Assembly: GCF_011398155.1 (NCBI RefSeq)
Contig: NZ_AP021888.1
Coordinates: 454,001-518,000, forward strand
Length of the DNA stretch: 64,000 nt
DNA from: Thiosulfativibrio zosterae
GTDB taxonomy: Bacteria; Pseudomonadota; Gammaproteobacteria; Thiomicrospirales; Thiomicrospiraceae
Direction of reading: 5' to 3'
Shown here one piece after another: positions 1 to 64,000 of this stretch. The number at the start of each line of letters is the position of its first letter. Position 1 is the stretch's first letter. The position numbers and the translations under genes are program-made. Under the pieces are notes generated by a model that was not told where the DNA came from, did not search any database, and was given only the letters and a program-made list of their open reading frames with translations.

Positions 1-1
1 G

Positions 2-694
2 CAAGAGCACATGGGGGATTTGTATTGGTATGATTACATTCTGCAAAACACGGACATGACCCATCAAGCCAAAATTCAATATCGTGATAAAACATTCATT
101 ATGACCGTGACCGCATCTAATATTATGCAGGCTCACCAAGAAAGCGGGCTGGTCAGTATTTTAATGGCCGATGTTACCGAGCAAGAGCTTTATAAAAAAG
201 AGCTTGAGCATATCACCATCCATGATGATTTAACCGGTTTACGCAATCGCCATTATTTTAATCAGCGCATCGATGAAGAAATTCAGCGCTCGCAACGCTA
301 TCAAAATCCTTTGTCATTGATTTCATTTGATATAGATCACTTTAAACAGGTGAATGACACTTACGGTCATGATGTAGGGGATTTGGTACTTAAAAAAGTA
401 GCGCGCGAATGCTCGCCTTACATTCGTGAAACGGATGCCCTCTGTCGCGTTGGCGGCGAAGAGTTTATGGTGATTATGCCAGAAACCAAACTGGAAGATG
501 CCGCGCTCATTGCCGAACGCTTGCGCATGGCGATACAAAATATGTCGTTAGGCAATTTGGAATTGCCGGTTACCATCAGTTTGGGCGTAGTAGAACTGAG
601 CCACGTAGAAAACTTTACCCTGCTCTATAAGCGCGCTGACCAAGCCTTATATGCCGCAAAAGATAAAGGGCGAAATTGTGTGGTGGTGGGTTAG
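2..694 (+). CDS. Diguanylate cyclase, PAS-GGDEF (5' end outside window)
   Basis: The frame is open to the left edge, so the gene is truncated there; the first ATG inside the window is at 11. The C-terminal part is a complete GGDEF domain that makes cyclic di-GMP from two GTP. Its active-site motif is GGEEF (residue 148 counted from the ATG at 11). An RETD inhibitory I-site lies exactly five residues before it, so product feedback is expected. The N-terminal fragment looks like the end of a PAS or similar sensory fold followed by a short signalling helix (VTEQELYKKELEH). Which signal is sensed cannot be told from this piece. Confidence 0.9.
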   Translation, partial: QEHMGDLYWYDYILQNTDMTHQAKIQYRDKTFIMTVTASNIMQAHQESGLVSILMADVTEQELYKKELEHITIHDDLTGLRNRHYFNQRIDEEIQRSQRYQNPLSLISFDIDHFKQVNDTYGHDVGDLVLKKVARECSPYIRETDALCRVGGEEFMVIMPETKLEDAALIAERLRMAIQNMSLGNLELPVTISLGVVELSHVENFTLLYKRADQALYAAKDKGRNCVVVG

Positions 695-783
695 CTCAAT
701 AAAACAAACCCACTAATCTTGCCTACAAAAATCCACCCTCAAAAAAATCTCGCAAAACACGCGCAAAACCCATTTAAAAATCA

Positions 784-793
784 CCAGGCCTGG
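784..793. repeat. CCAGGCCTGG palindrome, copy 1
   Basis: Intergenic copy lying 89 bp after the GGDEF stop codon and about 53 bp before the gcvH start. The core is extended to ACCAGGCCTGGT with A-rich sequence on the left and T-rich on the right. It fits a hairpin terminator for the upstream gene, but could also act on gcvH. Confidence 0.75.
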
Positions 794-846
794 TCATTTC
801 TTGGTATGATTTTGCCATTATTATGGTTTGTTCTTAGAGGTGAAAT

Positions 847-1236
847 ATGAGCGTGTTACCCAGTCATTTAAAATATGCCGAAACCCATGAATGGGTTTAT
901 ATTGACCAAGACGGTTTAGCCGTGGTTGGTATTACGGATTTTGCCCAAGAGTCTTTGGGCGAATTGATGTCAGTGACTTTCCCCGATGAGGGTTCTGATG
1001 TGTCTGCCACTGATGAAGTCATGTCTTTAGAATCGGTGAAAGCCGCCTCTACCATTTTTGCCCCAATCAGCGGCGAAATTGTCGAAATCAATGAAGACTT
1101 AGAAGACAGCCCAGAGTTGGTCAATGACGAGCCTTATGATGGCGGTTGGTTATTCAAAATTCGTCCGCATGATGAGTCTGAGTTAGAAGACTTATTGTCT
1201 GATGAAGAATATGCCGAGCTCGTAGACGCTCAGTAA
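847..1236 (+). CDS. gcvH: Glycine cleavage system H protein
   Basis: Lipoyl carrier protein that shuttles the aminomethyl group between the P, T and L proteins of the glycine cleavage system in the cytoplasm. The 129-residue length equals that of the E. coli protein. The lipoylated lysine is K65 in the motif ESVKA. An AGAGGTGA ribosome site precedes the ATG. No gcvT or gcvP lies next to it, so this is a detached single gene closed by two terminators in a row. No glycine riboswitch is visible in the 150 bp upstream. Confidence 0.95.
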   Translation: MSVLPSHLKYAETHEWVYIDQDGLAVVGITDFAQESLGELMSVTFPDEGSDVSATDEVMSLESVKAASTIFAPISGEIVEINEDLEDSPELVNDEPYDGGWLFKIRPHDESELEDLLSDEEYAELVDAQ

Positions 1237-1251
1237 TGCATGTGCGAGTGC

Positions 1252-1288
1252 GTTGAGTGAACGGTGTTTCACTCAACCTAATTTTTTA
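1252..1288 (+). terminator. Rho-independent terminator after gcvH (first of two)
   Basis: A perfect 10-bp stem (1252-1261 with 1268-1277) with a 6-nt loop is followed by ATTTTTT. Confidence 0.8.
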
Positions 1289-1316
1289 AAGCCGTCTTTG
1301 ACGGTTTTATTTTTTA
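1289..1316 (+). terminator. Second terminator after gcvH
   Basis: The stem CCGTC/GACGG (1292-1296 with 1300-1304) is followed by TTTTATTTTTT. It directly follows the first terminator and isolates gcvH from rlmI. Confidence 0.8.
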
Positions 1317-1376
1317 TAAAGACTTTTGCAAGCCCCACTTGCAAGTCTTTTAGATGAACAGAGTTTAGGAAAATCC

Positions 1377-2585
1377 ATGACCGATAGCCCAGCCTTGGCG
1401 AGTTTACGCCTTAAAAAAAATGAAGACCGCCGTTTAAAGCAAGGACATTTGTGGATTTTCAGCAACGAAATCGATACCGAAGCCACGCCTTTGAAAAACT
1501 TTGAAGCCGGTCAAGTGGTCCAAGTAGAAGAGTCGAATGGGCGTGCCATTGGCATTGCTTATGTTAATCCCAATACCTTAATTTGCGCGCGTGTCTTGAG
1601 CCGTAATCCCAAAGTAAAACTTAACCAAACTTTTATCAAAAACCGCCTGCAAGCCGCCTTGCAATTGCGTGAGATGAATTTTTCTGAACTTTGTTACCGT
1701 TTGGTGTTTGGTGAAAGTGACGGTTTGCCTGGTTTGGTGATTGACCGTTTTAACGATGTGTTTGTGGTGCAAATCACCACGCAAGGTATGGAGCGTGTTA
1801 AGCACGATATTCTTCAAGTTCTAGAAAATCTATTTCACCCGCAAGCCATCGTGGTGCGCAATAACTCTGGCAGCCGTGAATTAGAAGGATTGCCTGTGGC
1901 GGAAGATGAAGTGATTGGTACTTTGCCAGAGGAAATCATCATCACCGAAAACGGCACGCAGTTTGCCATTCCGGTGAAAGATGGCCAAAAAACCGGCTGG
2001 TTTTACGACCACCGCATGGCGCGTCGCCGTTTACAGGATTTGGTGCAGGGCAAGCGCGTGTTAGATGTGTTTAGCTATTTAGGTGGTTGGGGCTTGGCAG
2101 CGGGTGTCGCCGGTGCGGCAGAAGTTACTTGTGTGGATGCCTCAGAATTTGCATTGGACGGTGTGGATCGCAATGCTTTGCTCAACGGCATTGCCGAAAA
2201 AGTCATTACGGTGCAAGGTAATGCGTTTGATGTGTTGAAAGCTCTCAAAGAAGAAGGCCATAAATACGATGTGGTCATCGTAGATCCACCAGCGTTTGTC
2301 AAACGCAAAAAAGATTTAAAAGCGGGTTCAGAAGCCTATCGTCGCATCAATGAAATGGCGATGCGTTTAATCGAAAAAGATGGCATTTTGGTGTCGGCAT
2401 CTTGCTCACATCACATGACCCGTGATGGACTGATCAATCAAGTGCAACAAGCGGCACGCCATGTTGACCGCCATTTGCAACTGTTTGATCAAGGCCACCA
2501 AGGGCCAGATCATCCGGTGCATCCGTCTATTCCAGAAACCGAATACATCAAAACATTTTTCTTTAAAGTTTCATCCAGTCTGTAA
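1377..2585 (+). CDS. rlmI: 23S rRNA m5C1962 methyltransferase RlmI
   Basis: SAM-dependent methyltransferase predicted to make 5-methylcytosine in 23S rRNA. An N-terminal PUA-type RNA-binding region (about residues 5-80) precedes a Rossmann methyltransferase fold with VLDVFSYLGGWG (SAM binding), VDPPAF and the late SCSHH motif that carries the expected catalytic cysteine. I chose the ATG at 1377 because AGGA lies 6 nt upstream and the protein then starts like the family; it is 402 residues against about 396 in E. coli. A longer frame from a TTG at 1326 adds 17 residues that overlap the terminator zone. Confidence 0.9.
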   Translation: MTDSPALASLRLKKNEDRRLKQGHLWIFSNEIDTEATPLKNFEAGQVVQVEESNGRAIGIAYVNPNTLICARVLSRNPKVKLNQTFIKNRLQAALQLREMNFSELCYRLVFGESDGLPGLVIDRFNDVFVVQITTQGMERVKHDILQVLENLFHPQAIVVRNNSGSRELEGLPVAEDEVIGTLPEEIIITENGTQFAIPVKDGQKTGWFYDHRMARRRLQDLVQGKRVLDVFSYLGGWGLAAGVAGAAEVTCVDASEFALDGVDRNALLNGIAEKVITVQGNAFDVLKALKEEGHKYDVVIVDPPAFVKRKKDLKAGSEAYRRINEMAMRLIEKDGILVSASCSHHMTRDGLINQVQQAARHVDRHLQLFDQGHQGPDHPVHPSIPETEYIKTFFFKVSSSL

Positions 2586-2594
2586 CCCTTGCCT

Positions 2595-3701
2595 ATGAAT
2601 TTTAGCCCATCGCAACTTAAACTTTTGGCGGCACACGCTGCCAAACACAGCTATTGGGATGGTGCTGAAAATGTCTTATGGGTCGACTTTAGGCAAGTGC
2701 TGCCTAAAGTGGGCGTGGTGTCTATTCCTTCGTGGGACAGCATGATGCTTTCCAACGAACCCATTCCGGTTTATCCCGAACTGCTCAAGCCGCTGGCTTG
2801 GCCAAACTCAAATGCCTTAATGGATTGGAAAAAACAAATCCCCGCTTGGGTGCAAGAAAGTTGTTTGCTGTTTCAAACTCACCAACTGCGCTTATTGCAT
2901 TTTTGTGGACGCTATCCGCAAATGTTAGAGTTGCTAGACCATTCTCCTGTGTTGGCATGGCGCTTGGTTGCTTCCGCGCAAACCGAAGCAGAATTGGTCG
3001 CCATTCTGGCGGACAAACGCACCGCGCAAGCCTCGTTGGTGGGTTGGCCTGGCAAAGCAGAAACGGTTAAATTTTTACGCAGTTTGCGTTTAAAAATGGT
3101 GAATCCGCAAATAGCTGAGCAGGTGGATATTTGCCTGCTCGATGATAAGCGTTTGAATGCCTTGCAGGATTTTCCGCGCATAAATTCCATGGCCTTATCC
3201 TTGGCTGCCAGATTTCCTGAGATGATTGGCTGTCGTCTGCATCGCGCCTTAGCGGCAATGCCCTGTCGCCCGATGCAATGCCAAAGCATGATAGCCCAAC
3301 TAGAAGATGTTTATGCCTTAGCGGCATTTTTACAATTACCCGAAGCTGAAGTGGCGCAAATTGCCAATGCGCGTTATTTGGTAGAAGTGGATAAAATCAA
3401 CCAGGCCTGGTTAAAATTGGCTTTAAAAACGCCTGAAAATGGCATTTTAAAACTCAGCGAACAACCCCAATTATTGGTAAACGAATCTGAGTGGCATGCC
3501 TTGAGTGCATTGCAACAGCATGCTTGGTTGGTAGATTTTGGTCGTGCAGGTCTAGAGTTGTATGCCTTTGAATTGGCAGGCGAGGCGATTGGCTTTTTGT
3601 GGGATACCCAGGTGCAGCAAGTGGTTCGGGTAAGACGAACAGAGAACCGATTGCCGACAGCGGAACAGCTGAGCCATGTGTATTTGCGCCCACAAGGCTA
3701 G
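2595..3701 (+). CDS. Conserved-looking protein of unknown function
   Basis: About 368 residues, starting 9 nt after the rlmI stop, so probably co-transcribed with rlmI. The start is either ATG 2595 or the in-frame TTG at 2589; neither has a clear ribosome site. The protein is rich in Leu, Ala and Trp, is mostly predicted helical by eye, and has no signal peptide or membrane segment. I recognise no domain. It contains one intragenic copy of the CCAGGCCTGG palindrome, read as Gln-Ala-Trp. Confidence 0.75.
   Translation: MNFSPSQLKLLAAHAAKHSYWDGAENVLWVDFRQVLPKVGVVSIPSWDSMMLSNEPIPVYPELLKPLAWPNSNALMDWKKQIPAWVQESCLLFQTHQLRLLHFCGRYPQMLELLDHSPVLAWRLVASAQTEAELVAILADKRTAQASLVGWPGKAETVKFLRSLRLKMVNPQIAEQVDICLLDDKRLNALQDFPRINSMALSLAARFPEMIGCRLHRALAAMPCRPMQCQSMIAQLEDVYALAAFLQLPEAEVAQIANARYLVEVDKINQAWLKLALKTPENGILKLSEQPQLLVNESEWHALSALQQHAWLVDFGRAGLELYAFELAGEAIGFLWDTQVQQVVRVRRTENRLPTAEQLSHVYLRPQG
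3401..3410. repeat. CCAGGCCTGG palindrome, copy 2 (inside a gene)
   Basis: The 14-bp AACCAGGCCTGGTT occurs in frame inside the unknown gene after rlmI. A terminator there would be harmful, so this copy argues either for chance codon use or for a role other than termination. Confidence 0.7.
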
Positions 3702-3723
3702 GGTTGTGTGGGGTTTTTACAAC

Positions 3724-3754
3724 TCTCGCCTGGCGAATAGCTAGCCAGGCGAGA
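3724..3754. terminator. Stem-loop between convergent genes
   Basis: A perfect 11-bp stem (3724-3734 with 3744-3754) with a 9-nt loop lies between two convergent genes. The T-run is poor on both strands, so it may be a weak terminator or an mRNA 3'-end stabiliser. Confidence 0.55.
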
Positions 3755-3766
3755 TGATGCTTTTAA

Positions 3767-4216
3767 TCAATAATCGACTTCAGCAACGGTTTTAATCTGA
3801 TTTTCAATCACTTGCTTTAAGCGCAATGATTTCATCTCATCCAGCAGTTTGGATTTATCGAATGCAATATAACCGCCAAAGACTTCCATAATCACATCGG
3901 CGATCGGACTGCCGGTTGCAAGGTCGTACATGGGTTTATTCCCTAACTCATTTTCTAGAAAAGCTAAAGAGCGAAAGTTTAAAACGATGTCTTTAGATTC
4001 TGCATAGGCTTTGAAGTTATTGAGGTTTCTGGCAGGGCAAACTTTTTTGGCCTTTTTCTTGGCAAGCTCTAGCAGCTTTGCAAAGTCTTCGGCGTTTGCA
4101 GTGCCTTGTTGAATTGTTTGATTGACATAATAGGTGAGGTTGTTAGTACCGAAGCCGTAGCCCGATTTTTCCGCTAAAGCGACGATTTCATCAGCGATGG
4201 TTTCCATAGTTTGCAT
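3767..4216 (-). CDS. Hypothetical protein, 149 residues
   Basis: Soluble, lysine-rich protein without signal peptide or membrane segment. AAGGA stands 7-8 nt before the ATG at 4216, which supports this start over the second Met three codons later. The C-terminal third is highly charged. I recognise no family. It stands alone, with the composite repeat region upstream and a convergent gene downstream. Confidence 0.7.
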   Translation of the reverse strand: MQTMETIADEIVALAEKSGYGFGTNNLTYYVNQTIQQGTANAEDFAKLLELAKKKAKKVCPARNLNNFKAYAESKDIVLNFRSLAFLENELGNKPMYDLATGSPIADVIMEVFGGYIAFDKSKLLDEMKSLRLKQVIENQIKTVAEVDY

Positions 4217-4408
4217 GAGTCAGTTCCTTTTGGTAATGTTTTACATGGCATTTTGTTGCAGAACCGCCGATGGTTCAATGGCAGAAAGCGTTGTATTTTC
4301 AACAGGCTATATAATCCCACATTAAAAGTTATAAATAAACCTTATGGGTGACTATTTTTAACAAAAAACTTAAGGGAATTTTAGTGATGTGCGTTTGGTG
4401 GTAAAAAA

Positions 4409-4865
4409 GCAGGCTAAAGCCTGCGCCCCTTTGACAATTGTTTTCTTCGGGGCGCAGGCTTTAGCCTGCCTTTAACTTACATCAAAAATCATTCGAGAAG
4501 TTTTACATTCATTTTGGATTTTTGTATTAAGGTCGCTTTTGCAATGTGTATTTCTTAATTGAGATTTATTCTTAGCGCCCTTGTCACTTTTTGGGTCGCC
4601 CAAAAAGTAACCAAAAAGTCGACCCTCTCATCATTTCTATGCCCCTAAAACTCAGGACTGGAAAGTGGCGAACTCGCTACGCTCAAACAGCGCCACTTTT
4701 TCCCCAGTCCTTTCGTTAAGGGGCATAACGAAAGGATTCGAAGGGAAGCGTGGGTTACCTGATAAGTCAGCACACTCATTCAGAAAAAAAACATAATTAA
4801 TTCAAAAGGCTAAAGCCTTCGCCTCAAAGTGGATAATTTTTAATGGGGCGCAGGCTTTAGCCTGC
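4409..4865. repeat. Composite palindromic repeat element, left copy
   Basis: This fills most of the 685-bp gap between the 149-residue gene and lysA; no gene is visible in it. Each end carries an inverted pair built on GCAGGCTAAAGCCTGC (4409-4429 with 4449-4469, a perfect 21-bp pair; and about 4808-4824 with 4845-4865). Between them is a core of about 215 bp with nested stems. The same layout occurs in opposite orientation at 51898-52347. There is no reading frame for a transposase. Confidence 0.85.
4526..4740. repeat. Core of the composite element (left)
   Basis: The core is highly similar, roughly 90 % by eye, to the reverse complement of 52042-52250. It holds a perfect 10-bp hairpin (ACTTTTTGGG with CCCAAAAAGT) and a long nested stem at 4639-4726. 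The arms of that stem are ATGCCCCT, GGACTGG and AAAGTGGCG, pairing with CGCCACTTT, CCAGTCC and AGGGGCAT. Confidence 0.8.
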
Positions 4866-4901
4866 TTTCAGTTTAGTCAACAATCAATAAACGCTGGTGA
4901 A

Positions 4902-6158
4902 TTAAGCCGGTAAACAAACCTCGGAGCCCATGAGGTCTTCATAGGTTTCACGCGGACGAATCACATAGGCTTGTTCGCCATCCACCATCACTTCAGCAGC
5001 GCGCGGACGCGTGTTGTAGTTAGAGCTCATGCTAAAGCCATAAGCACCTGATGACATCACCGCTAATAAATCACCGGCCAATAAATTCATTGCACGGTTT
5101 TTGCCTAAAAAATCTCCGGTTTCGCAAACAGGGCCCACCAAATCCCAAGCCGCTGCAACGCCATCCGTGCGTGGTTGCACCGGGATAATATCTTGCACCG
5201 ATTGATATAAAGCAGGGCGAATTAGATCGTTCATGGCGGCATCGATAATGGCAAAGTTTTTATGTTCAGTGGGTTTTAGATATTCAACTTCGGTGACCAA
5301 GATTCCGGCATTGCCAGCAATGGCACGACCAGGTTCAATAATCACCTCTATGCTCGAATCATTCAGTTTGGTCAAGAGCGCTTGAATGTAATCCGCAATT
5401 TTTGGGGGGGTTTCTTGGGTATATTGAATGCCTAAGCCGCCGCCTAAATCTAGATGGTGAATGTCAATGCCCATGTCTTCTAGTGTGGCTTTGAGTTTTA
5501 AAACCCGCTCTAAAGCATCTACAAAAGGTTTGACTTCGGTGAGCTGTGAACCTATGTGGCAATCAATTCCGATGATGTTGATGTTAGGGCAAGCTGCCGC
5601 ATCCGCATAGAGTTCTGGAGCGGTATTGATGTCTACCCCAAATTTATTGTCTTTGAGTCCGGTTGAAATATAGGGATGCGTTTTGGCATCGACATCTGGG
5701 TTAACCCGAATTGAGATATTGGCGATGAGGTTCATGGATTCGGCAACCCCTTGAATACGGTCGAGTTCGGCGTGGGATTCAATGTTAAAACAACGGATGC
5801 CGACTTCAAGCGCGCGGGCAATTTCAGCGTGTTTTTTGGCAACACCTGAAAAGACCACTTTGGCAGGGTCGCCACCGGCGCGTAAAACACGCTCTAATTC
5901 ACCTTGTGACACGATATCAAACCCAGAGCCTAATTTAGCCAGTACATTTAAGATAGCAACATTTGAGTTGGTTTTGACGGCATAACACACTAAATGGGGT
6001 TGTGCGCCAAAAGCGGCATCAAAGGCTTTCCAGCGATTTTCAAATTCTGCACGCGAATAGACAAATAGCGGTGTTTGGTGTTGTTTAGCCAGCTCGCTCA
6101 CAGCGACTTGTTCGGCAAAAAGTTGGTTGTTTTGGTAGTGAAAAACGCTCATGGACAA
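4902..6158 (-). CDS. lysA: Diaminopimelate decarboxylase
   Basis: PLP enzyme for the last step of lysine synthesis, meso-diaminopimelate to L-lysine and CO2, in the cytoplasm. It is an alanine-racemase-like barrel with the PLP lysine K62 in CYAVKTNSN, the glycine-rich phosphate-binding HLDLGGGLG, the EPGRAI motif and CETGD near the C-terminus (active-site Cys from the partner subunit). The length of 418 is normal. It lies 23 bp downstream of lptM in the usual lptM-lysA order. Confidence 0.97.
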   Translation of the reverse strand: MSMSVFHYQNNQLFAEQVAVSELAKQHQTPLFVYSRAEFENRWKAFDAAFGAQPHLVCYAVKTNSNVAILNVLAKLGSGFDIVSQGELERVLRAGGDPAKVVFSGVAKKHAEIARALEVGIRCFNIESHAELDRIQGVAESMNLIANISIRVNPDVDAKTHPYISTGLKDNKFGVDINTAPELYADAAACPNINIIGIDCHIGSQLTEVKPFVDALERVLKLKATLEDMGIDIHHLDLGGGLGIQYTQETPPKIADYIQALLTKLNDSSIEVIIEPGRAIAGNAGILVTEVEYLKPTEHKNFAIIDAAMNDLIRPALYQSVQDIIPVQPRTDGVAAAWDLVGPVCETGDFLGKNRAMNLLAGDLLAVMSSGAYGFSMSSNYNTRPRAAEVMVDGEQAYVIRPRETYEDLMGSEVCLPA

Positions 6159-6181
6159 TTCCTGAAAATGCTATAAATGGC

Positions 6182-6397
6182 TTAAGGTTGAGGGGTCGGT
6201 TGTGTGCTGGTCGTCGCGGGTTTTTGCGGCTTTTGGCGCTCAGGCGGAAACACAAAGGCTTGGTCTGACTGGGCATTGCCTTTGTCGACATCTGGGTGAT
6301 ATAAGGGCGCTTTTTTGCCACATCCGCTAACACTCAGCGCACCAACCGTTAAATAACCGCAGAATGTGAGTAAACTAACTTGTTTAAAAAACGACAT
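6182..6397 (-). CDS. lptM: Small lipoprotein, LptM (YifL) family
   Basis: A 71-residue lipoprotein with a signal peptide, the lipobox SVSGC (Cys26) and the mature start CGKKAPLY, which matches the family signature CGxKGPLY. LptM proteins help disulfide maturation of the LptDE lipopolysaccharide translocon in the outer membrane. The Pro/Thr/Gln-rich tail is typical. Its place directly before lysA supports the call. Confidence 0.88.
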   Translation of the reverse strand: MSFFKQVSLLTFCGYLTVGALSVSGCGKKAPLYHPDVDKGNAQSDQAFVFPPERQKPQKPATTSTQPTPQP

Positions 6398-6411
6398 TTT
6401 GATTCCGGTTG

Positions 6412-6434
6412 GTTAAAATGAAAGCTATTTTAAC
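6412..6434. promoter_or_regulatory. Inverted repeat in divergent lptM/esterase region
   Basis: GTTAAAAT and ATTTTAAC, 8 bp each with a 7-nt spacer, stand in the 61-bp region between divergent genes. It could be an operator. No regulator can be named. Confidence 0.35.
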
Positions 6435-6458
6435 AAAATCATTGAGCTTAAATTTAAT

Positions 6459-7187
6459 ATGATGCAACAGATGCCCAATTCTAACCTGTCTGTTCCCGCC
6501 CCAATTGTGGTTGAACCTTTTTTAACGCATGCGCCTAACGCAGTTGCCGATGCATGTGTGATTTGGCTGCATGGTTTGGGGGCAGATGGTCATGATTTTG
6601 AAGGGTTATTGCCGGAATTGGATTTGCCTAAAAACGCCAAGATTCGATTTATTTTTCCAACCGCCCCTTTGATGCCAGTGACCTTGAATATGGGCATGGA
6701 AATGCGCGCTTGGTACGATATTGCCTCTATGCAGTTGCGTCAAAAGGCGGACTGGGACATGATTAACCTCTCAAGCGGTTATGTGGTGTCTTTGGTGCAG
6801 ACGCAGCTTGCACAAGGCATTCCGTCAGATCGCATTGTGTTGGCGGGGTTTTCGCAAGGGGGCGTGATTGCGTTGCACAGTGCGTTGTTATGCCAGTCTG
6901 CAGGTATGCGTTTGGCAGGTGTGTTGGCGTTATCGACTTATTATCCAGAAATTTCGGATCAAAATGATGCAGTTGCAAAAGGGCAAAGTTTTGCTGAGCT
7001 ATCTATTTTGATGGCGCATGGGTTGTATGATAATGTGTGTGATATTGCGTTTGCGCGTGCTTCAAAAGTCGCTCTGCAAGATTTGAATGCGCAAGTTTCT
7101 TGGTTGGAATATCCCATGGCACATCAAGTCTGTGCAGCTGAAATAGCAGATTTATCCGCATTTATCCAAGATAAATTGCCTGAGTGA
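6459..7187 (+). CDS. Alpha/beta-hydrolase, carboxylesterase/phospholipase family
   Basis: Soluble serine hydrolase of the abhydrolase_2 (YpfH/EstB-like) family. It carries the oxyanion region WLHGLGADGHDF, the nucleophile serine in AGFSQGG, an Asp in HGLYDNVCDI and the catalytic His in MAHQVC. The 242 residues are slightly longer than the usual 215-225 because of the N-terminus; the internal ATG at 6471 is an alternative start. The next gene follows 13 bp later, so the two are probably co-transcribed. The natural substrate is unknown. Confidence 0.87.
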   Translation: MMQQMPNSNLSVPAPIVVEPFLTHAPNAVADACVIWLHGLGADGHDFEGLLPELDLPKNAKIRFIFPTAPLMPVTLNMGMEMRAWYDIASMQLRQKADWDMINLSSGYVVSLVQTQLAQGIPSDRIVLAGFSQGGVIALHSALLCQSAGMRLAGVLALSTYYPEISDQNDAVAKGQSFAELSILMAHGLYDNVCDIAFARASKVALQDLNAQVSWLEYPMAHQVCAAEIADLSAFIQDKLPE

Positions 7188-7200
7188 TAGGACTTTATTC

Positions 7201-8142
7201 ATGAGTAATCAGCGCCGCCATTTTCGTTATGATGTGAGTGTGCCACTTTTTTTTGAAAAGGTGGACAGCCAAGGGGTGAGTTTGCATGCCAAACGCCGTG
7301 AACTTTTTAAGATAGATGAAGAAAGTCGTTTAGAGTATATAAACGAGGAAGTTGCTCAAATTTTTGAGCGGGTTTTCAGTCAAAACTCCGAAACGGCGAT
7401 GTTGTTTCATGTGCTCAATCATCGTATGGACTTGTTGTTATGGATGCTAGACCATTTGATGGAAGCTAAAGATCCGCGCTTGGCGCATGACTACAAGTTT
7501 AGAATGCGTGAAGACGCAAAACATATGCCGCCAAAGGTCAAAGAAAACTCAACCATCGGTAATTTGATTAAGGGCTTTTATGAGCGAATTGATCAGTATT
7601 TGCTTGAGTTAAAAACCACAGTCAATGAGAGTGTGGATGGCAAAATATTCCTGTTTAAAAATGATTTGCCCTTGCTATTTAATGACCTAGATTATGTGAA
7701 GAACTTAAAGGCTTTGTCAGAGTCGGGCGTTGTACAGGCTCAGGTATTGTGTTTTTTAATTGAAAAATTGAATTTGATTGAAACCATTTACACTCGCCTA
7801 AAATTGGCTTATCAAGGGATTTCGGACCCGAGTGTGTGGCCAGTTGAAAAAATAAACCTCAGTGCGGGTGGTTTTAGTTTGTTAACCAACCAAGAATATC
7901 CGGGTTTTAGTCACTTGAATATTTTTCTCAGTCTTGGGCATGAAGTCATCGTGTGTCATGGCAAGGTGGTATTGAACAAGCCTATGAAATCGGGTGAGTT
8001 TAAATATCGCGTGGCAGTCGAGTTTGAGTTTTTGTCGTCTGAGTATGCGGAATTTATTACACTGTTTGTGCAACGCAAAGAGTTAGAAGAGGCGATGCAA
8101 AAATTCCCCAAAGGCGTGGCTTTGCCTAAGGCAAGCGATTAG
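7201..8142 (+). CDS. PilZ-like c-di-GMP-binding protein with split motif (paralogue A)
   Basis: 313 residues. The two halves of the PilZ signature stand far apart: RRHFR (RxxxR, residues 5-9) right at the N-terminus and NLSAGG (N/DxSxxG, residues 219-224) near the C-terminus, with about 200 mostly helical residues between. The C-terminal 95 residues look like the rest of the PilZ beta-barrel. It has no membrane segment. A paralogue with the same layout lies at 8608-9573 on the opposite strand. Binding of c-di-GMP is inferred from the motifs; the output is unknown. Confidence 0.75.
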   Translation: MSNQRRHFRYDVSVPLFFEKVDSQGVSLHAKRRELFKIDEESRLEYINEEVAQIFERVFSQNSETAMLFHVLNHRMDLLLWMLDHLMEAKDPRLAHDYKFRMREDAKHMPPKVKENSTIGNLIKGFYERIDQYLLELKTTVNESVDGKIFLFKNDLPLLFNDLDYVKNLKALSESGVVQAQVLCFLIEKLNLIETIYTRLKLAYQGISDPSVWPVEKINLSAGGFSLLTNQEYPGFSHLNIFLSLGHEVIVCHGKVVLNKPMKSGEFKYRVAVEFEFLSSEYAEFITLFVQRKELEEAMQKFPKGVALPKASD

Positions 8143-8145
8143 CGT

Positions 8146-8592
8146 TTAAGAGGTTTTTTGGGCGGCGGCTTTCTTTTGTAAATTTTGGGCGTGGCGATAT
8201 TTCAACAACTTCACATCATGCGCACTTTTTAACCAACGCGCAAAATAGGGATATTCTTTTTCAGTCATGGCATACATTTCCGCCAAACTCATCCCCGGCT
8301 TTCCTAGGGCGTAAGCGGCAATTTCCAACAGTTTATTGATATAGCTATTGGGATAGGACAGTGAAATGGTGAAATAACTGAGCTTGGTGAGTATCACCGC
8401 ATCTAGGGTTTCAGTCCATTGTTCAGAAGTTAGCAGAAAACGATTGCGCAAAGCCATAGGCGGCGCAGTTTGGCGCATTTCAACTAAGGGTTTTAGGCGA
8501 TTAAATTTGAGTAAGTCTAGCGCGGCATCTCGATGGGTAAATGGCAATCTATCCATAAACCCTGCCTCAACCATGTGATTCGTTCCAATCAT
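8146..8592 (-). CDS. Hypothetical protein, 148 residues
   Basis: Soluble, basic protein with no recognised family. It sits between the two PilZ-like genes, 15 bp downstream of paralogue B and on the same strand, so it is probably translated from the same mRNA. It converges with paralogue A with only 3 bp between stop codons. The position suggests a link to the PilZ proteins, but the sequence alone shows no function. Confidence 0.7.
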   Translation of the reverse strand: MIGTNHMVEAGFMDRLPFTHRDAALDLLKFNRLKPLVEMRQTAPPMALRNRFLLTSEQWTETLDAVILTKLSYFTISLSYPNSYINKLLEIAAYALGKPGMSLAEMYAMTEKEYPYFARWLKSAHDVKLLKYRHAQNLQKKAAAQKTS

Positions 8593-8607
8593 ATTCTTTT
8601 GATGAAA

Positions 8608-9573
8608 TTAGTCTCTTGGGGTAAGGTCTAATTCCATGCACTCCTTAATTTCAAATTTTTCAATTTCTGATTGCAGATAATTTTGGCTTTTCCCATCCGG
8701 GAACTCAAAATTCAGGGCAATCCGTTCCTTAAAAGTGTCTTCAATGGTGCGTATATCCACAACCGATGCTTCAAAATGTAACACCTTATTGGCATCCGAA
8801 AAGTAAAAGTACACATCCACCTTGTCTTGAAATTTAAAGCGTTTTTCCATCATGATCCCCAAGCCACTGGCGCTGACATTGGCTGTTTGGGTTTTCCAAA
8901 GCTCTGGAAATTGCTTTAAATAGTTATCGTCGATGATTTTGCGATAAACCCCCATGTAAACATCCATTAGATTGGATAGGTGGTGTAAGGCTTGAATCAG
9001 CGGGATTTTGGCAAATTTGGGGTCTTCAAACTTTGCCATGATTTCATCAATTTTGAAACCATAAGGCAAAGAGGCATCTACTTCAAAATGTTCGGGAGTT
9101 GATTTTTCAACACTGCTGACCAGACTGTTTAAAAAAGTCAGGTACTTTTGTTCAATCAATTTAAAGTATTGATAAGTTCTCGGGGAGGATACTTTTAAGG
9201 CTTCAATGGTTTGAAAACCTTTTTGATGGTGCGAAAGTTTTAACCAATATTCCGTTTCAGACTTTGGACTACGCCCTTCAGAAATTAAAGAGGTGCAATA
9301 ACCAAAAAACTCGATAAACTCCATGACTTCTTCAAATAACACGGTCACCAGTTCTTTTTGCTCTTGAATCTTGGAAATCCACAATTTAGTTTTGTAGGTT
9401 TTGTCGCTGATGCTGTGTTTGATAGATGGCGGAAAATAATCAACGCCTGTGGCGTAAATTTCACGATCTCTGATGGATGAACGCGGCAAAATAAACACAC
9501 GCACCGGCATATCTATGCGATACCAGCGGCGAGCATTGCCTTTTTGAAACCATCTGTTCATGAAACGCCTCAT
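8608..9573 (-). CDS. PilZ-like c-di-GMP-binding protein with split motif (paralogue B)
   Basis: 321 residues. It has RRWYR (RxxxR) at residues 15-19 and NVSASG at residues 232-237, the same split arrangement as paralogue A at 7201-8142, with a long helical insert between. The first Met may be at residue 1 or 5. Paralogue A and B converge around a small gene, consistent with an old inverted duplication. Binding of c-di-GMP is inferred; no catalytic domain is present. Confidence 0.75.
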   Translation of the reverse strand: MRRFMNRWFQKGNARRWYRIDMPVRVFILPRSSIRDREIYATGVDYFPPSIKHSISDKTYKTKLWISKIQEQKELVTVLFEEVMEFIEFFGYCTSLISEGRSPKSETEYWLKLSHHQKGFQTIEALKVSSPRTYQYFKLIEQKYLTFLNSLVSSVEKSTPEHFEVDASLPYGFKIDEIMAKFEDPKFAKIPLIQALHHLSNLMDVYMGVYRKIIDDNYLKQFPELWKTQTANVSASGLGIMMEKRFKFQDKVDVYFYFSDANKVLHFEASVVDIRTIEDTFKERIALNFEFPDGKSQNYLQSEIEKFEIKECMELDLTPRD

Positions 9574-9622
9574 CTGTTGACCTGGATTAGGTCTTTTTGA
9601 AAATGCTATTTAAGGCGCTATT

Positions 9623-9886
9623 CTAGTGTACTTCTATGGATAATAAAAGGTTTCGATGGGCTTTGCTTGTCCAGCGATATAGCGTCTTGGCAGAACTTGA
9701 AGCACAGCCCGTGCCACAACCACTGCTACAAGAGGCGCCACTCATTTTTTGAATATGACCTTGCTTGAGTAAAGGTCTGATTAAAGCTTGCAGCGTTTCC
9801 TCAGAAATGTCGAAACGATTTTTGATGTCATCACTGCTCACTTCTAAGCGTTGTTTGATGTAGTTTTTTAAGTCGAGCAAAATCAT
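9623..9886 (-). CDS. feoC: FeoC-like winged-helix iron-transport protein
   Basis: An 87-residue small winged-helix protein with a cysteine-rich loop, C-x3-C-x3-C in CSSGCGTGC. In FeoC proteins this loop holds an Fe-S cluster and the protein tunes FeoB stability or activity. It begins 9 bp after the feoB stop and is the last gene of the feoABC operon. Three clustered cysteines are visible rather than the four of E. coli FeoC. Confidence 0.85.
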   Translation of the reverse strand: MILLDLKNYIKQRLEVSSDDIKNRFDISEETLQALIRPLLKQGHIQKMSGASCSSGCGTGCASSSAKTLYRWTSKAHRNLLLSIEVH

Positions 9887-9895
9887 ACGATAACC

Positions 9896-12221
9896 TTAAA
9901 AGGGCTTGGCCAGCAATTTGCGTGGCCCAAGGTTTTGAGCAATGCGTTTTAAAACAAGCCATAAGGCGATATAAGACAAGGTAATGCCAATCAACCAAAC
10001 CGCCGCGGTGTTGGGGTGTTGAGAATAGGTCATGGCTTGGTAAAAACCTACCGACAGCGTATACCCTAAAAATAGACTCCAACCGGCACTGAAGCTGACC
10101 CAGCGCCATCCCAGTTCCTGTTTAATGGCTCCTAAGGTGGCCACACAAGGGAAGTAAAGCAACACTAAAATCAAATAGGCATAGGCCGCAATGTCGCCAC
10201 CAAAATATTTGGCCATTTTTTCGATGGTGGTGAGAGAAACATCCAGTTCTGCGGCAACCGCTTTGATGTCTTGCACAGTGTCGATATTTTCAAGTCCCAA
10301 TGGATCGTTTAAGTTGGTCACGATACCGCCAATATTGGCGGGTAAGGTGGCAAAGGCTTCTAACAGTGCCCCCCCCAAAATCATAGGGTTCAGGGGTTTC
10401 AGGCTTAGCAGGATGGTCAATGTTTTTATACAGAGAATCCAGCGCACCCACCACCACTTCTTTGGCGAGGAGTCCAGTAATCAGACCCACGGTGGCAGGC
10501 CAGTTTTCTTCGGTAATGCCAAGCGGTTCAACCAATGGGGTCGCGGTTTTGGCGACCGTGCTTAAAACCGAGTTGGATTGATTGTCGTTGCCAAAGCTAC
10601 CATCTGTGCCCATGCTGTTAAAGAAGTTCAAAATTAGCACGATGATGACGATAATTTTGCCGGCATCCATCACAAAACCACGCAGTTTGTTTTTGGTGTT
10701 TAAGACCACATTCAGTACCGCGGGTTTGTGATAAATCGGAAGTTCCATCAAAAGCGGCGGTGCTTCGCCAGGAAGTAGCGTGTGTTTAAGCACCCAAGCG
10801 GTTGCGACCGCTGCCAAAATGCCCAGTAAATAGAGTGAGAAAACTAACAGTGCGGCGTGTTCGGTGAAGAAAGCTGTGGCAAATAAAATATAAACCGTTA
10901 AGCGCGCACTGCAAGACATAAAGGGCGCCATCATGGCCGTCATAATGCGGTCGCGGGCATCGGGCAAGGTGCGGGTAGCTAATACGGCAGGCACATTGCA
11001 ACCAAAGCCGACAACCAACGGAATAAAGGCTTGCCCAGACAGTCCCAAGGCTCGCATGGCACGGTCCATAATCAAGGCGGCGCGTTGCATATAGCCAGTT
11101 TCTTCTAGGATGGATAAAAATAAAAACAGTGCTCCGATGACCGGGATAAAGGTAGCCACCACTTGAATACCTGCCCCAATACCATTGGCTAAAAGGGCAA
11201 TGACCCATTCTGGCGCAGAAACCGATTGTAGCAATGCGGTCGGACCATCCACAAATAAGGCTTGAGCACCCAAATCAAAAAAATCAATAAACGCATTGCC
11301 CACGGTAATGGATAGGGCGAACACCAGATACATTACCCCAAAAAATATCGGCATTCCCCAAATCGGGTGCAAAGCCCAGTGGTCCATCACATCGGTGGTA
11401 TTGCGGGTGAATTTATCGGTGTGGATTAAGCTGGCATGACTGGCATCATGCGCAAATTGAAAATACAAATCTGCGGCAATCAATGCAAGGTCTTCATCGT
11501 AATGCTGCTCAAGTTTTTGCTTTTCGGCTTCGGCATAGCTGCGAATTTCTAAGGGCGCTAAATGCGGTTTGATCAGCGTTTGCAGTGTTTTCCAGCAAGA
11601 CTCTTCGGTTTTGGGTTGTAGGTCACGGATGTTATGCACCGAATGATGCAGGGTTTCGGGCAAATCAAAGTGCAAACTAGACTTATGATTCAGTAAGCTG
11701 GGCAGTTTTTGTTTGAGTTTATCCAGCCCTTGATTAAAGTAAGCCGAAATCGGAATCACTGGGCAACCGAGTTTTTCCGCTAAGAGGTCAACATCAATTT
11801 TCAGGTGGCGCTCTTTGAGCATATCCATGCGGTTTAAAACCACCACCACAGGCAAGCCCATGTGCAACAGTTGGGCGGTTAAAAATAATTGACGCTCTAA
11901 GCTGGTCGCATCTACCACATTTAAGATTAAATCAACCGGTTGGCACTGCAAAAAGTCGCAGGCGACTTTTTCATCTAAGCCAGAGTGGCTAGAGTTTTCT
12001 AGGCTATAAACCCCAGGTAAATCAATCAGTTTATAGTTGTCTTGATTGACTTTAAAGTGGCCGTGCTTTTGCTCAACCGTAACACCTGGCCAGTTGCCGG
12101 TGGTTTGTTGTGCGCCAGTTAAGCGGTTGAAAAGGGTGGTTTTGCCGCAATTGGGATTGCCAATGAGTCCGATTTGAAAGGTGGTTTTTTGGCTGAGTTT
12201 TCGATTGGGTTTTACCGTCAT
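9896..12221 (-). CDS. feoB: Ferrous iron transporter FeoB, apparent +1 frameshift at a G8 run
   Basis: Inner-membrane Fe2+ permease. The first frame (10290-12221) has the G-protein motifs GNPNCGKT, DLPGVYSL and LNRMD, then the Gate membrane segments. It runs off into nonsense after PEPYDFGGG. The correct continuation (GALLEAFATLPANIGG and the last membrane segments) is in the next frame down to 9896. The switch is at a run of eight G on the coding strand (plus positions 10369-10376). With seven G the whole frame is open, giving 774 residues, the normal FeoB length. This is either a sequencing error, phase variation or true loss. The start overlaps feoA (ATGA). Confidence 0.88.
10369..10376 (-). 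other. G8 homopolymer at the feoB frame switch
   Basis: Eight C on the plus strand. Removing one base restores the FeoB frame exactly. Confidence 0.9.
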
Positions 12222-12460
12222 GACAAGGGTTCTACTTTAATAAATTGCGCCAAGCGATCGTCGAGTGCAAAACGACTGCCATCTACGCAGACCACTAAAC
12301 TTTGGTGGCGCTTCATCACGATTTTGATGTGTCCTTGGGTATGAAAGCCTAAATTGACCAAGCGTAATTTGGTGTCCAGTTCGCCGGTGAGCGCAATAAT
12401 GCGTGCGGTTTGCTCTGCCGAGCAGTCGCTTAAGCTGGGATAACTGTCTAGGGTTTTCAT
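12218..12460 (-). CDS. feoA: FeoA, SH3-like ferrous iron transport protein
   Basis: An 80-residue cytoplasmic protein with the FeoA beta-barrel pattern (LVNLGFHTQGHIKIV ... VDGSRFALDDRLAQFI). FeoA proteins bind FeoB and are needed for Fe2+ uptake. It is the first gene of feoABC, and its stop overlaps the feoB start. Two Fur-like 15-mers lie upstream. Confidence 0.92.
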   Translation of the reverse strand: MKTLDSYPSLSDCSAEQTARIIALTGELDTKLRLVNLGFHTQGHIKIVMKRHQSLVVCVDGSRFALDDRLAQFIKVEPLS

Positions 12461-12478
12461 AGGGGGAGATATCTCAAA

Positions 12479-12493
12479 TGATAATTGTTTTTA
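12479..12493 (-). promoter_or_regulatory. Candidate Fur box 1 before feoA
   Basis: TGATAATTGTTTTTA matches the left half of the 7-1-7 Fur motif perfectly and the right half in four of seven. It lies 18 bp before the feoA start. Iron repression of feo by Fur is the known pattern in gammaproteobacteria. Confidence 0.55.
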
Positions 12494-12524
12494 ATTGAAA
12501 TGAATTTTAGCAAATTTTTTGGAA

Positions 12525-12539
12525 TGAGAATGGTTTTTA
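12525..12539 (-). promoter_or_regulatory. Candidate Fur box 2 before feoA
   Basis: TGAGAATGGTTTTTA is 13 of 15 identical to the site at 12479 and starts 46 bp further upstream. The pair supports a real regulator-binding motif. Confidence 0.45.
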
Positions 12540-12574
12540 TTTGAAGCTTTATTGAGAGAGCCTTAAGTGTCATT

Positions 12575-12600
12575 AAATTCAACCAGGCCTGGTTGAATTT
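12575..12600. repeat. CCAGGCCTGG palindrome, copy 3 (26-bp perfect)
   Basis: AAATTCAACCAGG and its exact reverse complement form a perfect palindrome between the metW stop (47 bp away) and the feoA promoter region. It fits a terminator for the met operon. Confidence 0.8.
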
Positions 12601-12647
12601 GCTGAGATTTAAGGCTTTTTAAGGGAGGTTGAAGGGGTTGAGTCAGG

Positions 12648-13262
12648 CTAGATTTTGCGTTGCACTTTATAAAGTGCCACTTCACCTAACCAGTTGGGTA
12701 GCAGCTTCATGCCCAAGGTGGTTTGGTGATTGGAGTTAACCACGGTGCGGTCAACCACTTCAATGTTTTTGGCTGCACACAAGTCTTCAAAATCGTTAAA
12801 AGTACACATATGAATATTGGGGGTGTCATACCAATGATAGGGCAGTGTATCGGTTTCTGGCATACGGCCATTCCATAACAGTTGCAATCGCATACGCCAA
12901 TGACCAAAGTTGGGGAAAGTGATGATGCATTGTTTGCCAACGGCCAGCATGTCGTCAAGCAAGATGTCTGGGCGGCTGACCACTTGCAATGCCTGAGTCA
13001 TAATCACATAGTCAAACGAGTCTTTGTCAAAGTAGTCGCAAATATCGTGACTGTTCAGGTCGCTTTGAATGACGTTAACACCGGCTTCTAGTGCTTTGAT
13101 GTTTTTAATGGGGTCAATTTCCATGCCGTAACCCGATACATTAGAATGGTCACGCAAATAAGTCAGCAGCTTTCCATCACCACACCCTAAATCTAGCACA
13201 TGGCTATTGGGCTGAATCCAGTCGGCAATTAATTCAAATTCGGGGCGAATGGGCGTTGTCAT
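12648..13262 (-). CDS. metW: Methionine biosynthesis protein MetW
   Basis: A 204-residue class I SAM-methyltransferase fold with the glycine motif [21 protein letters not shown] and [12 protein letters not shown], all typical of MetW. MetW works together with MetX in homoserine acylation; its own methyl acceptor is not established. It overlaps metX by 4 nt (ATGA), the standard metXW arrangement, and is the last gene before a palindrome that probably ends the operon. Confidence 0.95.
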
Positions 13263-14425
13263 GGGGCTGCAACTTCCTGAGAGTGAACATGTTGAATCAC
13301 GCGTTTCATATAGGCTCTGAAGATGCCTTCATAATGTGCATTGGGCAATAGGAAGGCATCATGACCATGTTCAGATTCCACTTCGGCATAGGACACGCGT
13401 GCATCGTTGTCTAGTAAGGCTTTCACAATTTCGTGCGAGCGTTCAGGCGCAAAGCGCCAGTCGGTGGTAAAAGACACCACTAAAAACTCCGCTTTGGCAT
13501 GAGCCAGTGCGGCGCTTAGGTTATTGTCAAAATGACTGGCAGGGTCAAAGTAGTCGAGCGCTTTGGTCATGAGTAAATAGGTGTTGGCGTCAAAGTTGCG
13601 TTTTGTGGCAAATTTTTCGCCCTGGTAACGCAAATAACTTTCTACCTGAAACTCCACATCAAAACTATAACTCAATTTGCCTTCACGCAGCTCGCGCCCA
13701 AATTTTGCGCCCATCATGTCGTCCGACAAATAGGTTAAATGCCCGAGCATACGCGCCAAGGCGAGGCCGCGTTTTGGGGTGGTGCCCATTTCAATAAAGC
13801 GACCATTGTGAAAATCTGGGTCGGTCATAATGGCACGGCGCGCCACTTCGTTAAAGGCAATGTTTTGTGCCGACAGTTTAGGGGCAGCGGCAATGACTAA
13901 GGCGTGTTTAACGGCATCGGGATAAGCGATCGACCATTGCAAAACCTGCATGCCGCCCATTGAGCCGCCAATCGCTGCGGCCCATTGCTTTATGCCTAGG
14001 TGTTGGCGTAATTCGTTTTGGCTGTTAACCCAGTCTTCTACTGTTACGATGGGGAAGTCAGGGCCAAACACTTTACCGGTTTCGGGGTTGATGCTGGCAG
14101 GGCCGGTGGAACCATTACAGCCGCCCAAATTATTGGAGCAGACCACAAAAAATTCATCGGTATCGATGGGTTTGCCTGGGCCGATATAGTCATTCCACCA
14201 ACCCGCTTCTTTGCTTTGCACGCCGTCGATTTCATAATAACCTGCCACATGGTGACTGCCGCTGAGGGCGTGACAAATTAAAATAGCATTGGTTTTTTGT
14301 GAATTTAGCTGACCATAGGTTTCATAAACCAAGTCATATTCTGGCAACACTGAACCACTGACCATTTGTAATGGCTGGCGCACATGGAGGGTTTGAGGGG
14401 TAACTATACCAACGGAGTTTTTCAT
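13259..14425 (-). CDS. metX: Homoserine O-acyltransferase MetX
   Basis: Alpha/beta-hydrolase acyltransferase that activates homoserine for methionine synthesis. The nucleophile is S155 in GGSMGG, with the late Asp in [11 protein letters not shown] and His in [10 protein letters not shown]. The 388 residues are typical. The acyl donor (acetyl- or succinyl-CoA) cannot be decided safely by eye; many proteobacterial MetX proteins that pair with MetW use succinyl-CoA. It starts 10 bp after yggT in a proC-yggT-metX-metW run. Confidence 0.95.
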
Positions 14426-14435
14426 GGCGCGTATT

Positions 14436-15017
14436 TTACCCTAAAGTGACCAGCATTTGCCCATATTGTGCGATGCCACCCACCACCACAATTTGGGTCA
14501 ATTTTATGGCGAGAATCGCAATAATAGGCGACAAATCAAATCCACCGATTGGCGGCACTAATTTTTGAAAAGGTGCCAAGATAGGTTGAGTCATTTGCAC
14601 GAAAATGGCGGTGTTTGGATTGTAGCCAGGGCTAATCCAACTGATAATAACATTGATGATAATCAGCCAAAATGCCATGTCGAGCAATTGATTTGCCACT
14701 TCGGTAATCGAAGAAATCGCAATCAAACCTACACCAAAATTTCGACCGGTAAGCCAGCCTAAAGCAATCACCACCAAAGCTTGTAATAGCATGGCGGTGA
14801 TGATCGCCGACCAGTCCCAGCGGCCACGAATGGTCAGCACTTTATTGACCGGAGCGCACAAGGGATTGGTCACCTTGGCCACAAAGTGCACCACGGGATG
14901 ACGCCAGTCAACATGGGTCGCGCGCATTAAAAAGCGTAACATTAGGGTAAAAATAACCAGGCCTGCGATGAATTGGATTAAAAATAATCCACCTTGCGTT
15001 AAAGGGGTGGCTTCCAT
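14436..15017 (-). CDS. yggT: YggT family membrane protein
   Basis: 193 residues with the duplicated YggT domain: hydrophobic segments near residues 10-27, 65-85, 95-118 and 155-180, and the characteristic DWSAII and [10 protein letters not shown] stretches. It is an inner-membrane protein of uncertain role, often linked to osmotic shock or cell envelope functions. Its ATG overlaps the proC stop by one base (TAATG), so it is translationally coupled, the usual proC-yggT order. Confidence 0.9.
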
Positions 15018-15862
15018 TAGTGTTTGGCTCCTGTGGTGTCGGCTTGTCCGAGTTGGTCGGCCAATTCTACGGCGCGGTTTTGCGCCGCGCTCATGGCATC
15101 TTTGACCGTTTGTCGCAGATTTTGCGCTTCAAAGGTCAGTATGGCTTGTTCGGTGGTGCCTTTAGGTGAAGTCACTTTTTGGCGTAGCGTGACCAAATCG
15201 TCGGTGCTTTCCAGTGCCATTTTGGCAGCGCCAAAAGCCGTTTGCAAGGTTAGCAAACGCGCACTTTTTTCATCCAAACCTAAGTCTTGCGCCGCTTGTT
15301 GCATGGCTTCCATAAATAAAAAATAGTAAGCAGGGCCACTGCCAGACAAGGCGGTCAAGGCATCAATTTGTTCTTCGGTTTTGACCCACACAGTAATACC
15401 CGCGGCACGCAAGATATTTTCGGCCTGGCTGCTCTGCTCGGGTTTTACCTTAGCATTGGCAAAAAGGCCAGTGGCACCACTTTGAATGAGGGCGGGGGTG
15501 TTTGGCATGGTGCGTACGATGGCATTATTGCCCCCTAGCCAACGGTCCATATCAACCGTGCGAATGCCTGCGGCTATCGAAATAATCAGCGGGCGTTTGG
15601 CTTGAATACTGGCTTGTACTTCATGGCACACGCCTTGCAGTTGTTGAGGTTTGACCGCAAAAACGACTATGTCGGCTCGCGCAACCGCTTCGTTGTTGTC
15701 TGAGTAACAATAAATGCCCATGCGTTCTGTCACCGAGCGGCGTTGTGCTTCGCTGGGTTCGGTGGCGATAATTTTATCTTTGGCGTAGCCGCTGGCAAGG
15801 AGTCCGCCAATCAGACTCATGGCCATATTGCCTGCGCCAATAAAGCAAATAGTCGCGTTCAT
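15017..15862 (-). CDS. proC: Pyrroline-5-carboxylate reductase
   Basis: Last enzyme of proline synthesis, reducing pyrroline-5-carboxylate with NAD(P)H in the cytoplasm. The N-terminal ICFIGAGNMAMSLIGG is the dinucleotide-binding motif. The C-terminal LSGSGPAYYFLFMEAM and the VTSPKGTTEQA loop are family hallmarks. The ATG at 15862 is chosen because AAGGA precedes it by about 7 nt and it gives a 281-residue protein; the frame is open 30 codons further upstream but overlaps gdhA. Confidence 0.95.
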   Translation of the reverse strand: MNATICFIGAGNMAMSLIGGLLASGYAKDKIIATEPSEAQRRSVTERMGIYCYSDNNEAVARADIVVFAVKPQQLQGVCHEVQASIQAKRPLIISIAAGIRTVDMDRWLGGNNAIVRTMPNTPALIQSGATGLFANAKVKPEQSSQAENILRAAGITVWVKTEEQIDALTALSGSGPAYYFLFMEAMQQAAQDLGLDEKSARLLTLQTAFGAAKMALESTDDLVTLRQKVTSPKGTTEQAILTFEAQNLRQTVKDAMSAAQNRAVELADQLGQADTTGAKH

Positions 15863-15902
15863 AAACAATCCTTGTAAGTTTTGAGTGCGCTTATTATAAC
15901 GA

Positions 15903-17180
15903 TTACGGCGCTTTTTTAAACAGCTTATGGTTGCCGCGCTGATCGATTGCACCGGCTAGGCGTTTAATGCCATGTAAATAGGCCGCGGTGCGTAAAGAAG
16001 TTTGAAATTCATTGGCCAAGTCAAACACGGTATTGGCTTCGCGGCGCATGGTTTTGGCTAAGCGAGTTTGCACCTCTTCAAGCTCCCAATAAAGCCCCGA
16101 ACGATTTTGCACCCATTCAAAATAACTCACCACCACACCGCCATTATTGGCGAGCACATCTGGGATGACGGCAATGCCTTGGGCTTCTAAAATTTCATCG
16201 GCTTGCGGCGTGATGGGGCCGTTGGCAATTTCTAACACCAAATGCGCTTGAATGCGATGGGCATTTTCTTGGGTGATTTGGTTTTCTAGGGCTGCCAGCA
16301 CCAAAACATCTACTTTTAATTCGAGTAATTCGGCATTACTGAGTCTTTGAAAGGTTTGCAGAGTGCAAACCGTGCCATTGCACAAAACCGATTCAAGTTG
16401 GTTGGTGTCGTCTTTGTGGTTTTTAATATCTTTGATATTAAGACTGTTTTCAGAATAAATGCCGCCTTGCGAATCTGATACTGCCACAATACGAAACCCA
16501 GCCTCTTGTGCCAGTTGCGCAAAATGAAACCCTGCATTTCCAAAACCTTGTATGGCAACGGTGAGTTCAGCGGGGTTTAATTGCTGGCGTTTGCAATACT
16601 CATTAAGCACATGCAAAGCGCCGGAACCAGTGGCCGACTCACGACCTTCTGAACCATTTAAATGCAAAGGTTTGCCTGTGATAATGCCGGGTGCTTGACG
16701 ACGCGCCAATACCGAGTATTCGTCTGCCATCCAGCCCATAATGGTGGCATTGGTGTAGACATCAGGCGCGGGAATGTCTCGCGACTCGCCCAAAATATCG
16801 GCAAAGGCACGAATATAGCCGCGTGATAAGCGTTCCAGCTCCAATTGCGAAAGTTCTTTGGGATTGACGGTAATGCCGCCCTTGGCACCGCCAAAGGGCA
16901 GGCCGGCCACAGCACATTTGACCGTCATCCAAAAACTCAAAGAGGTGACCTCATCCTCATTAACGCGCGGGTGATAACGAATCCCGCCCTTTGTTGGCCC
17001 ACGGGTGTCGTCATATTGCACACGATAACCGGTGAAAATGCGCAGGCTGCCATCATCCATGCGTACCGGAATGCTGGCTTTAATGGAACGCTTGGGATAA
17101 GACAGGCGAGTAATGACTTCTTCATCCACCTCAATCAATTTAAAAACAGGTTCTAGGCGTTGCTTGGCAATTTCGAACAT
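15903..17180 (-). CDS. gdhA: Glu/Leu/Phe/Val dehydrogenase (glutamate dehydrogenase)
   Basis: 425-residue amino-acid dehydrogenase. The N-terminal substrate domain carries GGIRYHP, the catalytic lysine in KCAVAGLPFGGAKGG and the DIPAPDVYTN motif. The C-terminal Rossmann domain has QGFGNAG. Glutamate dehydrogenase of the roughly 420-residue type is the best reading; whether it uses NAD or NADP is not decided here. It lies 40 bp upstream of proC, which fits glutamate-to-proline supply. A CCAGGCCTGG palindrome lies 43 bp upstream of its start. Confidence 0.9.
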   Translation of the reverse strand: MFEIAKQRLEPVFKLIEVDEEVITRLSYPKRSIKASIPVRMDDGSLRIFTGYRVQYDDTRGPTKGGIRYHPRVNEDEVTSLSFWMTVKCAVAGLPFGGAKGGITVNPKELSQLELERLSRGYIRAFADILGESRDIPAPDVYTNATIMGWMADEYSVLARRQAPGIITGKPLHLNGSEGRESATGSGALHVLNEYCKRQQLNPAELTVAIQGFGNAGFHFAQLAQEAGFRIVAVSDSQGGIYSENSLNIKDIKNHKDDTNQLESVLCNGTVCTLQTFQRLSNAELLELKVDVLVLAALENQITQENAHRIQAHLVLEIANGPITPQADEILEAQGIAVIPDVLANNGGVVVSYFEWVQNRSGLYWELEEVQTRLAKTMRREANTVFDLANEFQTSLRTAAYLHGIKRLAGAIDQRGNHKLFKKAP

Positions 17181-17222
17181 GGCGTTTCCTTTGGCTTTGG
17201 CTTGAATTTATTCAATTCTAAG

Positions 17223-17254
17223 CCTAAAAACAACCAGGCCTGGTTATTTTTAGG
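17223..17254. repeat. CCAGGCCTGG palindrome, copy 5' of gdhA (32 bp, one mismatch)
   Basis: The arms CCTAAAAAC..AACCAGG are symmetrical over 32 bp except for one pair. It lies 68 bp after the chemoreceptor stop and 43 bp before gdhA, both on the minus strand, so it would terminate the chemoreceptor transcript. Confidence 0.8.
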
Positions 17255-17322
17255 ATATTTATACGAATTTTAACGAAAAAAAAGGGCAGTTTGCACTGCC
17301 CTGATCTTGAAATAGGGTGACT

Positions 17323-20112
17323 TTAAAATTCGCCCCATTCATCTTGAGAGTTGGTTGACTTGGGCTTAGCAGTAGCCATTGCCTGAGTCGGTTTGGGGCT
17401 TGCAAGCTTCGGTGTTGCTGTATTGGGTTTTGCTGTATTGGGTGCGGCAAGTTTTGGCGCTGGTATTTTTTTGACAGCCTGTTGAGTGGCTTGCTTTTCT
17501 AAGCGTTCATGCTGAGCCATAGGTGCGCCGCCTCTTGCGATGTCATTTTCAAGTGCATCGATGAGGGAGATGATTTTATTACTTTCATTTTCGAGTTGCC
17601 CCATTTGAATATTGGCTTGTTCGATATCTCCCACATCTTTCATGTCGAGGATGCGACCGATAAAGGCGTGCAATTCAGCATGGCCTTTTTCAAGTGCTTG
17701 ATAAGACGCCATGCCTTGATAATCGGTGCCGTGTCCATAAATCCATTTGCCCAGCGCACACTTTGAAGCATCAGCAGCAGTATTGCGATCAAAGGCAATA
17801 TTGACATCGTTGATGTAAGCGCGCACTTTAACACGCCATTGACGATGCGCACGGCGTGCCGAGGCAAAGTCAAAGTTGCCGGTTTTTAGCGCAGTACCCA
17901 TATGTACAGCCGACTCATTGACTTTAAATTGCGAGACATTGGTGTTCATTAACATGGCCATTTCGCCTAACTCTTCAGAGGTGGCGGCAGATTCTTCGAC
18001 CAAGGCGGCGTTCTGTTGCACCGCCGCATCAATGGCAGTAATGGCTTGGTTTACTTGCGAAACCCCTTCGGCCTGTTCGTTGCTGGAACGCGCGATTTCT
18101 TCAATGACTTGATTCACAGTATCAATTGAGGAGGCGATTTCGTTTAAAGCATCGCCAGAACCTTTGACATGTTGCGTACCTTCGGCGACTTTTTTAACGG
18201 TGTCTTCAATCAGTCCTCTAATTTCTTTTGAGGCCTCGGCAGATTTGCCAGCTAGGTTGCGTACCTCGGCGGCGACAACGGCAAAGCCGCGACCGTGCTC
18301 ACCGGCGCGCGCGGCTTCTACGGCAGCGTTGAGTGCCAGCAAATTGGTTTGGAAAGCGATGCTGTCAATCAGTCCAATAATGTCGTTAATTTTTTGGCTG
18401 GAGGCATGAATTTGTTCCATGGCACGAATCGCGTTATCCATCACGCTGACACCGTCTTGCGCTTGTTTTTTGGCCGTGGCGGTCGAGATTTCGGCTTGAT
18501 GCGCATTGTCGGCATTTTGCTTAACGATGGCGTTCATTTGTTCCATGCTGGCGGCGGTTTGCTCTAGGGCAGCGGCTTGGTTTTGGGTACGGTCATTAAG
18601 GTCGATACTGGCATTTTTAATTTCATTGGCACCATCGGATACCGCTTGAGAGGCGACTTTGGTTTGAGCCATCATAGACGCTAGGTTGTCTACAGCCACA
18701 TTAAGACTGTCTTGCAAAACGGCAAAACGACCATAATATTGACCTTGCATATGATGGGTTAAGTTGCCCTCAGATAAGCTCACGCCCACATCAACCGCGC
18801 CATTAATGGGTTTTTCAATGGTTGCAATCATATCGTTGAGCGCTTCAGAGAGTTCTTTGGCAACGCCGGTGATTTCAGAGGTGTCGATGCGGCTGCTTAA
18901 AAGCCCATTTTTAGCGGCTTGCACCGCGCCGTTAACATCACGCAATAATAGAATTTCTTGGGTTTTATCGCGCCATTCAGCCAGAGTGGCGGTGCGAATA
19001 CCCGCACGGTTGAAAATGGGGATAATGTTGACTTCAATTTGCACCGTGCCCAAGTCAATATTGGCAAGGTAAGGTTGTTTGAGTTCGGCAACCATATTGC
19101 GTTTTTGATGCGGGTGTTTGTGGAAAGCATCAAAATTCATCCCAATGATTTTGTTGGCGTCAAAGTCTGGTAAAAAGCGCTTTAATGCTGGCTGGGTTTG
19201 TTGCATATAGTCTTTCATATTATTATTGAGATACATAATATTAAAGTTGGCGTCTGCAATCATTAAGTTGCTAGAAACCTGGTCTATCGCAATTTGCAAT
19301 TTGGCCGCTTCATCGGTTTTGGCGTGACCATCTTCAATGGCGTGCCGAATGGCGATTGAGGCGGAAATGACCGGGTTGATGAGTTTGCCAATAAAATGCT
19401 TGGGTCGAGTACAACTCATATTAATGGGTTCGTTGGCTGAAACTCTTCTTAAGGCATTGCGCAATGAATCTTGTGCTTTAAAAGTTGTGTAGCCATAAAT
19501 AAACGACACACTTACCATGAGTGTGCTTAGCAATAAAGTCCAAAGTGGATTGAGCCCCTGCAAACTACTGATGACTGCAAAGGGCATGACGCTGAAAATG
19601 AGGGTTAATAGGCTAAGTTGCCATTGCGGGTCGAGTTTTCCAAAAAAGTTAAGTTCAGTCCAATTAATGCCGCTGTAAACTTTACCGTATTGAATTTTTT
19701 TAGCGCCAGACTTAATGTCTAGGTAGGCTTGAGTGGCTAGGGCTTTTTCGGCATCGGTGATTTCTGTTCTAAAAGAAATGTATCCGACAGGTTTGCCATT
19801 TTCAAAAATTGGCGATACATTGGCTCTTACCCAATAAAAGCCACCGTCTTTGCGGCGGTTTTTAACCAATTGTGACCAGGTAGAGCCCATTTTAAGGGTT
19901 GTCCACATATCCTTAAACACCGCTTCTGGAACATCTGGGTGGCGCACAGTGTTATGAGGCTTACCTAAGAGTTCGTCACGGGTAAAACCACTGGCAATTT
20001 CAAAGGCATCGTTCAGCTCGGTAATATTGCCTTGCAGGTCAGTTTTGGAAACTAATGTCAGTCCTTTGGGGACAATATATTCATCTTGAGTAATGGGTTG
20101 GTTATTTCTCAT
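17323..20112 (-). CDS. Aer-like methyl-accepting chemotaxis protein with CZB domain
   Basis: 929 residues. The N-terminal PAS (about 10-125) has the Aer-type HNTVRHPDVP stretch seen in flavin/redox sensors. Two membrane segments lie near 165-208, a second PAS-like domain near 285-390, and the MCP signalling hairpin near 500-720 with its conserved tip. A zinc-binding CZB domain follows (CALGKWIYGHG and HAELHAF, about 755-850). A repetitive Ala/Pro/Thr/Lys linker ends in EWGEF, which fits the x-aromatic-x-x-aromatic pentapeptide that tethers CheR/CheB. It is probably an energy or redox taxis receptor at the inner membrane. No che genes flank it. Confidence 0.92.
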   Translation of the reverse strand: MRNNQPITQDEYIVPKGLTLVSKTDLQGNITELNDAFEIASGFTRDELLGKPHNTVRHPDVPEAVFKDMWTTLKMGSTWSQLVKNRRKDGGFYWVRANVSPIFENGKPVGYISFRTEITDAEKALATQAYLDIKSGAKKIQYGKVYSGINWTELNFFGKLDPQWQLSLLTLIFSVMPFAVISSLQGLNPLWTLLLSTLMVSVSFIYGYTTFKAQDSLRNALRRVSANEPINMSCTRPKHFIGKLINPVISASIAIRHAIEDGHAKTDEAAKLQIAIDQVSSNLMIADANFNIMYLNNNMKDYMQQTQPALKRFLPDFDANKIIGMNFDAFHKHPHQKRNMVAELKQPYLANIDLGTVQIEVNIIPIFNRAGIRTATLAEWRDKTQEILLLRDVNGAVQAAKNGLLSSRIDTSEITGVAKELSEALNDMIATIEKPINGAVDVGVSLSEGNLTHHMQGQYYGRFAVLQDSLNVAVDNLASMMAQTKVASQAVSDGANEIKNASIDLNDRTQNQAAALEQTAASMEQMNAIVKQNADNAHQAEISTATAKKQAQDGVSVMDNAIRAMEQIHASSQKINDIIGLIDSIAFQTNLLALNAAVEAARAGEHGRGFAVVAAEVRNLAGKSAEASKEIRGLIEDTVKKVAEGTQHVKGSGDALNEIASSIDTVNQVIEEIARSSNEQAEGVSQVNQAITAIDAAVQQNAALVEESAATSEELGEMAMLMNTNVSQFKVNESAVHMGTALKTGNFDFASARRAHRQWRVKVRAYINDVNIAFDRNTAADASKCALGKWIYGHGTDYQGMASYQALEKGHAELHAFIGRILDMKDVGDIEQANIQMGQLENESNKIISLIDALENDIARGGAPMAQHERLEKQATQQAVKKIPAPKLAAPNTAKPNTATPKLASPKPTQAMATAKPKSTNSQDEWGEF

Positions 20113-20230
20113 GCTGCTTGTCCTAGATTAGTAGTCGTGACTAATATAAATTCATTTTATGCGTTTGTTAAGCATTATTTCTTATATGGGAATAATTATT
20201 TTTACGCACATTAAAAAGGTTGGCTAGAAA

Positions 20231-20815
20231 ATGAAAGATGCGTTAAAAGCCGTGGTTTTGGCGGGTGGGCAAGGTAGTCGAGTGGGTTATCAGCAAAAAG
20301 CCTTGTTGGTCTATCAAGGACAACCCTTGTTAGTGCCGATTTTAGAGCGTTTGCGAGCGCAAGTTGCGCAGGTATGTATCAGTGCCAATCAAGCCTTAGA
20401 CACCTATCGCAGTTTTGAACCCAAGGTATTTGAAGATGTGACCGAAGGTTTTTTAGGGCCCATGGAGGGGATGAATTCGGCATGGCATGCCCTTGAGGGG
20501 GATTGGTTGGTGTTTGTGCCTTGTGATAATCCGCATTTTCCGGCAGATTTGGTGGATAGACTTTGGCAAAAACAACAAGACACTGGGCAGCATTTGGTGG
20601 TGGCATTTGATGGCGAGCGTTTGCAGCCTTTGTATTGTTTAATGCACCGCTCACTGCAAGCCAGTTTAGCGGCTGCGATTGCTAAAGGGCATTTGAGTGT
20701 GTGGCGTTGGATAGATGAAAATCCGCATGCTTTAGCCGATTTTAGTGATGTGGGTGCCAAAGCCTTTCAAAACTTAAACACCTTGGCGTTGATTGAAGCG
20801 GGTTCAGTTGGGTAA
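20231..20815 (+). CDS. mobA: Molybdenum cofactor guanylyltransferase
   Basis: 194-residue nucleotidyltransferase that adds GMP to molybdopterin to make the guanine dinucleotide cofactor. The N-terminal VLAGGQGSRVG is the nucleotide-binding signature; a lysine at QQKALL and the metal-binding VPCDNPHFP follow. It is a single gene, with its partner mob/moa genes outside the window. Its presence implies molybdo-bis-MGD enzymes elsewhere in the genome. Confidence 0.93.
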   Translation: MKDALKAVVLAGGQGSRVGYQQKALLVYQGQPLLVPILERLRAQVAQVCISANQALDTYRSFEPKVFEDVTEGFLGPMEGMNSAWHALEGDWLVFVPCDNPHFPADLVDRLWQKQQDTGQHLVVAFDGERLQPLYCLMHRSLQASLAAAIAKGHLSVWRWIDENPHALADFSDVGAKAFQNLNTLALIEAGSVG

Positions 20816-20848
20816 TGATTAGTTGGGTAATGATTAGTTGGGCAATAA
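20806..20848. repeat. Tandem 15-bp repeat across the mobA stop
   Basis: AGTTGGGTAATGATT occurs twice exactly (20806-20820, 20821-20835), and a third partial copy follows. The repeat covers the mobA stop codon and the last codons of the convergent SIMPL gene. Confidence 0.85.
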
Positions 20849-21523
20849 TAAAGTGCCATTGATGGTCACACTCAGTTGGCTTTGTCCAGCTTGCATAACT
20901 GGCGCATTGCCAACCGCATCACTCGCCATCATGTTGCGCGCGAGATAGGGCGATGGAAAGTGCGGTGATTGAATATTGGTTTCTATAATTTTATACACCT
21001 GGGTTTGAAAACCTTGCGCAATCAACTGTGCTTTCTTTTGAAAAGTGTCTAGGGCTTTACGGGTGAGGTCATCAATAAACAATTGGCGTTGTGCGCTGGA
21101 AACACCAAACTCCATATTTTGATAACGCAAATAAGGTTGAATTTGCGCCATAATTTTAACCAGGCCTGGTTGATTTTCCATGTTTAAAGTGAGCGTTTGT
21201 TGGCCACGCCAAGTGGTTAAGGCTTGATTTTTGTCGTAAATGGGTTGAATTTGATAGTCTGAGGTTTCCACTTTGATTTGCGGCGCACGCTTTAAAACCG
21301 CATAAGCAGCTTGCATTTGGGTGTTGATTTCATTGGCGACCACTTGCGGATTCAAATCTTGGGAATAGGCGCGAAATGTAAGCGTCACTTGATCGTTATT
21401 AAAGTAGGCGCTTTCAGTCACGGAAAAAGACACACGGTTTTCATTGCGTTGGTTTGTTTCAAACGCATGGGCGTTCATGCTGAAAACGCAGATTAACAAC
21501 AGGCAAAATCGGCTGAATGTCAT
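20834..21523 (-). CDS. Periplasmic SIMPL-domain (DUF541) protein
   Basis: 229 residues with a signal peptide (about residues 1-20, cleavage near AHA-FET) and a SIMPL domain with the pattern VSVTGxG-like start, YxIQPIYD, and a C-terminal SQLSVTINGTLLL strand. The family is periplasmic or membrane-associated and of unclear function. AGGAGG stands before the ATG. The gene carries an intragenic CCAGGCCTGG palindrome. It converges with mobA without any visible terminator. Confidence 0.82.
   Translation of the reverse strand: MTFSRFCLLLICVFSMNAHAFETNQRNENRVSFSVTESAYFNNDQVTLTFRAYSQDLNPQVVANEINTQMQAAYAVLKRAPQIKVETSDYQIQPIYDKNQALTTWRGQQTLTLNMENQPGLVKIMAQIQPYLRYQNMEFGVSSAQRQLFIDDLTRKALDTFQKKAQLIAQGFQTQVYKIIETNIQSPHFPSPYLARNMMASDAVGNAPVMQAGQSQLSVTINGTLLLPN
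21160..21169. repeat. CCAGGCCTGG palindrome inside the SIMPL gene
   Basis: AACCAGGCCTGGTT is read here as Gln-Pro-Gly-Leu-Val. It is one of only two full intragenic copies. Confidence 0.7.
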
Positions 21524-21558
21524 AGAGCCTCCTAGAGAATGATATAATTCGCGAATTG

Positions 21559-21586
21559 ATTATAACCCGACCCTCAATTGAGTCAA
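21559..21586 (-). promoter_or_regulatory. Sigma-70 promoter of the SIMPL gene
   Basis: On the minus strand TTGACT (21586-21581) and TATAAT (21564-21559) are separated by 16 bp, about 36 bp before the start codon. Confidence 0.6.
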
Positions 21587-21611
21587 TTGTTGAAGTGTAA
21601 AGAGATTTCTG

Positions 21612-23027
21612 ATGTCCGAAAAAATTCAAACCACCTTGCCACATGAAACCGTGATGCAACCTCAAGAAAAGCAAGCCGCCTTTGCTGTTGCGGGCATTTT
21701 TGCCACGCGTATGTTGGGCTTGTTTATGATTTTCCCGGTGTTTGCCTTGTTTGCTGAGCAAGAATTTAAAAACATTACTGGCTTTCAAATTGGTCTAGCG
21801 ATGGGCATTTACGGGCTCACCCAAGCATTGCTGCAAATTCCTTATGGTATGTTGTCCGACAAGTATGGTCGCAAACCGCTCATTATGGTCGGTATGCTGG
21901 TGTTTATGTTTGGTTCGGTGGTCTGCGCCCTGGCAGATTCCATAGAAATGATGATAGTGGGGCGCGCCATTCAAGGCATGGGCGCGGTGGCCGCGGTGTT
22001 GATGGCAACGGTTGCGGATACGGTGACAGAACCTTTTAGGTTACGCGCCATGTCTATTGTGGGCATGACGATTGGCTTGTCTTTTACCTTGTCTTTGGTG
22101 GCAGGACCTTTGTTGTCCGAGCTTGTTGGGGTGCGTGGCATTTTTTGGGTGATTGCGGCTTTGGCTGGCGTGGGCATGGTGTTGGTGATGTTTGCCGTGC
22201 CCAAAATTGAAGGCCAGCGTTTTCAGCGCGAAGCCGAAGCCGACCCCGCCCAATTTAAAGCGGTGTTGTCTAATCCACAATTGTTGCGCTTAGATTTGGG
22301 GGTGTTTGTATTGCATGCCATGCTCACCGCCATGTTTGTGGTGGTGCCCATGCTGATTCGTGATAACGCAGGTATGGATTCGATGCATCATTGGGAATTA
22401 TATTTGCCGGTGATGTTGTTGTCGTTTGTCTTAATGGTGCCGTTTATTATTCAAGCCGAAAGCAAAGGGCGCATGAAGCAAATGTTTGTGGGCGCGATTG
22501 CGGCTTTGGTGATAGTACAGTTGGCGATGCTAAATTTTGCCCATGGATTTTGGTCCATCTTTTTAATTATGTTGCTGTTTTTTACCGCGTTTAATTTATT
22601 AGAAGCTTCTTTACCCTCTTTGGTGGTTAAGTTGTCGCCAGCCGATAAAAAAGGCACGGCCAGTGGTGTTTATTCGTCGAGTCAGTTTTTTGGTGCAGCC
22701 ATCGGTGGCGCATTGGGTGGCTATTTTTATCAGTTTTACGGTTTTGATGGCGTGTTTGTGTTTACCACGGTTTTGGGAGCGGTTTGGTTATTCGTAGCCA
22801 TTAGCATGACTCAGCCTTTGCCCTTAAGCATTGCATCAGTGAGTTATGATGCCATTTTGGCGCCCGAAGAAATGGATAGTTTAACTGAAAAACTACTGTC
22901 TTATGACGGGGTTTATGAAGTCGTAATTTTATCCAATGAACAACGCATTTACTTTAAAATAGACCGCAAAGTTATTAATGAAATTGGCTTGATTGATTAT
23001 ATTCACAAGGGTTTGTCCCGAGAATAA
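21612..23027 (+). CDS. MFS transporter, YajR-like with C-terminal YAM-type domain
   Basis: 471 residues, 12 predicted membrane segments. The motif A loop GMLSDKYGRKPL follows segment 2. After the last segment a soluble tail of about 70 residues (from SIASVSYDAI, with LSYDGVYEVVIL) resembles the ferredoxin-like YAM domain of E. coli YajR. It is probably a proton-coupled exporter; the substrate is unknown. A GTG-started sensor kinase follows 30 bp later, so the two may be co-transcribed. Confidence 0.85.
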   Translation: MSEKIQTTLPHETVMQPQEKQAAFAVAGIFATRMLGLFMIFPVFALFAEQEFKNITGFQIGLAMGIYGLTQALLQIPYGMLSDKYGRKPLIMVGMLVFMFGSVVCALADSIEMMIVGRAIQGMGAVAAVLMATVADTVTEPFRLRAMSIVGMTIGLSFTLSLVAGPLLSELVGVRGIFWVIAALAGVGMVLVMFAVPKIEGQRFQREAEADPAQFKAVLSNPQLLRLDLGVFVLHAMLTAMFVVVPMLIRDNAGMDSMHHWELYLPVMLLSFVLMVPFIIQAESKGRMKQMFVGAIAALVIVQLAMLNFAHGFWSIFLIMLLFFTAFNLLEASLPSLVVKLSPADKKGTASGVYSSSQFFGAAIGGALGGYFYQFYGFDGVFVFTTVLGAVWLFVAISMTQPLPLSIASVSYDAILAPEEMDSLTEKLLSYDGVYEVVILSNEQRIYFKIDRKVINEIGLIDYIHKGLSRE

Positions 23028-23057
23028 GGGTCTTCAAACTGGCTGGGAGCCGAATCC

Positions 23058-24914
23058 GTGGCAAAAACTTCTGACAAAAATGCGCTATTAACCGATTTTG
23101 ATTATTGGGAGTCTTCGTTTGGCTCTTTGCAAAACTTAATTGAATTGCCCAAAGTCAGACAAGCGCGTCGCCGTGTCAATTGGTTATATTTTTCAGCTTT
23201 TTTCCTAGGTGCGCTAACACTGGCTCTGTTTGTGGCGGGCAATGCACTTGATTCCAAAGTATTTTTTTATTTTGCGCTGTTTTCTGGTGTGGTGGCGTTT
23301 TTAGTTTTCTGGCTGGCTTATCATCAAAGCCAGCAGCAAATGCAGGTGATTGAAGAAGTTTTGCGGGTGGCGCAATGCCAGCAAAAAGCCTTAGATAATC
23401 ATGCCATTGTTTCTATGACCAATTTACAAGGTCGCATTGTGTATGCCAATAGCCGCTTTATAGAAACTTCGGGCTACACTAAAGAGGAGTTGGTTGGGCA
23501 AACCCACAGTATTATCAATTCTGGTCTGCATGATAAAGCCTTTTTTGCAACACTTTGGCAAACCATCGGTAAGGGTGAAACCTGGCGCGGTGTGGTGCGT
23601 AATAAAGCCAAAAATGGCACTTATTATTGGGTGAATTCTATGGTGATGCCCATTTTTGATCTCAATGGCAACAAAACGCACTATATTTCTATCCGCACCG
23701 AAATCACCCGCCAAAAAGAAGTTGAAGAAGCCCTAGGGCAAGCGCTGTTAGATGCGCAGGCCGCAAGCCGAACCAAAAGTGAGTTTTTGGCCAATATGAG
23801 CCATGAAATTCGTACCCCCATGAACGGGGTGTTTGGGATGTTACAGTTGATTCGCGAAGAACCCTTGTCGGATAAAGCCAAAGATTTTGTGGATACGGCC
23901 ATGGCTTCGGCAACCAGTTTATTGCGAATTATTAATGACATTTTAGATGTATCCAAAATAGAAGCCGGCAAGTTGACCTTAGAAATGCGCGCTTTTGAGT
24001 GGTCTTTATTTGTTAAGCGCGTGTTACATCCGTTGCAGTTGCAAGCCAATGCGAAAGGCTTAAATTTTACCTTTGATATCGACCCCTGCATTTCCCCAAC
24101 CCTTTTTGGCGATGAAACCCGCTTAGGTCAAGTCTTAACCAATTTGGTGAGTAATGCGGTTAAGTTTACCGAGCAGGGCGATGTGGCCTTAACCTTTAAG
24201 TGTTTAGAACACAAAGACAGCGATCTGATTTTGCAAGTCAGCGTGAAAGATTCTGGCATAGGCATAACGCCCGAACAAAAAGCGCTCATTTTTGACGCCT
24301 TTAGCCAAGCAGATGCCACCATTACCCGCAAATTTGGTGGTACAGGTTTAGGGTTGTCCATTACCCGCAGTTTGGTCGAAATGATGGGCGGTTCTTTGTG
24401 GGTAGAAAGCGAGTATGGCAAAGGCTCTACCTTTTTCTTCACCACAAAACTGGGCATTCCCAAAGAACACCATTTAGATTCTGCTGCACTTGAAACCGAA
24501 TATGAGTTTTCATTGTCGGGCGTGAAAATTTTGTTGGTAGAAGACAATGTGATTAACCAAAAAATTGCAGTGGCTTTGTTAAAGCGTCTCAATATTGGTC
24601 AGATTGATGTGGCGGATGACGGTTTAAGAGGTATAGAAACCTATCAAAAAGCCGCCGAAAGCGACCAACCCTATGACTTGGTTTTAATGGATATGCAGAT
24701 GCCCAATATGGATGGGCTTGAAGCAACTCAAGTGATTCGCAGCCTAGAGGCAGAGCGCGGTTGGTCGTCTAAACCGATTATTGCCATTACCGCAAATGTG
24801 GGGGAGGAAGACCGTCAAAAATGTGAGTCTGTCGGCATGAATGGCTTTGTAGGCAAGCCCTTTAAAAAAGACGATCTTTACCTAGAAATTGCACGGCTTC
24901 TGGTCATAAAATAA
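23058..24914 (+). CDS. Hybrid sensor histidine kinase (TM-PAS-HisKA-HATPase-REC)
   Basis: 618 residues with a GTG start preceded by GGGAG. Two membrane segments (about 42-62 and 68-90) have almost no periplasmic loop, so sensing is likely internal through the PAS domain (about 115-225). The phospho-accepting H249 sits in NMSHEIRTPMNG. The ATPase domain has the N-box NLVSNAVKF and the GTGLGLSI motif. The receiver domain has D545 in LMDMQMP. There is no HPt or output domain, so a partner must be encoded elsewhere. Confidence 0.93.
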   Translation: MAKTSDKNALLTDFDYWESSFGSLQNLIELPKVRQARRRVNWLYFSAFFLGALTLALFVAGNALDSKVFFYFALFSGVVAFLVFWLAYHQSQQQMQVIEEVLRVAQCQQKALDNHAIVSMTNLQGRIVYANSRFIETSGYTKEELVGQTHSIINSGLHDKAFFATLWQTIGKGETWRGVVRNKAKNGTYYWVNSMVMPIFDLNGNKTHYISIRTEITRQKEVEEALGQALLDAQAASRTKSEFLANMSHEIRTPMNGVFGMLQLIREEPLSDKAKDFVDTAMASATSLLRIINDILDVSKIEAGKLTLEMRAFEWSLFVKRVLHPLQLQANAKGLNFTFDIDPCISPTLFGDETRLGQVLTNLVSNAVKFTEQGDVALTFKCLEHKDSDLILQVSVKDSGIGITPEQKALIFDAFSQADATITRKFGGTGLGLSITRSLVEMMGGSLWVESEYGKGSTFFFTTKLGIPKEHHLDSAALETEYEFSLSGVKILLVEDNVINQKIAVALLKRLNIGQIDVADDGLRGIETYQKAAESDQPYDLVLMDMQMPNMDGLEATQVIRSLEAERGWSSKPIIAITANVGEEDRQKCESVGMNGFVGKPFKKDDLYLEIARLLVIK

Positions 24915-24958
24915 GTTATGATTCTCCAATCTAAAACGAAGAAAAGTGGAGTGAAGAG

Positions 24959-25576
24959 ATGGCGCGTGGCGTAAATAAAGTGATTTTAGTGGGTACTTTG
25001 GGCAGAGATCCTGAAGTGAAATATGCGGCAAATGGCAATGCCATTGCCAATCTAAGTATTGCCACCAGTGAACAGTGGAACGACCGTGCCACGGGTGAAA
25101 AACAAGAAAAAACCGAATGGCACCGTGTGGTTATTTTTGGAAAACTGGCCGATATAGCCGGCCAATATTTAAAAAAAGGGTCGCAGGTTTATCTAGAAGG
25201 TAAATTGCAAACCCGCAAATGGCAAGATCAAGCCACAGGTCAAGACCGTTATGCAACCGAAGTGGTGATCGACTTTAACGGTCAAATGCAAATGTTGGGC
25301 GGTGGCGGTGGTCGCGGCGATACTGCTTTTGATAATGGTTCGCAAGGTGGCTTTGCCCCACAAATGAATCAAGCACCACAGCAACCCATGGGCAATATGG
25401 GCAATCAAGGTGGTTATGGTCAACAAGCACCTATGGCAGCGCCGCAAGCCCCGAGTTATGGTGGTGGGCAAGGTGGTTACGGACAACAAGCCCCTGCACA
25501 AAATAATCCATCTCCCATGCAAAGAGCTCCGGCTTATGCGCCCAATGACTTTGATGACGATGATGTTCCGTTTTGA
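24959..25576 (+). CDS. ssb: Single-stranded DNA-binding protein
   Basis: 205 residues. The OB fold (about 1-110) opens with [19 protein letters not shown] Gln/Gly/Pro-rich linker and the acidic tip DFDDDDVPF follow; in the tip, VPF replaces the usual IPF that binds partner proteins. It coats single-stranded DNA in replication and repair. A terminator follows. Confidence 0.97.
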
Positions 25577-25615
25577 GTCTCACAATAAATAAAAATGTTG
25601 ATTAAAAAATAATAG

Positions 25616-25641
25616 AACCCTGTTAATACAGGGTTTTTTTA
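25616..25641 (+). terminator. Terminator after ssb
   Basis: AACCCTGT and ACAGGGTT form an 8-bp stem with a TAAT loop, followed by TTTTT. Confidence 0.9.
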
Positions 25642-25922
25642 TATCTATTGAAAAAACATTGACTAAAAGGCGTGGCTTGAAAATGGCAGGAATGTACGAG
25701 CATTCTGTTGTTTTTAGGTTGTTAATATTCTCGTCAGATTCAGCGTGTTCACTTCTGGTCAGGCTTCAAATGCTCATCGCTAAAGGTGGGCTTTCTATGT
25801 ACTTAAAAACTCAGTTAAATAAGCAGGTTATCTCAAGGTGCTTAAAAATAACCAGGCCTGGTTATTTTAGAACTTTGGTAGTTGTGGTGTAATGATTCTA
25901 TTCAACTAAAGGAGTTTTAGCG
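25642..25922. other. Non-coding gap between ssb and the antiporter gene
   Basis: The gap holds only the palindrome at 25845-25868 and a GGAG ribosome site next to the antiporter start. A 77-codon open frame here lacks a ribosome site and has low coding character. Confidence 0.6.
25845..25868. repeat. CCAGGCCTGG palindrome between ssb and antiporter (24-bp perfect)
   Basis: AAAATAACCAGG and its exact reverse complement. ssb already has its own terminator 200 bp before, so here the palindrome stands closer to the start of the next gene (55 bp). Confidence 0.8.
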
Positions 25923-27590
25923 ATGTTTGAAAGTGCATTTGTTGAACTGAGTATGTTATTGGCCATTGCGGCTGTCATAGGTTTTATTGGGGTACAGCTT
26001 AAACAGCCTTTAATTGTTTCTTTTATTGCGGTGGGTATTTTGGTCGGGCCAGCGGTGCTTGGAATCGTGACGCTAACAGATGAAATCAACTTGTTAGCGC
26101 ATTTGGGTATCGCAGTGCTGTTGTTTGTGGTGGGGTTAAAATTAGACCTCCATATTATACGCACCATGGGTGTTGTTGCCTTGTTTACGGGCTTGGGGCA
26201 GGTGATTTTTACCTCGGTCATTGGCTTTTTGATAGGCTTGGCTTTAGGGTTTTCATCCATAGGTGCGCTCTATGTTGCAGTGGCACTGACCTTTTCATCG
26301 ACCATTATCATTGTTAAATTGCTCTCAGATAAACGCGAGCTCGATGCCTTGCATGGTCGAATTGCCATCGGTTTTTTGATTGTGCAGGACATAGTTGTGG
26401 TGTTGGCCATGATCGGCTTAACGGCAATTGGTCAGTCGGAGACTTCTGGCAATTTGGGTTATGAGGCTCTGATGGTCTTGATCAAAGGCGCGGTGTTATT
26501 GGTTGCGGTCGCCTTATTGATTAGATATGTGATGCCCAAATTACTCGCCAAATTGGCGCATTCTTCTGAGCTTTTGGTGTTGTTTGCCATCGCCTGGGCG
26601 GTTTTAGGTGCTTCAATAGGCTATATGATGGGCTTTAGTCAAGAAGTGGGCGCATTTTTAGCGGGTATTACCTTGGCATCAACCCATTATCGGGAGTTGA
26701 TTGGTGCCAGATTGGTGAGCTTACGCGATTTTTTACTGCTCTTTTTCTTTATCAGTTTGGGTGCGAGCTTAGATTTAAGTACCTTGGGGTCGCAAATTTG
26801 GCCAGCTTTAGTCTTTTCTATTTTTGTGTTGGTCGGGAATCCTTTAATCGTGATGGTGATTATGGGCTATATGGGGTATCGCAAGCGCACCGGGTTTTTA
26901 GCAGGATTAACGGTGGCACAGATTTCTGAGTTTTCGCTTATTTTGGCAGCGCTTGGGTTTAGTTTGGGACACATCGATCAAGAAACCGTTGGCCTAGTCA
27001 CTTTGGTTGGGCTCATTACCATTTCAGCCTCGACCTATATGATTTTATATTCTCACCCGCTTTATCTGAAATTATCGCCCTATTTGGATATCTTTGAGCG
27101 TAAGGTACCTTATCGTGAAGAGAATATTGATCAGGTGATAGAACGCAAGCCCGCCGATGTGATTTTATTTGGATTGGGACGATTTGGGATGGTGATTGCA
27201 CAAAACTTGCAAGCGCAGGGGAAACAAGTACTCGCCATAGATTTTAATCCCCAATTGGTTCAAGAAACCGCCTTGCACCAAGTGCCTATTCGTTATGGGG
27301 ATGCAGAAGACCCTGAATTTATCCAAAGCTTGCCCTTATCGGAAGCCCAATGGGTGGTGAGCACCATGCGAGATAGGCACTTAAATTTGGCGCTGTTGCG
27401 TTCACTGGCTGAATCGCATTATGAGGGTAAAGTGGCGGTGGCTTCCAGTCATTTGAGTGAAGTCGAATTTTTAAAGCAACAAGGTGCCAATCTAGTATTA
27501 GTGCCTTATCAAGATGCCGCTTTAGAAGCGGTGCATCGCATTATGAGTTTTGAAGAAACCGGTGCTTCAGCCGAAGTCAAAGGGAGTTAA
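25923..27590 (+). CDS. Monovalent cation:proton antiporter-2 (KefB/YbaL-like) with RCK domain
   Basis: 555 residues. About 12 membrane segments (1-385) form a Na/H-exchanger-type unit, with GVQLKQPLIVSFIAVGILVGP and FSSTIIIVKLLSD as typical stretches. They are followed by a cytoplasmic TrkA-N/RCK domain starting at DVILFGLGRFG (about 418), which binds a nucleotide ligand. It is probably a K+ or Na+/H+ antiporter in the inner membrane. The next gene, a Usp protein, starts 3 bp after the stop, so the pair forms an operon. Confidence 0.88.
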   Translation: MFESAFVELSMLLAIAAVIGFIGVQLKQPLIVSFIAVGILVGPAVLGIVTLTDEINLLAHLGIAVLLFVVGLKLDLHIIRTMGVVALFTGLGQVIFTSVIGFLIGLALGFSSIGALYVAVALTFSSTIIIVKLLSDKRELDALHGRIAIGFLIVQDIVVVLAMIGLTAIGQSETSGNLGYEALMVLIKGAVLLVAVALLIRYVMPKLLAKLAHSSELLVLFAIAWAVLGASIGYMMGFSQEVGAFLAGITLASTHYRELIGARLVSLRDFLLLFFFISLGASLDLSTLGSQIWPALVFSIFVLVGNPLIVMVIMGYMGYRKRTGFLAGLTVAQISEFSLILAALGFSLGHIDQETVGLVTLVGLITISASTYMILYSHPLYLKLSPYLDIFERKVPYREENIDQVIERKPADVILFGLGRFGMVIAQNLQAQGKQVLAIDFNPQLVQETALHQVPIRYGDAEDPEFIQSLPLSEAQWVVSTMRDRHLNLALLRSLAESHYEGKVAVASSHLSEVEFLKQQGANLVLVPYQDAALEAVHRIMSFEETGASAEVKGS

Positions 27591-27593
27591 TTG

Positions 27594-28556
27594 ATGTTAA
27601 AACATATTTTATTGGTTTCTCAAGACCCCTTGCAAGAGGCGGGTTTGTTGGATTGGGCATTTCACTTTGCAGGGCAACAGCAGGCAAAATTAACCATCTT
27701 AAGTGTACTGCCAGAGATAGATTATTCGTTATTGGAATGGCTAAAGAATATTCGCCCACAAGATCAGCAGGCGCAAGAAAGGCTGGGACGACAACAGGTG
27801 TTCCAATCATGGCTTGATCAAGCTCAGAGCCTAGGTTTGGATTGTGATTTGCATATTGAATTTGGCAAGGTTTATTTAAAAACCGTGCAGCTGGCGTTAC
27901 AGAAATCGGTTGATTTGGTCATCAAAAAAATCGATACACCAGCGCATGCGCACGCCTCATTGTTTAGCAGTCAAGACCAACATTTACTGCGAAAATGCCC
28001 ATGTCCTCTTTTATTGTATAAGGCCGAATCATCTTTGCCATTTAATAACATACTGGCCAGTATTGATGTGGCTGTTGAGGGGCTTGATGAAGAGACTTAT
28101 AACTCGAACTCTGATACAGATTTAAATCAAAATATCCTAGCCTTGGCTAATCATTTTGCGCAAGCAACACCAAACCCCTTGTCGGTTGTTCATGCATGGA
28201 ATGTGGATGGCGAAAACTTGGTGCGTTATTGGAATGTTGACCTCACCTCAGACGATTTAGAACGCCTGAATCAGCATGTTTGGTTTGGTCACCACTTAGC
28301 ACTCGACAGAGCGTTAGCTTTTCTAAAGCAAGCGCAACCCAACTTAAAGGTGATTACCCCCAAAGGCGAGCCAGAAGTGGTGATTCCTCCTTTAATTGTC
28401 GAGGCACAAATCGATTTGTTGGTGATGGGAACCTTAGGGCGTTCAGGATTATCGGGCGTGTTTATTGGTAATACAGCAGAAAATTTATTAGAAAGTATTC
28501 AGTGTTCCGTATTGGCAATCAAACCCAAGGGATTTATTTCTCCAATTCAACCCTAA
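27594..28556 (+). CDS. Tandem universal stress protein (UspA-type)
   Basis: 320 residues with two Usp domains. The second ends with MGTLGRSGLSGVFIGNTAEN, which fits the ATP-binding G-x2-G-x9-G(S/T) motif; the first is degenerate. The ATG at 27594 is preferred over the TTG at 27591 directly after the antiporter stop. Coupling with an RCK antiporter suggests nucleotide-dependent control of ion transport, which is inference. Confidence 0.85.
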   Translation: MLKHILLVSQDPLQEAGLLDWAFHFAGQQQAKLTILSVLPEIDYSLLEWLKNIRPQDQQAQERLGRQQVFQSWLDQAQSLGLDCDLHIEFGKVYLKTVQLALQKSVDLVIKKIDTPAHAHASLFSSQDQHLLRKCPCPLLLYKAESSLPFNNILASIDVAVEGLDEETYNSNSDTDLNQNILALANHFAQATPNPLSVVHAWNVDGENLVRYWNVDLTSDDLERLNQHVWFGHHLALDRALAFLKQAQPNLKVITPKGEPEVVIPPLIVEAQIDLLVMGTLGRSGLSGVFIGNTAENLLESIQCSVLAIKPKGFISPIQP

Positions 28557-28564
28557 AACCCGCT

Positions 28565-28590
28565 AAAAATGACCAGGCCTGGTCATTTTT
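28565..28590. repeat. CCAGGCCTGG palindrome between usp and lactate permease (26-bp perfect)
   Basis: AAAAATGACCAGG and its reverse complement start 8 bp after the usp stop, with a T5 run on the right: a textbook terminator layout for the usp mRNA. Confidence 0.85.
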
Positions 28591-28614
28591 GGGGTATTTT
28601 TCTGGAAGATTATC

Positions 28615-30306
28615 ATGACCTTATTACAGTTGTTCACTGCCAGTATGCCTGTTTTGGCGGTGTTGGTTTTGTTGGTGGTGTTGCGATTGCCTGCCAGTCG
28701 AGCCATGGGGTTAAGTTTAGTTTTGGTGGCTGGGTTGGCTTGGCAGGTATGGGGCATGTTGCCCCAGCAAATTGCAGCCTCTGTTTTAGAAGGTTGGGTG
28801 ATTGCTTCTTCTATTTTAATGATTGTATTTGGCGCAGTACTCTTACTCAATACCCTCAAAGCCAGTGGTGCGGTTGAAGCGATTCGCCAAGGATTTACCC
28901 ATATTTCGCCCGATAGACGGGTGCAAACGGTGATTGTTGGCTGGTTGTTTGTGGCGTTTTTAGAAGGCGCCAGTGGCTTTGGTACGCCAGCGGCCATCGT
29001 AGCGCCTTTGTTGTTGGCTTTGGGGTTTCCCGCACTCGCAGCGGTTGTTTTGGCTTTGATTGCCGACAGCGCGGCGGTCTCTTATGGCGCAGTGGGTACG
29101 CCTTTGGTGGTGGGTATTTATCAAGGTTTAAATGGAGCAACCCTAGCGCAAGTGCAGACGGTGGCTGAGACAGCCGCCTTTTTAGATTTATGGGTGGCCA
29201 GTTTTTTACCTTTATTAATGGTGATGATGCTCACACGATTTTTTGGCGCAAATCGCTCGTGGCGTGAAGGCTTGGGAGCTTGGAAGTTTGCGTTGTTAGG
29301 CGGTTTTTCGTTTACCTTATCAGCGCTTGTGGTTGTGCATACTTTGGGGCCTGAGTTTCCAGCTATTTTAGCGGGGCTGTTTGGACTGGCGGTGACCGTT
29401 TTGGCGGCCAAAAAAGGTTGGTTTTTACCAAAAGACACTTGGCTGTTTGCGTCTGACTATCCAATAAAGACAGCTTTAGGCTTAAATGAAAGTGTGCCAG
29501 GCTTTGAGGCAGATGCGGCTTGCAAAAACGACACTTCATTGGGTGGGGTAGGGTGTTTGCTACCGACACCGCCTTTGCAACCCTCTTTAAGTTTGTTACA
29601 AGCTTGGATGCCCTATGTGTTAGTTGCCGTGGTTTTAATTTTAACGCGGCTTGATTTTTTGCCTTTTAAATCTTGGCTACTTTCTTTTTCGGTTGAATTT
29701 AATCAGCTGCTATCCACCGATATTTCTACCAAACTCACACCGCTGTATTTACCCAGCAGCGCCTTTATTTTAGTGGCGGTGTTTACGGTTTTTTATCACA
29801 AGGTACCTTTTAAAGAAACGACTCTGGTGTGGCGAGATTCGTTGCGTGTTTTATTGCCCACCTTTGTCGCCTTGATGACCGCAGTGCCGATGGTGAGGGT
29901 TTTCTTGAATTCAGGCATAAACACCATGGGTTTGGCCAGTATGCCGATAGAGTTAGCAGGGTTAGCAGCGGATATCTTTGAGCATCAATGGGTGTTTGTA
30001 GCGCCTTTAGTGGGGAGTTTAGGCAGTTTTGTGGCAGGATCGGCGACTTTTTCAAATATGATGTTTGCCGAATTTCAGGTGAGTGCCGCCCAGGCTGTCA
30101 ACTTGCCGACTCATCTTGCCTTAGCGTTACAAGTGTTGGGTGCCAATGCGGGTAATATGATTTGCGTGGTAAATGTGGTGGCAGCGGCTTCGGTGGTTCA
30201 TCTGACGGGCAAAGAAGGCCAAATTATCCGCTTAACGCTTTTGCCCATGACTTTTTATATTTTGGCAACAGGTTCCATTGCTTGGCTGTTGGCGCAGTTT
30301 TTGTGA
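28615..30306 (+). CDS. lldP: L-lactate/glycolate permease family transporter
   Basis: 563 residues with 12-14 membrane segments. Family hallmarks are [17 protein letters not shown] near residue 120 and [16 protein letters not shown] near residue 465. LldP-type carriers take up lactate or glycolate with protons. No lactate dehydrogenase gene lies nearby, so the substrate is open; glycolate uptake or release is also possible. Confidence 0.88.
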
Positions 30307-30372
30307 CAAGACATTAGAGACCTTTTTCCTGAAATCTTCTAAATTGAGTTCCAGGTTACAGGTCACGGATTC

Positions 30373-30546
30373 TTGTGGGTAAGTCAAAGCTTGTACCCAA
30401 ATCGTTCCAAAAACTTGGACATTGAAAATAGTGAATTTGAACAGCTTTTAAGAAATCAGCTTGAAGGGTTTAGCCACTCGTTTGCTTGTCCCGAGATTGA
30501 TTTTTTATGTCTATTAAAAATGAATAACTCAAAAGTGGATTTATAA
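30373..30546 (+). CDS. Possible short gene or gene remnant, 57 codons
   Basis: A frame open from the stop at 30340 to TAA at 30544-30546 has a TTG at 30373 as first candidate start. Its codon use is gene-like (SQSLYPNRSKNLD, FEQLLRNQLEGF) and it overlaps the last bases of the convergent GGDEF-EAL gene. There is no ribosome site. It could be the end of a decayed gene. I recognise no family. Confidence 0.25.
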   Translation: MWVSQSLYPNRSKNLDIENSEFEQLLRNQLEGFSHSFACPEIDFLCLLKMNNSKVDL

Positions 30547-33081
30547 CTGCGCGATTTTAGCGAGTAACTCTTTACTCAGTTTTTTAAACGCGACGAGTTT
30601 TTGAGCAAGTAACAGGGTGTTGTTTTGTTCATTGAGGCTGACCAATTCCGCGGCTAAAATATGAGATTTTTGATGTAATGCTTTGATGTCCACCCATTGT
30701 GCTTGGTTTTGTGGGTATTGTAGTTGGTGCTGTTTGTGTTCAATAGAGTTAATCAATTTGCCAAAGCGACATTCATCTTGGTTCAGTTTTGGCACATAGG
30801 GGTAGTCGCCTTTTAGGAAAGCAGTAATGGAAGAAGCCCAGGCCTGATATTCTACCTTGGCAAACAGCAACGAAACTTCGTCATGCGTTTGAAGTTCTGA
30901 GTTAATCCATTCTTGGGGTGGTTGCCAATTGGATAGCCAATTTGGAAAGTCGCTGGCGGGTAAGGGCTTGGAGATGGCATAACCTTGGGCCAACTCGCAG
31001 CCCAGCTGTAATAAGATGTTTCCCTGTTCAATGGTTTCAACGCCTTCTGCCAAAACTTCATGTTGAAAGGCTTCTGCCAGACTGATAATGGCTTCTAATA
31101 TGGAGAGGTCATTGATGTTGTACAACATTTCCTTAACAAAACTTTGATCAATTTTGATTTGATGAATCGGCAATTTTTTGAGGTAAGTTAAAGACGAATA
31201 ACCCGTACCAAAATCATCCAACGCAAAACTGACGCCAAGCTTGTTGCAAAGGTTAATCATATTGGTGGTGTGTTTAAGATCTTCAATTTGGCTGGTTTCT
31301 AAAATTTCAATTTGCAAGTCAGCTGGATTAACGCTTGGGTGCTCTGCGAGTATTTCAGCCAAGCGTTCTGCAAAGTTAGATTGCATTAAATGATGGGCGC
31401 TGATATTGACACTGATTGCAATGGCAATGTTTTTTGTCTTCCAGGTTTCTAGCTGTTTGAGTGCCTGATGGATTACCCATTCCCCCAGCGTAATAGACAG
31501 AGGGTGCTCTTCAATTTGGGGTAAAAAAGTCAGTGGCGATAGTAGCCCTTTGTCTGGATGTTGCCAGCGAATAAGGGCTTCTGCCCCTATAAGATTTCCT
31601 GTTCTCATCTCGACTTTGGGTTGATAGTAGAGTTCAAATTCACCCATATTTAAACCATTGGAAATTTGGTCTAGGTATTCATAGTGGGCTTTCAGGTTAT
31701 CGTTCAGTTGTAGATTAAAAAACTCAAAACGGTTTTTGCCTGCAATTTTGGCTTGATACATCGCTTGATCAGCCTGACGCATCAGTTGGTCTGCATCTAC
31801 AGTGATTTCTTGTGGAAATTGCGTTAACCCAATACTGGCAGTGACATTGATTTTAACTTTTTTGATTTGAATTGGCAGCGCAACCGTTTCTAGCAGGCGC
31901 TTGATTAAGGGGACGGCATCATTGATATGCTTGAGGTTGGGCATGAGAATGACAAACTCATCACCACCAATTCTAGCGAGCGTATCGCCTTCACGGAGGA
32001 CTTTTTGCATGGTTTTCGACAGGGTGACTAACAGCAAATCTCCTTGATCATGACCATAGTTATCATTGATTTCTTTAAAACCATCTAAATCCAAGAAGGC
32101 TAATACCATCGGATTGAATGTGCGCTGTGTCAATATCATTGCTTGATTAATGCGGTCAGCCAGCAGTGTGCGATTAGGCAGGCCTGTCAGTGGGTCAAAG
32201 TGAGCCAGATTTTTAAGTTGTAATTCACGCTGTTTGACCAAAGAATTATCGCTGTAGAGTGCAATATAGCGTTGTACTTCATTCACATGATTCACGATGG
32301 TTGTGATGTGCATAATCACTTCTATCAGTTCACCATTTTTACGACGGTTAATAATTTCACCTTTCCAAGAGCCTTCTTTTTCTAGGCGATTCCAAAGTTG
32401 CTCATAAAAAGATTGGCAGTTTTCACTTGAACTGAGTATTTTTGGGTTTTGCCCGATGACTTCTTCGGCTTGATATCCGGTGATGGTGGTGAAAGAAGGG
32501 TTCACTTTTAGAATGTTATTTTGCGCATCGGTAATCATAATACCTTCACCCGCAGCGCTGAAAAAACTCGCGGCTAATTTTAGCTGTTCTTCGCTCTTTT
32601 TTTGCTCTGAAATATCTTGTATGACTAAGCGAAAAACGGTTTGGGATGCGTTGTTAAATGAGGTCGCCAATGTTAATTTTGCCCAAAAAATACTTTGATC
32701 TTTTTTGAGTAAGCGCAGATCGCAAGTTTGGGTTGAGTCTAGCTGTGCAATGACTTTTTGGCGGCAGAAATAATAAGTATCTTGGTCTTCTGAAAAAATG
32801 TAATTGGTGATGGCGGTATTAACCAGCGATTCTTCAGTTTGGTCAAGTAAGGCGAGGGTGGTCAAATTGGCTTCTAAAATTTGGCCCTTTTCATTAAGTG
32901 AACAATAGCCAACAGGCGCATTTTTAAAGAGTTCTTGGTAGCGGTTTTTGGTGGCATTTAAGGCTTCTTGAATATGCTGAAGCTCTTCGTTTTGAAACTC
33001 TAATTCAATTTGATGCACTTGCAGTTCGTGCAGCGCTTCCTCGAGCTTAGCGGGCGAATCTAAGCCTTTTATGTTTTCCAA
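30541..33081 (-). CDS. PAS-PAS-GGDEF-EAL protein with C-terminal CZB-like domain
   Basis: 846 residues from a TTG at 33081, but coding clearly extends upstream to 33174 (see the site at 33171-33185). The N-terminal helix LHELQVHQIELEFQNEEL is typical of soluble PAS proteins. Two PAS domains lie near 45-165 and 165-285. The GGDEF domain has intact GGDEF. The EAL domain has EALIRW, EILETSQ and DDFGTGYSSLTYL, so both c-di-GMP synthesis and breakdown are possible. The tail (about 735-846) has ECRFGKL and LHQKSHILAAEL, like zinc-binding CZB domains. It is soluble. Confidence 0.9.
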   Translation of the reverse strand: MENIKGLDSPAKLEEALHELQVHQIELEFQNEELQHIQEALNATKNRYQELFKNAPVGYCSLNEKGQILEANLTTLALLDQTEESLVNTAITNYIFSEDQDTYYFCRQKVIAQLDSTQTCDLRLLKKDQSIFWAKLTLATSFNNASQTVFRLVIQDISEQKKSEEQLKLAASFFSAAGEGIMITDAQNNILKVNPSFTTITGYQAEEVIGQNPKILSSSENCQSFYEQLWNRLEKEGSWKGEIINRRKNGELIEVIMHITTIVNHVNEVQRYIALYSDNSLVKQRELQLKNLAHFDPLTGLPNRTLLADRINQAMILTQRTFNPMVLAFLDLDGFKEINDNYGHDQGDLLLVTLSKTMQKVLREGDTLARIGGDEFVILMPNLKHINDAVPLIKRLLETVALPIQIKKVKINVTASIGLTQFPQEITVDADQLMRQADQAMYQAKIAGKNRFEFFNLQLNDNLKAHYEYLDQISNGLNMGEFELYYQPKVEMRTGNLIGAEALIRWQHPDKGLLSPLTFLPQIEEHPLSITLGEWVIHQALKQLETWKTKNIAIAISVNISAHHLMQSNFAERLAEILAEHPSVNPADLQIEILETSQIEDLKHTTNMINLCNKLGVSFALDDFGTGYSSLTYLKKLPIHQIKIDQSFVKEMLYNINDLSILEAIISLAEAFQHEVLAEGVETIEQGNILLQLGCELAQGYAISKPLPASDFPNWLSNWQPPQEWINSELQTHDEVSLLFAKVEYQAWASSITAFLKGDYPYVPKLNQDECRFGKLINSIEHKQHQLQYPQNQAQWVDIKALHQKSHILAAELVSLNEQNNTLLLAQKLVAFKKLSKELLAKIAQL

Positions 33082-33170
33082 ATGAGAGGCGTGACGCGTT
33101 TTAGCAAGAGCTTCTGCTTTTTCGCGTAATGCTTTTTTGTGATCTGCGGCGCTTATGATTGCTTTCTCGA

Positions 33171-33185
33171 TTATTTTTTTATGTC
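33171..33185 (-). other. Candidate -1 frameshift site A AAA AAA before UAA
   Basis: On the minus strand the CheBR-PAS gene ends in codons GAC ATA AAA AAA TAA. The heptamer A AAA AAA (33180-33174) is in exact X XXY YYZ phase. A -1 slip reads ATA ATC GAG AAA and continues without stop into the PAS-GGDEF-EAL gene. One extra A in the mRNA from polymerase slippage would do the same. No clear stimulatory hairpin or upstream SD-like element is visible. Confidence 0.6.
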
Positions 33186-36116
33186 AGTAGCACTTAGTAT
33201 AACAGGGGGTTTCTTATTAAGCGCTCTTTCGGTGGTACTGATGGCATAAATTTGTCCGGCAGGGTTAATGAGTGCGGTACTGATGATTTTAATTTCTAGG
33301 TTGTCACCTGACTTGGTTTTTCGCTGAGTTTCATAAGGTGTGAGGTGTTTGGCAAGGCTTAAATCTTGGGTGCGCTCAAGAGATTCGTGTAGCAGTTCAG
33401 TTGGAGTAATCTGTTGGATATTCATGTGCAGCGCTTCGGCTTCTGTCCAGCCATAAAGGGCTTCTGCGGCGGGGTTCCAGTTGAGTATGTTGCCCTTTAA
33501 ATCTTGCACAATAATGGCGTCGCGCGCATCGTTAATCACCGAGGCTAAGTTGGCTAAGGCTTGCGATTTTTGCAGTGCTTCCCTCATCATGACCAATTCG
33601 TTAATGTTGACAAAAGAAATGACGGCACCTTCGATGACATTTTCTAAGGTGCGATAGGGTTGAATCTGCATGAGATACCAAACATGATCAAAAGATTCTA
33701 CCTCTACTTTAATGGGGACTAGGCTTGTTAACACTTGTTGTATATCTTGATGGAGTTGGTCATAGTTTTTTAGGTTAGAGGCAATGTGATTTACCGGTCT
33801 GCCGATGTCGGTGCTGATCAAGTTAATGACTTTGGTGATGGCGGGGGTAAAGCGCAAGATGTGCAAATCATGGTCTACAAAGACAGTGCCTATGCCTGTG
33901 CCCGCCAAAAGGTTGTTCATATCGTTATTGGCGTGAGATAACTCGGCAACTTTGCTTTGCAGTTCGGTATTGACCGTTGAGAGTTCTTCATTTACCGATT
34001 GCAGTTCTTCTTTGGAGGTTTCCAGCTCTTCGTTGGTGGACTGCAATTCCTCGTTCATGGATTGCATTTCTTCATTGTAAGACTTGAGTTCTTCATTGGA
34101 GGCTTCTAGCTTTTTATTAACGGCTGTTAAATGGCGCTCTTGTAATTGCAGGGCTTGTTTCAGGTCACCGATTTGTGGGCTGTCTATTGCTGAGTTTTGT
34201 TCTGTTTGTCGCGGCATATCAGATAAAAATGCCGCGGGGTGTTCTTCCAATATAACCAGATAAAGCGCCGACTCTTCGAGAAGAAGAGGGTGGTCTGTAA
34301 CGGGTTGCAGGGTTAAGTTAAGCAAGTAAGTGTGGTCTTTGGTATTAACCTGTATGCCCTTGCTGACACTGGTGGTTTGCGATTGGGTAACTTGCAAAAG
34401 TGCTAAGGTTAAGTCGTGTTTTAAGGTTTCTGGCGCCATTTGCAAAATATTATTAGGGCCACTCAAGCCTTCAGGTAGTTCTAAGTATTTACCCAAGCGA
34501 CCGTGCACATACAAAATGTCGCCTTGTTCATTAATCAGTGCAGCACTGGGGGCGATATTTTTTAAAAGCGTTTGTTCAGTCAGTTCGCGCAAGGGCAACT
34601 TAGGTTGGGTTGATTCTTTGGGGTTTTGGCTTGGTAAGCTTGGGTTATTTGATTTCATAGGGTGCGCAGCTTTGGAAAGTAGGGGGGTTGGGTGTTTGTG
34701 CGTTTGCAGTTTCTTTTGGAAAATTTTGGCTTTGGCATCTGGTGTGTCAAATAAGTAATCTAGGTTGCCAATAGCTTCTGATGAGCCCAAAAATAAAATA
34801 CCATCCTTGTTTAAAGCATAGTGCAGGGTGTTCAGCAGTTTTTGTTGCAGGCTTTCGGTCATGTAAATCAACAGATTGCGACAGCTGATAAAATCCAACT
34901 TTGAGAAAGGTGGATCTTTAATAATGTCGTGCTCCGAGAAAACCACCATGTCGCGAATTTTCTTTTGAATACGATAGCCGTTACCTTCGGGATCTAAAAA
35001 AAAGAAGTCTTGCAATCTTTGTGGCGAAACTTCTTCTGTAATGCTTCTGGGGTAAAGCCCTGTACGGGCTTGAATAATGGCGCGGCTGTCTAGGTCGGTA
35101 GCAAAAATTTGAACGCTTAAATTTTGCTTAGTTTCCGCCAGGATTTCTTGAATCAGTATGGCAATCGAATAAACTTCCTCTCCCGTGGAGCAGGCAGACA
35201 CCCAAAAACGCAAAGTGTCTTGTGGTAATTTTTTTTGGAATAGTTGGGTTTTTAAGAGGGGTTTTAAGGCTTCATAAGCGTCAGCATCTCTAAAAAAGCG
35301 TGTTACACCAATCAGTAAACTTAAATAAAGCGTTTCAACTTCCTTGGGGTTTTGTTTGAGGTGATGCAGGTATAGCTTGATGGATTTAATATTTTTAATG
35401 GCCATTCTGCGCTCTACACGGCGCAAGATGGAGCTGGGTTTATATTCTGAAAAATCATGTCCTGTTTGGCTTAAGATTAAGTCAAACAATGGCTTGAGTA
35501 AGCGTTCTGTATCCTCCGGGGCTACCAAATTTTGGCCAGTGGTGTGGTTTTGAGTTAGCTCCATTATTTGTGGAATTATTTGCTGGGCTGGCAGTACAAA
35601 ATCAACCAGGCCTGTGGCAGCCGCGTTTTTAGGCATGCCTTCAAACGCAAGGTTGTTGAGGTCTTGCGTAAAAACAATCCCTTCTTGTTGTTTGATGGCC
35701 ATTAAGCCTTGAACACCATCATTACCTGTGCCCGATAAAATAACGCCTATGGCTTGGGCTGCTTGAGTTTTGGCGAGCGATTGAAAAAATATATCAATTA
35801 ACAGTGGGTGAACATTCGGCGAATTGTAAGGTTTTAGTTTTAAGGTGTCGTGGTCTAAAGTCATTTCGTGGTTCGGTGGAATCACATAGACGCAATTAGG
35901 TTTGACTTGAATGCCATTGGTGACTTCGAAAACGGGCAGGTGTGTATAGTGGCGAATCAGTTCAGATAAAATACTGTTATGTTCTGGCGAAAGATGTTGA
36001 ATGAGCACAAACGCTACATCTGGCTTTGAACCCGCTGGCAGGCCTGAGAAGAAGGTTTCAAATGCGGCTAATCCACCTGCCGAAGCGCCGATGCCAACGA
36101 TAGGGAAGTTATTCAA
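33171..36116 (-). CDS. CheB-CheR-PAS fusion protein
   Basis: 981 residues from a TTG start with AGAGAA upstream. The CheB methylesterase domain (1-190) has S12 in GASAGG, H41 in IQHLSPEH and the GTGNDG motif, but no receiver domain. The CheR methyltransferase domain (about 215-470) has WVSACSTGEEVYS and the ATDLDSRAI motif. A long coiled coil of repeated N-E-E-L-Q units follows (about 660-730), then two PAS domains. Such proteins combine methylation and demethylation with sensing, often outside classical chemotaxis. The gene stops at a slippery A7 run and may be fused by frameshift to the gene downstream. Confidence 0.92.
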   Translation of the reverse strand: MNNFPIVGIGASAGGLAAFETFFSGLPAGSKPDVAFVLIQHLSPEHNSILSELIRHYTHLPVFEVTNGIQVKPNCVYVIPPNHEMTLDHDTLKLKPYNSPNVHPLLIDIFFQSLAKTQAAQAIGVILSGTGNDGVQGLMAIKQQEGIVFTQDLNNLAFEGMPKNAAATGLVDFVLPAQQIIPQIMELTQNHTTGQNLVAPEDTERLLKPLFDLILSQTGHDFSEYKPSSILRRVERRMAIKNIKSIKLYLHHLKQNPKEVETLYLSLLIGVTRFFRDADAYEALKPLLKTQLFQKKLPQDTLRFWVSACSTGEEVYSIAILIQEILAETKQNLSVQIFATDLDSRAIIQARTGLYPRSITEEVSPQRLQDFFFLDPEGNGYRIQKKIRDMVVFSEHDIIKDPPFSKLDFISCRNLLIYMTESLQQKLLNTLHYALNKDGILFLGSSEAIGNLDYLFDTPDAKAKIFQKKLQTHKHPTPLLSKAAHPMKSNNPSLPSQNPKESTQPKLPLRELTEQTLLKNIAPSAALINEQGDILYVHGRLGKYLELPEGLSGPNNILQMAPETLKHDLTLALLQVTQSQTTSVSKGIQVNTKDHTYLLNLTLQPVTDHPLLLEESALYLVILEEHPAAFLSDMPRQTEQNSAIDSPQIGDLKQALQLQERHLTAVNKKLEASNEELKSYNEEMQSMNEELQSTNEELETSKEELQSVNEELSTVNTELQSKVAELSHANNDMNNLLAGTGIGTVFVDHDLHILRFTPAITKVINLISTDIGRPVNHIASNLKNYDQLHQDIQQVLTSLVPIKVEVESFDHVWYLMQIQPYRTLENVIEGAVISFVNINELVMMREALQKSQALANLASVINDARDAIIVQDLKGNILNWNPAAEALYGWTEAEALHMNIQQITPTELLHESLERTQDLSLAKHLTPYETQRKTKSGDNLEIKIISTALINPAGQIYAISTTERALNKKPPVILSATDIKK

Positions 36117-36280
36117 GCGGATTCTCTTTTAATAGGGGGTAAATAAGTAACAAGACTCAGCTCCTGAGATAGACCCTGATAAGTATAGCGGGTTTCTGTG
36201 GGGCAGTATTTTAAAAAACCTTTTGAAAAAGACTGTATTAATTTGCCTGCTTGCCGATACAGCGTTTAGAGGTACTCAAT

Positions 36281-36910
36281 ATGAAAAAAACTTCAATGAC
36301 TCCCGCGCTAAAATTCTTTTTTAGAACGATGGAGAAGAAATCGCAATCGCTAGAGGCGGAGCGCCTGTTGTTGCTTGAAAGCCAAAAAGAGGTGGGTTTT
36401 GATGAAATAGAGCGGTTTTTTAGAGCGTTAAAAAGCCAGAATATTTTTATTCATACCGTCGGGGCGAGTGGTAAACCGGTTTCTATGTTGTTAGAAAAAG
36501 CGGTGTTCAGCTTAAACAGCGTGATTCGCATTTATTACAGTACCAGTTTTGATGAGGTCAATCAGGGGTATGTGCGTATTCAAGTGGATGATGTGGCGAA
36601 GCTGGTGGCGGTAGAGCGTATGCATGGTTATCGGCCTGTGCCAGAATTGCTCTATGCCAGTCATGATGAGTGTCATGTGATTCGATTTATGGTGCGTTGG
36701 ATTATGCGCCGCATTGATTGGGATAAAACCAGACTGGATAATCTTGATTTGTATAAACGCTATCTTGAAAATCAGCGTGAAGAAGCCGAGGCGAAGTTGA
36801 TGGCCGAGATGGCGGAGCAAGAAGAGCGCGAAATTCAAGCGGCCTTAGAAAAGCATTTTGGCAAAAAACACGCGGATAAATCAGCGCAAAAGAAAGCTAA
36901 TGCCCATTAA
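36281..36910 (+). CDS. Hypothetical protein, 209 residues, charged C-terminus
   Basis: The ATG at 36281 has AGAGG upstream; the frame is open 10 codons further to a TTG at 36251. It is soluble. The last 55 residues (NQREEAEAKLMAEMAEQEER) form a highly charged helix or coiled coil. I recognise no family. It is divergent from the CheBR-PAS gene and convergent with ispB, with a strong bidirectional terminator between. Confidence 0.72.
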   Translation: MKKTSMTPALKFFFRTMEKKSQSLEAERLLLLESQKEVGFDEIERFFRALKSQNIFIHTVGASGKPVSMLLEKAVFSLNSVIRIYYSTSFDEVNQGYVRIQVDDVAKLVAVERMHGYRPVPELLYASHDECHVIRFMVRWIMRRIDWDKTRLDNLDLYKRYLENQREEAEAKLMAEMAEQEEREIQAALEKHFGKKHADKSAQKKANAH

Positions 36911-36920
36911 TTGATTGGTA

Positions 36921-36958
36921 GCAATAAAAAAGCAGGCCTCGGCCTGCTTTTTTATTGC
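36921..36958. terminator. Bidirectional terminator, 18-bp perfect stem
   Basis: 36921-36938 and 36941-36958 are exact reverse complements with only TC between. Six A/T on each side of a GC-rich core (AGCAGGCC) serve both convergent genes, the 209-residue gene and ispB. Confidence 0.93.
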
Positions 36959-36977
36959 GTCATTTAAATAGGTTAGC

Positions 36978-37943
36978 TTAGTGTGTGCGATTAACTGCTA
37001 GGTCGGCAAGTGATAACAGCGCCACTTTAAAGTCGGATGCTTCTAATGGTTCTAGTGCTTGTTTGGCTTTGTCGGCCTCTTGATGGGCAATTTTATAAGT
37101 GTGTGCAATGGCGCCAGAGCGTTCAATGATTTCGGTCACTTCTGCCAATAAATTTAAACCTTCGGTTTCAATGGCACGGCGAATAATGTCTTGGTCTGCT
37201 GCTGAGCCAGTTTCTAGCACATAAATCAATGGCAAGGTTGGTTTGCCTTCGGCGAGATCGTCGCCAATGTTTTTGCCCAACTCTTCTTCATTAGCGGTGT
37301 AGTCGAGTGCATCGTCAACCAATTGGAAAGCGGCCCCCAAATGTTTACCGTAAGCAATAAAAGCGGCTTCGAGTTCTGGGCGATTGCTTAAAACAGGGCC
37401 CATTTGGGTTGCGGCTTCAAACAGCTTGGCAGTTTTGCGGTGAATGACTTCCATGTAGCGTTCGGTGGTGGTGTCTGCGTCATGGCAATTGAGCAATTGC
37501 AAGACTTCACCCGCGGCGATCACATTAGTGGCTTCAGACATGACCTGCATGATTTTCATTAGGCCAGGTTCAACCATCATTTCAAAAGAACGCGAATATA
37601 AAAAATCCCCAACCAAAACCGAAGCAGCATTGCCCCATACTTCGTTGGCGGTTTTGTTGCCACGGCGCGTGTCGGATTCATCGACCACATCATCATGCAA
37701 TAGGGTAGATGTGTGAATAAATTCTATGACAGCCGCCATCGTTAAATGATCTTTACCTTGATAGCCGCAAGCTCTGGCAGACAAGAGCACTAAAAGTGGG
37801 CGCAAGCGTTTGCCGCCACTGTTAATAATATAGTGTCCAATTTGATTAATAAGAACGACATCAGAAGCAAGTTTGGTGAGGATTAAATGATCCGTGGCTT
37901 GTATGTCTTCTAGGATGAGTTGGCGAATATCAGCTAAGGTCAT
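36978..37943 (-). CDS. ispB: Octaprenyl diphosphate synthase
   Basis: 321-residue all-helical prenyltransferase that makes the octaprenyl chain of ubiquinone or menaquinone from FPP and IPP. The first aspartate-rich motif is HDDVVDESDTRRG and the second is QLVDDALDY. It is divergent from rplU, the standard gammaproteobacterial order ispB-rplU-rpmA-obgE. Confidence 0.95.
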   Translation of the reverse strand: MTLADIRQLILEDIQATDHLILTKLASDVVLINQIGHYIINSGGKRLRPLLVLLSARACGYQGKDHLTMAAVIEFIHTSTLLHDDVVDESDTRRGNKTANEVWGNAASVLVGDFLYSRSFEMMVEPGLMKIMQVMSEATNVIAAGEVLQLLNCHDADTTTERYMEVIHRKTAKLFEAATQMGPVLSNRPELEAAFIAYGKHLGAAFQLVDDALDYTANEEELGKNIGDDLAEGKPTLPLIYVLETGSAADQDIIRRAIETEGLNLLAEVTEIIERSGAIAHTYKIAHQEADKAKQALEPLEASDFKVALLSLADLAVNRTH

Positions 37944-38039
37944 GAAGGATTTAATTCTTTATAAAAGACTTTTAAGTAAATTGTTGCAAAGTTTAGACGG
38001 ATTCAGTGCAATTGCCTAGTAATAATTGGTAAAATCCGC

Positions 38040-38069
38040 CCAAATTTAACCAGGCCTGGTTAAATTTGG
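38040..38069. repeat. CCAGGCCTGG palindrome between ispB and rplU (30-bp perfect)
   Basis: CCAAATTTAACCAGG and its exact reverse complement. It is the only intergenic copy between divergent genes, 97 bp before ispB and 52 bp upstream of the rplU -35 box, so it ends no obvious transcript. Confidence 0.85.
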
Positions 38070-38120
38070 TGGTTTTTTGCAGTTTTTGGGAAGAGAATCA
38101 AAACTTTATCAAAATGGTGT

Positions 38121-38149
38121 TTGACCCAAAAAATAAAAGACTGTATAAT
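38121..38149 (+). promoter_or_regulatory. Sigma-70 promoter of rplU-rpmA
   Basis: TTGACC (38121-38126) and a perfect TATAAT (38144-38149) with a 17-bp spacer. The leader to the rplU ATG is about 50 nt and contains a small CCGT/ACGG hairpin. Confidence 0.88.
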
Positions 38150-38207
38150 CCCGCCTTTGCCGTTTTTGACGGTGCACTAAAAGAATTTAGAATCCGGGAG
38201 AAGTTCC

Positions 38208-38522
38208 ATGTACGCAGTAATTAAAACCGGTGGTAAGCAGTATCGAGTACGCGAAGGTCAATACTTACGCATCGAATCATTAAATGCAGAAGCAGGTGAT
38301 TCAGTGCAGTTTGACGAAGTCTTGATGGTGGGTGAAGGCGCTGACATTAAGTTGGGTGCGCCATTTGTTGAGGGTGCTAAAGTTGCAGCAACTGTTAAGT
38401 CTAACGGTCGTGGCAAAAAAGTGACTATCATCAAGTTCCGTCGTCGTAAGAATGGTTCGCGCACTAAGCAAGGCCATCGCCAAAACTATACTGAAGTTGA
38501 AATTACTAAAATTTCAGCTTAA
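38208..38522 (+). CDS. rplU: 50S ribosomal protein L21
   Basis: A 104-residue large-subunit protein that binds 23S rRNA. The start [14 protein letters not shown] and the late [22 protein letters not shown]-type basic region are diagnostic. A GGGAG ribosome site is present. First gene of rplU-rpmA. Confidence 0.98.
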
Positions 38523-38664
38523 TCAGTTAAGGTTTAATTGACTAGAATCACTGTTTAAACCTGTTGTCTTCGTGTAAAGATAACCTAGGTTTTAAACTAA
38601 AATAAAATATAAAATTGCGTCACTTCTGAGTAGGGGGTGAACAATTTAACTAGAGGTTATCACC

Positions 38665-38922
38665 ATGGCTCATAAGAAGGCAGCAGGTAGTACTAAAAAC
38701 GGTCGCGACAGTAACGCCAAACGCTTAGGCGTTAAGCGTTTCGGCGGCGAGCAGGTTTTAGCTGGTAGCATCATCGTTCGTCAGCGTGGGACTAAGTTCC
38801 ATGCAGGTGACAACTGTGGTCGCGGCAAAGACGATACCATTTTTGCATTAGAAGCCGGTCAGGTTGCTTTTGTTAAAAAAGGTAAGCCAGTTCGTACTTA
38901 TGTAACAATTGTTTCTGAATAA
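38665..38922 (+). CDS. rpmA: 50S ribosomal protein L27
   Basis: An 85-residue protein whose N-terminus ([16 protein letters not shown]) reaches the peptidyl-transferase centre. It has no extra N-terminal leader of the kind cleaved in Firmicutes. An AGAGGT site precedes the ATG. A strong terminator follows. Confidence 0.98.
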
Positions 38923-38944
38923 TTAGAAATTAACTTTGTTATTG

Positions 38945-38975
38945 AAAACGCCCCGCTTGTCGGGGCGTTTTTATT
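38945..38975 (+). terminator. Terminator after rpmA
   Basis: AAAACGCCCCG and CGGGGCGTTTT form an 11-bp stem with a CTTGT loop, followed by more T. Confidence 0.95.
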
Positions 38976-39106
38976 TGTCGCAAATTTTATGGAAACCTAA
39001 ACAAAGGTTGTTTTGATTTGCGAAAAACAGTTTAAAATAAGCGACTTAAGTTCGCAGCGCACGCTCCCAGCGCAAATGGGAAATTCCTCAAGATAAAGAG
39101 TAGGTT

Positions 39107-40213
39107 ATGCAGTTTGTAGATGAAGCAAATATTCATGTAGAAGCAGGACGCGGTGGTAACGGTGCCGCCAGTTTTAGACGTGAAAAATTTATTCCATTTG
39201 GGGGACCAAATGGTGGTGACGGCGGTGCCGGCGGCAGCGTTTACTTAGTGGCTAACCGAAATTTGAACACCTTGATCGATTTTAGATTTATCCGCAACTA
39301 TAAGGCTCAAAATGGCCAAGGCGGCATGAGTCAGCAAAAGTCGGGTCGTGCGGGTGAAGATTTGTTAATCGCTGTACCCGTGGGAACCATTGTTAGAGAT
39401 TTAGATACCCAAGAAATCATTGGTGACTTAACCGAGCACGAGCAAAAATTATTGGTGGCTCAAGGTGGGCGCTATGGTTTGGGCAATGTGCATTTTAAAA
39501 GCTCGCGTAACCGCACGCCACGCCAGTTTACGCGTGGTGAGGATGGGGATTCTCGCGAGTTGTCTTTGGAGTTGGCAGTCTTAGCCGATGTCGGTTTATT
39601 AGGAATGCCAAATGCCGGTAAATCTAGCTTGATTACTGCGGTTTCTGCAGCGCGCCCAAAAGTGGCTGATTATCCTTTCACCACGCTTTATCCTAACTTG
39701 GGTGTTGTGCGTGTTTCCGCCGAATTGAGCTTTGTGATTGCCGATATTCCCGGGTTGATTGAAGGGGCATCCGAAGGTGCCGGTTTGGGAATTCAGTTCC
39801 TGAAGCATCTGTCTCGCACCGGTTTATTATTACATGTGGTGGATATTGCACCGATTGATGGTTCTGATCCGGTTGAAAATGTGCGCATTATTCAGCGTGA
39901 GCTCGAAAAATACAGCGATGCGCTCTTAGAAAAAGAGCGTTGGTTGGTCATGAACAAAACGGACTTGTTGATGGAAGATGAAGCGCAAGCGGTGTGTGAT
40001 GACATTGTTAAACGCTTAGATTGGCAAGGCCCATATTTCAGTATTTCGGCAGCCAATCGCACTGGAACGGACGACTTGGTGAAAGCCATAGCACAAGGTC
40101 TGCACGATAATAAAGTTGCCGCACAAGAAGCGGCAGATGCCGAAGCTTATGAAGCCAGAAAGGCTTTGCGTGATGCTGAAGCGTCAACTGAAACCCATAC
40201 GACCGAATCATGA
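39107..40213 (+). CDS. obgE: GTPase Obg (CgtA)
   Basis: 368-residue GTPase of late 50S ribosome assembly and stress control. The Gly-rich Obg fold (1-158, with [16 protein letters not shown]) precedes the G domain, with [10 protein letters not shown] (G1), DIPGLIEGA (G3) and NKTD (G4). The C-terminal tail is short and acidic, without the Firmicutes OCT domain. proB overlaps by 4 nt. Confidence 0.97.
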
Positions 40214-41340
40214 TTAAGCGCTCTTCTGTCTCAACCACTAAACGCTGGGTGGTAAAAATTGGCAGCGCTTTATTAACAGATGATGGGCAAGGTTTAAATG
40301 TTGCCGCCATGCGTCGCTGGGTTGCGCAAATGATGTCGTTAAGACAGCAGGGCGTAGAACTGGTGATCGTGTCTTCTGGTTCCGTGGCTGAAGGCATGAA
40401 GCGTTTGGGTTGGGCTAAGCGTCCGTCAGAAATTAATGAGCTCCAAGCCGCAGCTGCGGTTGGACAAATGGGCTTGGTGCAGGCTTATGAGTCGGAGTTT
40501 GCGCAACATGGCGTTTTAACGGCGCAAATTTTAATGACGCATGATGACTTATCAAGTCGTGAGCGTTATTTAAATGCATCTAACACCATACAAACCCTTT
40601 TAGAACATGGTGCAGTGCCGGTTATTAATGAGAATGACACGGTGGTGACCGATGAAATTCGCTTTGGCGATAATGATACGCTCGCGGCCTTAACGGCTAA
40701 TTTGGTATCCGCTGATATTTTGGTCATTTTGACCGATCAGCAAGGATTGTATAATGACAATCCGCGCACCAATCCTAAGGCGGAGTTGATTTCTGAAGCG
40801 CAAGTCAGTCGCAAAGATATTGAAGCCATGGCCAGTCCCGAAGGTGGTGCTTTGGGTAAAGGTGGGATGTACACGAAAGTGATGGCGGCCAAAAGAGCGG
40901 CTCGTTCTGGTACGGCGACATTTATCGCCTCAGGTCGTGAAGAAAATATTTTACCCAGATTGTTTTCAGGGGAAACCGTGGGGACTTTATTAATTCCAGA
41001 TTTAGAGCCCATGACCGCTCGCAAACAATGGTTGGCAGGACATTTGCAAGCCAAAGGCACTTTGGTTTTGGATGCGGGTGCGGCCAAAATTTTGCGTCAA
41101 CCTGGAAAAAGCCTGTTGCCGATTGGGGTTTTGTCTGTGGCGGGTAAGTTTCAGCGTGGCGAAATGGTGGTTTGTGTGGATGAGCAGGGCAAGGAAATTG
41201 CCAGAGGTTTGGTCAACTACGCCTTAAAAGATGCCCAAAAAATTATTGGCAAACCTTCTAGCCAAATCGAGAGTATTTTGGGGTATTCGGAGGGTGAGTT
41301 TTTAATGCATTGTGATAATTTAGTGCACGCCGACATTTGA
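40210..41340 (+). CDS. proB: Glutamate 5-kinase
   Basis: First enzyme of proline synthesis, phosphorylating glutamate at the gamma-carboxyl. An amino-acid-kinase domain ([25 protein letters not shown]-like [13 protein letters not shown]) is followed by a C-terminal PUA domain, 376 residues in all. It is translationally coupled to obgE by an ATGA overlap. proC lies in a separate operon at 15 kb; proA is not in the window. Confidence 0.97.
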
Positions 41341-41364
41341 AATTGAGCGCTTTTTACCTTTTTT

Positions 41365-41390
41365 AAGCCCGCATTTGCGGGCTTTTTATT
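41365..41390 (+). terminator. Terminator after proB
   Basis: AAGCCCGC and GCGGGCTT form an 8-bp stem with an ATTT tetraloop and are followed by TTT. Confidence 0.92.
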
Positions 41391-41418
41391 AAAAATCATA
41401 AAATTTTTTAATTTCGCT

Positions 41419-41445
41419 CTTGAATCGATCAAATACGCCCTTATT
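41419..41445 (+). promoter_or_regulatory. Sigma-32 heat-shock promoter of groESL
   Basis: CTTGAA (41419-41424), a 13-nt spacer and CCCTTATT resemble the sigma-32 consensus CTTGAA-N13-15-CCCATNT. It lies about 80 bp before groES. No CIRCE inverted repeat is present, which fits RpoH rather than HrcA control. Confidence 0.65.
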
Positions 41446-41527
41446 AATGGGGGACAACAGATTAATCTGAACTTAAATTTAATAACCTTTAAAAAACTTT
41501 ATAAATTGTTCCCTTAGGAGAAATACT

Positions 41528-41818
41528 ATGAATATTAAGCCATTACGCGACCGCGTTGTGATTCGTCAAGTTGAAGAGCAAAAAGTATCTTCAGGTGGGA
41601 TTGTTCTTCCTGGCTCAGCACAGGAAAAACAAACCATAGGTGAAGTGGTTGCTGTGGGTCCAGGTAAAGCTTCTGACTCAGGTTCGATTGTCGCTATGAC
41701 GGTTAAAGTCGGCGATAAAGTAATGTTTGGTCAATATTCTGGCCAAGAAGTTAAAGATGACAAAGGCGAAAAGCTGATGGTGATGCGCGAAGACGACATT
41801 ATCGCGATTATCAGCTAA
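41528..41818 (+). CDS. groES: Co-chaperonin GroES
   Basis: A 96-residue lid of the GroEL cage; seven subunits form the ring. The start MNIKPLRDRVVIRQ and the mobile loop EKQKVSSGGIVLP-like stretch (about residues 17-30) are diagnostic. A TAGGAGAA site precedes the ATG. It is followed by groEL after 56 bp. Confidence 0.98.
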   Translation: MNIKPLRDRVVIRQVEEQKVSSGGIVLPGSAQEKQTIGEVVAVGPGKASDSGSIVAMTVKVGDKVMFGQYSGQEVKDDKGEKLMVMREDDIIAIIS

Positions 41819-41844
41819 TTAACGCTCGAACCCTTTACTAATAG

Positions 41845-43512
<1,668 letters not shown>

Positions 43513-43562
43513 TCAGCCGTGTAAAACACCCTGCTTAAATTCCCCTTAAGCGGATGTCTTCG

Positions 43563-43598
43563 AAACCCCTTAAATATTGTCTTTAAGGGGTTTTTTTA
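43563..43598 (+). terminator. Terminator after groEL
   Basis: AAACCCCTTAAA and TTTAAGGGGTTT form a 12-bp stem with a 7-nt loop, followed by TTTT. Confidence 0.93.
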
Positions 43599-43769
43599 TG
43601 TCTGCGAAAAACCAGTCAAATGATTTGAGTTATGATGAAAAAAATTAAAAAAATTTACGAATATATAAGCCTTATCTAATGTGTCTAATGGCAAAGTTCT
43701 TTTGTGCTATATTTTAGTCATTAATATCCGTTCGCAAGTCATTTTGCGGGCATCTGTGGGAGTGTTGTC

Positions 43770-45197
43770 ATGATCAGTCCAAAAGGTGGTTACTCCAGCT
43801 TTAGTATCATCATGGTGTTGTTTTTTGTTGCGGTGAGTTCACTCCTGGGTTGGCGCGCGCACTCGATTGTGTCGCAATTTGAAGACTACCAAAAAGATTT
43901 GGCTTTAAAGCAGGCCAAAGCAACCGAGCATGGCGTCACTTCGTTGCTAGACTCTATCCGTAATCGTATGGTTGCTGTCGCACTCGATCAGTTTTTTATG
44001 GTGAATATTAGGCATTTTGAGACAGATAACGCGGTGCAAGACAAAATTACCGCAAGGCTCAAACACTACTTTCCTGATATGTATGTATTCAGTTTGGTCA
44101 GTGAACATGGTGATTTGGTGGGCGGTGACATTGATTTTTTAATGGGTGAAGTGTGTAAGTTAGAAACAAAAATACAAGCCGATGCCTTGCGTAATAAAGA
44201 TTCTAATACGCAATATTTGCCCCATATTCATGCCACACCTGGTGCTTTCCATTTCGATATGATGTTCCCGGTTTATGTAGACAAAAATCCCATTATTTTC
44301 TTCATGAGTTTTAAGGCAGAACTCCTGCACAAGGTGCTTTTAGAGCAGCGCGTATCTGCCAATGATGTCTATTTAATGACAACTACGGATAAGGAAGATT
44401 TAATCGAGGTCAGTTACGAGGGCGTTAGGGATCATTTAAGTCGCGACTATTTCCTAAGCGCCTCTGAGCGCGAAGACATTTTGGCCAGTGTGAATGTGCC
44501 TAACAGTCGCTGGAAAGTGGTGGTTATTTCCAATCCTGAGCTGTTCCAAAACTTTAAACATAAACAAATGATTGACTCAATCTTACTGTTTGTTGGGTTT
44601 GCCTGTTTGTGGGTTTTACTGTTTATGATGGGCATTCAAAACGAAAGCAAACGCTCCAAATTATTAGACCAGCTTGATTTTACCGCACATCATGACTTTT
44701 TAACCGGCACGGCTAATAGACGTTATTTGGTCAAAAACATTAAAACTGCGATAGAAGATTTACGACATTTACAAGAGTATTCCGGTTTGCTGTTTATGGA
44801 TTTAAACAACTTTAAACCCATTAATGACGATTTTGGGCACGAGGAAGGCGATAAAATTTTGAAAATGTTCGGCACTCGTTTAAAAGACTCTAGCCGTAAT
44901 AATGATTTGGTGGCGCGCTTAGGCGGAGATGAATTTGTGGTCTTGTTAAGACATTTGGGTAAAGATGAAAATCAAGCCTATATACACTTGACCGAAGCGG
45001 CGCATCGCTTTAATGAAAATTTGGCTAAGCCTTATATTATTGACGATTATGTGCATCATGTGACCGCCAGTATTGGATCGCTGTTGATCACGGATGTCAG
45101 TATATCAGTCGATGATGTGCTGAAAGAAGCGGACAATTTAATGTATCGTGCTAAAGAAAGTGCAAAATTGAAAGCGGTTGATAAAGAAGCTGTTTGA
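43770..45197 (+). CDS. Membrane diguanylate cyclase (periplasmic sensor-GGDEF)
   Basis: 475 residues. Membrane segments lie near 10-30 and 268-290 and enclose a periplasmic domain of about 235 residues that looks like a Cache-type sensor. The cytoplasmic GGDEF domain has RLGGDEF and an RNND inhibitory site exactly five residues before it. It makes c-di-GMP in response to an external signal. A single gene, followed by a CCAGGCCTGG terminator-like palindrome. Confidence 0.92.
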   Translation: MISPKGGYSSFSIIMVLFFVAVSSLLGWRAHSIVSQFEDYQKDLALKQAKATEHGVTSLLDSIRNRMVAVALDQFFMVNIRHFETDNAVQDKITARLKHYFPDMYVFSLVSEHGDLVGGDIDFLMGEVCKLETKIQADALRNKDSNTQYLPHIHATPGAFHFDMMFPVYVDKNPIIFFMSFKAELLHKVLLEQRVSANDVYLMTTTDKEDLIEVSYEGVRDHLSRDYFLSASEREDILASVNVPNSRWKVVVISNPELFQNFKHKQMIDSILLFVGFACLWVLLFMMGIQNESKRSKLLDQLDFTAHHDFLTGTANRRYLVKNIKTAIEDLRHLQEYSGLLFMDLNNFKPINDDFGHEEGDKILKMFGTRLKDSSRNNDLVARLGGDEFVVLLRHLGKDENQAYIHLTEAAHRFNENLAKPYIIDDYVHHVTASIGSLLITDVSISVDDVLKEADNLMYRAKESAKLKAVDKEAV

Positions 45198-45232
45198 ACG
45201 GTCTAAAAAATCTTAAAGCAACCTAAAAACAA

Positions 45233-45264
45233 CCTAAAAACAACCAGGCCTGGTTGTTTTTAGG
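45233..45264. repeat. CCAGGCCTGG palindrome between convergent genes (32-bp perfect)
   Basis: CCTAAAAACAACCAGG and its exact reverse complement. It lies 36 bp after the GGDEF stop and 24 bp from the rep stop on the other strand, an ideal bidirectional terminator place. An 11-bp direct repeat (AACCTAAAAAC) starts just before it. Confidence 0.88.
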
Positions 45265-45288
45265 CGGTATTTAGTCAGAATTAAGGGC

Positions 45289-47340
45289 TTATTTGGCCTT
45301 TTTTTGCATGAGCATCGCACGCAAATTATCCAAGTGCGCATTGCCAGTCACCTTTTGTTCTTCTTCCGACATGACTGCTCCGGGCTTGCCTTCCCAAACC
45401 AAACAGTCTTCTGGCAGTTCATCTAAAAAACGACTCGGGTCGCAAGGGGTGTCTTCACCATATTTGCGGCGTTTTTGCGCATAGGTCATGGTTAGGCTGC
45501 GTTGCGCACGGGTAATGCCCACATAAGCCAAGCGGCGTTCTTCTTCTAGACCGGGTGATTCTAAGTTTTGTTTGTGTGGTAAAAGTTCTTCTTCCATGCC
45601 AATCAAAAAGACATGTGGAAATTCTAAACCTTTGGAGGCGTGAAGGGTCATTAGGCTGACGCTGTTATGTTCAGCATCATCTTCATTGCGTTCCATGATG
45701 TCCATGAGTGTCATATGCGACACAATTTTGCCCAGCTTTAACTGCTCGCCATCTTCTTCTTCCGCTTTGGTCAAAATCCGCTCTATCCACAGCAATAAAT
45801 CGCGCACATTTTCGATGCGCTTTTCTGCTTGAGAAGGTGAGGTAGCCACTTCGTGTAGCCAGTTGTCGTATTCAATGCGTTCAATCATGGCTTTAATAAA
45901 ATGAATAACTTCTTCGCCTTCCAGGGTTTCTGCGTCTTTCACCCACTCTAAAACCATTTGACCAAACCACTGCACACGCTTAAGCGCTTTATCCGATAAG
46001 ACGGATTCTAGCCCCAGTTCTTGCGTGGCATCCATTAAACTGACGTCGCGTTTGGTGGCATAGGTGGCTAATTTTTCTAAAGTACTGGCACCCACTTCGC
46101 GGCGTGGCGTGTTGACGATACGCAAAAAAGCGGCATCGTCATCCGGATTGACAATCAGTTTTAGATAAGACATGACATCTTTAATTTCCGCCTTATCAAA
46201 AAACGATTGGCCGCCGGATAAGACATAGGGAATGTTTTGTTCCCGTAAAGTTCGCTCAAAAATACGCGATTGAAAGTTGCCACGATACAAAATGGCGTAG
46301 TCTTTGAACTGCGTTTTATTTTTGAATTTATGCACAATAATTTCTGAAACCACGCGTTCCGCTTCTTGGTTTTCATCGGCACAGGCAATGGCGCGCAGGG
46401 GATCTCCCATACCCATTTCTGACCACAGGCGTTTTTCGAAAACATGCGGGTTGTTAGAAATCAGTTGGTTGGCGGCTAATAAGATACGGTTACTGGAGCG
46501 ATAATTTTGTTCCAGTTTAATGACCACCAATGCTGGAAAATCAGTTTGTAACAAGGCTAAGTTTTCAGGCTGTGCGCCACGCCAGGCGTAAATGGACTGG
46601 TCGTCATCACCCACCACGGTAAAGCGTCCACGGATGCCGACCAGTTGTTTGACCAGTTCATATTGGGCGGCATTGGTGTCTTGGTATTCGTCCACCAGCA
46701 AATAACGCACTTTGTTTTGCCATTTATCGAGTATATCGGGGCGTTCATTAAATAGGCGTACCGGCAAACCAATCAAATCATCAAAATCCACCGCATTATA
46801 GGCGTGCAGTTGCTTGAGGTATAAACCATATAAAATAGCGCGCGATTCTTGCAACTTATCTTCGGCCATGCTTAAGGCTTTTTCTGGGCTGATGTGGGCA
46901 TTTTTCCAGCCTGAAATGACCCATTGAATACCATCGAGTTCTTCGTCCATATCCTCGTCGTTGGTATGTTTTTTCATTAACTCTTTGAGGATTTGTTTGG
47001 TGTCTATGGCATCCATAATTGAAAAATTGGCTTTGTAGCCCAGCGCCGCATATTCTTGGCGAATGATGTTGAGCCCCAAGTTATGAAATGTTGAAACATT
47101 CAATCCTTTGCTGGGGTCATTAACCAATAATTTGCTCACACGCTCTTTCATTTCTTTGGCGGCTTTATTGGTAAAGGTTAGGGCGTAAATGTGATGCGCT
47201 TTAATATCGTGCTTGCGAATTAAGTGGGCAATTTTTTCGGTAATCACGCGAGTTTTACCCGAGCCTGCACCGGCTAAAACCAGCGCAGGGGTTTCAACAT
47301 GGAGGACGGCTTGTAATTGGCGTTCGTTTAAAGTGTGCAT
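45289..47340 (-). CDS. rep: ATP-dependent DNA helicase Rep
   Basis: 683-residue SF1A 3'-5' helicase. The Q motif LNERQLQAV, Walker A AGAGSGKTRVI, Walker B DEYQDTN, GDDDQSIYAWRGA and LMTLHASKGLEFPHVFLIG are all intact. Rep clears proteins ahead of the replication fork. The length and the HLIRKHDIKAHHIYALTFTNKAA start fit Rep better than UvrD (about 720). Confidence 0.95.
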   Translation of the reverse strand: MHTLNERQLQAVLHVETPALVLAGAGSGKTRVITEKIAHLIRKHDIKAHHIYALTFTNKAAKEMKERVSKLLVNDPSKGLNVSTFHNLGLNIIRQEYAALGYKANFSIMDAIDTKQILKELMKKHTNDEDMDEELDGIQWVISGWKNAHISPEKALSMAEDKLQESRAILYGLYLKQLHAYNAVDFDDLIGLPVRLFNERPDILDKWQNKVRYLLVDEYQDTNAAQYELVKQLVGIRGRFTVVGDDDQSIYAWRGAQPENLALLQTDFPALVVIKLEQNYRSSNRILLAANQLISNNPHVFEKRLWSEMGMGDPLRAIACADENQEAERVVSEIIVHKFKNKTQFKDYAILYRGNFQSRIFERTLREQNIPYVLSGGQSFFDKAEIKDVMSYLKLIVNPDDDAAFLRIVNTPRREVGASTLEKLATYATKRDVSLMDATQELGLESVLSDKALKRVQWFGQMVLEWVKDAETLEGEEVIHFIKAMIERIEYDNWLHEVATSPSQAEKRIENVRDLLLWIERILTKAEEEDGEQLKLGKIVSHMTLMDIMERNEDDAEHNSVSLMTLHASKGLEFPHVFLIGMEEELLPHKQNLESPGLEEERRLAYVGITRAQRSLTMTYAQKRRKYGEDTPCDPSRFLDELPEDCLVWEGKPGAVMSEEEQKVTGNAHLDNLRAMLMQKKAK

Positions 47341-47375
47341 AACCTGAAAAAATACTTTTGAAATGGGCGCGTATT

Positions 47376-48599
47376 TTAACAGGTCTGTGGGGTTCTGGGC
47401 GAAGAAGGCTCGGTAATTTTATATTGTTGGCGTTCGGGATGGATGGCGATAAAAGCCTCCACCAATTCGGGGTCGAAATGACGATTTTTTTGTTCAATAA
47501 TATAATTCAGCGCGGCTTCATGAGACCAAGCTGGTTTGTAGGGGCGTTCTGAGGTGAGCGCATCAAACACATCACAGATGGCCGCAATCCGAGCCTCAAG
47601 AGGGATTTGTTCTGCTGTTAGACCTTCGGGATAACCCGTGCCATCCCATTTTTCATGGTGGCTGTGGCAAATGCGTTTGGCCAATTCTAGCGTTGCGCTT
47701 TCTTGTGCGTCGCCAAGAATGTGGTGTCCTATGCAAGGATGTGTTTTCATCACCTCAAATTCTGCTGGGGTGAGTTTGCCGGGTTTTAGCAAAATATGAT
47801 CGGGTATGCCGATTTTTCCGAGGTCGTGTAAGCTACTGGCATCTCTCATGCGCAACGCTTCTTCTTCATTAAAGCCGATTTTTTTGCTCAGTAAATAAGC
47901 GTTTTGGCTCATGCGCGAAATGTGATCGCCCGTTTCTTCATCCCGATATTCACTGGCTCGCCCTAACACATGAATCACCTGTTGTTTGGCATTTTCAATT
48001 TGGTGATAGCGGGTCACATTGCCAATAAAGTGTTGGCTAAAACGATAGGCAGATGAAAAGATAAACCCAAAGGCTAAAGTCGCTATAACGATTGCAATAG
48101 GGGTTGCTTGCGTGGGTTGTAAAATAAACCCCAGATAAATCGATGCTACGATCGGGGTGTTCATGGCGGCATAAGCCATAAAAGATGGCGCTGCAGATAA
48201 AATACCTGACCCACAGTAGCCAATGGCCACCGCGAGTACCAAATTGGTATAAGCGTCCTGTCCCAGTAGCGTGATGGTTAAAAATGCTATTCCCCAAAGG
48301 CTGCCCATTAACCAAAATGTAATGCGAGTTTGCTTGTATAATCTTTTGTGATCGATGGGTTCATGGCCAATTTTAGGGAGTATGGTAAACATCATGCGTA
48401 TTCGATGCCCGCTGACCAAGATATGCCCAATGACCCAGAGAACGATGAGTTCTGTAGCAACCCCAAGTTGGGATAAGAGATAAACAAAGATTGCAACCAG
48501 TAACAAATTGGCCGCCTGAGACGGGCGCCCCTCTTTAAGGGTGTATTCAAACTGCCGTTGCGTAATAAGATTTTTTAAGATGGTTGTCATAGTGTCCAA
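47376..48599 (-). CDS. Membrane HD-GYP c-di-GMP phosphodiesterase
   Basis: 407 residues. The first half (about 28-175) has five or six hydrophobic segments. The second half is an HD-GYP domain with SLHDLGKIGIPDHILLKPGKL, the H-H pair in KTHPCIGHHIL and HHEKWDGTGYPEGL, so all metal ligands and the GYP motif are present. It should hydrolyse c-di-GMP to GMP. It ends 35 bp upstream of rep on the same strand. Confidence 0.92.
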   Translation of the reverse strand: MDTMTTILKNLITQRQFEYTLKEGRPSQAANLLLVAIFVYLLSQLGVATELIVLWVIGHILVSGHRIRMMFTILPKIGHEPIDHKRLYKQTRITFWLMGSLWGIAFLTITLLGQDAYTNLVLAVAIGYCGSGILSAAPSFMAYAAMNTPIVASIYLGFILQPTQATPIAIVIATLAFGFIFSSAYRFSQHFIGNVTRYHQIENAKQQVIHVLGRASEYRDEETGDHISRMSQNAYLLSKKIGFNEEEALRMRDASSLHDLGKIGIPDHILLKPGKLTPAEFEVMKTHPCIGHHILGDAQESATLELAKRICHSHHEKWDGTGYPEGLTAEQIPLEARIAAICDVFDALTSERPYKPAWSHEAALNYIIEQKNRHFDPELVEAFIAIHPERQQYKITEPSSPRTPQTC

Positions 48600-48701
48600 T
48601 CCTAAAATTTTAAAAATTTATGATAGGTTATTTTTTAGTAAAAATAAAGGGTTAAGTGCTATACCCCTTAAAAATTTAAGTTAATTATTAAAGAGAAGAT
48701 C

Positions 48702-49286
48702 ATGAGTACGATTGCTGAACTCAAACAGGATTTAAGTTTTAATGCCGAATTGAAAGGCCATGCGCTGCAATTTCGTTCAACTTGGGGAATTTTTTCACCG
48801 CGTGATATCGACTCAGGAACAGATTTACTGTTGCGTTATATTGATATTAAGGAAGACGAAATTGCGTTAGATATTGGCTGTGGTTATGGGCCTATTGGAT
48901 TGACCATTGCGGCTTGCGCACCCAAAGGGCAGGTTCACATGGTGGATAAAGATTTTGTGGCGGTTGATTTTGCCAATAAAAATGCGCAACTCAATAAACT
49001 CCCCAATGCCAAAGCCTATTTGTCGAATGGCATGAGTGCGGTGCCACCAGATTTAATGTTTACCACCATCGTGTCGAATATTCCTGCCAAAGTAGGTAAG
49101 GAAATGTTGGCGATTATTTTGCACGATGTGCATGCCCAGTTAGCGCCCGGCGGTCAATTTGTGGTGGTTACCATTAATGGTCTGCGTGATTATATGAAGC
49201 GTAACTTTAATGAAGTGTTTGGCAACTACGACAAAGTGAAGCAGGGCAAAGACTACACCATTTCGCGTTGTGTCAAAAAAGGGTAA
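48702..49286 (+). CDS. Class I SAM methyltransferase, small RsmC-like (MTS) type
   Basis: 194 residues, only the catalytic domain of the RsmC/RlmG group. It has GIFSPRDIDSGTDLLLRYI, DIGCGYGPIGLTIA (SAM loop) and SNIPAK where the canonical enzymes have SNPPFH. The change of the catalytic NPPF to NIPA makes base methylation on N2 of guanine uncertain; the target may differ. Confidence 0.85.
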   Translation: MSTIAELKQDLSFNAELKGHALQFRSTWGIFSPRDIDSGTDLLLRYIDIKEDEIALDIGCGYGPIGLTIAACAPKGQVHMVDKDFVAVDFANKNAQLNKLPNAKAYLSNGMSAVPPDLMFTTIVSNIPAKVGKEMLAIILHDVHAQLAPGGQFVVVTINGLRDYMKRNFNEVFGNYDKVKQGKDYTISRCVKKG

Positions 49287-49296
49287 CCTTGAAAGG

Positions 49297-49326
49297 TTGC
49301 GAAAAGATTGCTTTCAACAGTACAAT
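49297..49326 (+). promoter_or_regulatory. Possible sigma-70 promoter of the Tim44-like gene
   Basis: TTGCGA and TACAAT with an 18-bp spacer, about 44 bp before the GTG start. Confidence 0.45.
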
Positions 49327-49369
49327 CGAATAGTATTAAATTCAAAATAAGTCTAATAAGGTTAAAAAA

Positions 49370-50323
49370 GTGAAAAATAAGTTAATTGTGCTTTTTGTTC
49401 TAATTTTTGGTGTATTTGGCATGAGTCAAATGGCTCAAGCCGCGAAGTTTGGCGGGGGTAAAAGCTTTGGTTATAGCAAGCAAGTCGCGCCTAAAAACTT
49501 TAACCAACCGGCCAGCAAGCCTGCGGCTCAACCGCAAGCCCCTAAAAACAATCCTGCAACTGCGCCAGCAGCGGGTCAAGCGGCTAAGTCCGGTGCCTCT
49601 AAATGGTTAGGCCCTTTGGCAGGTTTAGCAGCCGGTGGTTTGTTAGCAGCCATGCTGTTTGGTGATGGCTTTGAAGGCTTTCAGTTTATGGATTTTTTAC
49701 TGATTGCGTTGTTAGCCTTTATCGCATTTAAATTATTCAAATCTTTTATGGGTCGTCAAGCGCAGCAAAGACAGTATGCGGGTCATGCCCCTAGAGAAGC
49801 TTATGAGCCAGAACAGCAACAGTCTTCCTATCAACCGCAAATGAGAGAAACCCAAGAGCACGAAGCCTACAATCCGCATGGGGGTTCTATCATAGGTTCA
49901 GGGTTGTCGGATGCGGCGGTGCCTGTGCAAGATGTCCCCGCTTGGTTTGATGCAGCAGGTTTCTTAGAAGGTGCTAAAACTCATTATTTGAATATTCAAA
50001 AAGCCTGGGATGCAAAAGATTTGGCAGAAATTCAGTCTTACTGTTCAGCGGAACTCTATGAGGCGTTACAAGGTGAAATTGCCAATTTAAGTTCAGATAA
50101 CTATACTGAAGTTGAATCCTTAGATGCCGAGATTGCCGATATGGCGATTGATGGACAATATTTTGTGGTCAGCGTGCGTTACAGTGGATTTATAAAAGAA
50201 GGTCGCTTTGAAGATGCACATGCCTTCACTGAAATTTGGCACATTCGCCGCAATGCTGCGGATGAAGGTAACTGGGAAATTGCCGGTATACAGCCAGAAG
50301 TGAGAGATGGCGCAGGCATCTAA
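49370..50323 (+). CDS. Tim44-like domain membrane protein
   Basis: 317 residues with a GTG start; AAGG lies about 8 nt upstream. A signal peptide (cleavage near AQA-AKF), a Gly/Ser/Pro/Gln-rich stretch, one or two membrane segments (about 83-122), then a C-terminal Tim44-like domain (about 190-310, beginning AAGFLEGAKTHYLNIQKAWDA). Bacterial Tim44-like proteins are inner-membrane proteins of unknown function. A lipoprotein gene follows 36 bp later. Confidence 0.88.
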   Translation: MKNKLIVLFVLIFGVFGMSQMAQAAKFGGGKSFGYSKQVAPKNFNQPASKPAAQPQAPKNNPATAPAAGQAAKSGASKWLGPLAGLAAGGLLAAMLFGDGFEGFQFMDFLLIALLAFIAFKLFKSFMGRQAQQRQYAGHAPREAYEPEQQQSSYQPQMRETQEHEAYNPHGGSIIGSGLSDAAVPVQDVPAWFDAAGFLEGAKTHYLNIQKAWDAKDLAEIQSYCSAELYEALQGEIANLSSDNYTEVESLDAEIADMAIDGQYFVVSVRYSGFIKEGRFEDAHAFTEIWHIRRNAADEGNWEIAGIQPEVRDGAGI

Positions 50324-50359
50324 GTAAATTGTTTTGACGAGGCTCTTGAGGAGGAGACG

Positions 50360-50800
50360 ATGAAGAAACTGTTATGGATGGGGGCGATTTTGTCCCTAAT
50401 GATGATGGGAGGCTGTTCTAAAGATCCTGTCAAAATAATCTCTGCGCAAGTGGTTGATGACATGGATAAGGGCTCTGGAAACTTTGATAGAGTGCTGAAA
50501 ATCTGTTTTGATAAGCCAATTTCATCTGACTATTACCACAAGATTATCTTAGTGACTAACGAAGCCTTTAAGTTAGATGGTGGAAACTATTTAAAACCCA
50601 TGGCTTCTGATCCAGACAATAAATGCCAGTATCGTAATCTTTACACTTATATTCATAAAGACTCACCGTTAAATGCGCGTCAAATGATTAAGGATTATGT
50701 GCGTCCGGGTAATATTTCGCAGTTACTCATTCAAATTTATAACGACAAGCCCGAAGGTAAAGAAATCCCAGTGGATGAAAAGTTGTTCAAAAATATCTAA
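50360..50800 (+). CDS. Lipoprotein of unknown function
   Basis: 146 residues. The signal peptide MKKLLWMGAILSLMMMGGC ends in the lipobox MGGC (Cys19). AGGAGGAG precedes the ATG. The mature part has two further Cys (CFDKP and CQYRN) that could form a disulfide. I recognise no domain. It is probably co-transcribed with the Tim44-like gene and ended by the terminator at 50833. Confidence 0.8.
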   Translation: MKKLLWMGAILSLMMMGGCSKDPVKIISAQVVDDMDKGSGNFDRVLKICFDKPISSDYYHKIILVTNEAFKLDGGNYLKPMASDPDNKCQYRNLYTYIHKDSPLNARQMIKDYVRPGNISQLLIQIYNDKPEGKEIPVDEKLFKNI

Positions 50801-50828
50801 ATAAACGCCTCAACTGGCTAAAAAATAA

Positions 50829-50838
50829 CCAGGCCTGG
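50829..50838. repeat. CCAGGCCTGG palindrome before truD
   Basis: This copy is asymmetric outside the core: AACC on the left and GGTC on the right. An extra half-site AACCAGGC follows and turns it into a conventional terminator. Confidence 0.8.
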
Positions 50839-50860
50839 TCAAATTAACCAGGCTTTTTTT
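50833..50860 (+). terminator. Terminator built from the palindrome and an extra half-site
   Basis: GCCTGGT (50833-50839) pairs with ACCAGGC (50847-50853) and is followed by T7. It ends the Tim44-like/lipoprotein transcript 24 bp before truD. Confidence 0.85.
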
Positions 50861-50883
50861 GTTTCTAAATCTCGAGAAAACTC

Positions 50884-51876
50884 ATGTCTTATGCTTTTAA
50901 TCAACTGGCTTATGCCTATGGAAAACCTGAGTGCCAAGGGCAACTGAAAGCCAAGCCTGAAGACTTTCAAGTTGAAGAAATCTTAGGCTTTGAACTGAGT
51001 GGCGAAGGGGAGCATTTGTGGCTTTGGGTTGAAAAGCGCGGTGAAAATACCGATTGGGTGGCGCAACAACTGGCTAAATGGGCAGGAGTCAATGAACGCT
51101 ATGTGGGGTATGCCGGCAAAAAAGACCGCCAAGCCGTCACTCGACAATGGTTTAGTGTGCATTTGCCGGGTAAGCCGAATCCTGATCTGGATTTATTAAA
51201 TCTAGACAATGTAGAGGTGTTAAAAGTTCAGCGCCATCAAAAAAAATGCCAAACAGGCTGTTTGGCGGGTAATCGATTTGTTCTGGTATTACGAGATTTA
51301 CAAGGTAATCTAACCCAGTTACAAACCCGCTTACAATCCATTCAACAACAGGGTGTGCCTAACTATTTTGGCGAGCAGCGCTTTGGCAAAGACATGGGTA
51401 ATCTTAAGCAAGCAGAAGCTTTATTTGCACAATTGCCCGCTGAGAGAGCGGCCAAAAAGCGCCATAAACTATCTGCGGCGCAACAAAACCAGCGCGGCCT
51501 GTATATCTCTGCGGCACGCTCATGGATTTTTAATCAAGTATTAAATCAACGCATTTTGGCAAAGTGCTGGGCAGATGAAATCGAGGGGGATTTACTGAAC
51601 CTTGAAAGTTTGCCAACCGGTCCATTGGTCGGTAGAGGTCGATTAGGGGTTGCAGGTAAAGCACTGGCTTTGGAAACCGAGGTGATGGCTGAGTTTACCG
51701 AGTGGTTAAATGCATTGGAGCATTTAGGCTTGCAACAAGAGCGTCGGGCGTTGGTCTTAAAACCGCAAGCAATGACTTGGGCGTTGCAAGACCAGCATTT
51801 GCAATTAGCATTTAGCTTACCGGCAGGCAGTTACGCCACTATGTTGGTGCGGGAGCTGGTGGTCGCCAGCGAGTAA
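50884..51876 (+). CDS. truD: tRNA pseudouridine(13) synthase
   Basis: 330-residue enzyme that converts U13 of tRNA-Glu to pseudouridine. The catalytic aspartate is D81 in GYAGKKDRQAVTRQWFS. Other family stretches are the KPEDFQVEEI start, GVPNYFGEQRFG and the C-terminal LPAGSYATMLVREL. The length is slightly below E. coli TruD (349). Confidence 0.95.
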   Translation: MSYAFNQLAYAYGKPECQGQLKAKPEDFQVEEILGFELSGEGEHLWLWVEKRGENTDWVAQQLAKWAGVNERYVGYAGKKDRQAVTRQWFSVHLPGKPNPDLDLLNLDNVEVLKVQRHQKKCQTGCLAGNRFVLVLRDLQGNLTQLQTRLQSIQQQGVPNYFGEQRFGKDMGNLKQAEALFAQLPAERAAKKRHKLSAAQQNQRGLYISAARSWIFNQVLNQRILAKCWADEIEGDLLNLESLPTGPLVGRGRLGVAGKALALETEVMAEFTEWLNALEHLGLQQERRALVLKPQAMTWALQDQHLQLAFSLPAGSYATMLVRELVVASE

Positions 51877-51897
51877 AAATTTCTTGTGAGATTAAAA

Positions 51898-52347
51898 GCA
51901 GGCTAAAGCCTGCGCCCCAAAATAGACGATTATCAAAGGGGCGAAGGCTTTAGCCTTCTTGGAATTTTTGCCCTTTGTTCTTTTCACTTCTTCTTAAAGG
52001 GCAAACGGCTCTGTCAGACTTCCTAAAGCCCCCTTTGAATCATTTCGTGATGCACCTTAACGAAAGGACTGGAGAAAAAGTGGCGCTGTTTGAGCGCAGC
52101 GAGTTCGCCACTTTCCAGTCCTGAGTTTTAGGGGCATAGAAATGATGAGAGGGTCGACTTTTTGGTTACTTTTTGGGCGAGCCAAAAAGTAACAAGGGCG
52201 CTAAGAACAAATCTCAATCAGGAAACACAAAGCCAAAAAGCGACCTTAATAAAAGAATCGCAAAAGGTTTTTTGATTTGAGTTGAAAGCAGGCTAAAGCC
52301 TGCGCCCAAAGGAGACGATTATCTAAGTGGCGAAGGCTTTAGCCTGC
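51898..52347. repeat. Composite palindromic repeat element, right copy (inverted)
   Basis: This fills most of the 520-bp gap between truD and hisI; no gene is visible. The ends carry GCAGGCTAAAGCCTGCG-type inverted pairs (51898-51918 with 51938-51957; 52288-52307 with 52327-52347), and the core is the reverse complement of the left element's core. The inverted pairs are imperfect here (AAGG for CAGG in the right arms). Confidence 0.85.
52042..52250. repeat. Core of the composite element (right)
   Basis: The core runs in opposite orientation to 4526-4740 with about 90 % identity by eye. The differences in the hairpins are mostly in loops or at single positions. Confidence 0.8.
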
Positions 52348-52396
52348 AATCCTGCGCTGCATTAAGATTAAATTCTTTAGAGCAAGAAAGCGTCAG

Positions 52397-52831
52397 TTAC
52401 TTTTTGTAAAGGTCTTCTGGGTTGATGAGTGGGTCGCTGGTGATTTCGGCGGTGTGGTCATGTACTTCTGTGTAAAAGCAGCTGCGGCGCCCAGAATGGC
52501 AAGCGGGGCCGGTTTGGTCAACTTGCAATAAAATGGTGTCGCCATCGCAATCAAATGCTAAGCTTTTCAGCACTTGAATCTGCCCAGACTCTTCGCCTTT
52601 GCGCCAGTAAGCTTGGCGTGAACGCGACCAATAACAGACTCGCCCGGTTTCTAGGGTTTCGCTCAAAGACAACTCATTCATCCAAGCCATCATCAGCACT
52701 TCTTTGGTGTCGTACTGTTGCGCGATGGCAGGAATCAAACCCTCTTTGTCGTATTTGATTTGGGATTTGAGCTCATCCCAGTCAAAGGTGTCGCCCTTGT
52801 GGGCTTTTTCTAAGCTTTTAAAACTGGTCAT
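52397..52831 (-). CDS. hisI: Phosphoribosyl-AMP cyclohydrolase
   Basis: 144-residue enzyme for the third step of histidine synthesis. Zinc and Mg ligands lie in FDCDGDTILL and ACHSGRRSCFY; VCYWSRSRQAYWRKGEESG is the family signature. The HisE pyrophosphohydrolase domain found fused in E. coli is absent. No other his gene is near. It starts 8 bp after the exonuclease stop. Confidence 0.95.
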   Translation of the reverse strand: MTSFKSLEKAHKGDTFDWDELKSQIKYDKEGLIPAIAQQYDTKEVLMMAWMNELSLSETLETGRVCYWSRSRQAYWRKGEESGQIQVLKSLAFDCDGDTILLQVDQTGPACHSGRRSCFYTEVHDHTAEITSDPLINPEDLYKK

Positions 52832-52839
52832 GGCCGAGC

Positions 52840-53931
52840 CTACTTGCGTTTGGCTTGCGCAAAAGCTGCGGCAAAAGGGTTATTAGAAATTTCTTCTTTA
52901 AGCGGTTCTGGTTTTTTCATTTTCACTTGCGATTTACGACCCTTTTCCAGCATGCCATTAAACAATTCTGCGGTGGCACGCGCATCGGCTAGGGCATCAT
53001 GTGCATCGCCAGGGAAAGGCTTGCCTAATAGGGTTTCGTAGGCATCGGTGAGTTTTGGGGTTTTATAGAACCAATACATTTTTTCAGATTGCCAGCGCAA
53101 TGCACCAATCAGGTCTTTGCTGAGTTCGGCCACATCTAACCAGGTGTTGTAGTCCAACTCAAAGTTAAGCATTTTTTTCTCAGCGCCTTTTTGCAAATAG
53201 GCAAAGTCTGATTCGGTGCTATAAGCCAACACCACATCCGCTTCTAGTAGAATTTTGTGCATGGCATCCCAGGCTTCCGCTAAAAATGGCGCACCTTGAA
53301 CCATCTCAGTGGTGATATTGTGCTTTTCATTGTCAGGAATGTCGTAGCCAGGGTTAATGAGCTGGTTGTAAAGTTCGGTGCCCGCCAAATCGCAAATGGA
53401 TACTTGAATGATGTCTGCAGTGTCCTTGGTGGAAATGTCAGTGGCTTCTATGTCGATACAAACCACATTTTTTCCCTTGAGGGTTTGGTCGTGTTCTTTT
53501 AATTTAAACTGCGCATCATTACGACGCTCGGCCAACAAGTTCACCACTTCGGAAGAAGTAAATTCCTTCACCAGCGTATCTAATTTTTCACGCAGTTTTT
53601 TGATCGATTTGGTCAACGCAGTTCTAACAGCTTCGTCTTCACTGGCACGCTCAATGAGTTGTGTCACCGTGAGAAGTTCATCGCCAATCACCAAATTGTC
53701 TAAGATGGCGTCCACAATTTTGCTGCCGTTAAACTGCAAAGCTTCAAGCGGGGGAATTTTAAGAGTGGCGGTGAGCAACGCTTTTTCGCCTTTGGCGGGT
53801 GAGGCAATAATTTGCAAACCCTTGATGTCTAGGCCGTCTGAGGCGGCGACAGCGACGATATATTCTTTAATGGGTTGGTTGCGTTTATCAATTAAGATGA
53901 GTTGTGCGTTGCTCATAAGGTTAGGCATCAT
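52840..53931 (-). CDS. DEDDh 3'-5' exonuclease family protein
   Basis: 363 residues. The C-terminal part (about 158-335) is a DnaQ/RNase T-type exonuclease with VCIDIEATD (Exo I, DxE), STESDFAYL (Exo II) and HDALADARAT (Exo III with the catalytic H). The N-terminal 150 residues match no family I know and contain a helical, charged region. Substrate (DNA or RNA) unknown. It is followed by hisI at 8 bp. The start is uncertain: M1, M2 or M6 (MSNAQ), none with a clear ribosome site. Confidence 0.87.
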   Translation of the reverse strand: MMPNLMSNAQLILIDKRNQPIKEYIVAVAASDGLDIKGLQIIASPAKGEKALLTATLKIPPLEALQFNGSKIVDAILDNLVIGDELLTVTQLIERASEDEAVRTALTKSIKKLREKLDTLVKEFTSSEVVNLLAERRNDAQFKLKEHDQTLKGKNVVCIDIEATDISTKDTADIIQVSICDLAGTELYNQLINPGYDIPDNEKHNITTEMVQGAPFLAEAWDAMHKILLEADVVLAYSTESDFAYLQKGAEKKMLNFELDYNTWLDVAELSKDLIGALRWQSEKMYWFYKTPKLTDAYETLLGKPFPGDAHDALADARATAELFNGMLEKGRKSQVKMKKPEPLKEEISNNPFAAAFAQAKRK

Positions 53932-53995
53932 AAAATTAAAAAAGCGTATTTTATCAGTATTCCCTTATAAAGACTGATTTTTGCCTTAAAAATGA

Positions 53996-54005
53996 CCAGG
54001 CCTGG
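53996..54005. repeat. CCAGGCCTGG palindrome after the NlpC/P60 gene
   Basis: It lies 30 bp after the NlpC/P60 stop and 65 bp before the exonuclease start, both on the minus strand. The outer arms are AAAAATGACC and GGTTAAATTT, so they pair imperfectly. Confidence 0.78.
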
Positions 54006-54034
54006 TTAAATTTGAGTACTTTTTGGCTTAAAAA

Positions 54035-54583
54035 CTATAAACGAATGGCTTTCCAGTAGGTTTTTTGCCAATAAACATTTTGTAAATTTGAGATGGTAAT
54101 GCCTTTGCTGCTGGAGGCATGAATGAATTGTTGATTGCCAAGATAAATCCCATTGTGACGCGAGTTGCGTCCGGTTCTGAAGAAAACAATATCGCCCGGT
54201 TTAAGGGCTTTTTTGGCAATGGTTTTGCCCACTTTAACTTGTGCCAACGTGGTTCTGGGCAGTCGATGCCCTAACTTTTCGGCAAAGGTGCGCTGCACAA
54301 AGGCTGAACAGTCAATACCTTTTTGGTTGTCGCCACCATACAAATAGGGGGTGCCTTTCCAAACGCGGTATTGGTCTAGCAGTTTTTGTTTAACTAAACG
54401 CGTGTTATTCAAATCAACTGGCTTAGTGACCTTAAGCGGGGTTACGGTGGCATGATGAATTCGGCTGGTCGTACTACAACCACTGAGTTGGCTAAGGCTC
54501 AGCGCAACCAAAACACAGCATAAACTGAGTTTTGGCAGCAGAGGAACAGCGGATGCTTGGTTGGGTTTCGCAAACAAAAACAT
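54035..54583 (-). CDS. NlpC/P60 family peptidoglycan endopeptidase lipoprotein
   Basis: 182 residues. A lipoprotein signal with lipobox LSGC (Cys36) after an extended N-region, then an NlpC/P60 domain with catalytic C92 in GIDCSAFV, H143 in RHNGIYLG and H155 in FIHAS. It cleaves peptide cross-bridges of murein, MepS-like, probably anchored in the outer membrane. Confidence 0.92.
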   Translation of the reverse strand: MFLFAKPNQASAVPLLPKLSLCCVLVALSLSQLSGCSTTSRIHHATVTPLKVTKPVDLNNTRLVKQKLLDQYRVWKGTPYLYGGDNQKGIDCSAFVQRTFAEKLGHRLPRTTLAQVKVGKTIAKKALKPGDIVFFRTGRNSRHNGIYLGNQQFIHASSSKGITISNLQNVYWQKTYWKAIRL

Positions 54584-54769
54584 AAGGTCACTGAGTTAAG
54601 TTGAATAATGGGTTTTGTAAAAGCAAGGGTTGTTCCAACTTTTAATTAAGTGGGCGGTCATTTCTTGAGTGGGTAATGAAAAAGTTGATTTAAATCTATT
54701 AATGAGCCGATATTGCAGGATGCTTGAAGAAGTTGGTTTAGAATTGCCCCCTTAAATTTAGGAATCACC

Positions 54770-55639
54770 ATGAAACGGAATTTGCCTAGCCTTATTCTTC
54801 TAATCGTCAGCAGTCTGTTGAGTTTGTTTATCGTGCGCATGGCAGCGGCGGCAGAAACAAGCCCTCTCTTTTTTGCCCCCTTGCCGTTAGAAAATGCGCA
54901 GGTGTCTATGGCCAAAAGTCAAAAATTGGCAGATTTTTTGAGCCAAGTGATTGGGCAGCCTGTCGAACCTAAATTTTATAAATCTTATGAATCTATTCTG
55001 AATGACTTAGCCGCAGGCAATCTAGCGTTTGCCGAACTCGGTCCCTTCAACTTTTATAAACTCAAACAGCAAACTTCAGCCATTCAACCCTTGGCGTTTA
55101 TTCGCCATTATGCCAGTCAAGAAGGTTACCGTTGTGTGCTTGCCTCGGCGATTGATGGTGTCAGTACGCTTAAAATGTTAGATGCCGAAGCGCATCCGAG
55201 CGTGTTGTTAACCCAACCCTTATCTACCTGTGGCTGGTTTGCCAGTGAATATTTTTTTCGCAAAGCGGGCATGGATTTAAATCAATATGCCCATCCCTAT
55301 GAAGGGTCACACGAAGGTGTCGCTTTGGCCTTGTTACGCAAAGAAGGCAGCGTGGGGTCTTTAGCCGACTTTATGGCACAGCGTTATCAAGGTTTGGGAT
55401 TAGAGGTTTTGGAGATTTCGCCGCCTTTGCCGTTTTTCTCGATGGTGGCCAATACGCAATTGGTGAGTACGTCTCAGCTGCAGGCAATCAGTCAGCGTTT
55501 GGTTGATTTAACCGCCACGGAAACCCAGGGATGGGGGTTAGGAGAGCATGGATTTTTAGCGTTTGATGCCCAATTACAGGCCAGTTTTGAAACCATGATT
55601 ACCGAAATGCAACCCGACTTAGGACGCCCGCATGAGTGA
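54770..55639 (+). CDS. PhnD-like periplasmic substrate-binding protein
   Basis: 289 residues. A signal peptide (about 1-29, ending AAA-ETS) precedes a phosphate/phosphonate-type binding protein fold (KLADFLSQVIGQPVEPKFYKSYESIL, AELGPFNFYKL, a CGWF stretch). It overlaps the following GGDEF-EAL gene by 8 bp, so the two are coupled. No ABC permease or ATPase gene is present, which points to a sensing partner of the GGDEF-EAL protein rather than transport. Confidence 0.88.
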   Translation: MKRNLPSLILLIVSSLLSLFIVRMAAAAETSPLFFAPLPLENAQVSMAKSQKLADFLSQVIGQPVEPKFYKSYESILNDLAAGNLAFAELGPFNFYKLKQQTSAIQPLAFIRHYASQEGYRCVLASAIDGVSTLKMLDAEAHPSVLLTQPLSTCGWFASEYFFRKAGMDLNQYAHPYEGSHEGVALALLRKEGSVGSLADFMAQRYQGLGLEVLEISPPLPFFSMVANTQLVSTSQLQAISQRLVDLTATETQGWGLGEHGFLAFDAQLQASFETMITEMQPDLGRPHE

Positions 55640-58600
55640 TATGTTGCACAAGTTTCAAGTGGATTCGTTAAACGAACGCTTATTAGCGGGATTTTTGGTG
55701 GTGGTGCTCTGGTTGTTTGGCATGGCCTCTATTTACAATAACTTTCAAACGCACGAAAAACTCTATTTAGACAAGCAGGGTTCTACCCAAGGGGTTGCTT
55801 GGAAAGCGGTTGAATTGATTCACCGCACGGGCATAGATGCCTATTTCAACACCCAAATTAATACGCCAGAACTGCACCAATTATTGCGGGATGCACAAAA
55901 TCCAAATATGGAGAAGATGGCGCGCTTAAATCTTTATCGTCAGCTTTATCCCGCCTATCAAAAACTCACCCAGCAAGGCATCAGTATTCTGCATTTTCAT
56001 ACGCCAGAATTGCGCAGTTTTTTGCGCTTTCACAGCCCCGAAAAATTTGGGTGCGACTTGTCTAAAGTTCGTCCTTCTTTAAAGGTGGTTAAATCAAGTC
56101 GCCAGCCAGTGCATGGGTTTGAAGTGGGGTTGCTCTATTCGGGGTATCGCCATCTTTATCCCATTGTCGATCAAGGCGAATATTTGGGCAGCGTGGAATT
56201 GTCACAGCCATTTGAGTCGTTACGCCAAGAAATCAGTCGTTTAAACAGTGAAAAAGAATATGCCTTGATACATCAAAAATCAGTTTTGATTGATAAGCGT
56301 TTATTTGGATTGGGGCATTTGCTGCAAGACAGTGTGTTTTCCAAAGACTGGTTGGAAGAAGACCCGTTAAGAATTTTGCCTGGTGCAGCCTCCATGATGT
56401 CGGTGGATATGCAGCAAGGTGCCAAAAAAATGTTTGCGGTGCCCAGGTTGCAGGCCAATCTTAAAAATGGACAGCCATTTTCGATGAGTGTGCGGTTAGA
56501 TGGCCATTATCGGGTGTTTGTGTTTACCCCTATCCAAGACATCGAAAATAAAAATACCGCTTATTTGGTGTCTTTTGCCAACGCTGAAGAACTCGACTTA
56601 AGAATGCAAGAAGCTGTTTGGTATGGCGCTGGCCTAACGCTGATGATGGCGTTACTGACCATTTTGTTATTTCAATGGATAGCGACCAAACGTTCCCAAG
56701 AAGCCAGTTTGCAGTTCTTAGAAAAAATTAACGATACCATGCGTGAAGCCTTGTATGTGGTGGATGAGACAGGGCGCATTATTGAGATTAATGCGTCTGC
56801 CTTAGCCTTTTTAGGGATGGAAGAACGCCAAGTGATTGGGCGTTCGGCCTTAGATTTATTTTTACCCAAATTGAGCGCAGACACATTGGCAGACATCTAT
56901 CCCTCGAGTCACCATGCGCTAAGTCGCAGTCGTCAGGATTTAGAGTCTTTGTGTGTGTTGGATGAGCCCTTTATGGGCGAATATACGCTGATTCAAGCTG
57001 GGCAAAAAGTGGTGTGGGTGCATTTGTCGAGCCAGCCGATTGTTGCTCATAAAAAATTCATTGGCAAGGTCGTGGTGTTTCGCGATATTTCGGTCGAGCG
57101 CAGCCATAAAGAACAATTGCGGGTAGCGGCGGCTGCGTTTGAGACGCAAGAAGGTATTTTAATTACCGATGCCGCCGGCAAGATTGTCCGGGTGAACCAA
57201 GCCTTTAGCGCTTTAACCGGTTATGACGCCGAAGAAATTATTGGCCAGACCCCTGCGATTTTAAATTCGGGCAAACAAGATGCCGCGTTCTATCAGACCA
57301 TGTGGCAGGCACTGTTAACCCATAAGTGTTGGCAGGGTGAAATTTGGAACCGTCGTAAAAATGGTGAACTCTATTTGGAATGGCTCACCATTACCGCTGT
57401 GGCAAACTCCAGTGGTCAGGTCACCGAATATGTGGCGATTTTCTCGGATATTACCGAGCAAAAAAGAGCGCAAGACGAAATTGTGAAACTGGCTTTTTAC
57501 GACCCCTTAACGGAACTGCCCAATCGTCGTCTATTAGGCGAGCGTTTGACCCATGCGTTAATCAGCAGTGAACGCCAGCGCAATTATGGGGCGGTAATAT
57601 TTATTGACCTAGATAACTTCAAACAGCTCAACGATACCAAGGGGCATTCGGTGGGCGATATGTTGTTATTAGAAGTGGCCAAACGCTTAAAAGCCTCGGT
57701 GCGTGAGATGGATACGGTGGCGCGCTTGGGTGGCGATGAGTTTGTGATTTTATTAGAGTCTTTGGGCACTAAAGAATTAGACGCCATGGATTCCGTGGAG
57801 TTAATTGCTTACAAAATATTGCAGGCGTTCCAAAGCCCGTTTTTATTGGACTCAGGCGAACATCGCACCACGCCGAGTTTGGGCGTAGAAATTTTTCAAG
57901 GACAAACGCTGAGCACTGAGCAAATATTGCAACATGCCGATGTGGCCATGTATCAAGCCAAACAAAGCGGTCGTAATACGGCCTGTTATTTTGACCCAGA
58001 AATGCAACAGCACATTGAAAATGCTTTGTTATTAGAAGAAGACTTGCACCGAGATCAAGCGCTAGGTTTTCAACAGTTGGAACTCTATTACCAGCCGCAA
58101 GTGGATGTATTCGGCAAGGTGCAGTCAGTTGAGGCTTTAATTCGTTGGCAGCATCCGGTACGCGGCACAGTTTCGCCTTTAGAGTTTATTCCCATGATTG
58201 AAAAAAATGGCCAAATTTTGGCGGTAGGGCTTTGGGTGATTCGCCAGGCCTGTGCGCAATTGCTGCTGTGGGCGCAACATCCAAAGACGGCACACTTGAC
58301 TTTGGCGGTCAATGTCAGTGCAAAACAGCTTGCAGACCCAAGTTTTGTCGATCAAATCACGCAAATTTTATACGATACCGGTGCTCGTCCTGAGTTGTTA
58401 AAAATTGAGTTGACCGAAAGTTCGGTGGTCGAAAATGTCGAACAAGCCATTAAAACCATGCAAGCCTTGCGTGCTTTAGGCCTAGAGTTGTCGATGGATG
58501 ATTTTGGAACGGGTTATTCGTCTTTGTCTTATTTAAAACGCTTGCCGCTCAGTCAGCTCAAAATAGATCAAGCCTTTGTGCGAGATTTAGAAAGCCAGGC

Positions 58601-58799
58601 AGACAGCTTGGCGATAGTGCAAACCATTATCGCCATGGCGAAAACCTTAAAACTTAAGGTGGTGGCCGAAGGGGTTGAAACCCTAGGGCAAAAAGAATGT
58701 TTGGCCATGCAAGGCTGTGAACTCTACCAAGGTTTCTATTTTAGCCGACCTTTAACGGTGGCCGACTTTGAGCTGTATTTGAACGTGCAAGATGCATAA
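55632..58799 (+). CDS. Double-Cache PAS-PAS-GGDEF-EAL protein
   Basis: 1055 residues. Membrane segments near 19-38 and 330-350 flank a periplasmic domain that looks like dCache_3 (ILHFHTPELRSFLRFHSPEK, GFEVGLLYSG, GEYLGSVELS). Two PAS domains (about 365-605) follow. The GGDEF domain is intact with the I-site REMD five residues before GGDEF. The EAL domain has EALIRW, KIELTESS and DDFGTGYSSLSYL, so both activities are possible. It is coupled to the PhnD-like protein, which could dock on the periplasmic domain. Confidence 0.93.
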   Translation: MSDMLHKFQVDSLNERLLAGFLVVVLWLFGMASIYNNFQTHEKLYLDKQGSTQGVAWKAVELIHRTGIDAYFNTQINTPELHQLLRDAQNPNMEKMARLNLYRQLYPAYQKLTQQGISILHFHTPELRSFLRFHSPEKFGCDLSKVRPSLKVVKSSRQPVHGFEVGLLYSGYRHLYPIVDQGEYLGSVELSQPFESLRQEISRLNSEKEYALIHQKSVLIDKRLFGLGHLLQDSVFSKDWLEEDPLRILPGAASMMSVDMQQGAKKMFAVPRLQANLKNGQPFSMSVRLDGHYRVFVFTPIQDIENKNTAYLVSFANAEELDLRMQEAVWYGAGLTLMMALLTILLFQWIATKRSQEASLQFLEKINDTMREALYVVDETGRIIEINASALAFLGMEERQVIGRSALDLFLPKLSADTLADIYPSSHHALSRSRQDLESLCVLDEPFMGEYTLIQAGQKVVWVHLSSQPIVAHKKFIGKVVVFRDISVERSHKEQLRVAAAAFETQEGILITDAAGKIVRVNQAFSALTGYDAEEIIGQTPAILNSGKQDAAFYQTMWQALLTHKCWQGEIWNRRKNGELYLEWLTITAVANSSGQVTEYVAIFSDITEQKRAQDEIVKLAFYDPLTELPNRRLLGERLTHALISSERQRNYGAVIFIDLDNFKQLNDTKGHSVGDMLLLEVAKRLKASVREMDTVARLGGDEFVILLESLGTKELDAMDSVELIAYKILQAFQSPFLLDSGEHRTTPSLGVEIFQGQTLSTEQILQHADVAMYQAKQSGRNTACYFDPEMQQHIENALLLEEDLHRDQALGFQQLELYYQPQVDVFGKVQSVEALIRWQHPVRGTVSPLEFIPMIEKNGQILAVGLWVIRQACAQLLLWAQHPKTAHLTLAVNVSAKQLADPSFVDQITQILYDTGARPELLKIELTESSVVENVEQAIKTMQALRALGLELSMDDFGTGYSSLSYLKRLPLSQLKIDQAFVRDLESQADSLAIVQTIIAMAKTLKLKVVAEGVETLGQKECLAMQGCELYQGFYFSRPLTVADFELYLNVQDA

Positions 58800-58800
58800 A

Positions 58801-58824
58801 AAAACCCAGCCGTCGCTGGGTTTT
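58801..58824. terminator. Bidirectional terminator between GGDEF-EAL gene and sod
   Basis: AAAACCCAGC and GCTGGGTTTT form a perfect 10-bp stem with a CGTC loop. Confidence 0.92.
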
Positions 58825-58858
58825 ATGGGTAATTATGAGCCAGTGAATGGCTACAGGC

Positions 58859-59467
58859 TTATTTAGCCGCAGCGTATAACTCAGAAACTTTGTTCCAGTT
58901 AACCACATCCCACCAAGCTTGCATGTAAGCTGGGCGTAGGTTTTGGTATCTAAGGTAGTAAGCGTGTTCCCAAACATCTAATCCTAGAATGGGAGAACCT
59001 TTTACTTCCGCGCAATCCATTAAAGGGTTGTCTTGGTTAGGCGTAGAAGACACTTGTAGTTTGCCATCGGCACCCACAGATAACCAAGCCCAACCTGAAC
59101 CAAAACGCGTTGCGCCAGCAGCATTAAATTTCTCTTTAAGCGCATCTAGGCTACCAAAAGTGGCATTGATGTCATCCGCTAAAGCACCTGTTGGCGCGCC
59201 CATGCTGTCGCCAGTCATGATGTTCCAGAAGAAAGCGTGGTTAAAGTGTCCGCCACCGTTGTTACGCACGGCAGGAGGTAAAGTGCCAGCAATGGCGCAT
59301 AACTCTTCAACCGTTTTGTCTTCAAGCTCTGTGCCAGCAATGGCGTTGTTCACATTGGTGATGTAAGCTTGGTGGTGCTTAGTGTGGTGGATTTCCATGG
59401 TGCGCGCATCAATAGAAACTTCAAGGGCATCATAATCATAAGGTAAATCTGGAAGCGTAAAAGCCAT
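58859..59467 (-). CDS. sodA: Superoxide dismutase, Mn-type by motif
   Basis: 202-residue Fe/Mn-family enzyme dismuting superoxide to H2O2 and O2. Metal ligands are H27 (MEIHHTKHH), the His of [11 protein letters not shown], and D and H of [18 protein letters not shown] and TPNQDNPLM (with the Gln in the second half) match manganese enzymes rather than iron ones, which have AAQxWNH. The metal is inferred; a cambialistic enzyme is possible. AAAGGAA precedes the ATG. Confidence 0.9.
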
Positions 59468-59590
59468 GCTAAATTCCTTTCTTTTAATAACAAAATATAA
59501 ATGGTGTGTGCCTATTCTAATCAGTTTTTGAGATTTGTAAATGCCCGACTGTTTTAATCGGGAATTATTTATCAGTTGTAGACTTAAAAT

Positions 59591-59887
59591 TTAAAAAATA
59601 TTGTCAAGGCGTTCTGGTGGAGGTGGCATGTCACTGAGTTTTTCGATTTCACTGGGCGGCATTTGAATGAAGTAGCCTTTGGTGGTTAAGGCTTTCATCA
59701 CTTCAGCGGCATCGGCTCTGGGCATCTTGCGGGTTTCTGTGAGTTCGAAATCAATCACATGTTCTGGTTGACCAAACATCACCAATAATTCTTTGGGTAG
59801 ATTTTCGAGCTCTGTGTCTTGTGGGATGTATAAAAAAAGTTCATTTTTTTTAGGGCTTTTATAGGCCGAAACGGCTAGGGTTTGCAT
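59591..59887 (-). CDS. YcgL domain protein
   Basis: A 98-residue small cytoplasmic protein with YKSPKKNELFLYI, LPKELLVMFGQPE, and LTTKGYFIQMPPSEIEKL, all in the order of the gammaproteobacterial YcgL family. Function unknown. A single gene. Confidence 0.88.
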   Translation of the reverse strand: MQTLAVSAYKSPKKNELFLYIPQDTELENLPKELLVMFGQPEHVIDFELTETRKMPRADAAEVMKALTTKGYFIQMPPSEIEKLSDMPPPPERLDNIF

Positions 59888-60032
59888 GATGGGTGAATCC
59901 TATGGTTAGTTTTGCGCCCTATTTTAACAAAATTATTCAAAATTATCCTGAGGGTAGTGGCGTTTAAAACTTGACCTAAGCCGGTCAAGTTTTTATGATT
60001 GCTCGGTTAAGTTAATCTAATAAGGGAATAGC

Positions 60033-60998
60033 ATGCTTGGAAATAAGGTAGTTGTCTTAGGTGGCGTTGGATTTGTGGGCCGTGCAGTGGTTAATGAATT
60101 GTCTAAAAAAGGCTATGAAACGACCGTTGCCGTTCGTCGTTTAGAGAGATATCGCGAGTTTGCATTGTTTCCTAAGACGCGTTTGGCGCATTTGCCTGAT
60201 ATGTCTGAAGCGGCTTTGAATAAGGTGCTGGCTGGGCAAGATATTTTAATTAACTTAACGGCTGACATGACCTCTGGTACAGAAGCCTTAGAAGTTTCTC
60301 AGTTGGTTGCCGCCACCCAAAAAATTAAGCAGGTTGCGGATCACCAGGGCATTAAGCGCATTATTCAGTTTACTCAGATTGGCGCAGATGCGACTCAGGT
60401 ATCGAATGCATTTTTGTCAGCATTAGGTGAAGCTAACGCAATTATGGCCAATTCGATTGCAAAAATCACAACGATTAAAGCAGGTTTGTTGATTGGCGAA
60501 AAAGATGCGACCACGTCACAGTTTTTAGCACAATTGAACAGAATGCCGATTTTGCCAGTCGCACAAGGCAAGCGCGTGGTTCAGCCTTTGTATATTCAAG
60601 ACTTTGCGGTGGCATTGGTGCAAACCCTTAAAGACATGAGCTTGGCTGGCAAAAAGCTAGAAATCGTTGGTGAAGAGCGTTTAACTTTTAAAGAGTTGGC
60701 GCAACTAGTGACTGAGATAGCTGGGCAAGAGGATGCACTGGTTTTCCCTATGTGTGGCTTGAATGCCAAAATTATGTCTAAGTTAGGACGCTTTGCGCCG
60801 ATTGTGTCGGTTAATGAGCAACAGTTGCTGAATGTGTCTTGTGATTTAACGTCTGATATGGATTTTTCAAAGCAGTTTGGATTTGAACCCAAAAGTTTGG
60901 TGGCTACGCTGGCGCGTTATGTAGCGCCACATACCATCCGCACGCGTTATAACGGCCATCGCCAAGATGCCGGTCGTAATGCAGAAGAGTTAATTTAA
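60033..60998 (+). CDS. NAD(P)-binding SDR protein, complex I NDUFA9-like family
   Basis: 321 residues. The N-terminal Rossmann motif VVLGGVGFVGRAVV is followed by an atypical extended-SDR/NmrA pattern without the YxxxK catalytic pair; N.. and GLLIGEKDATTSQFL are family-like. Such proteins in sulfur and iron oxidisers are often annotated as NDUFA9-like or epimerases; the substrate is unknown. A terminator follows, then cca. Confidence 0.82.
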   Translation: MLGNKVVVLGGVGFVGRAVVNELSKKGYETTVAVRRLERYREFALFPKTRLAHLPDMSEAALNKVLAGQDILINLTADMTSGTEALEVSQLVAATQKIKQVADHQGIKRIIQFTQIGADATQVSNAFLSALGEANAIMANSIAKITTIKAGLLIGEKDATTSQFLAQLNRMPILPVAQGKRVVQPLYIQDFAVALVQTLKDMSLAGKKLEIVGEERLTFKELAQLVTEIAGQEDALVFPMCGLNAKIMSKLGRFAPIVSVNEQQLLNVSCDLTSDMDFSKQFGFEPKSLVATLARYVAPHTIRTRYNGHRQDAGRNAEELI

Positions 60999-61020
60999 GC
61001 ACTCTTAATGCTGATTGAAA

Positions 61021-61043
61021 GCCGTCTAAATGACGGCTTTTTT
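61021..61043 (+). terminator. Terminator between SDR gene and cca
   Basis: GCCGTC and GACGGC form a 6-bp stem with a short loop, followed by T6. Confidence 0.85.
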
Positions 61044-61073
61044 GTTTAAGTTTTACCTTTCAGGGAGTCGTCG

Positions 61074-62327
61074 ATGCAAGTGTATTTGGTGGGTGGAGCT
61101 GTTAGAGATGCTTTATTGGGCATAGCCGTTAAGGATCGCGATTGGGTTGTTGTGGGCGCAAGTCCGCAACAAATGCTGGCAGCAGGCTATGAGCAAGTGG
61201 GAAAAGATTTCCCGGTTTTTTTGCACCCCAAAACCAAAGAAGAATATGCCCTGGCTCGCATGGAGCGCAAAGTTGGGCAGGGATATCACGGCTTTGCCAT
61301 AGACTATGATCCCAAGGTGACCCTTGAAGAAGATTTAATTCGCCGCGATCTGACCATCAATGCCATGGCACAAGATGAGCATGGCCAATTGTTTGATTAC
61401 TATGGTGGGCAAGCAGATTTACAAAATCGTGTGCTTCGCCATGTGTCAGACGCTTTTGCTGAAGATCCTTTGCGAGTGCTGAGGGTGGCGCGTTTTGCCG
61501 CCAAGTTAGCACCCTTGGGGTTTAGCCTAGCACCTGAAACACGAACCCTAATGCAGCAAATGGCGCGCTCGGGTGAATTGCAAGCCTTAACGCCAGAGCG
61601 TGTCTGGCAGGAAGTGGTCAAGGTGATGAGCCTTGCAAAGCCGAGTGTCTTTTTTGAGGTTTTGGATGAGGTGGATGCCTTAAGTGTGTTGTTCCCAGAA
61701 TTGTCGCAATTAAAAGGTGTCACTCAACCCTTAGAGCATCATCCTGAAGGCGATGTTTGGACACATACTTTGATGGTTTTGGATGCTGCCGCCAGCCTGA
61801 CTGAAAACTTTGATGTGCGCTTAGGCGCCTTGTTGCACGACTTAGGCAAGGGTGTTACGCTCCCCGAGCTTTGGCCAAAGCATCACGGGCATGAACAAGC
61901 CGGTGTGCCACTGGTGCAAGCGTTGTGCGCTCGCTATCGTGTTCCCAATAAAAGTGCCTTGTTTGCCGAAAAGGTTGCTGCCTTACATGGTCTGATTCAC
62001 CAAGGGCTGGATAAGGAGGACAAACCGCACCTCAAACCAGCCACTTTTTTAAAAGTGTTAACGCAAGGCATGGCGCTGAAATCCCCAGAACTATTTGAGC
62101 ACTTATTGCTGGCTTGTGAAGCAGATGCCAAAGGGCGTTTGGGATTTGAAAATCGCGCGTACCGCCAAAGAACTTTTTGGTCGCAATTGGCAAAAGCTGC
62201 CAACCAAGTAGATAACCAAGCCATTTTGGCAACCGGGGTAACCGGCAAAGCGATTGCGGATGCGATTGAACAGGTTAGGCTGCAAAATATCCAAGATTTT
62301 ATAAAATATTGGCATTTTGAGGGTTGA
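61074..62327 (+). CDS. cca: CCA-adding tRNA nucleotidyltransferase
   Basis: 417 residues. The class II nucleotidyltransferase head has GGAVRD and the catalytic D21 and D23 in [15 protein letters not shown] and the ERVWQE motif follow. A C-terminal HD domain ([10 protein letters not shown]) adds phosphatase activity as in E. coli. It makes or repairs the 3' CCA of tRNAs. Confidence 0.96.
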
Positions 62328-62357
62328 GTATTAAAGGCTGTTTGTCAGCGAAACGGT

Positions 62358-62389
62358 CATAAAAACGACCAGGCCTGGTCGTTTTTATG
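62358..62389. repeat. CCAGGCCTGG palindrome between convergent genes (32-bp perfect)
   Basis: CATAAAAACGACCAGG and its exact reverse complement, 30 bp after the cca stop and 15 bp before the haem-protein stop on the other strand: bidirectional terminator place. Confidence 0.88.
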
Positions 62390-62404
62390 TGTTTTTAGAG
62401 GAAA

Positions 62405-62959
62405 TTACATTGCTTTTGAAAAGCTAAATGCGCCGCGAATTTGACCCATTTGATAACCTGTCGCTTGATCTTGTGGGTAGAATTTTGCAATGGCTTCTTT
62501 AACCGGTGCGGCCACATCGGTACCGTGGCATTTTAAACACACTTCACCCGTTGGAATGGCTTTCATATAACGAAATTCTTGTTGACCGTTATGACTCACG
62601 ATTTCTGAAAACTCGATGGTTTTCACATCAATGCCCGACGCCAGTTGAGCATTAAATTTTTCCATCACAGCGGTTTCCCAGCTGTCTGGTGTTGCACTGG
62701 CACCACGTGGCTTTAAGCTTACACGATTAACATTCCAACCGCTGCTCTTAGCCAAGTCATGCGCAATTTGGGGCGCTTTGCTGTGGCAAACGCCAATCGC
62801 ATTGACCGGGCCACCGTTTTTCATACCGGCTTTTAATTCAGGTTGTAGTTTTTCAACAAAAGTTTTTGCCAAACCGCGCGCTTCTTGAGCGCTGGGTTCT
62901 TGCGCCATTAGGCTTAACGGGAATAGGGTGGTTAGGGCAATAAGGCCGATTTTTTTCAT
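62405..62959 (-). CDS. Periplasmic c-type haem protein, DUF3365 (Tll0287-like)
   Basis: 184 residues. Signal peptide (cleavage near LMA-QEP), a Tll0287-like helical domain with AIGVCHSKAPQIA, and one c-type haem site CLKCH (about 141-145). Proteins of this family are haem-based redox or signal sensors. Here it is free-standing, so it may carry electrons in the periplasm or act as a scavenger. GAAGGAA-like sequence stands before the ATG. Confidence 0.86.
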   Translation of the reverse strand: MKKIGLIALTTLFPLSLMAQEPSAQEARGLAKTFVEKLQPELKAGMKNGGPVNAIGVCHSKAPQIAHDLAKSSGWNVNRVSLKPRGASATPDSWETAVMEKFNAQLASGIDVKTIEFSEIVSHNGQQEFRYMKAIPTGEVCLKCHGTDVAAPVKEAIAKFYPQDQATGYQMGQIRGAFSFSKAM

Positions 62960-63192
62960 GGGACTTCCTTTTGATTATAAAAATTAATGACTTAATAGAT
63001 TTTACTGATGAAAAATATAAAAGCAATTTGACAAGTCTTAATAAAAAATTGAGCAAAGGTTAATCAAGTTTTTCTGAGCTTAGGTTGTTGCAAGCTTTCA
63101 AGCTTGTTTGCAGGCTTTTACTGGATTGCGGTGTTTGTTTGTGCCATGAGTTTGGTAGAATGTTGTTTTTAATTTTTGAGTGACGAACCATC

Positions 63193-64000
63193 ATGGCCCT
63201 AATACAAAGTTTGAGGGATAAAAGCGGACAGTTTGTAAAAAGTGCGCTGATTCCGTTATTGATTCTAGCCACGGCTGTCGCTGTTTTTGTGTATTTCAAA
63301 AACAGTAAGCCGGTGCAACCGCCCGTCGAAATTAAACAAAAGGTTTGGCCAGTTAAGGTTATCAGTGTTGCGATAGATCGCATTTCGCCGTTACACAGTT
63401 TATATGGTTCGGTTGAGTCGAATGCCATGGTGGCGGTTTCTGCCCCTTTGAGTGGCGAAGTGGCAGAAGTGACGGTGAAACCTGGAGATGAATTTAAGGC
63501 AGGTGATTTACTGATTGCGTTAGATGATGCCGATTTAAATCTGCCATTGCGCGTGGCTCAGGCGGATGTAGAAGATGTGCAGGCGCAACTGGATTTAGAA
63601 AAACTGGCCTTTGAAGCCAATGAACAGAAGTTACAAAATGAGCAAAAGGTGTTGGAGTTTAAAAGAACCGATGTGTCGCGTAACTCAAAACTCATTCAAA
63701 AAGACCTGACTTCTCAAACGACCTTAGATCAAAGTAAAGAAGTCCTAGTACGCCAAGAATTTGCGGTGGTTAATGCGAAGTTGGCTGTTCAAGAACATCA
63801 AATTAAGTTGGCGCAACTCAAAGCGCGTTTGGATAAATCGAAAGCTAATCTTGAGCAGGCTAAGGTAAATGTTCAGCGTGGGCGAGTGGTTGCCCCCTTT
63901 GATGGTCGTGTTACGCAAGTGAAGGTTTCTAAGGGCGACCGTGTTGCGCCTGGAACCGTTTTGCTCAGTTATTATGGATACAATTCGTTGGAGCTTAAAG
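63193..64000 (+). CDS. RND efflux periplasmic adaptor (HlyD family), 3' end outside window
   Basis: The frame from the ATG at 63193 is open to the right edge (269 codons). A membrane anchor (about 17-35) precedes the membrane-fusion layout: a lipoyl half-motif (SAPLSGEVAEVTVKPGDEF, with GDLLIALDDADL), an alpha-helical hairpin of about 110 residues, then the second lipoyl half APFDGRVTQVKVSKGDRV. The RND pump gene is expected just outside. Confidence 0.9.
   Translation, partial: MALIQSLRDKSGQFVKSALIPLLILATAVAVFVYFKNSKPVQPPVEIKQKVWPVKVISVAIDRISPLHSLYGSVESNAMVAVSAPLSGEVAEVTVKPGDEFKAGDLLIALDDADLNLPLRVAQADVEDVQAQLDLEKLAFEANEQKLQNEQKVLEFKRTDVSRNSKLIQKDLTSQTTLDQSKEVLVRQEFAVVNAKLAVQEHQIKLAQLKARLDKSKANLEQAKVNVQRGRVVAPFDGRVTQVKVSKGDRVAPGTVLLSYYGYNSLELK

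Follow-up and report, generated by a model that had tools for sequence, protein, structure and literature searches.

What kind of PilZ protein keeps the two halves of its ligand motif some 200 residues apart, and to which of two such proteins does the gene lying between them belong? The question is raised by a locus of Thiosulfativibrio zosterae (genome G000), within the 64-kb stretch of DNA that was analyzed here and is called the window; coordinates without a genome or locus handle are positions in the window.

Motif and fold of A and B

Reading of the open reading frames at 7201-9573 defines two convergent genes with a third in the gap between them. Gene A (7201..8142, + strand) encodes 313 aa and gene B (8608..9573, − strand) 321 aa; both products are stand-alone PilZ proteins with a long helical insert, as judged from the reading frames, Pfam and AlphaFold2. 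The first-pass annotation had described them as a convergent PilZ-like pair with a 200-residue insert between the motif halves, and so they proved to be. It had also placed a third gene between the two. This gene, X (8146..8592, − strand), does exist as an ORF of 148 aa with no match in Pfam or NCBIfam at E ≤ 1, but it is better assigned to B: it lies on the same strand, downstream of B, and starts 15 bases after it, so that B-X looks like one unit. A begins 13 bases past a carboxylesterase-type gene. The neighboring genes match esterase, a lysA-type PLP decarboxylase and FeoC (Pfam) and give no clue to function. Beyond them a feoB-like gene (9932-12227) is split between two reading frames: compared with a relative, 12227-10398 covers residues 4-620 and 10378-9932 covers residues 623-771; this may be a true frameshift or a sequence error.

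The RxxxR half of the motif falls at residues 5-9 of A (RRHFR; 7213..7227, +), where R5, R6 and R9 are invariant in A-type alignment A4, and at residues 15-19 of B (RRWYR; 9517..9531, −), where R15, R16 and R19 are invariant in alignments A3 and A6. The NxSxxG half is found at residues 219-224 of A (NLSAGG; 7855..7872, +; N219, S221 and G224 invariant in A4) and 232-237 of B (NVSASG; 8863..8880, −; N232, S234 and G237 invariant in A3). The distance between the halves is 214 residues in A and 217 in B; it is 26 in one canonical PilZ protein of the same genome and 86-104, or about 97, in 13 of 16 shorter relatives of ~200 aa.

That the split motif is not a product of chance is evident from its retention: both halves are kept, at a spacing of 201-220, in 102 of 108 full-length members, A and B counted (41/44 A-type, 55/58 B-type and 6/6 X-B fused members). 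These members come from the fetched loci after removal of near-identical tails, and a long ORF at L101 was placed in the short class because its length is owed to an upstream extension. The six failing members depart from the pattern [D/N]x[S/A]xxG, and not every member need therefore bind c-di-GMP. Across an alignment of 34 A and B sequences the motif residues are among the few columns that are invariant or nearly so. RxxxR and NxSxxG motifs predict c-di-GMP binding, a relationship established for PilZ; from their conservation in sequence, A and B are putative c-di-GMP binders.

Pfam PilZ (PF07238, cut-off 22.5 bits) accepts B with 32.7 bits and A only just, with 22.7. The alignment runs from profile position 19 onward in both, the RxxxR end of the profile being displaced, and a six-frame search of the genome with the same model gave four matches at E ≤ 0.001, A not among them. 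Single-protein sequence searches of PDB returned no PilZ match for A or B; profile searches returned weak PilZ matches for B (best E 0.0051) and none for A.

The first-pass annotation had proposed structure prediction as a check, with a model lacking the PilZ barrel as the refuting outcome; the barrel is present in both models. AlphaFold2, run on family alignments of 27 (B) and 16 (A) sequences, gave mean pLDDT values of 89.3 and 87.2, and predicts in each protein strand 1 (residues 10-21 in A, 20-30 in B), the helical insert, strands 2-6 and a C-terminal helix. Top Foldseek matches are PilZ proteins (MotI, tPilZ XCC6012, MrkH, YcgR and Alg44), although the best E values are modest (3.3e-4 for A, 1.1e-3 for B). 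In VIA-align, MotI is the top row for both models (A: Z 13.5, rmsd 2.5, 105 aligned; B: Z 12.1, rmsd 2.6, 106 aligned), tPilZ structures 3PH1/3RQA score similarly (A: Z 11.5, rmsd 2.6, 107 aligned; B: Z 11.8, rmsd 2.4, 109 aligned), and c-di-GMP-bound Alg44 and YcgR give Z 9.5-11.9. In the top rows the alignment begins between residues 2 and 5 in A and between 11 and 14 in B, and so includes the RxxxR end. As modeled, then, A and B each have a six-stranded PilZ barrel with a C-terminal helix. The N-terminal tails are poorly predicted (pLDDT below 50 at A 1-6 and B 1-14; block means of 55 for A 1-10 and 57 for B 11-20, the part carrying or bordering RxxxR), and the position of RxxxR at the binding site is for this reason only tentative in the models.

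The helical insert and its precedents

The insert lies between strands 1 and 2 of each model: residues 22-214 of A (7264..7842, +), mostly helical, and 31-227 of B (8893..9483, −), helical. Its length is about 193 residues in A and 197 in B, with seven helices of at least four residues, and the helical stretch runs from 32 to 208 in A and from 49 to 221 in B. An insert helical in both proteins and similar in length is what had been supposed from the letters alone.

BLASTP aligns only the barrels of A and B (92 columns, 21% identity, E 7e-7), and profile-profile comparison aligns 293 columns (99.5%, E 2.5e-22). Sequence comparison thus identifies the two as paralogues, as had been claimed, though old and distant ones. 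Profiles of the insert alone also align (167 columns, score 40.9, E 1.1e-5; the highest control score was 22.0 over 20 column shuffles, and the reversed control scored 14.7), which marks the inserts as homologous; because they align without the barrel, the insert probably predates the split of A and B. Insert-only matches to the short relatives are weak (A: E 5.9e-4 at 29% probability; B: E 9.3e-3 at 4.4%), and the alignment of the A-type profile with six short relatives continues through the last insert helix. Profile comparison of the insert with X showed no homology. A barrel tree with the short relatives as outgroup has few columns, and the outgroup does not fall on one side of any branch, so the order of events is not read from it. 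Helical-bundle structures matched by the insert in VIA-align (for example 2cmr, Z 11.4 for B and 8.2 for A) lie inside the bundle noise stated for the tool and were rejected.

Insertions at this place have precedents. The solved structure of tPilZ carries a pair of additional helices that follow strand 1 and precede strand 2 (PMC3131395), the insert being given as about 200 bp in PMC11800159. The latter source also describes the spirochaete YcgR-GAZ, with a GAF-like domain after strand 1 and RxxxR and with measured c-di-GMP binding, and it mentions that in other lineages certain YcgR-like proteins carry between one and three helices at that point, several of these proteins keeping the motifs. 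The strand 1-2 loop is, on the evidence of tPilZ and spirochaete YcgR, a known insertion site. The idea of a distinct PilZ architecture is supported by the models, the VIA-align comparisons and the 102 motif-bearing members, but it is not wholly new (PMC3131395, PMC11800159). As far as our searches go, the novelty lies in an insert of seven helices that leaves both motif halves intact, and in X as a partner. The spacing series, from 26 through about 97 to about 215, marks the strand 1-2 loop as a repeated site for new outputs.

XCC6012 (3RQA, 3PH1) resembles A and B in being a stand-alone PilZ protein whose additional helices come between the first two strands, but these are two long helices, whereas A and B have seven in about 190 residues; and XCC6012 is without both complete c-di-GMP motifs (PMC3131395), while A and B keep both halves. 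YcgR-GAZ resembles A and B in its conserved motif and in having an extra domain follow RxxxR and strand 1; its insert is GAF-like and it has an N-terminal PilZN, whereas the insert of A and B is nearly all helix and loop and there is no N-terminal domain. YcgR, MotI and FlgZ, too, have the PilZ barrel with motifs, but they carry PilZN, whereas strand 1 is preceded by just 9 residues in A and 19 in B. By analogy, X may fill the PilZN role in trans.

Distribution and the partner gene

Whole-genome searches covered the class of the window (Gammaproteobacteria). Among 369 class genomes the B-type profile matched three (E ≤ 1e-6) and the X profile three, all in the window's own family, which is one of sulfur bacteria. 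The A-type profile matched 17 (E ≤ 1e-5), of which three belong to that family; of the 14 matches outside it, 11 comprise the barrel only and three the barrel plus the end of the insert, and their ORFs are 197-223 aa long, with one of 373. Within this sample the long-insert form and X are matched solely in the window's family, sampling and fast first filters leaving absence elsewhere unproven. Of the 58 genomes in the order sample, 57 give a match to the A query and 52 to the B query, in part by way of the common barrel; X is present in 57 of the 58, and in 61 of 62 family genomes.

A mixed A and B alignment was too diverse for scanning the named genome collection; a B-type alignment was used, and the scan is therefore centered on B. 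It returned 25 loci, labeled Thiomicrorhabdus, Hydrogenovibrio and Thiomicrospira, with some metagenome assemblies labeled Piscirickettsiaceae, Thiotrichales or Gammaproteobacteria. B and X adjoin at all 25 (B lies in two ORFs at L076), and A is also present at 16 (cut by a contig end at L073). By coordinates, the A-X-B arrangement occurs in 27 of the 58 order genomes: the three-gene cluster that the first-pass annotation suggested seeking elsewhere does recur. Among titles and abstract starts, literature on Thiomicrospira and PilZ describes no such family, nor did a wider search, outside which the PilZ-domain review by Galperin and Chou fell; a search on Hydrogenovibrio and PilZ found no paper.

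The 58 genomes contain 114 copies of X: 72 near B-type genes, four near A-type genes, seven fused and 31 alone, where "near" means within 600 bases on the same strand and "fused" means inside an ORF of more than 470 aa. Hence 76 of the 114 adjoin long-insert PilZ genes. When 19 X members were compared with Pfam, nine families were matched at E ≤ 1, the best being a ubiquitin-binding model (five members, E 0.00047), which was taken for chance.

ORFs of 472-487 aa that match the B query occur in 11 of the 58 genomes, and in the six fused proteins that were read, X is N-terminal and the PilZ part comes after it. In all six instances RRxxR falls at residues 148-154, 22-25 residues past the last tryptophan of the X part. 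One genome (G025) has a similar pair in two separate ORFs with an overlap of a few bases; the X of this pair clusters with the fused copies (SH-aLRT 99).

A tree of X, built from few columns with long branches and without bootstrap, places 19 stand-alone copies and the four A-adjacent copies on one branch (SH-aLRT 99). The tree took 19 of the 31 stand-alone copies (20 fetched, one dropped as a duplicate), and the 12 absent from it are assumed to be akin to A's partner; 11 further rows marked as alone are B-linked copies whose B lies off the fetched piece or is broken. With rows sorted by eye, 35 of the 45 genomes that have an A-type gene also have a stand-alone or A-tandem X, and none of the 13 that lack an A-type gene does (Fisher p 3.6e-7, a value that ignores the kinship of the genomes). 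Taken together, gene neighborhood, fusion and the X tree suggest that each receptor type has its own X. The third X-like gene of this genome (G000:C1:165829-166209; L153:4827-5246), which stands alone beside a phosphoribosyltransferase gene, is likely to be the partner of A.

Several local variants were observed. The genome of the window has a second B-X pair (G000:C1:817402-818760; L116:2408-3772), between a class-V aminotransferase gene and a Mur ligase gene. Two genomes (G011 and G014) have a tandem of two B-type genes upstream of a single X (L037, L048, L066, L074), and in G045 B is split into two ORFs (L011:2914-3858). The stand-alone X of G029 adjoins transposase-type ORFs with an integrase core (L155:5425-6608) and is also near what by eye is a shortened phosphoribosyltransferase-like ORF.

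Readings of the system and its possible output

In YcgR the domain N-terminal to RxxxR is moved by c-di-GMP. The N-terminal domain of VCA0042 is likewise moved (PMC3131395). Against this background we favor, with some confidence, the view that A and B are lineage-specific stand-alone receptors for c-di-GMP and that each functions together with its cognate X protein, which docks next to RxxxR. The N-terminal RxxxR and the NxSxxG turn would between them hold the ligand. B would pair with the adjacent X and A with an X elsewhere in the genome; X would dock at or beside the RxxxR end, since the fused X-B proteins place it there in cis; and ligand binding would alter the presentation of X, of the helical insert, or of both. 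The system would then correspond to YcgR, with its parts divided between two genes. The pairs and fusions of X with PilZ also offer a testable partner for a family to which, for the window copy, neither Pfam nor NCBIfam gives a name.

That receptor and X go as far as to constitute a new two-protein c-di-GMP effector, with a barrel split by the helical domain and an obligate X docking at the RxxxR end and performing the YcgR N-terminal role in trans in paralogue-specific pairs, is a proposal we make tentatively: it is possible, without being what we would expect.

A different reading, which we think rather unlikely, sees A and B as enlarged tPilZ proteins, the insert being mainly an oligomerization scaffold, as in XCC6012 and the flagellar tPilZ of Campylobacter (tPilZ forms a parallel coiled-coil tetramer), and X a secondary subunit, and the whole perhaps a structural piece of the flagellar motor and not a switch. 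The insertion site is that of tPilZ (PMC3131395), tPilZ chains are among the best structural matches in both Foldseek and VIA-align, the relatives outside the family are mostly of ~200 aa with the intermediate spacing noted above in 13 of 16, and the A-type alignment with short relatives runs on through the last insert helix. The short PilZ gene of this genome, moreover, lies near FlgN and FlgA genes, and a Campylobacter tPilZ apparently acts at the flagellar machinery without c-di-GMP (PMC12943098; a flagellar tPilZ of Campylobacter is also cited in PMC11870540). The weakness of the insert-only match to the short proteins tells against the reading, and the retention in A and B of motifs that XCC6012 lacks in complete form argues for a ligand and so against it as well. 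Nor did PF16823, which we take to be the tPilZ model, match A or B at E ≤ 1; four short relatives scanned with it were also unmatched, which makes the comparison a narrow one.

The first-pass annotation had itself suggested that ligand binding closes a helical insert; in fuller form, c-di-GMP binding would close the insert over the ligand and the insert would be the moving output domain. The insert does join the motif halves in sequence, and contacts of RxxxR could move it; but RxxxR is carried by the N-terminal tail and not by the insert, and it is at this tail that the fusions put X. Tandem genes, X-B fusions and the X tree favor docking of X at the RxxxR end at least as much as closure of the insert, which we regard as improbable. 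Equally doubtful is a degenerate PilZ fold that has lost c-di-GMP binding, like the type IV pilus protein PilZ: the six off-pattern members and A's bare passage of the Pfam cut-off would suit it, but the near-invariance of the motif residues and the 102 members with both halves do not.

For the preferred reading, of receptors acting with cognate X proteins, an output on flagellar motility or other surface behavior may be envisaged, and the pertinent observations are genomic. This genome has 65 GGDEF matches in 2.6 Mb and few PilZ matches (the four reported above), which makes a receptor of the lineage's own making a good place to seek output. Flagellin and X are each missing from a single genome among the 58 of the order, and in both cases this is G001, which also has no PF07238 match and no match to the A or B query. 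G001 has one GGDEF match, versus 21-65 in seven other genomes searched, and three MotA_ExbB matches, versus 5-8 in the seven others, motor and ExbB-type proteins not being separated in these counts. This joint loss ties the system to flagella or to c-di-GMP, but it is a single event and leaves loss of flagella and loss of c-di-GMP signaling inseparable. With flagellin present in the other 57 genomes, co-occurrence says almost nothing beyond this case.

A second pointer comes from G009, where a B-X-like pair lies directly after flagellin genes, fliD, fliS and a FliT-like ORF of 105 aa (26.1 bits, below the FliT cut-off of 29.5). The setting may be accidental, since in G008 and G051 the related pairs have as neighbor an aminotransferase gene resembling the one in G009, but no flagellar genes. 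A comparable arrangement is known from Xanthomonas oryzae, where the atypical PilZ gene flgZ is co-transcribed with fliS and fliTX (PMC5550985): there, as in G009, an atypical PilZ gene and a small-protein gene stand beside fliS. Two points differ: Pfam gives X no FliT match, and the FliT-like ORF of G009 is distinct from X. The Pfam searches lend no support to X being a FliT, the window copy having no match and FliT being absent from the matches of the 19 members. A flagellar output of the system is plausible, if weakly so.

The promoter sites sought in the window add little. No sigma-28-like site was found near A or B; one at 37069 has three mismatches, is far away and is at chance level. 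A sigma-54-like site with one mismatch (9702-9716, −) lies ~130 bases upstream of B, inside the FeoC-like ORF. The window as a whole has 16 sigma-54-like sites with at most one mismatch where 8.3 are expected, a count that none of 100 shuffles reached, and with so many nothing is drawn from the one upstream of B. The window also contains at least three GGDEF matches, at 218-676, 31729-32205 and 57492-57977.
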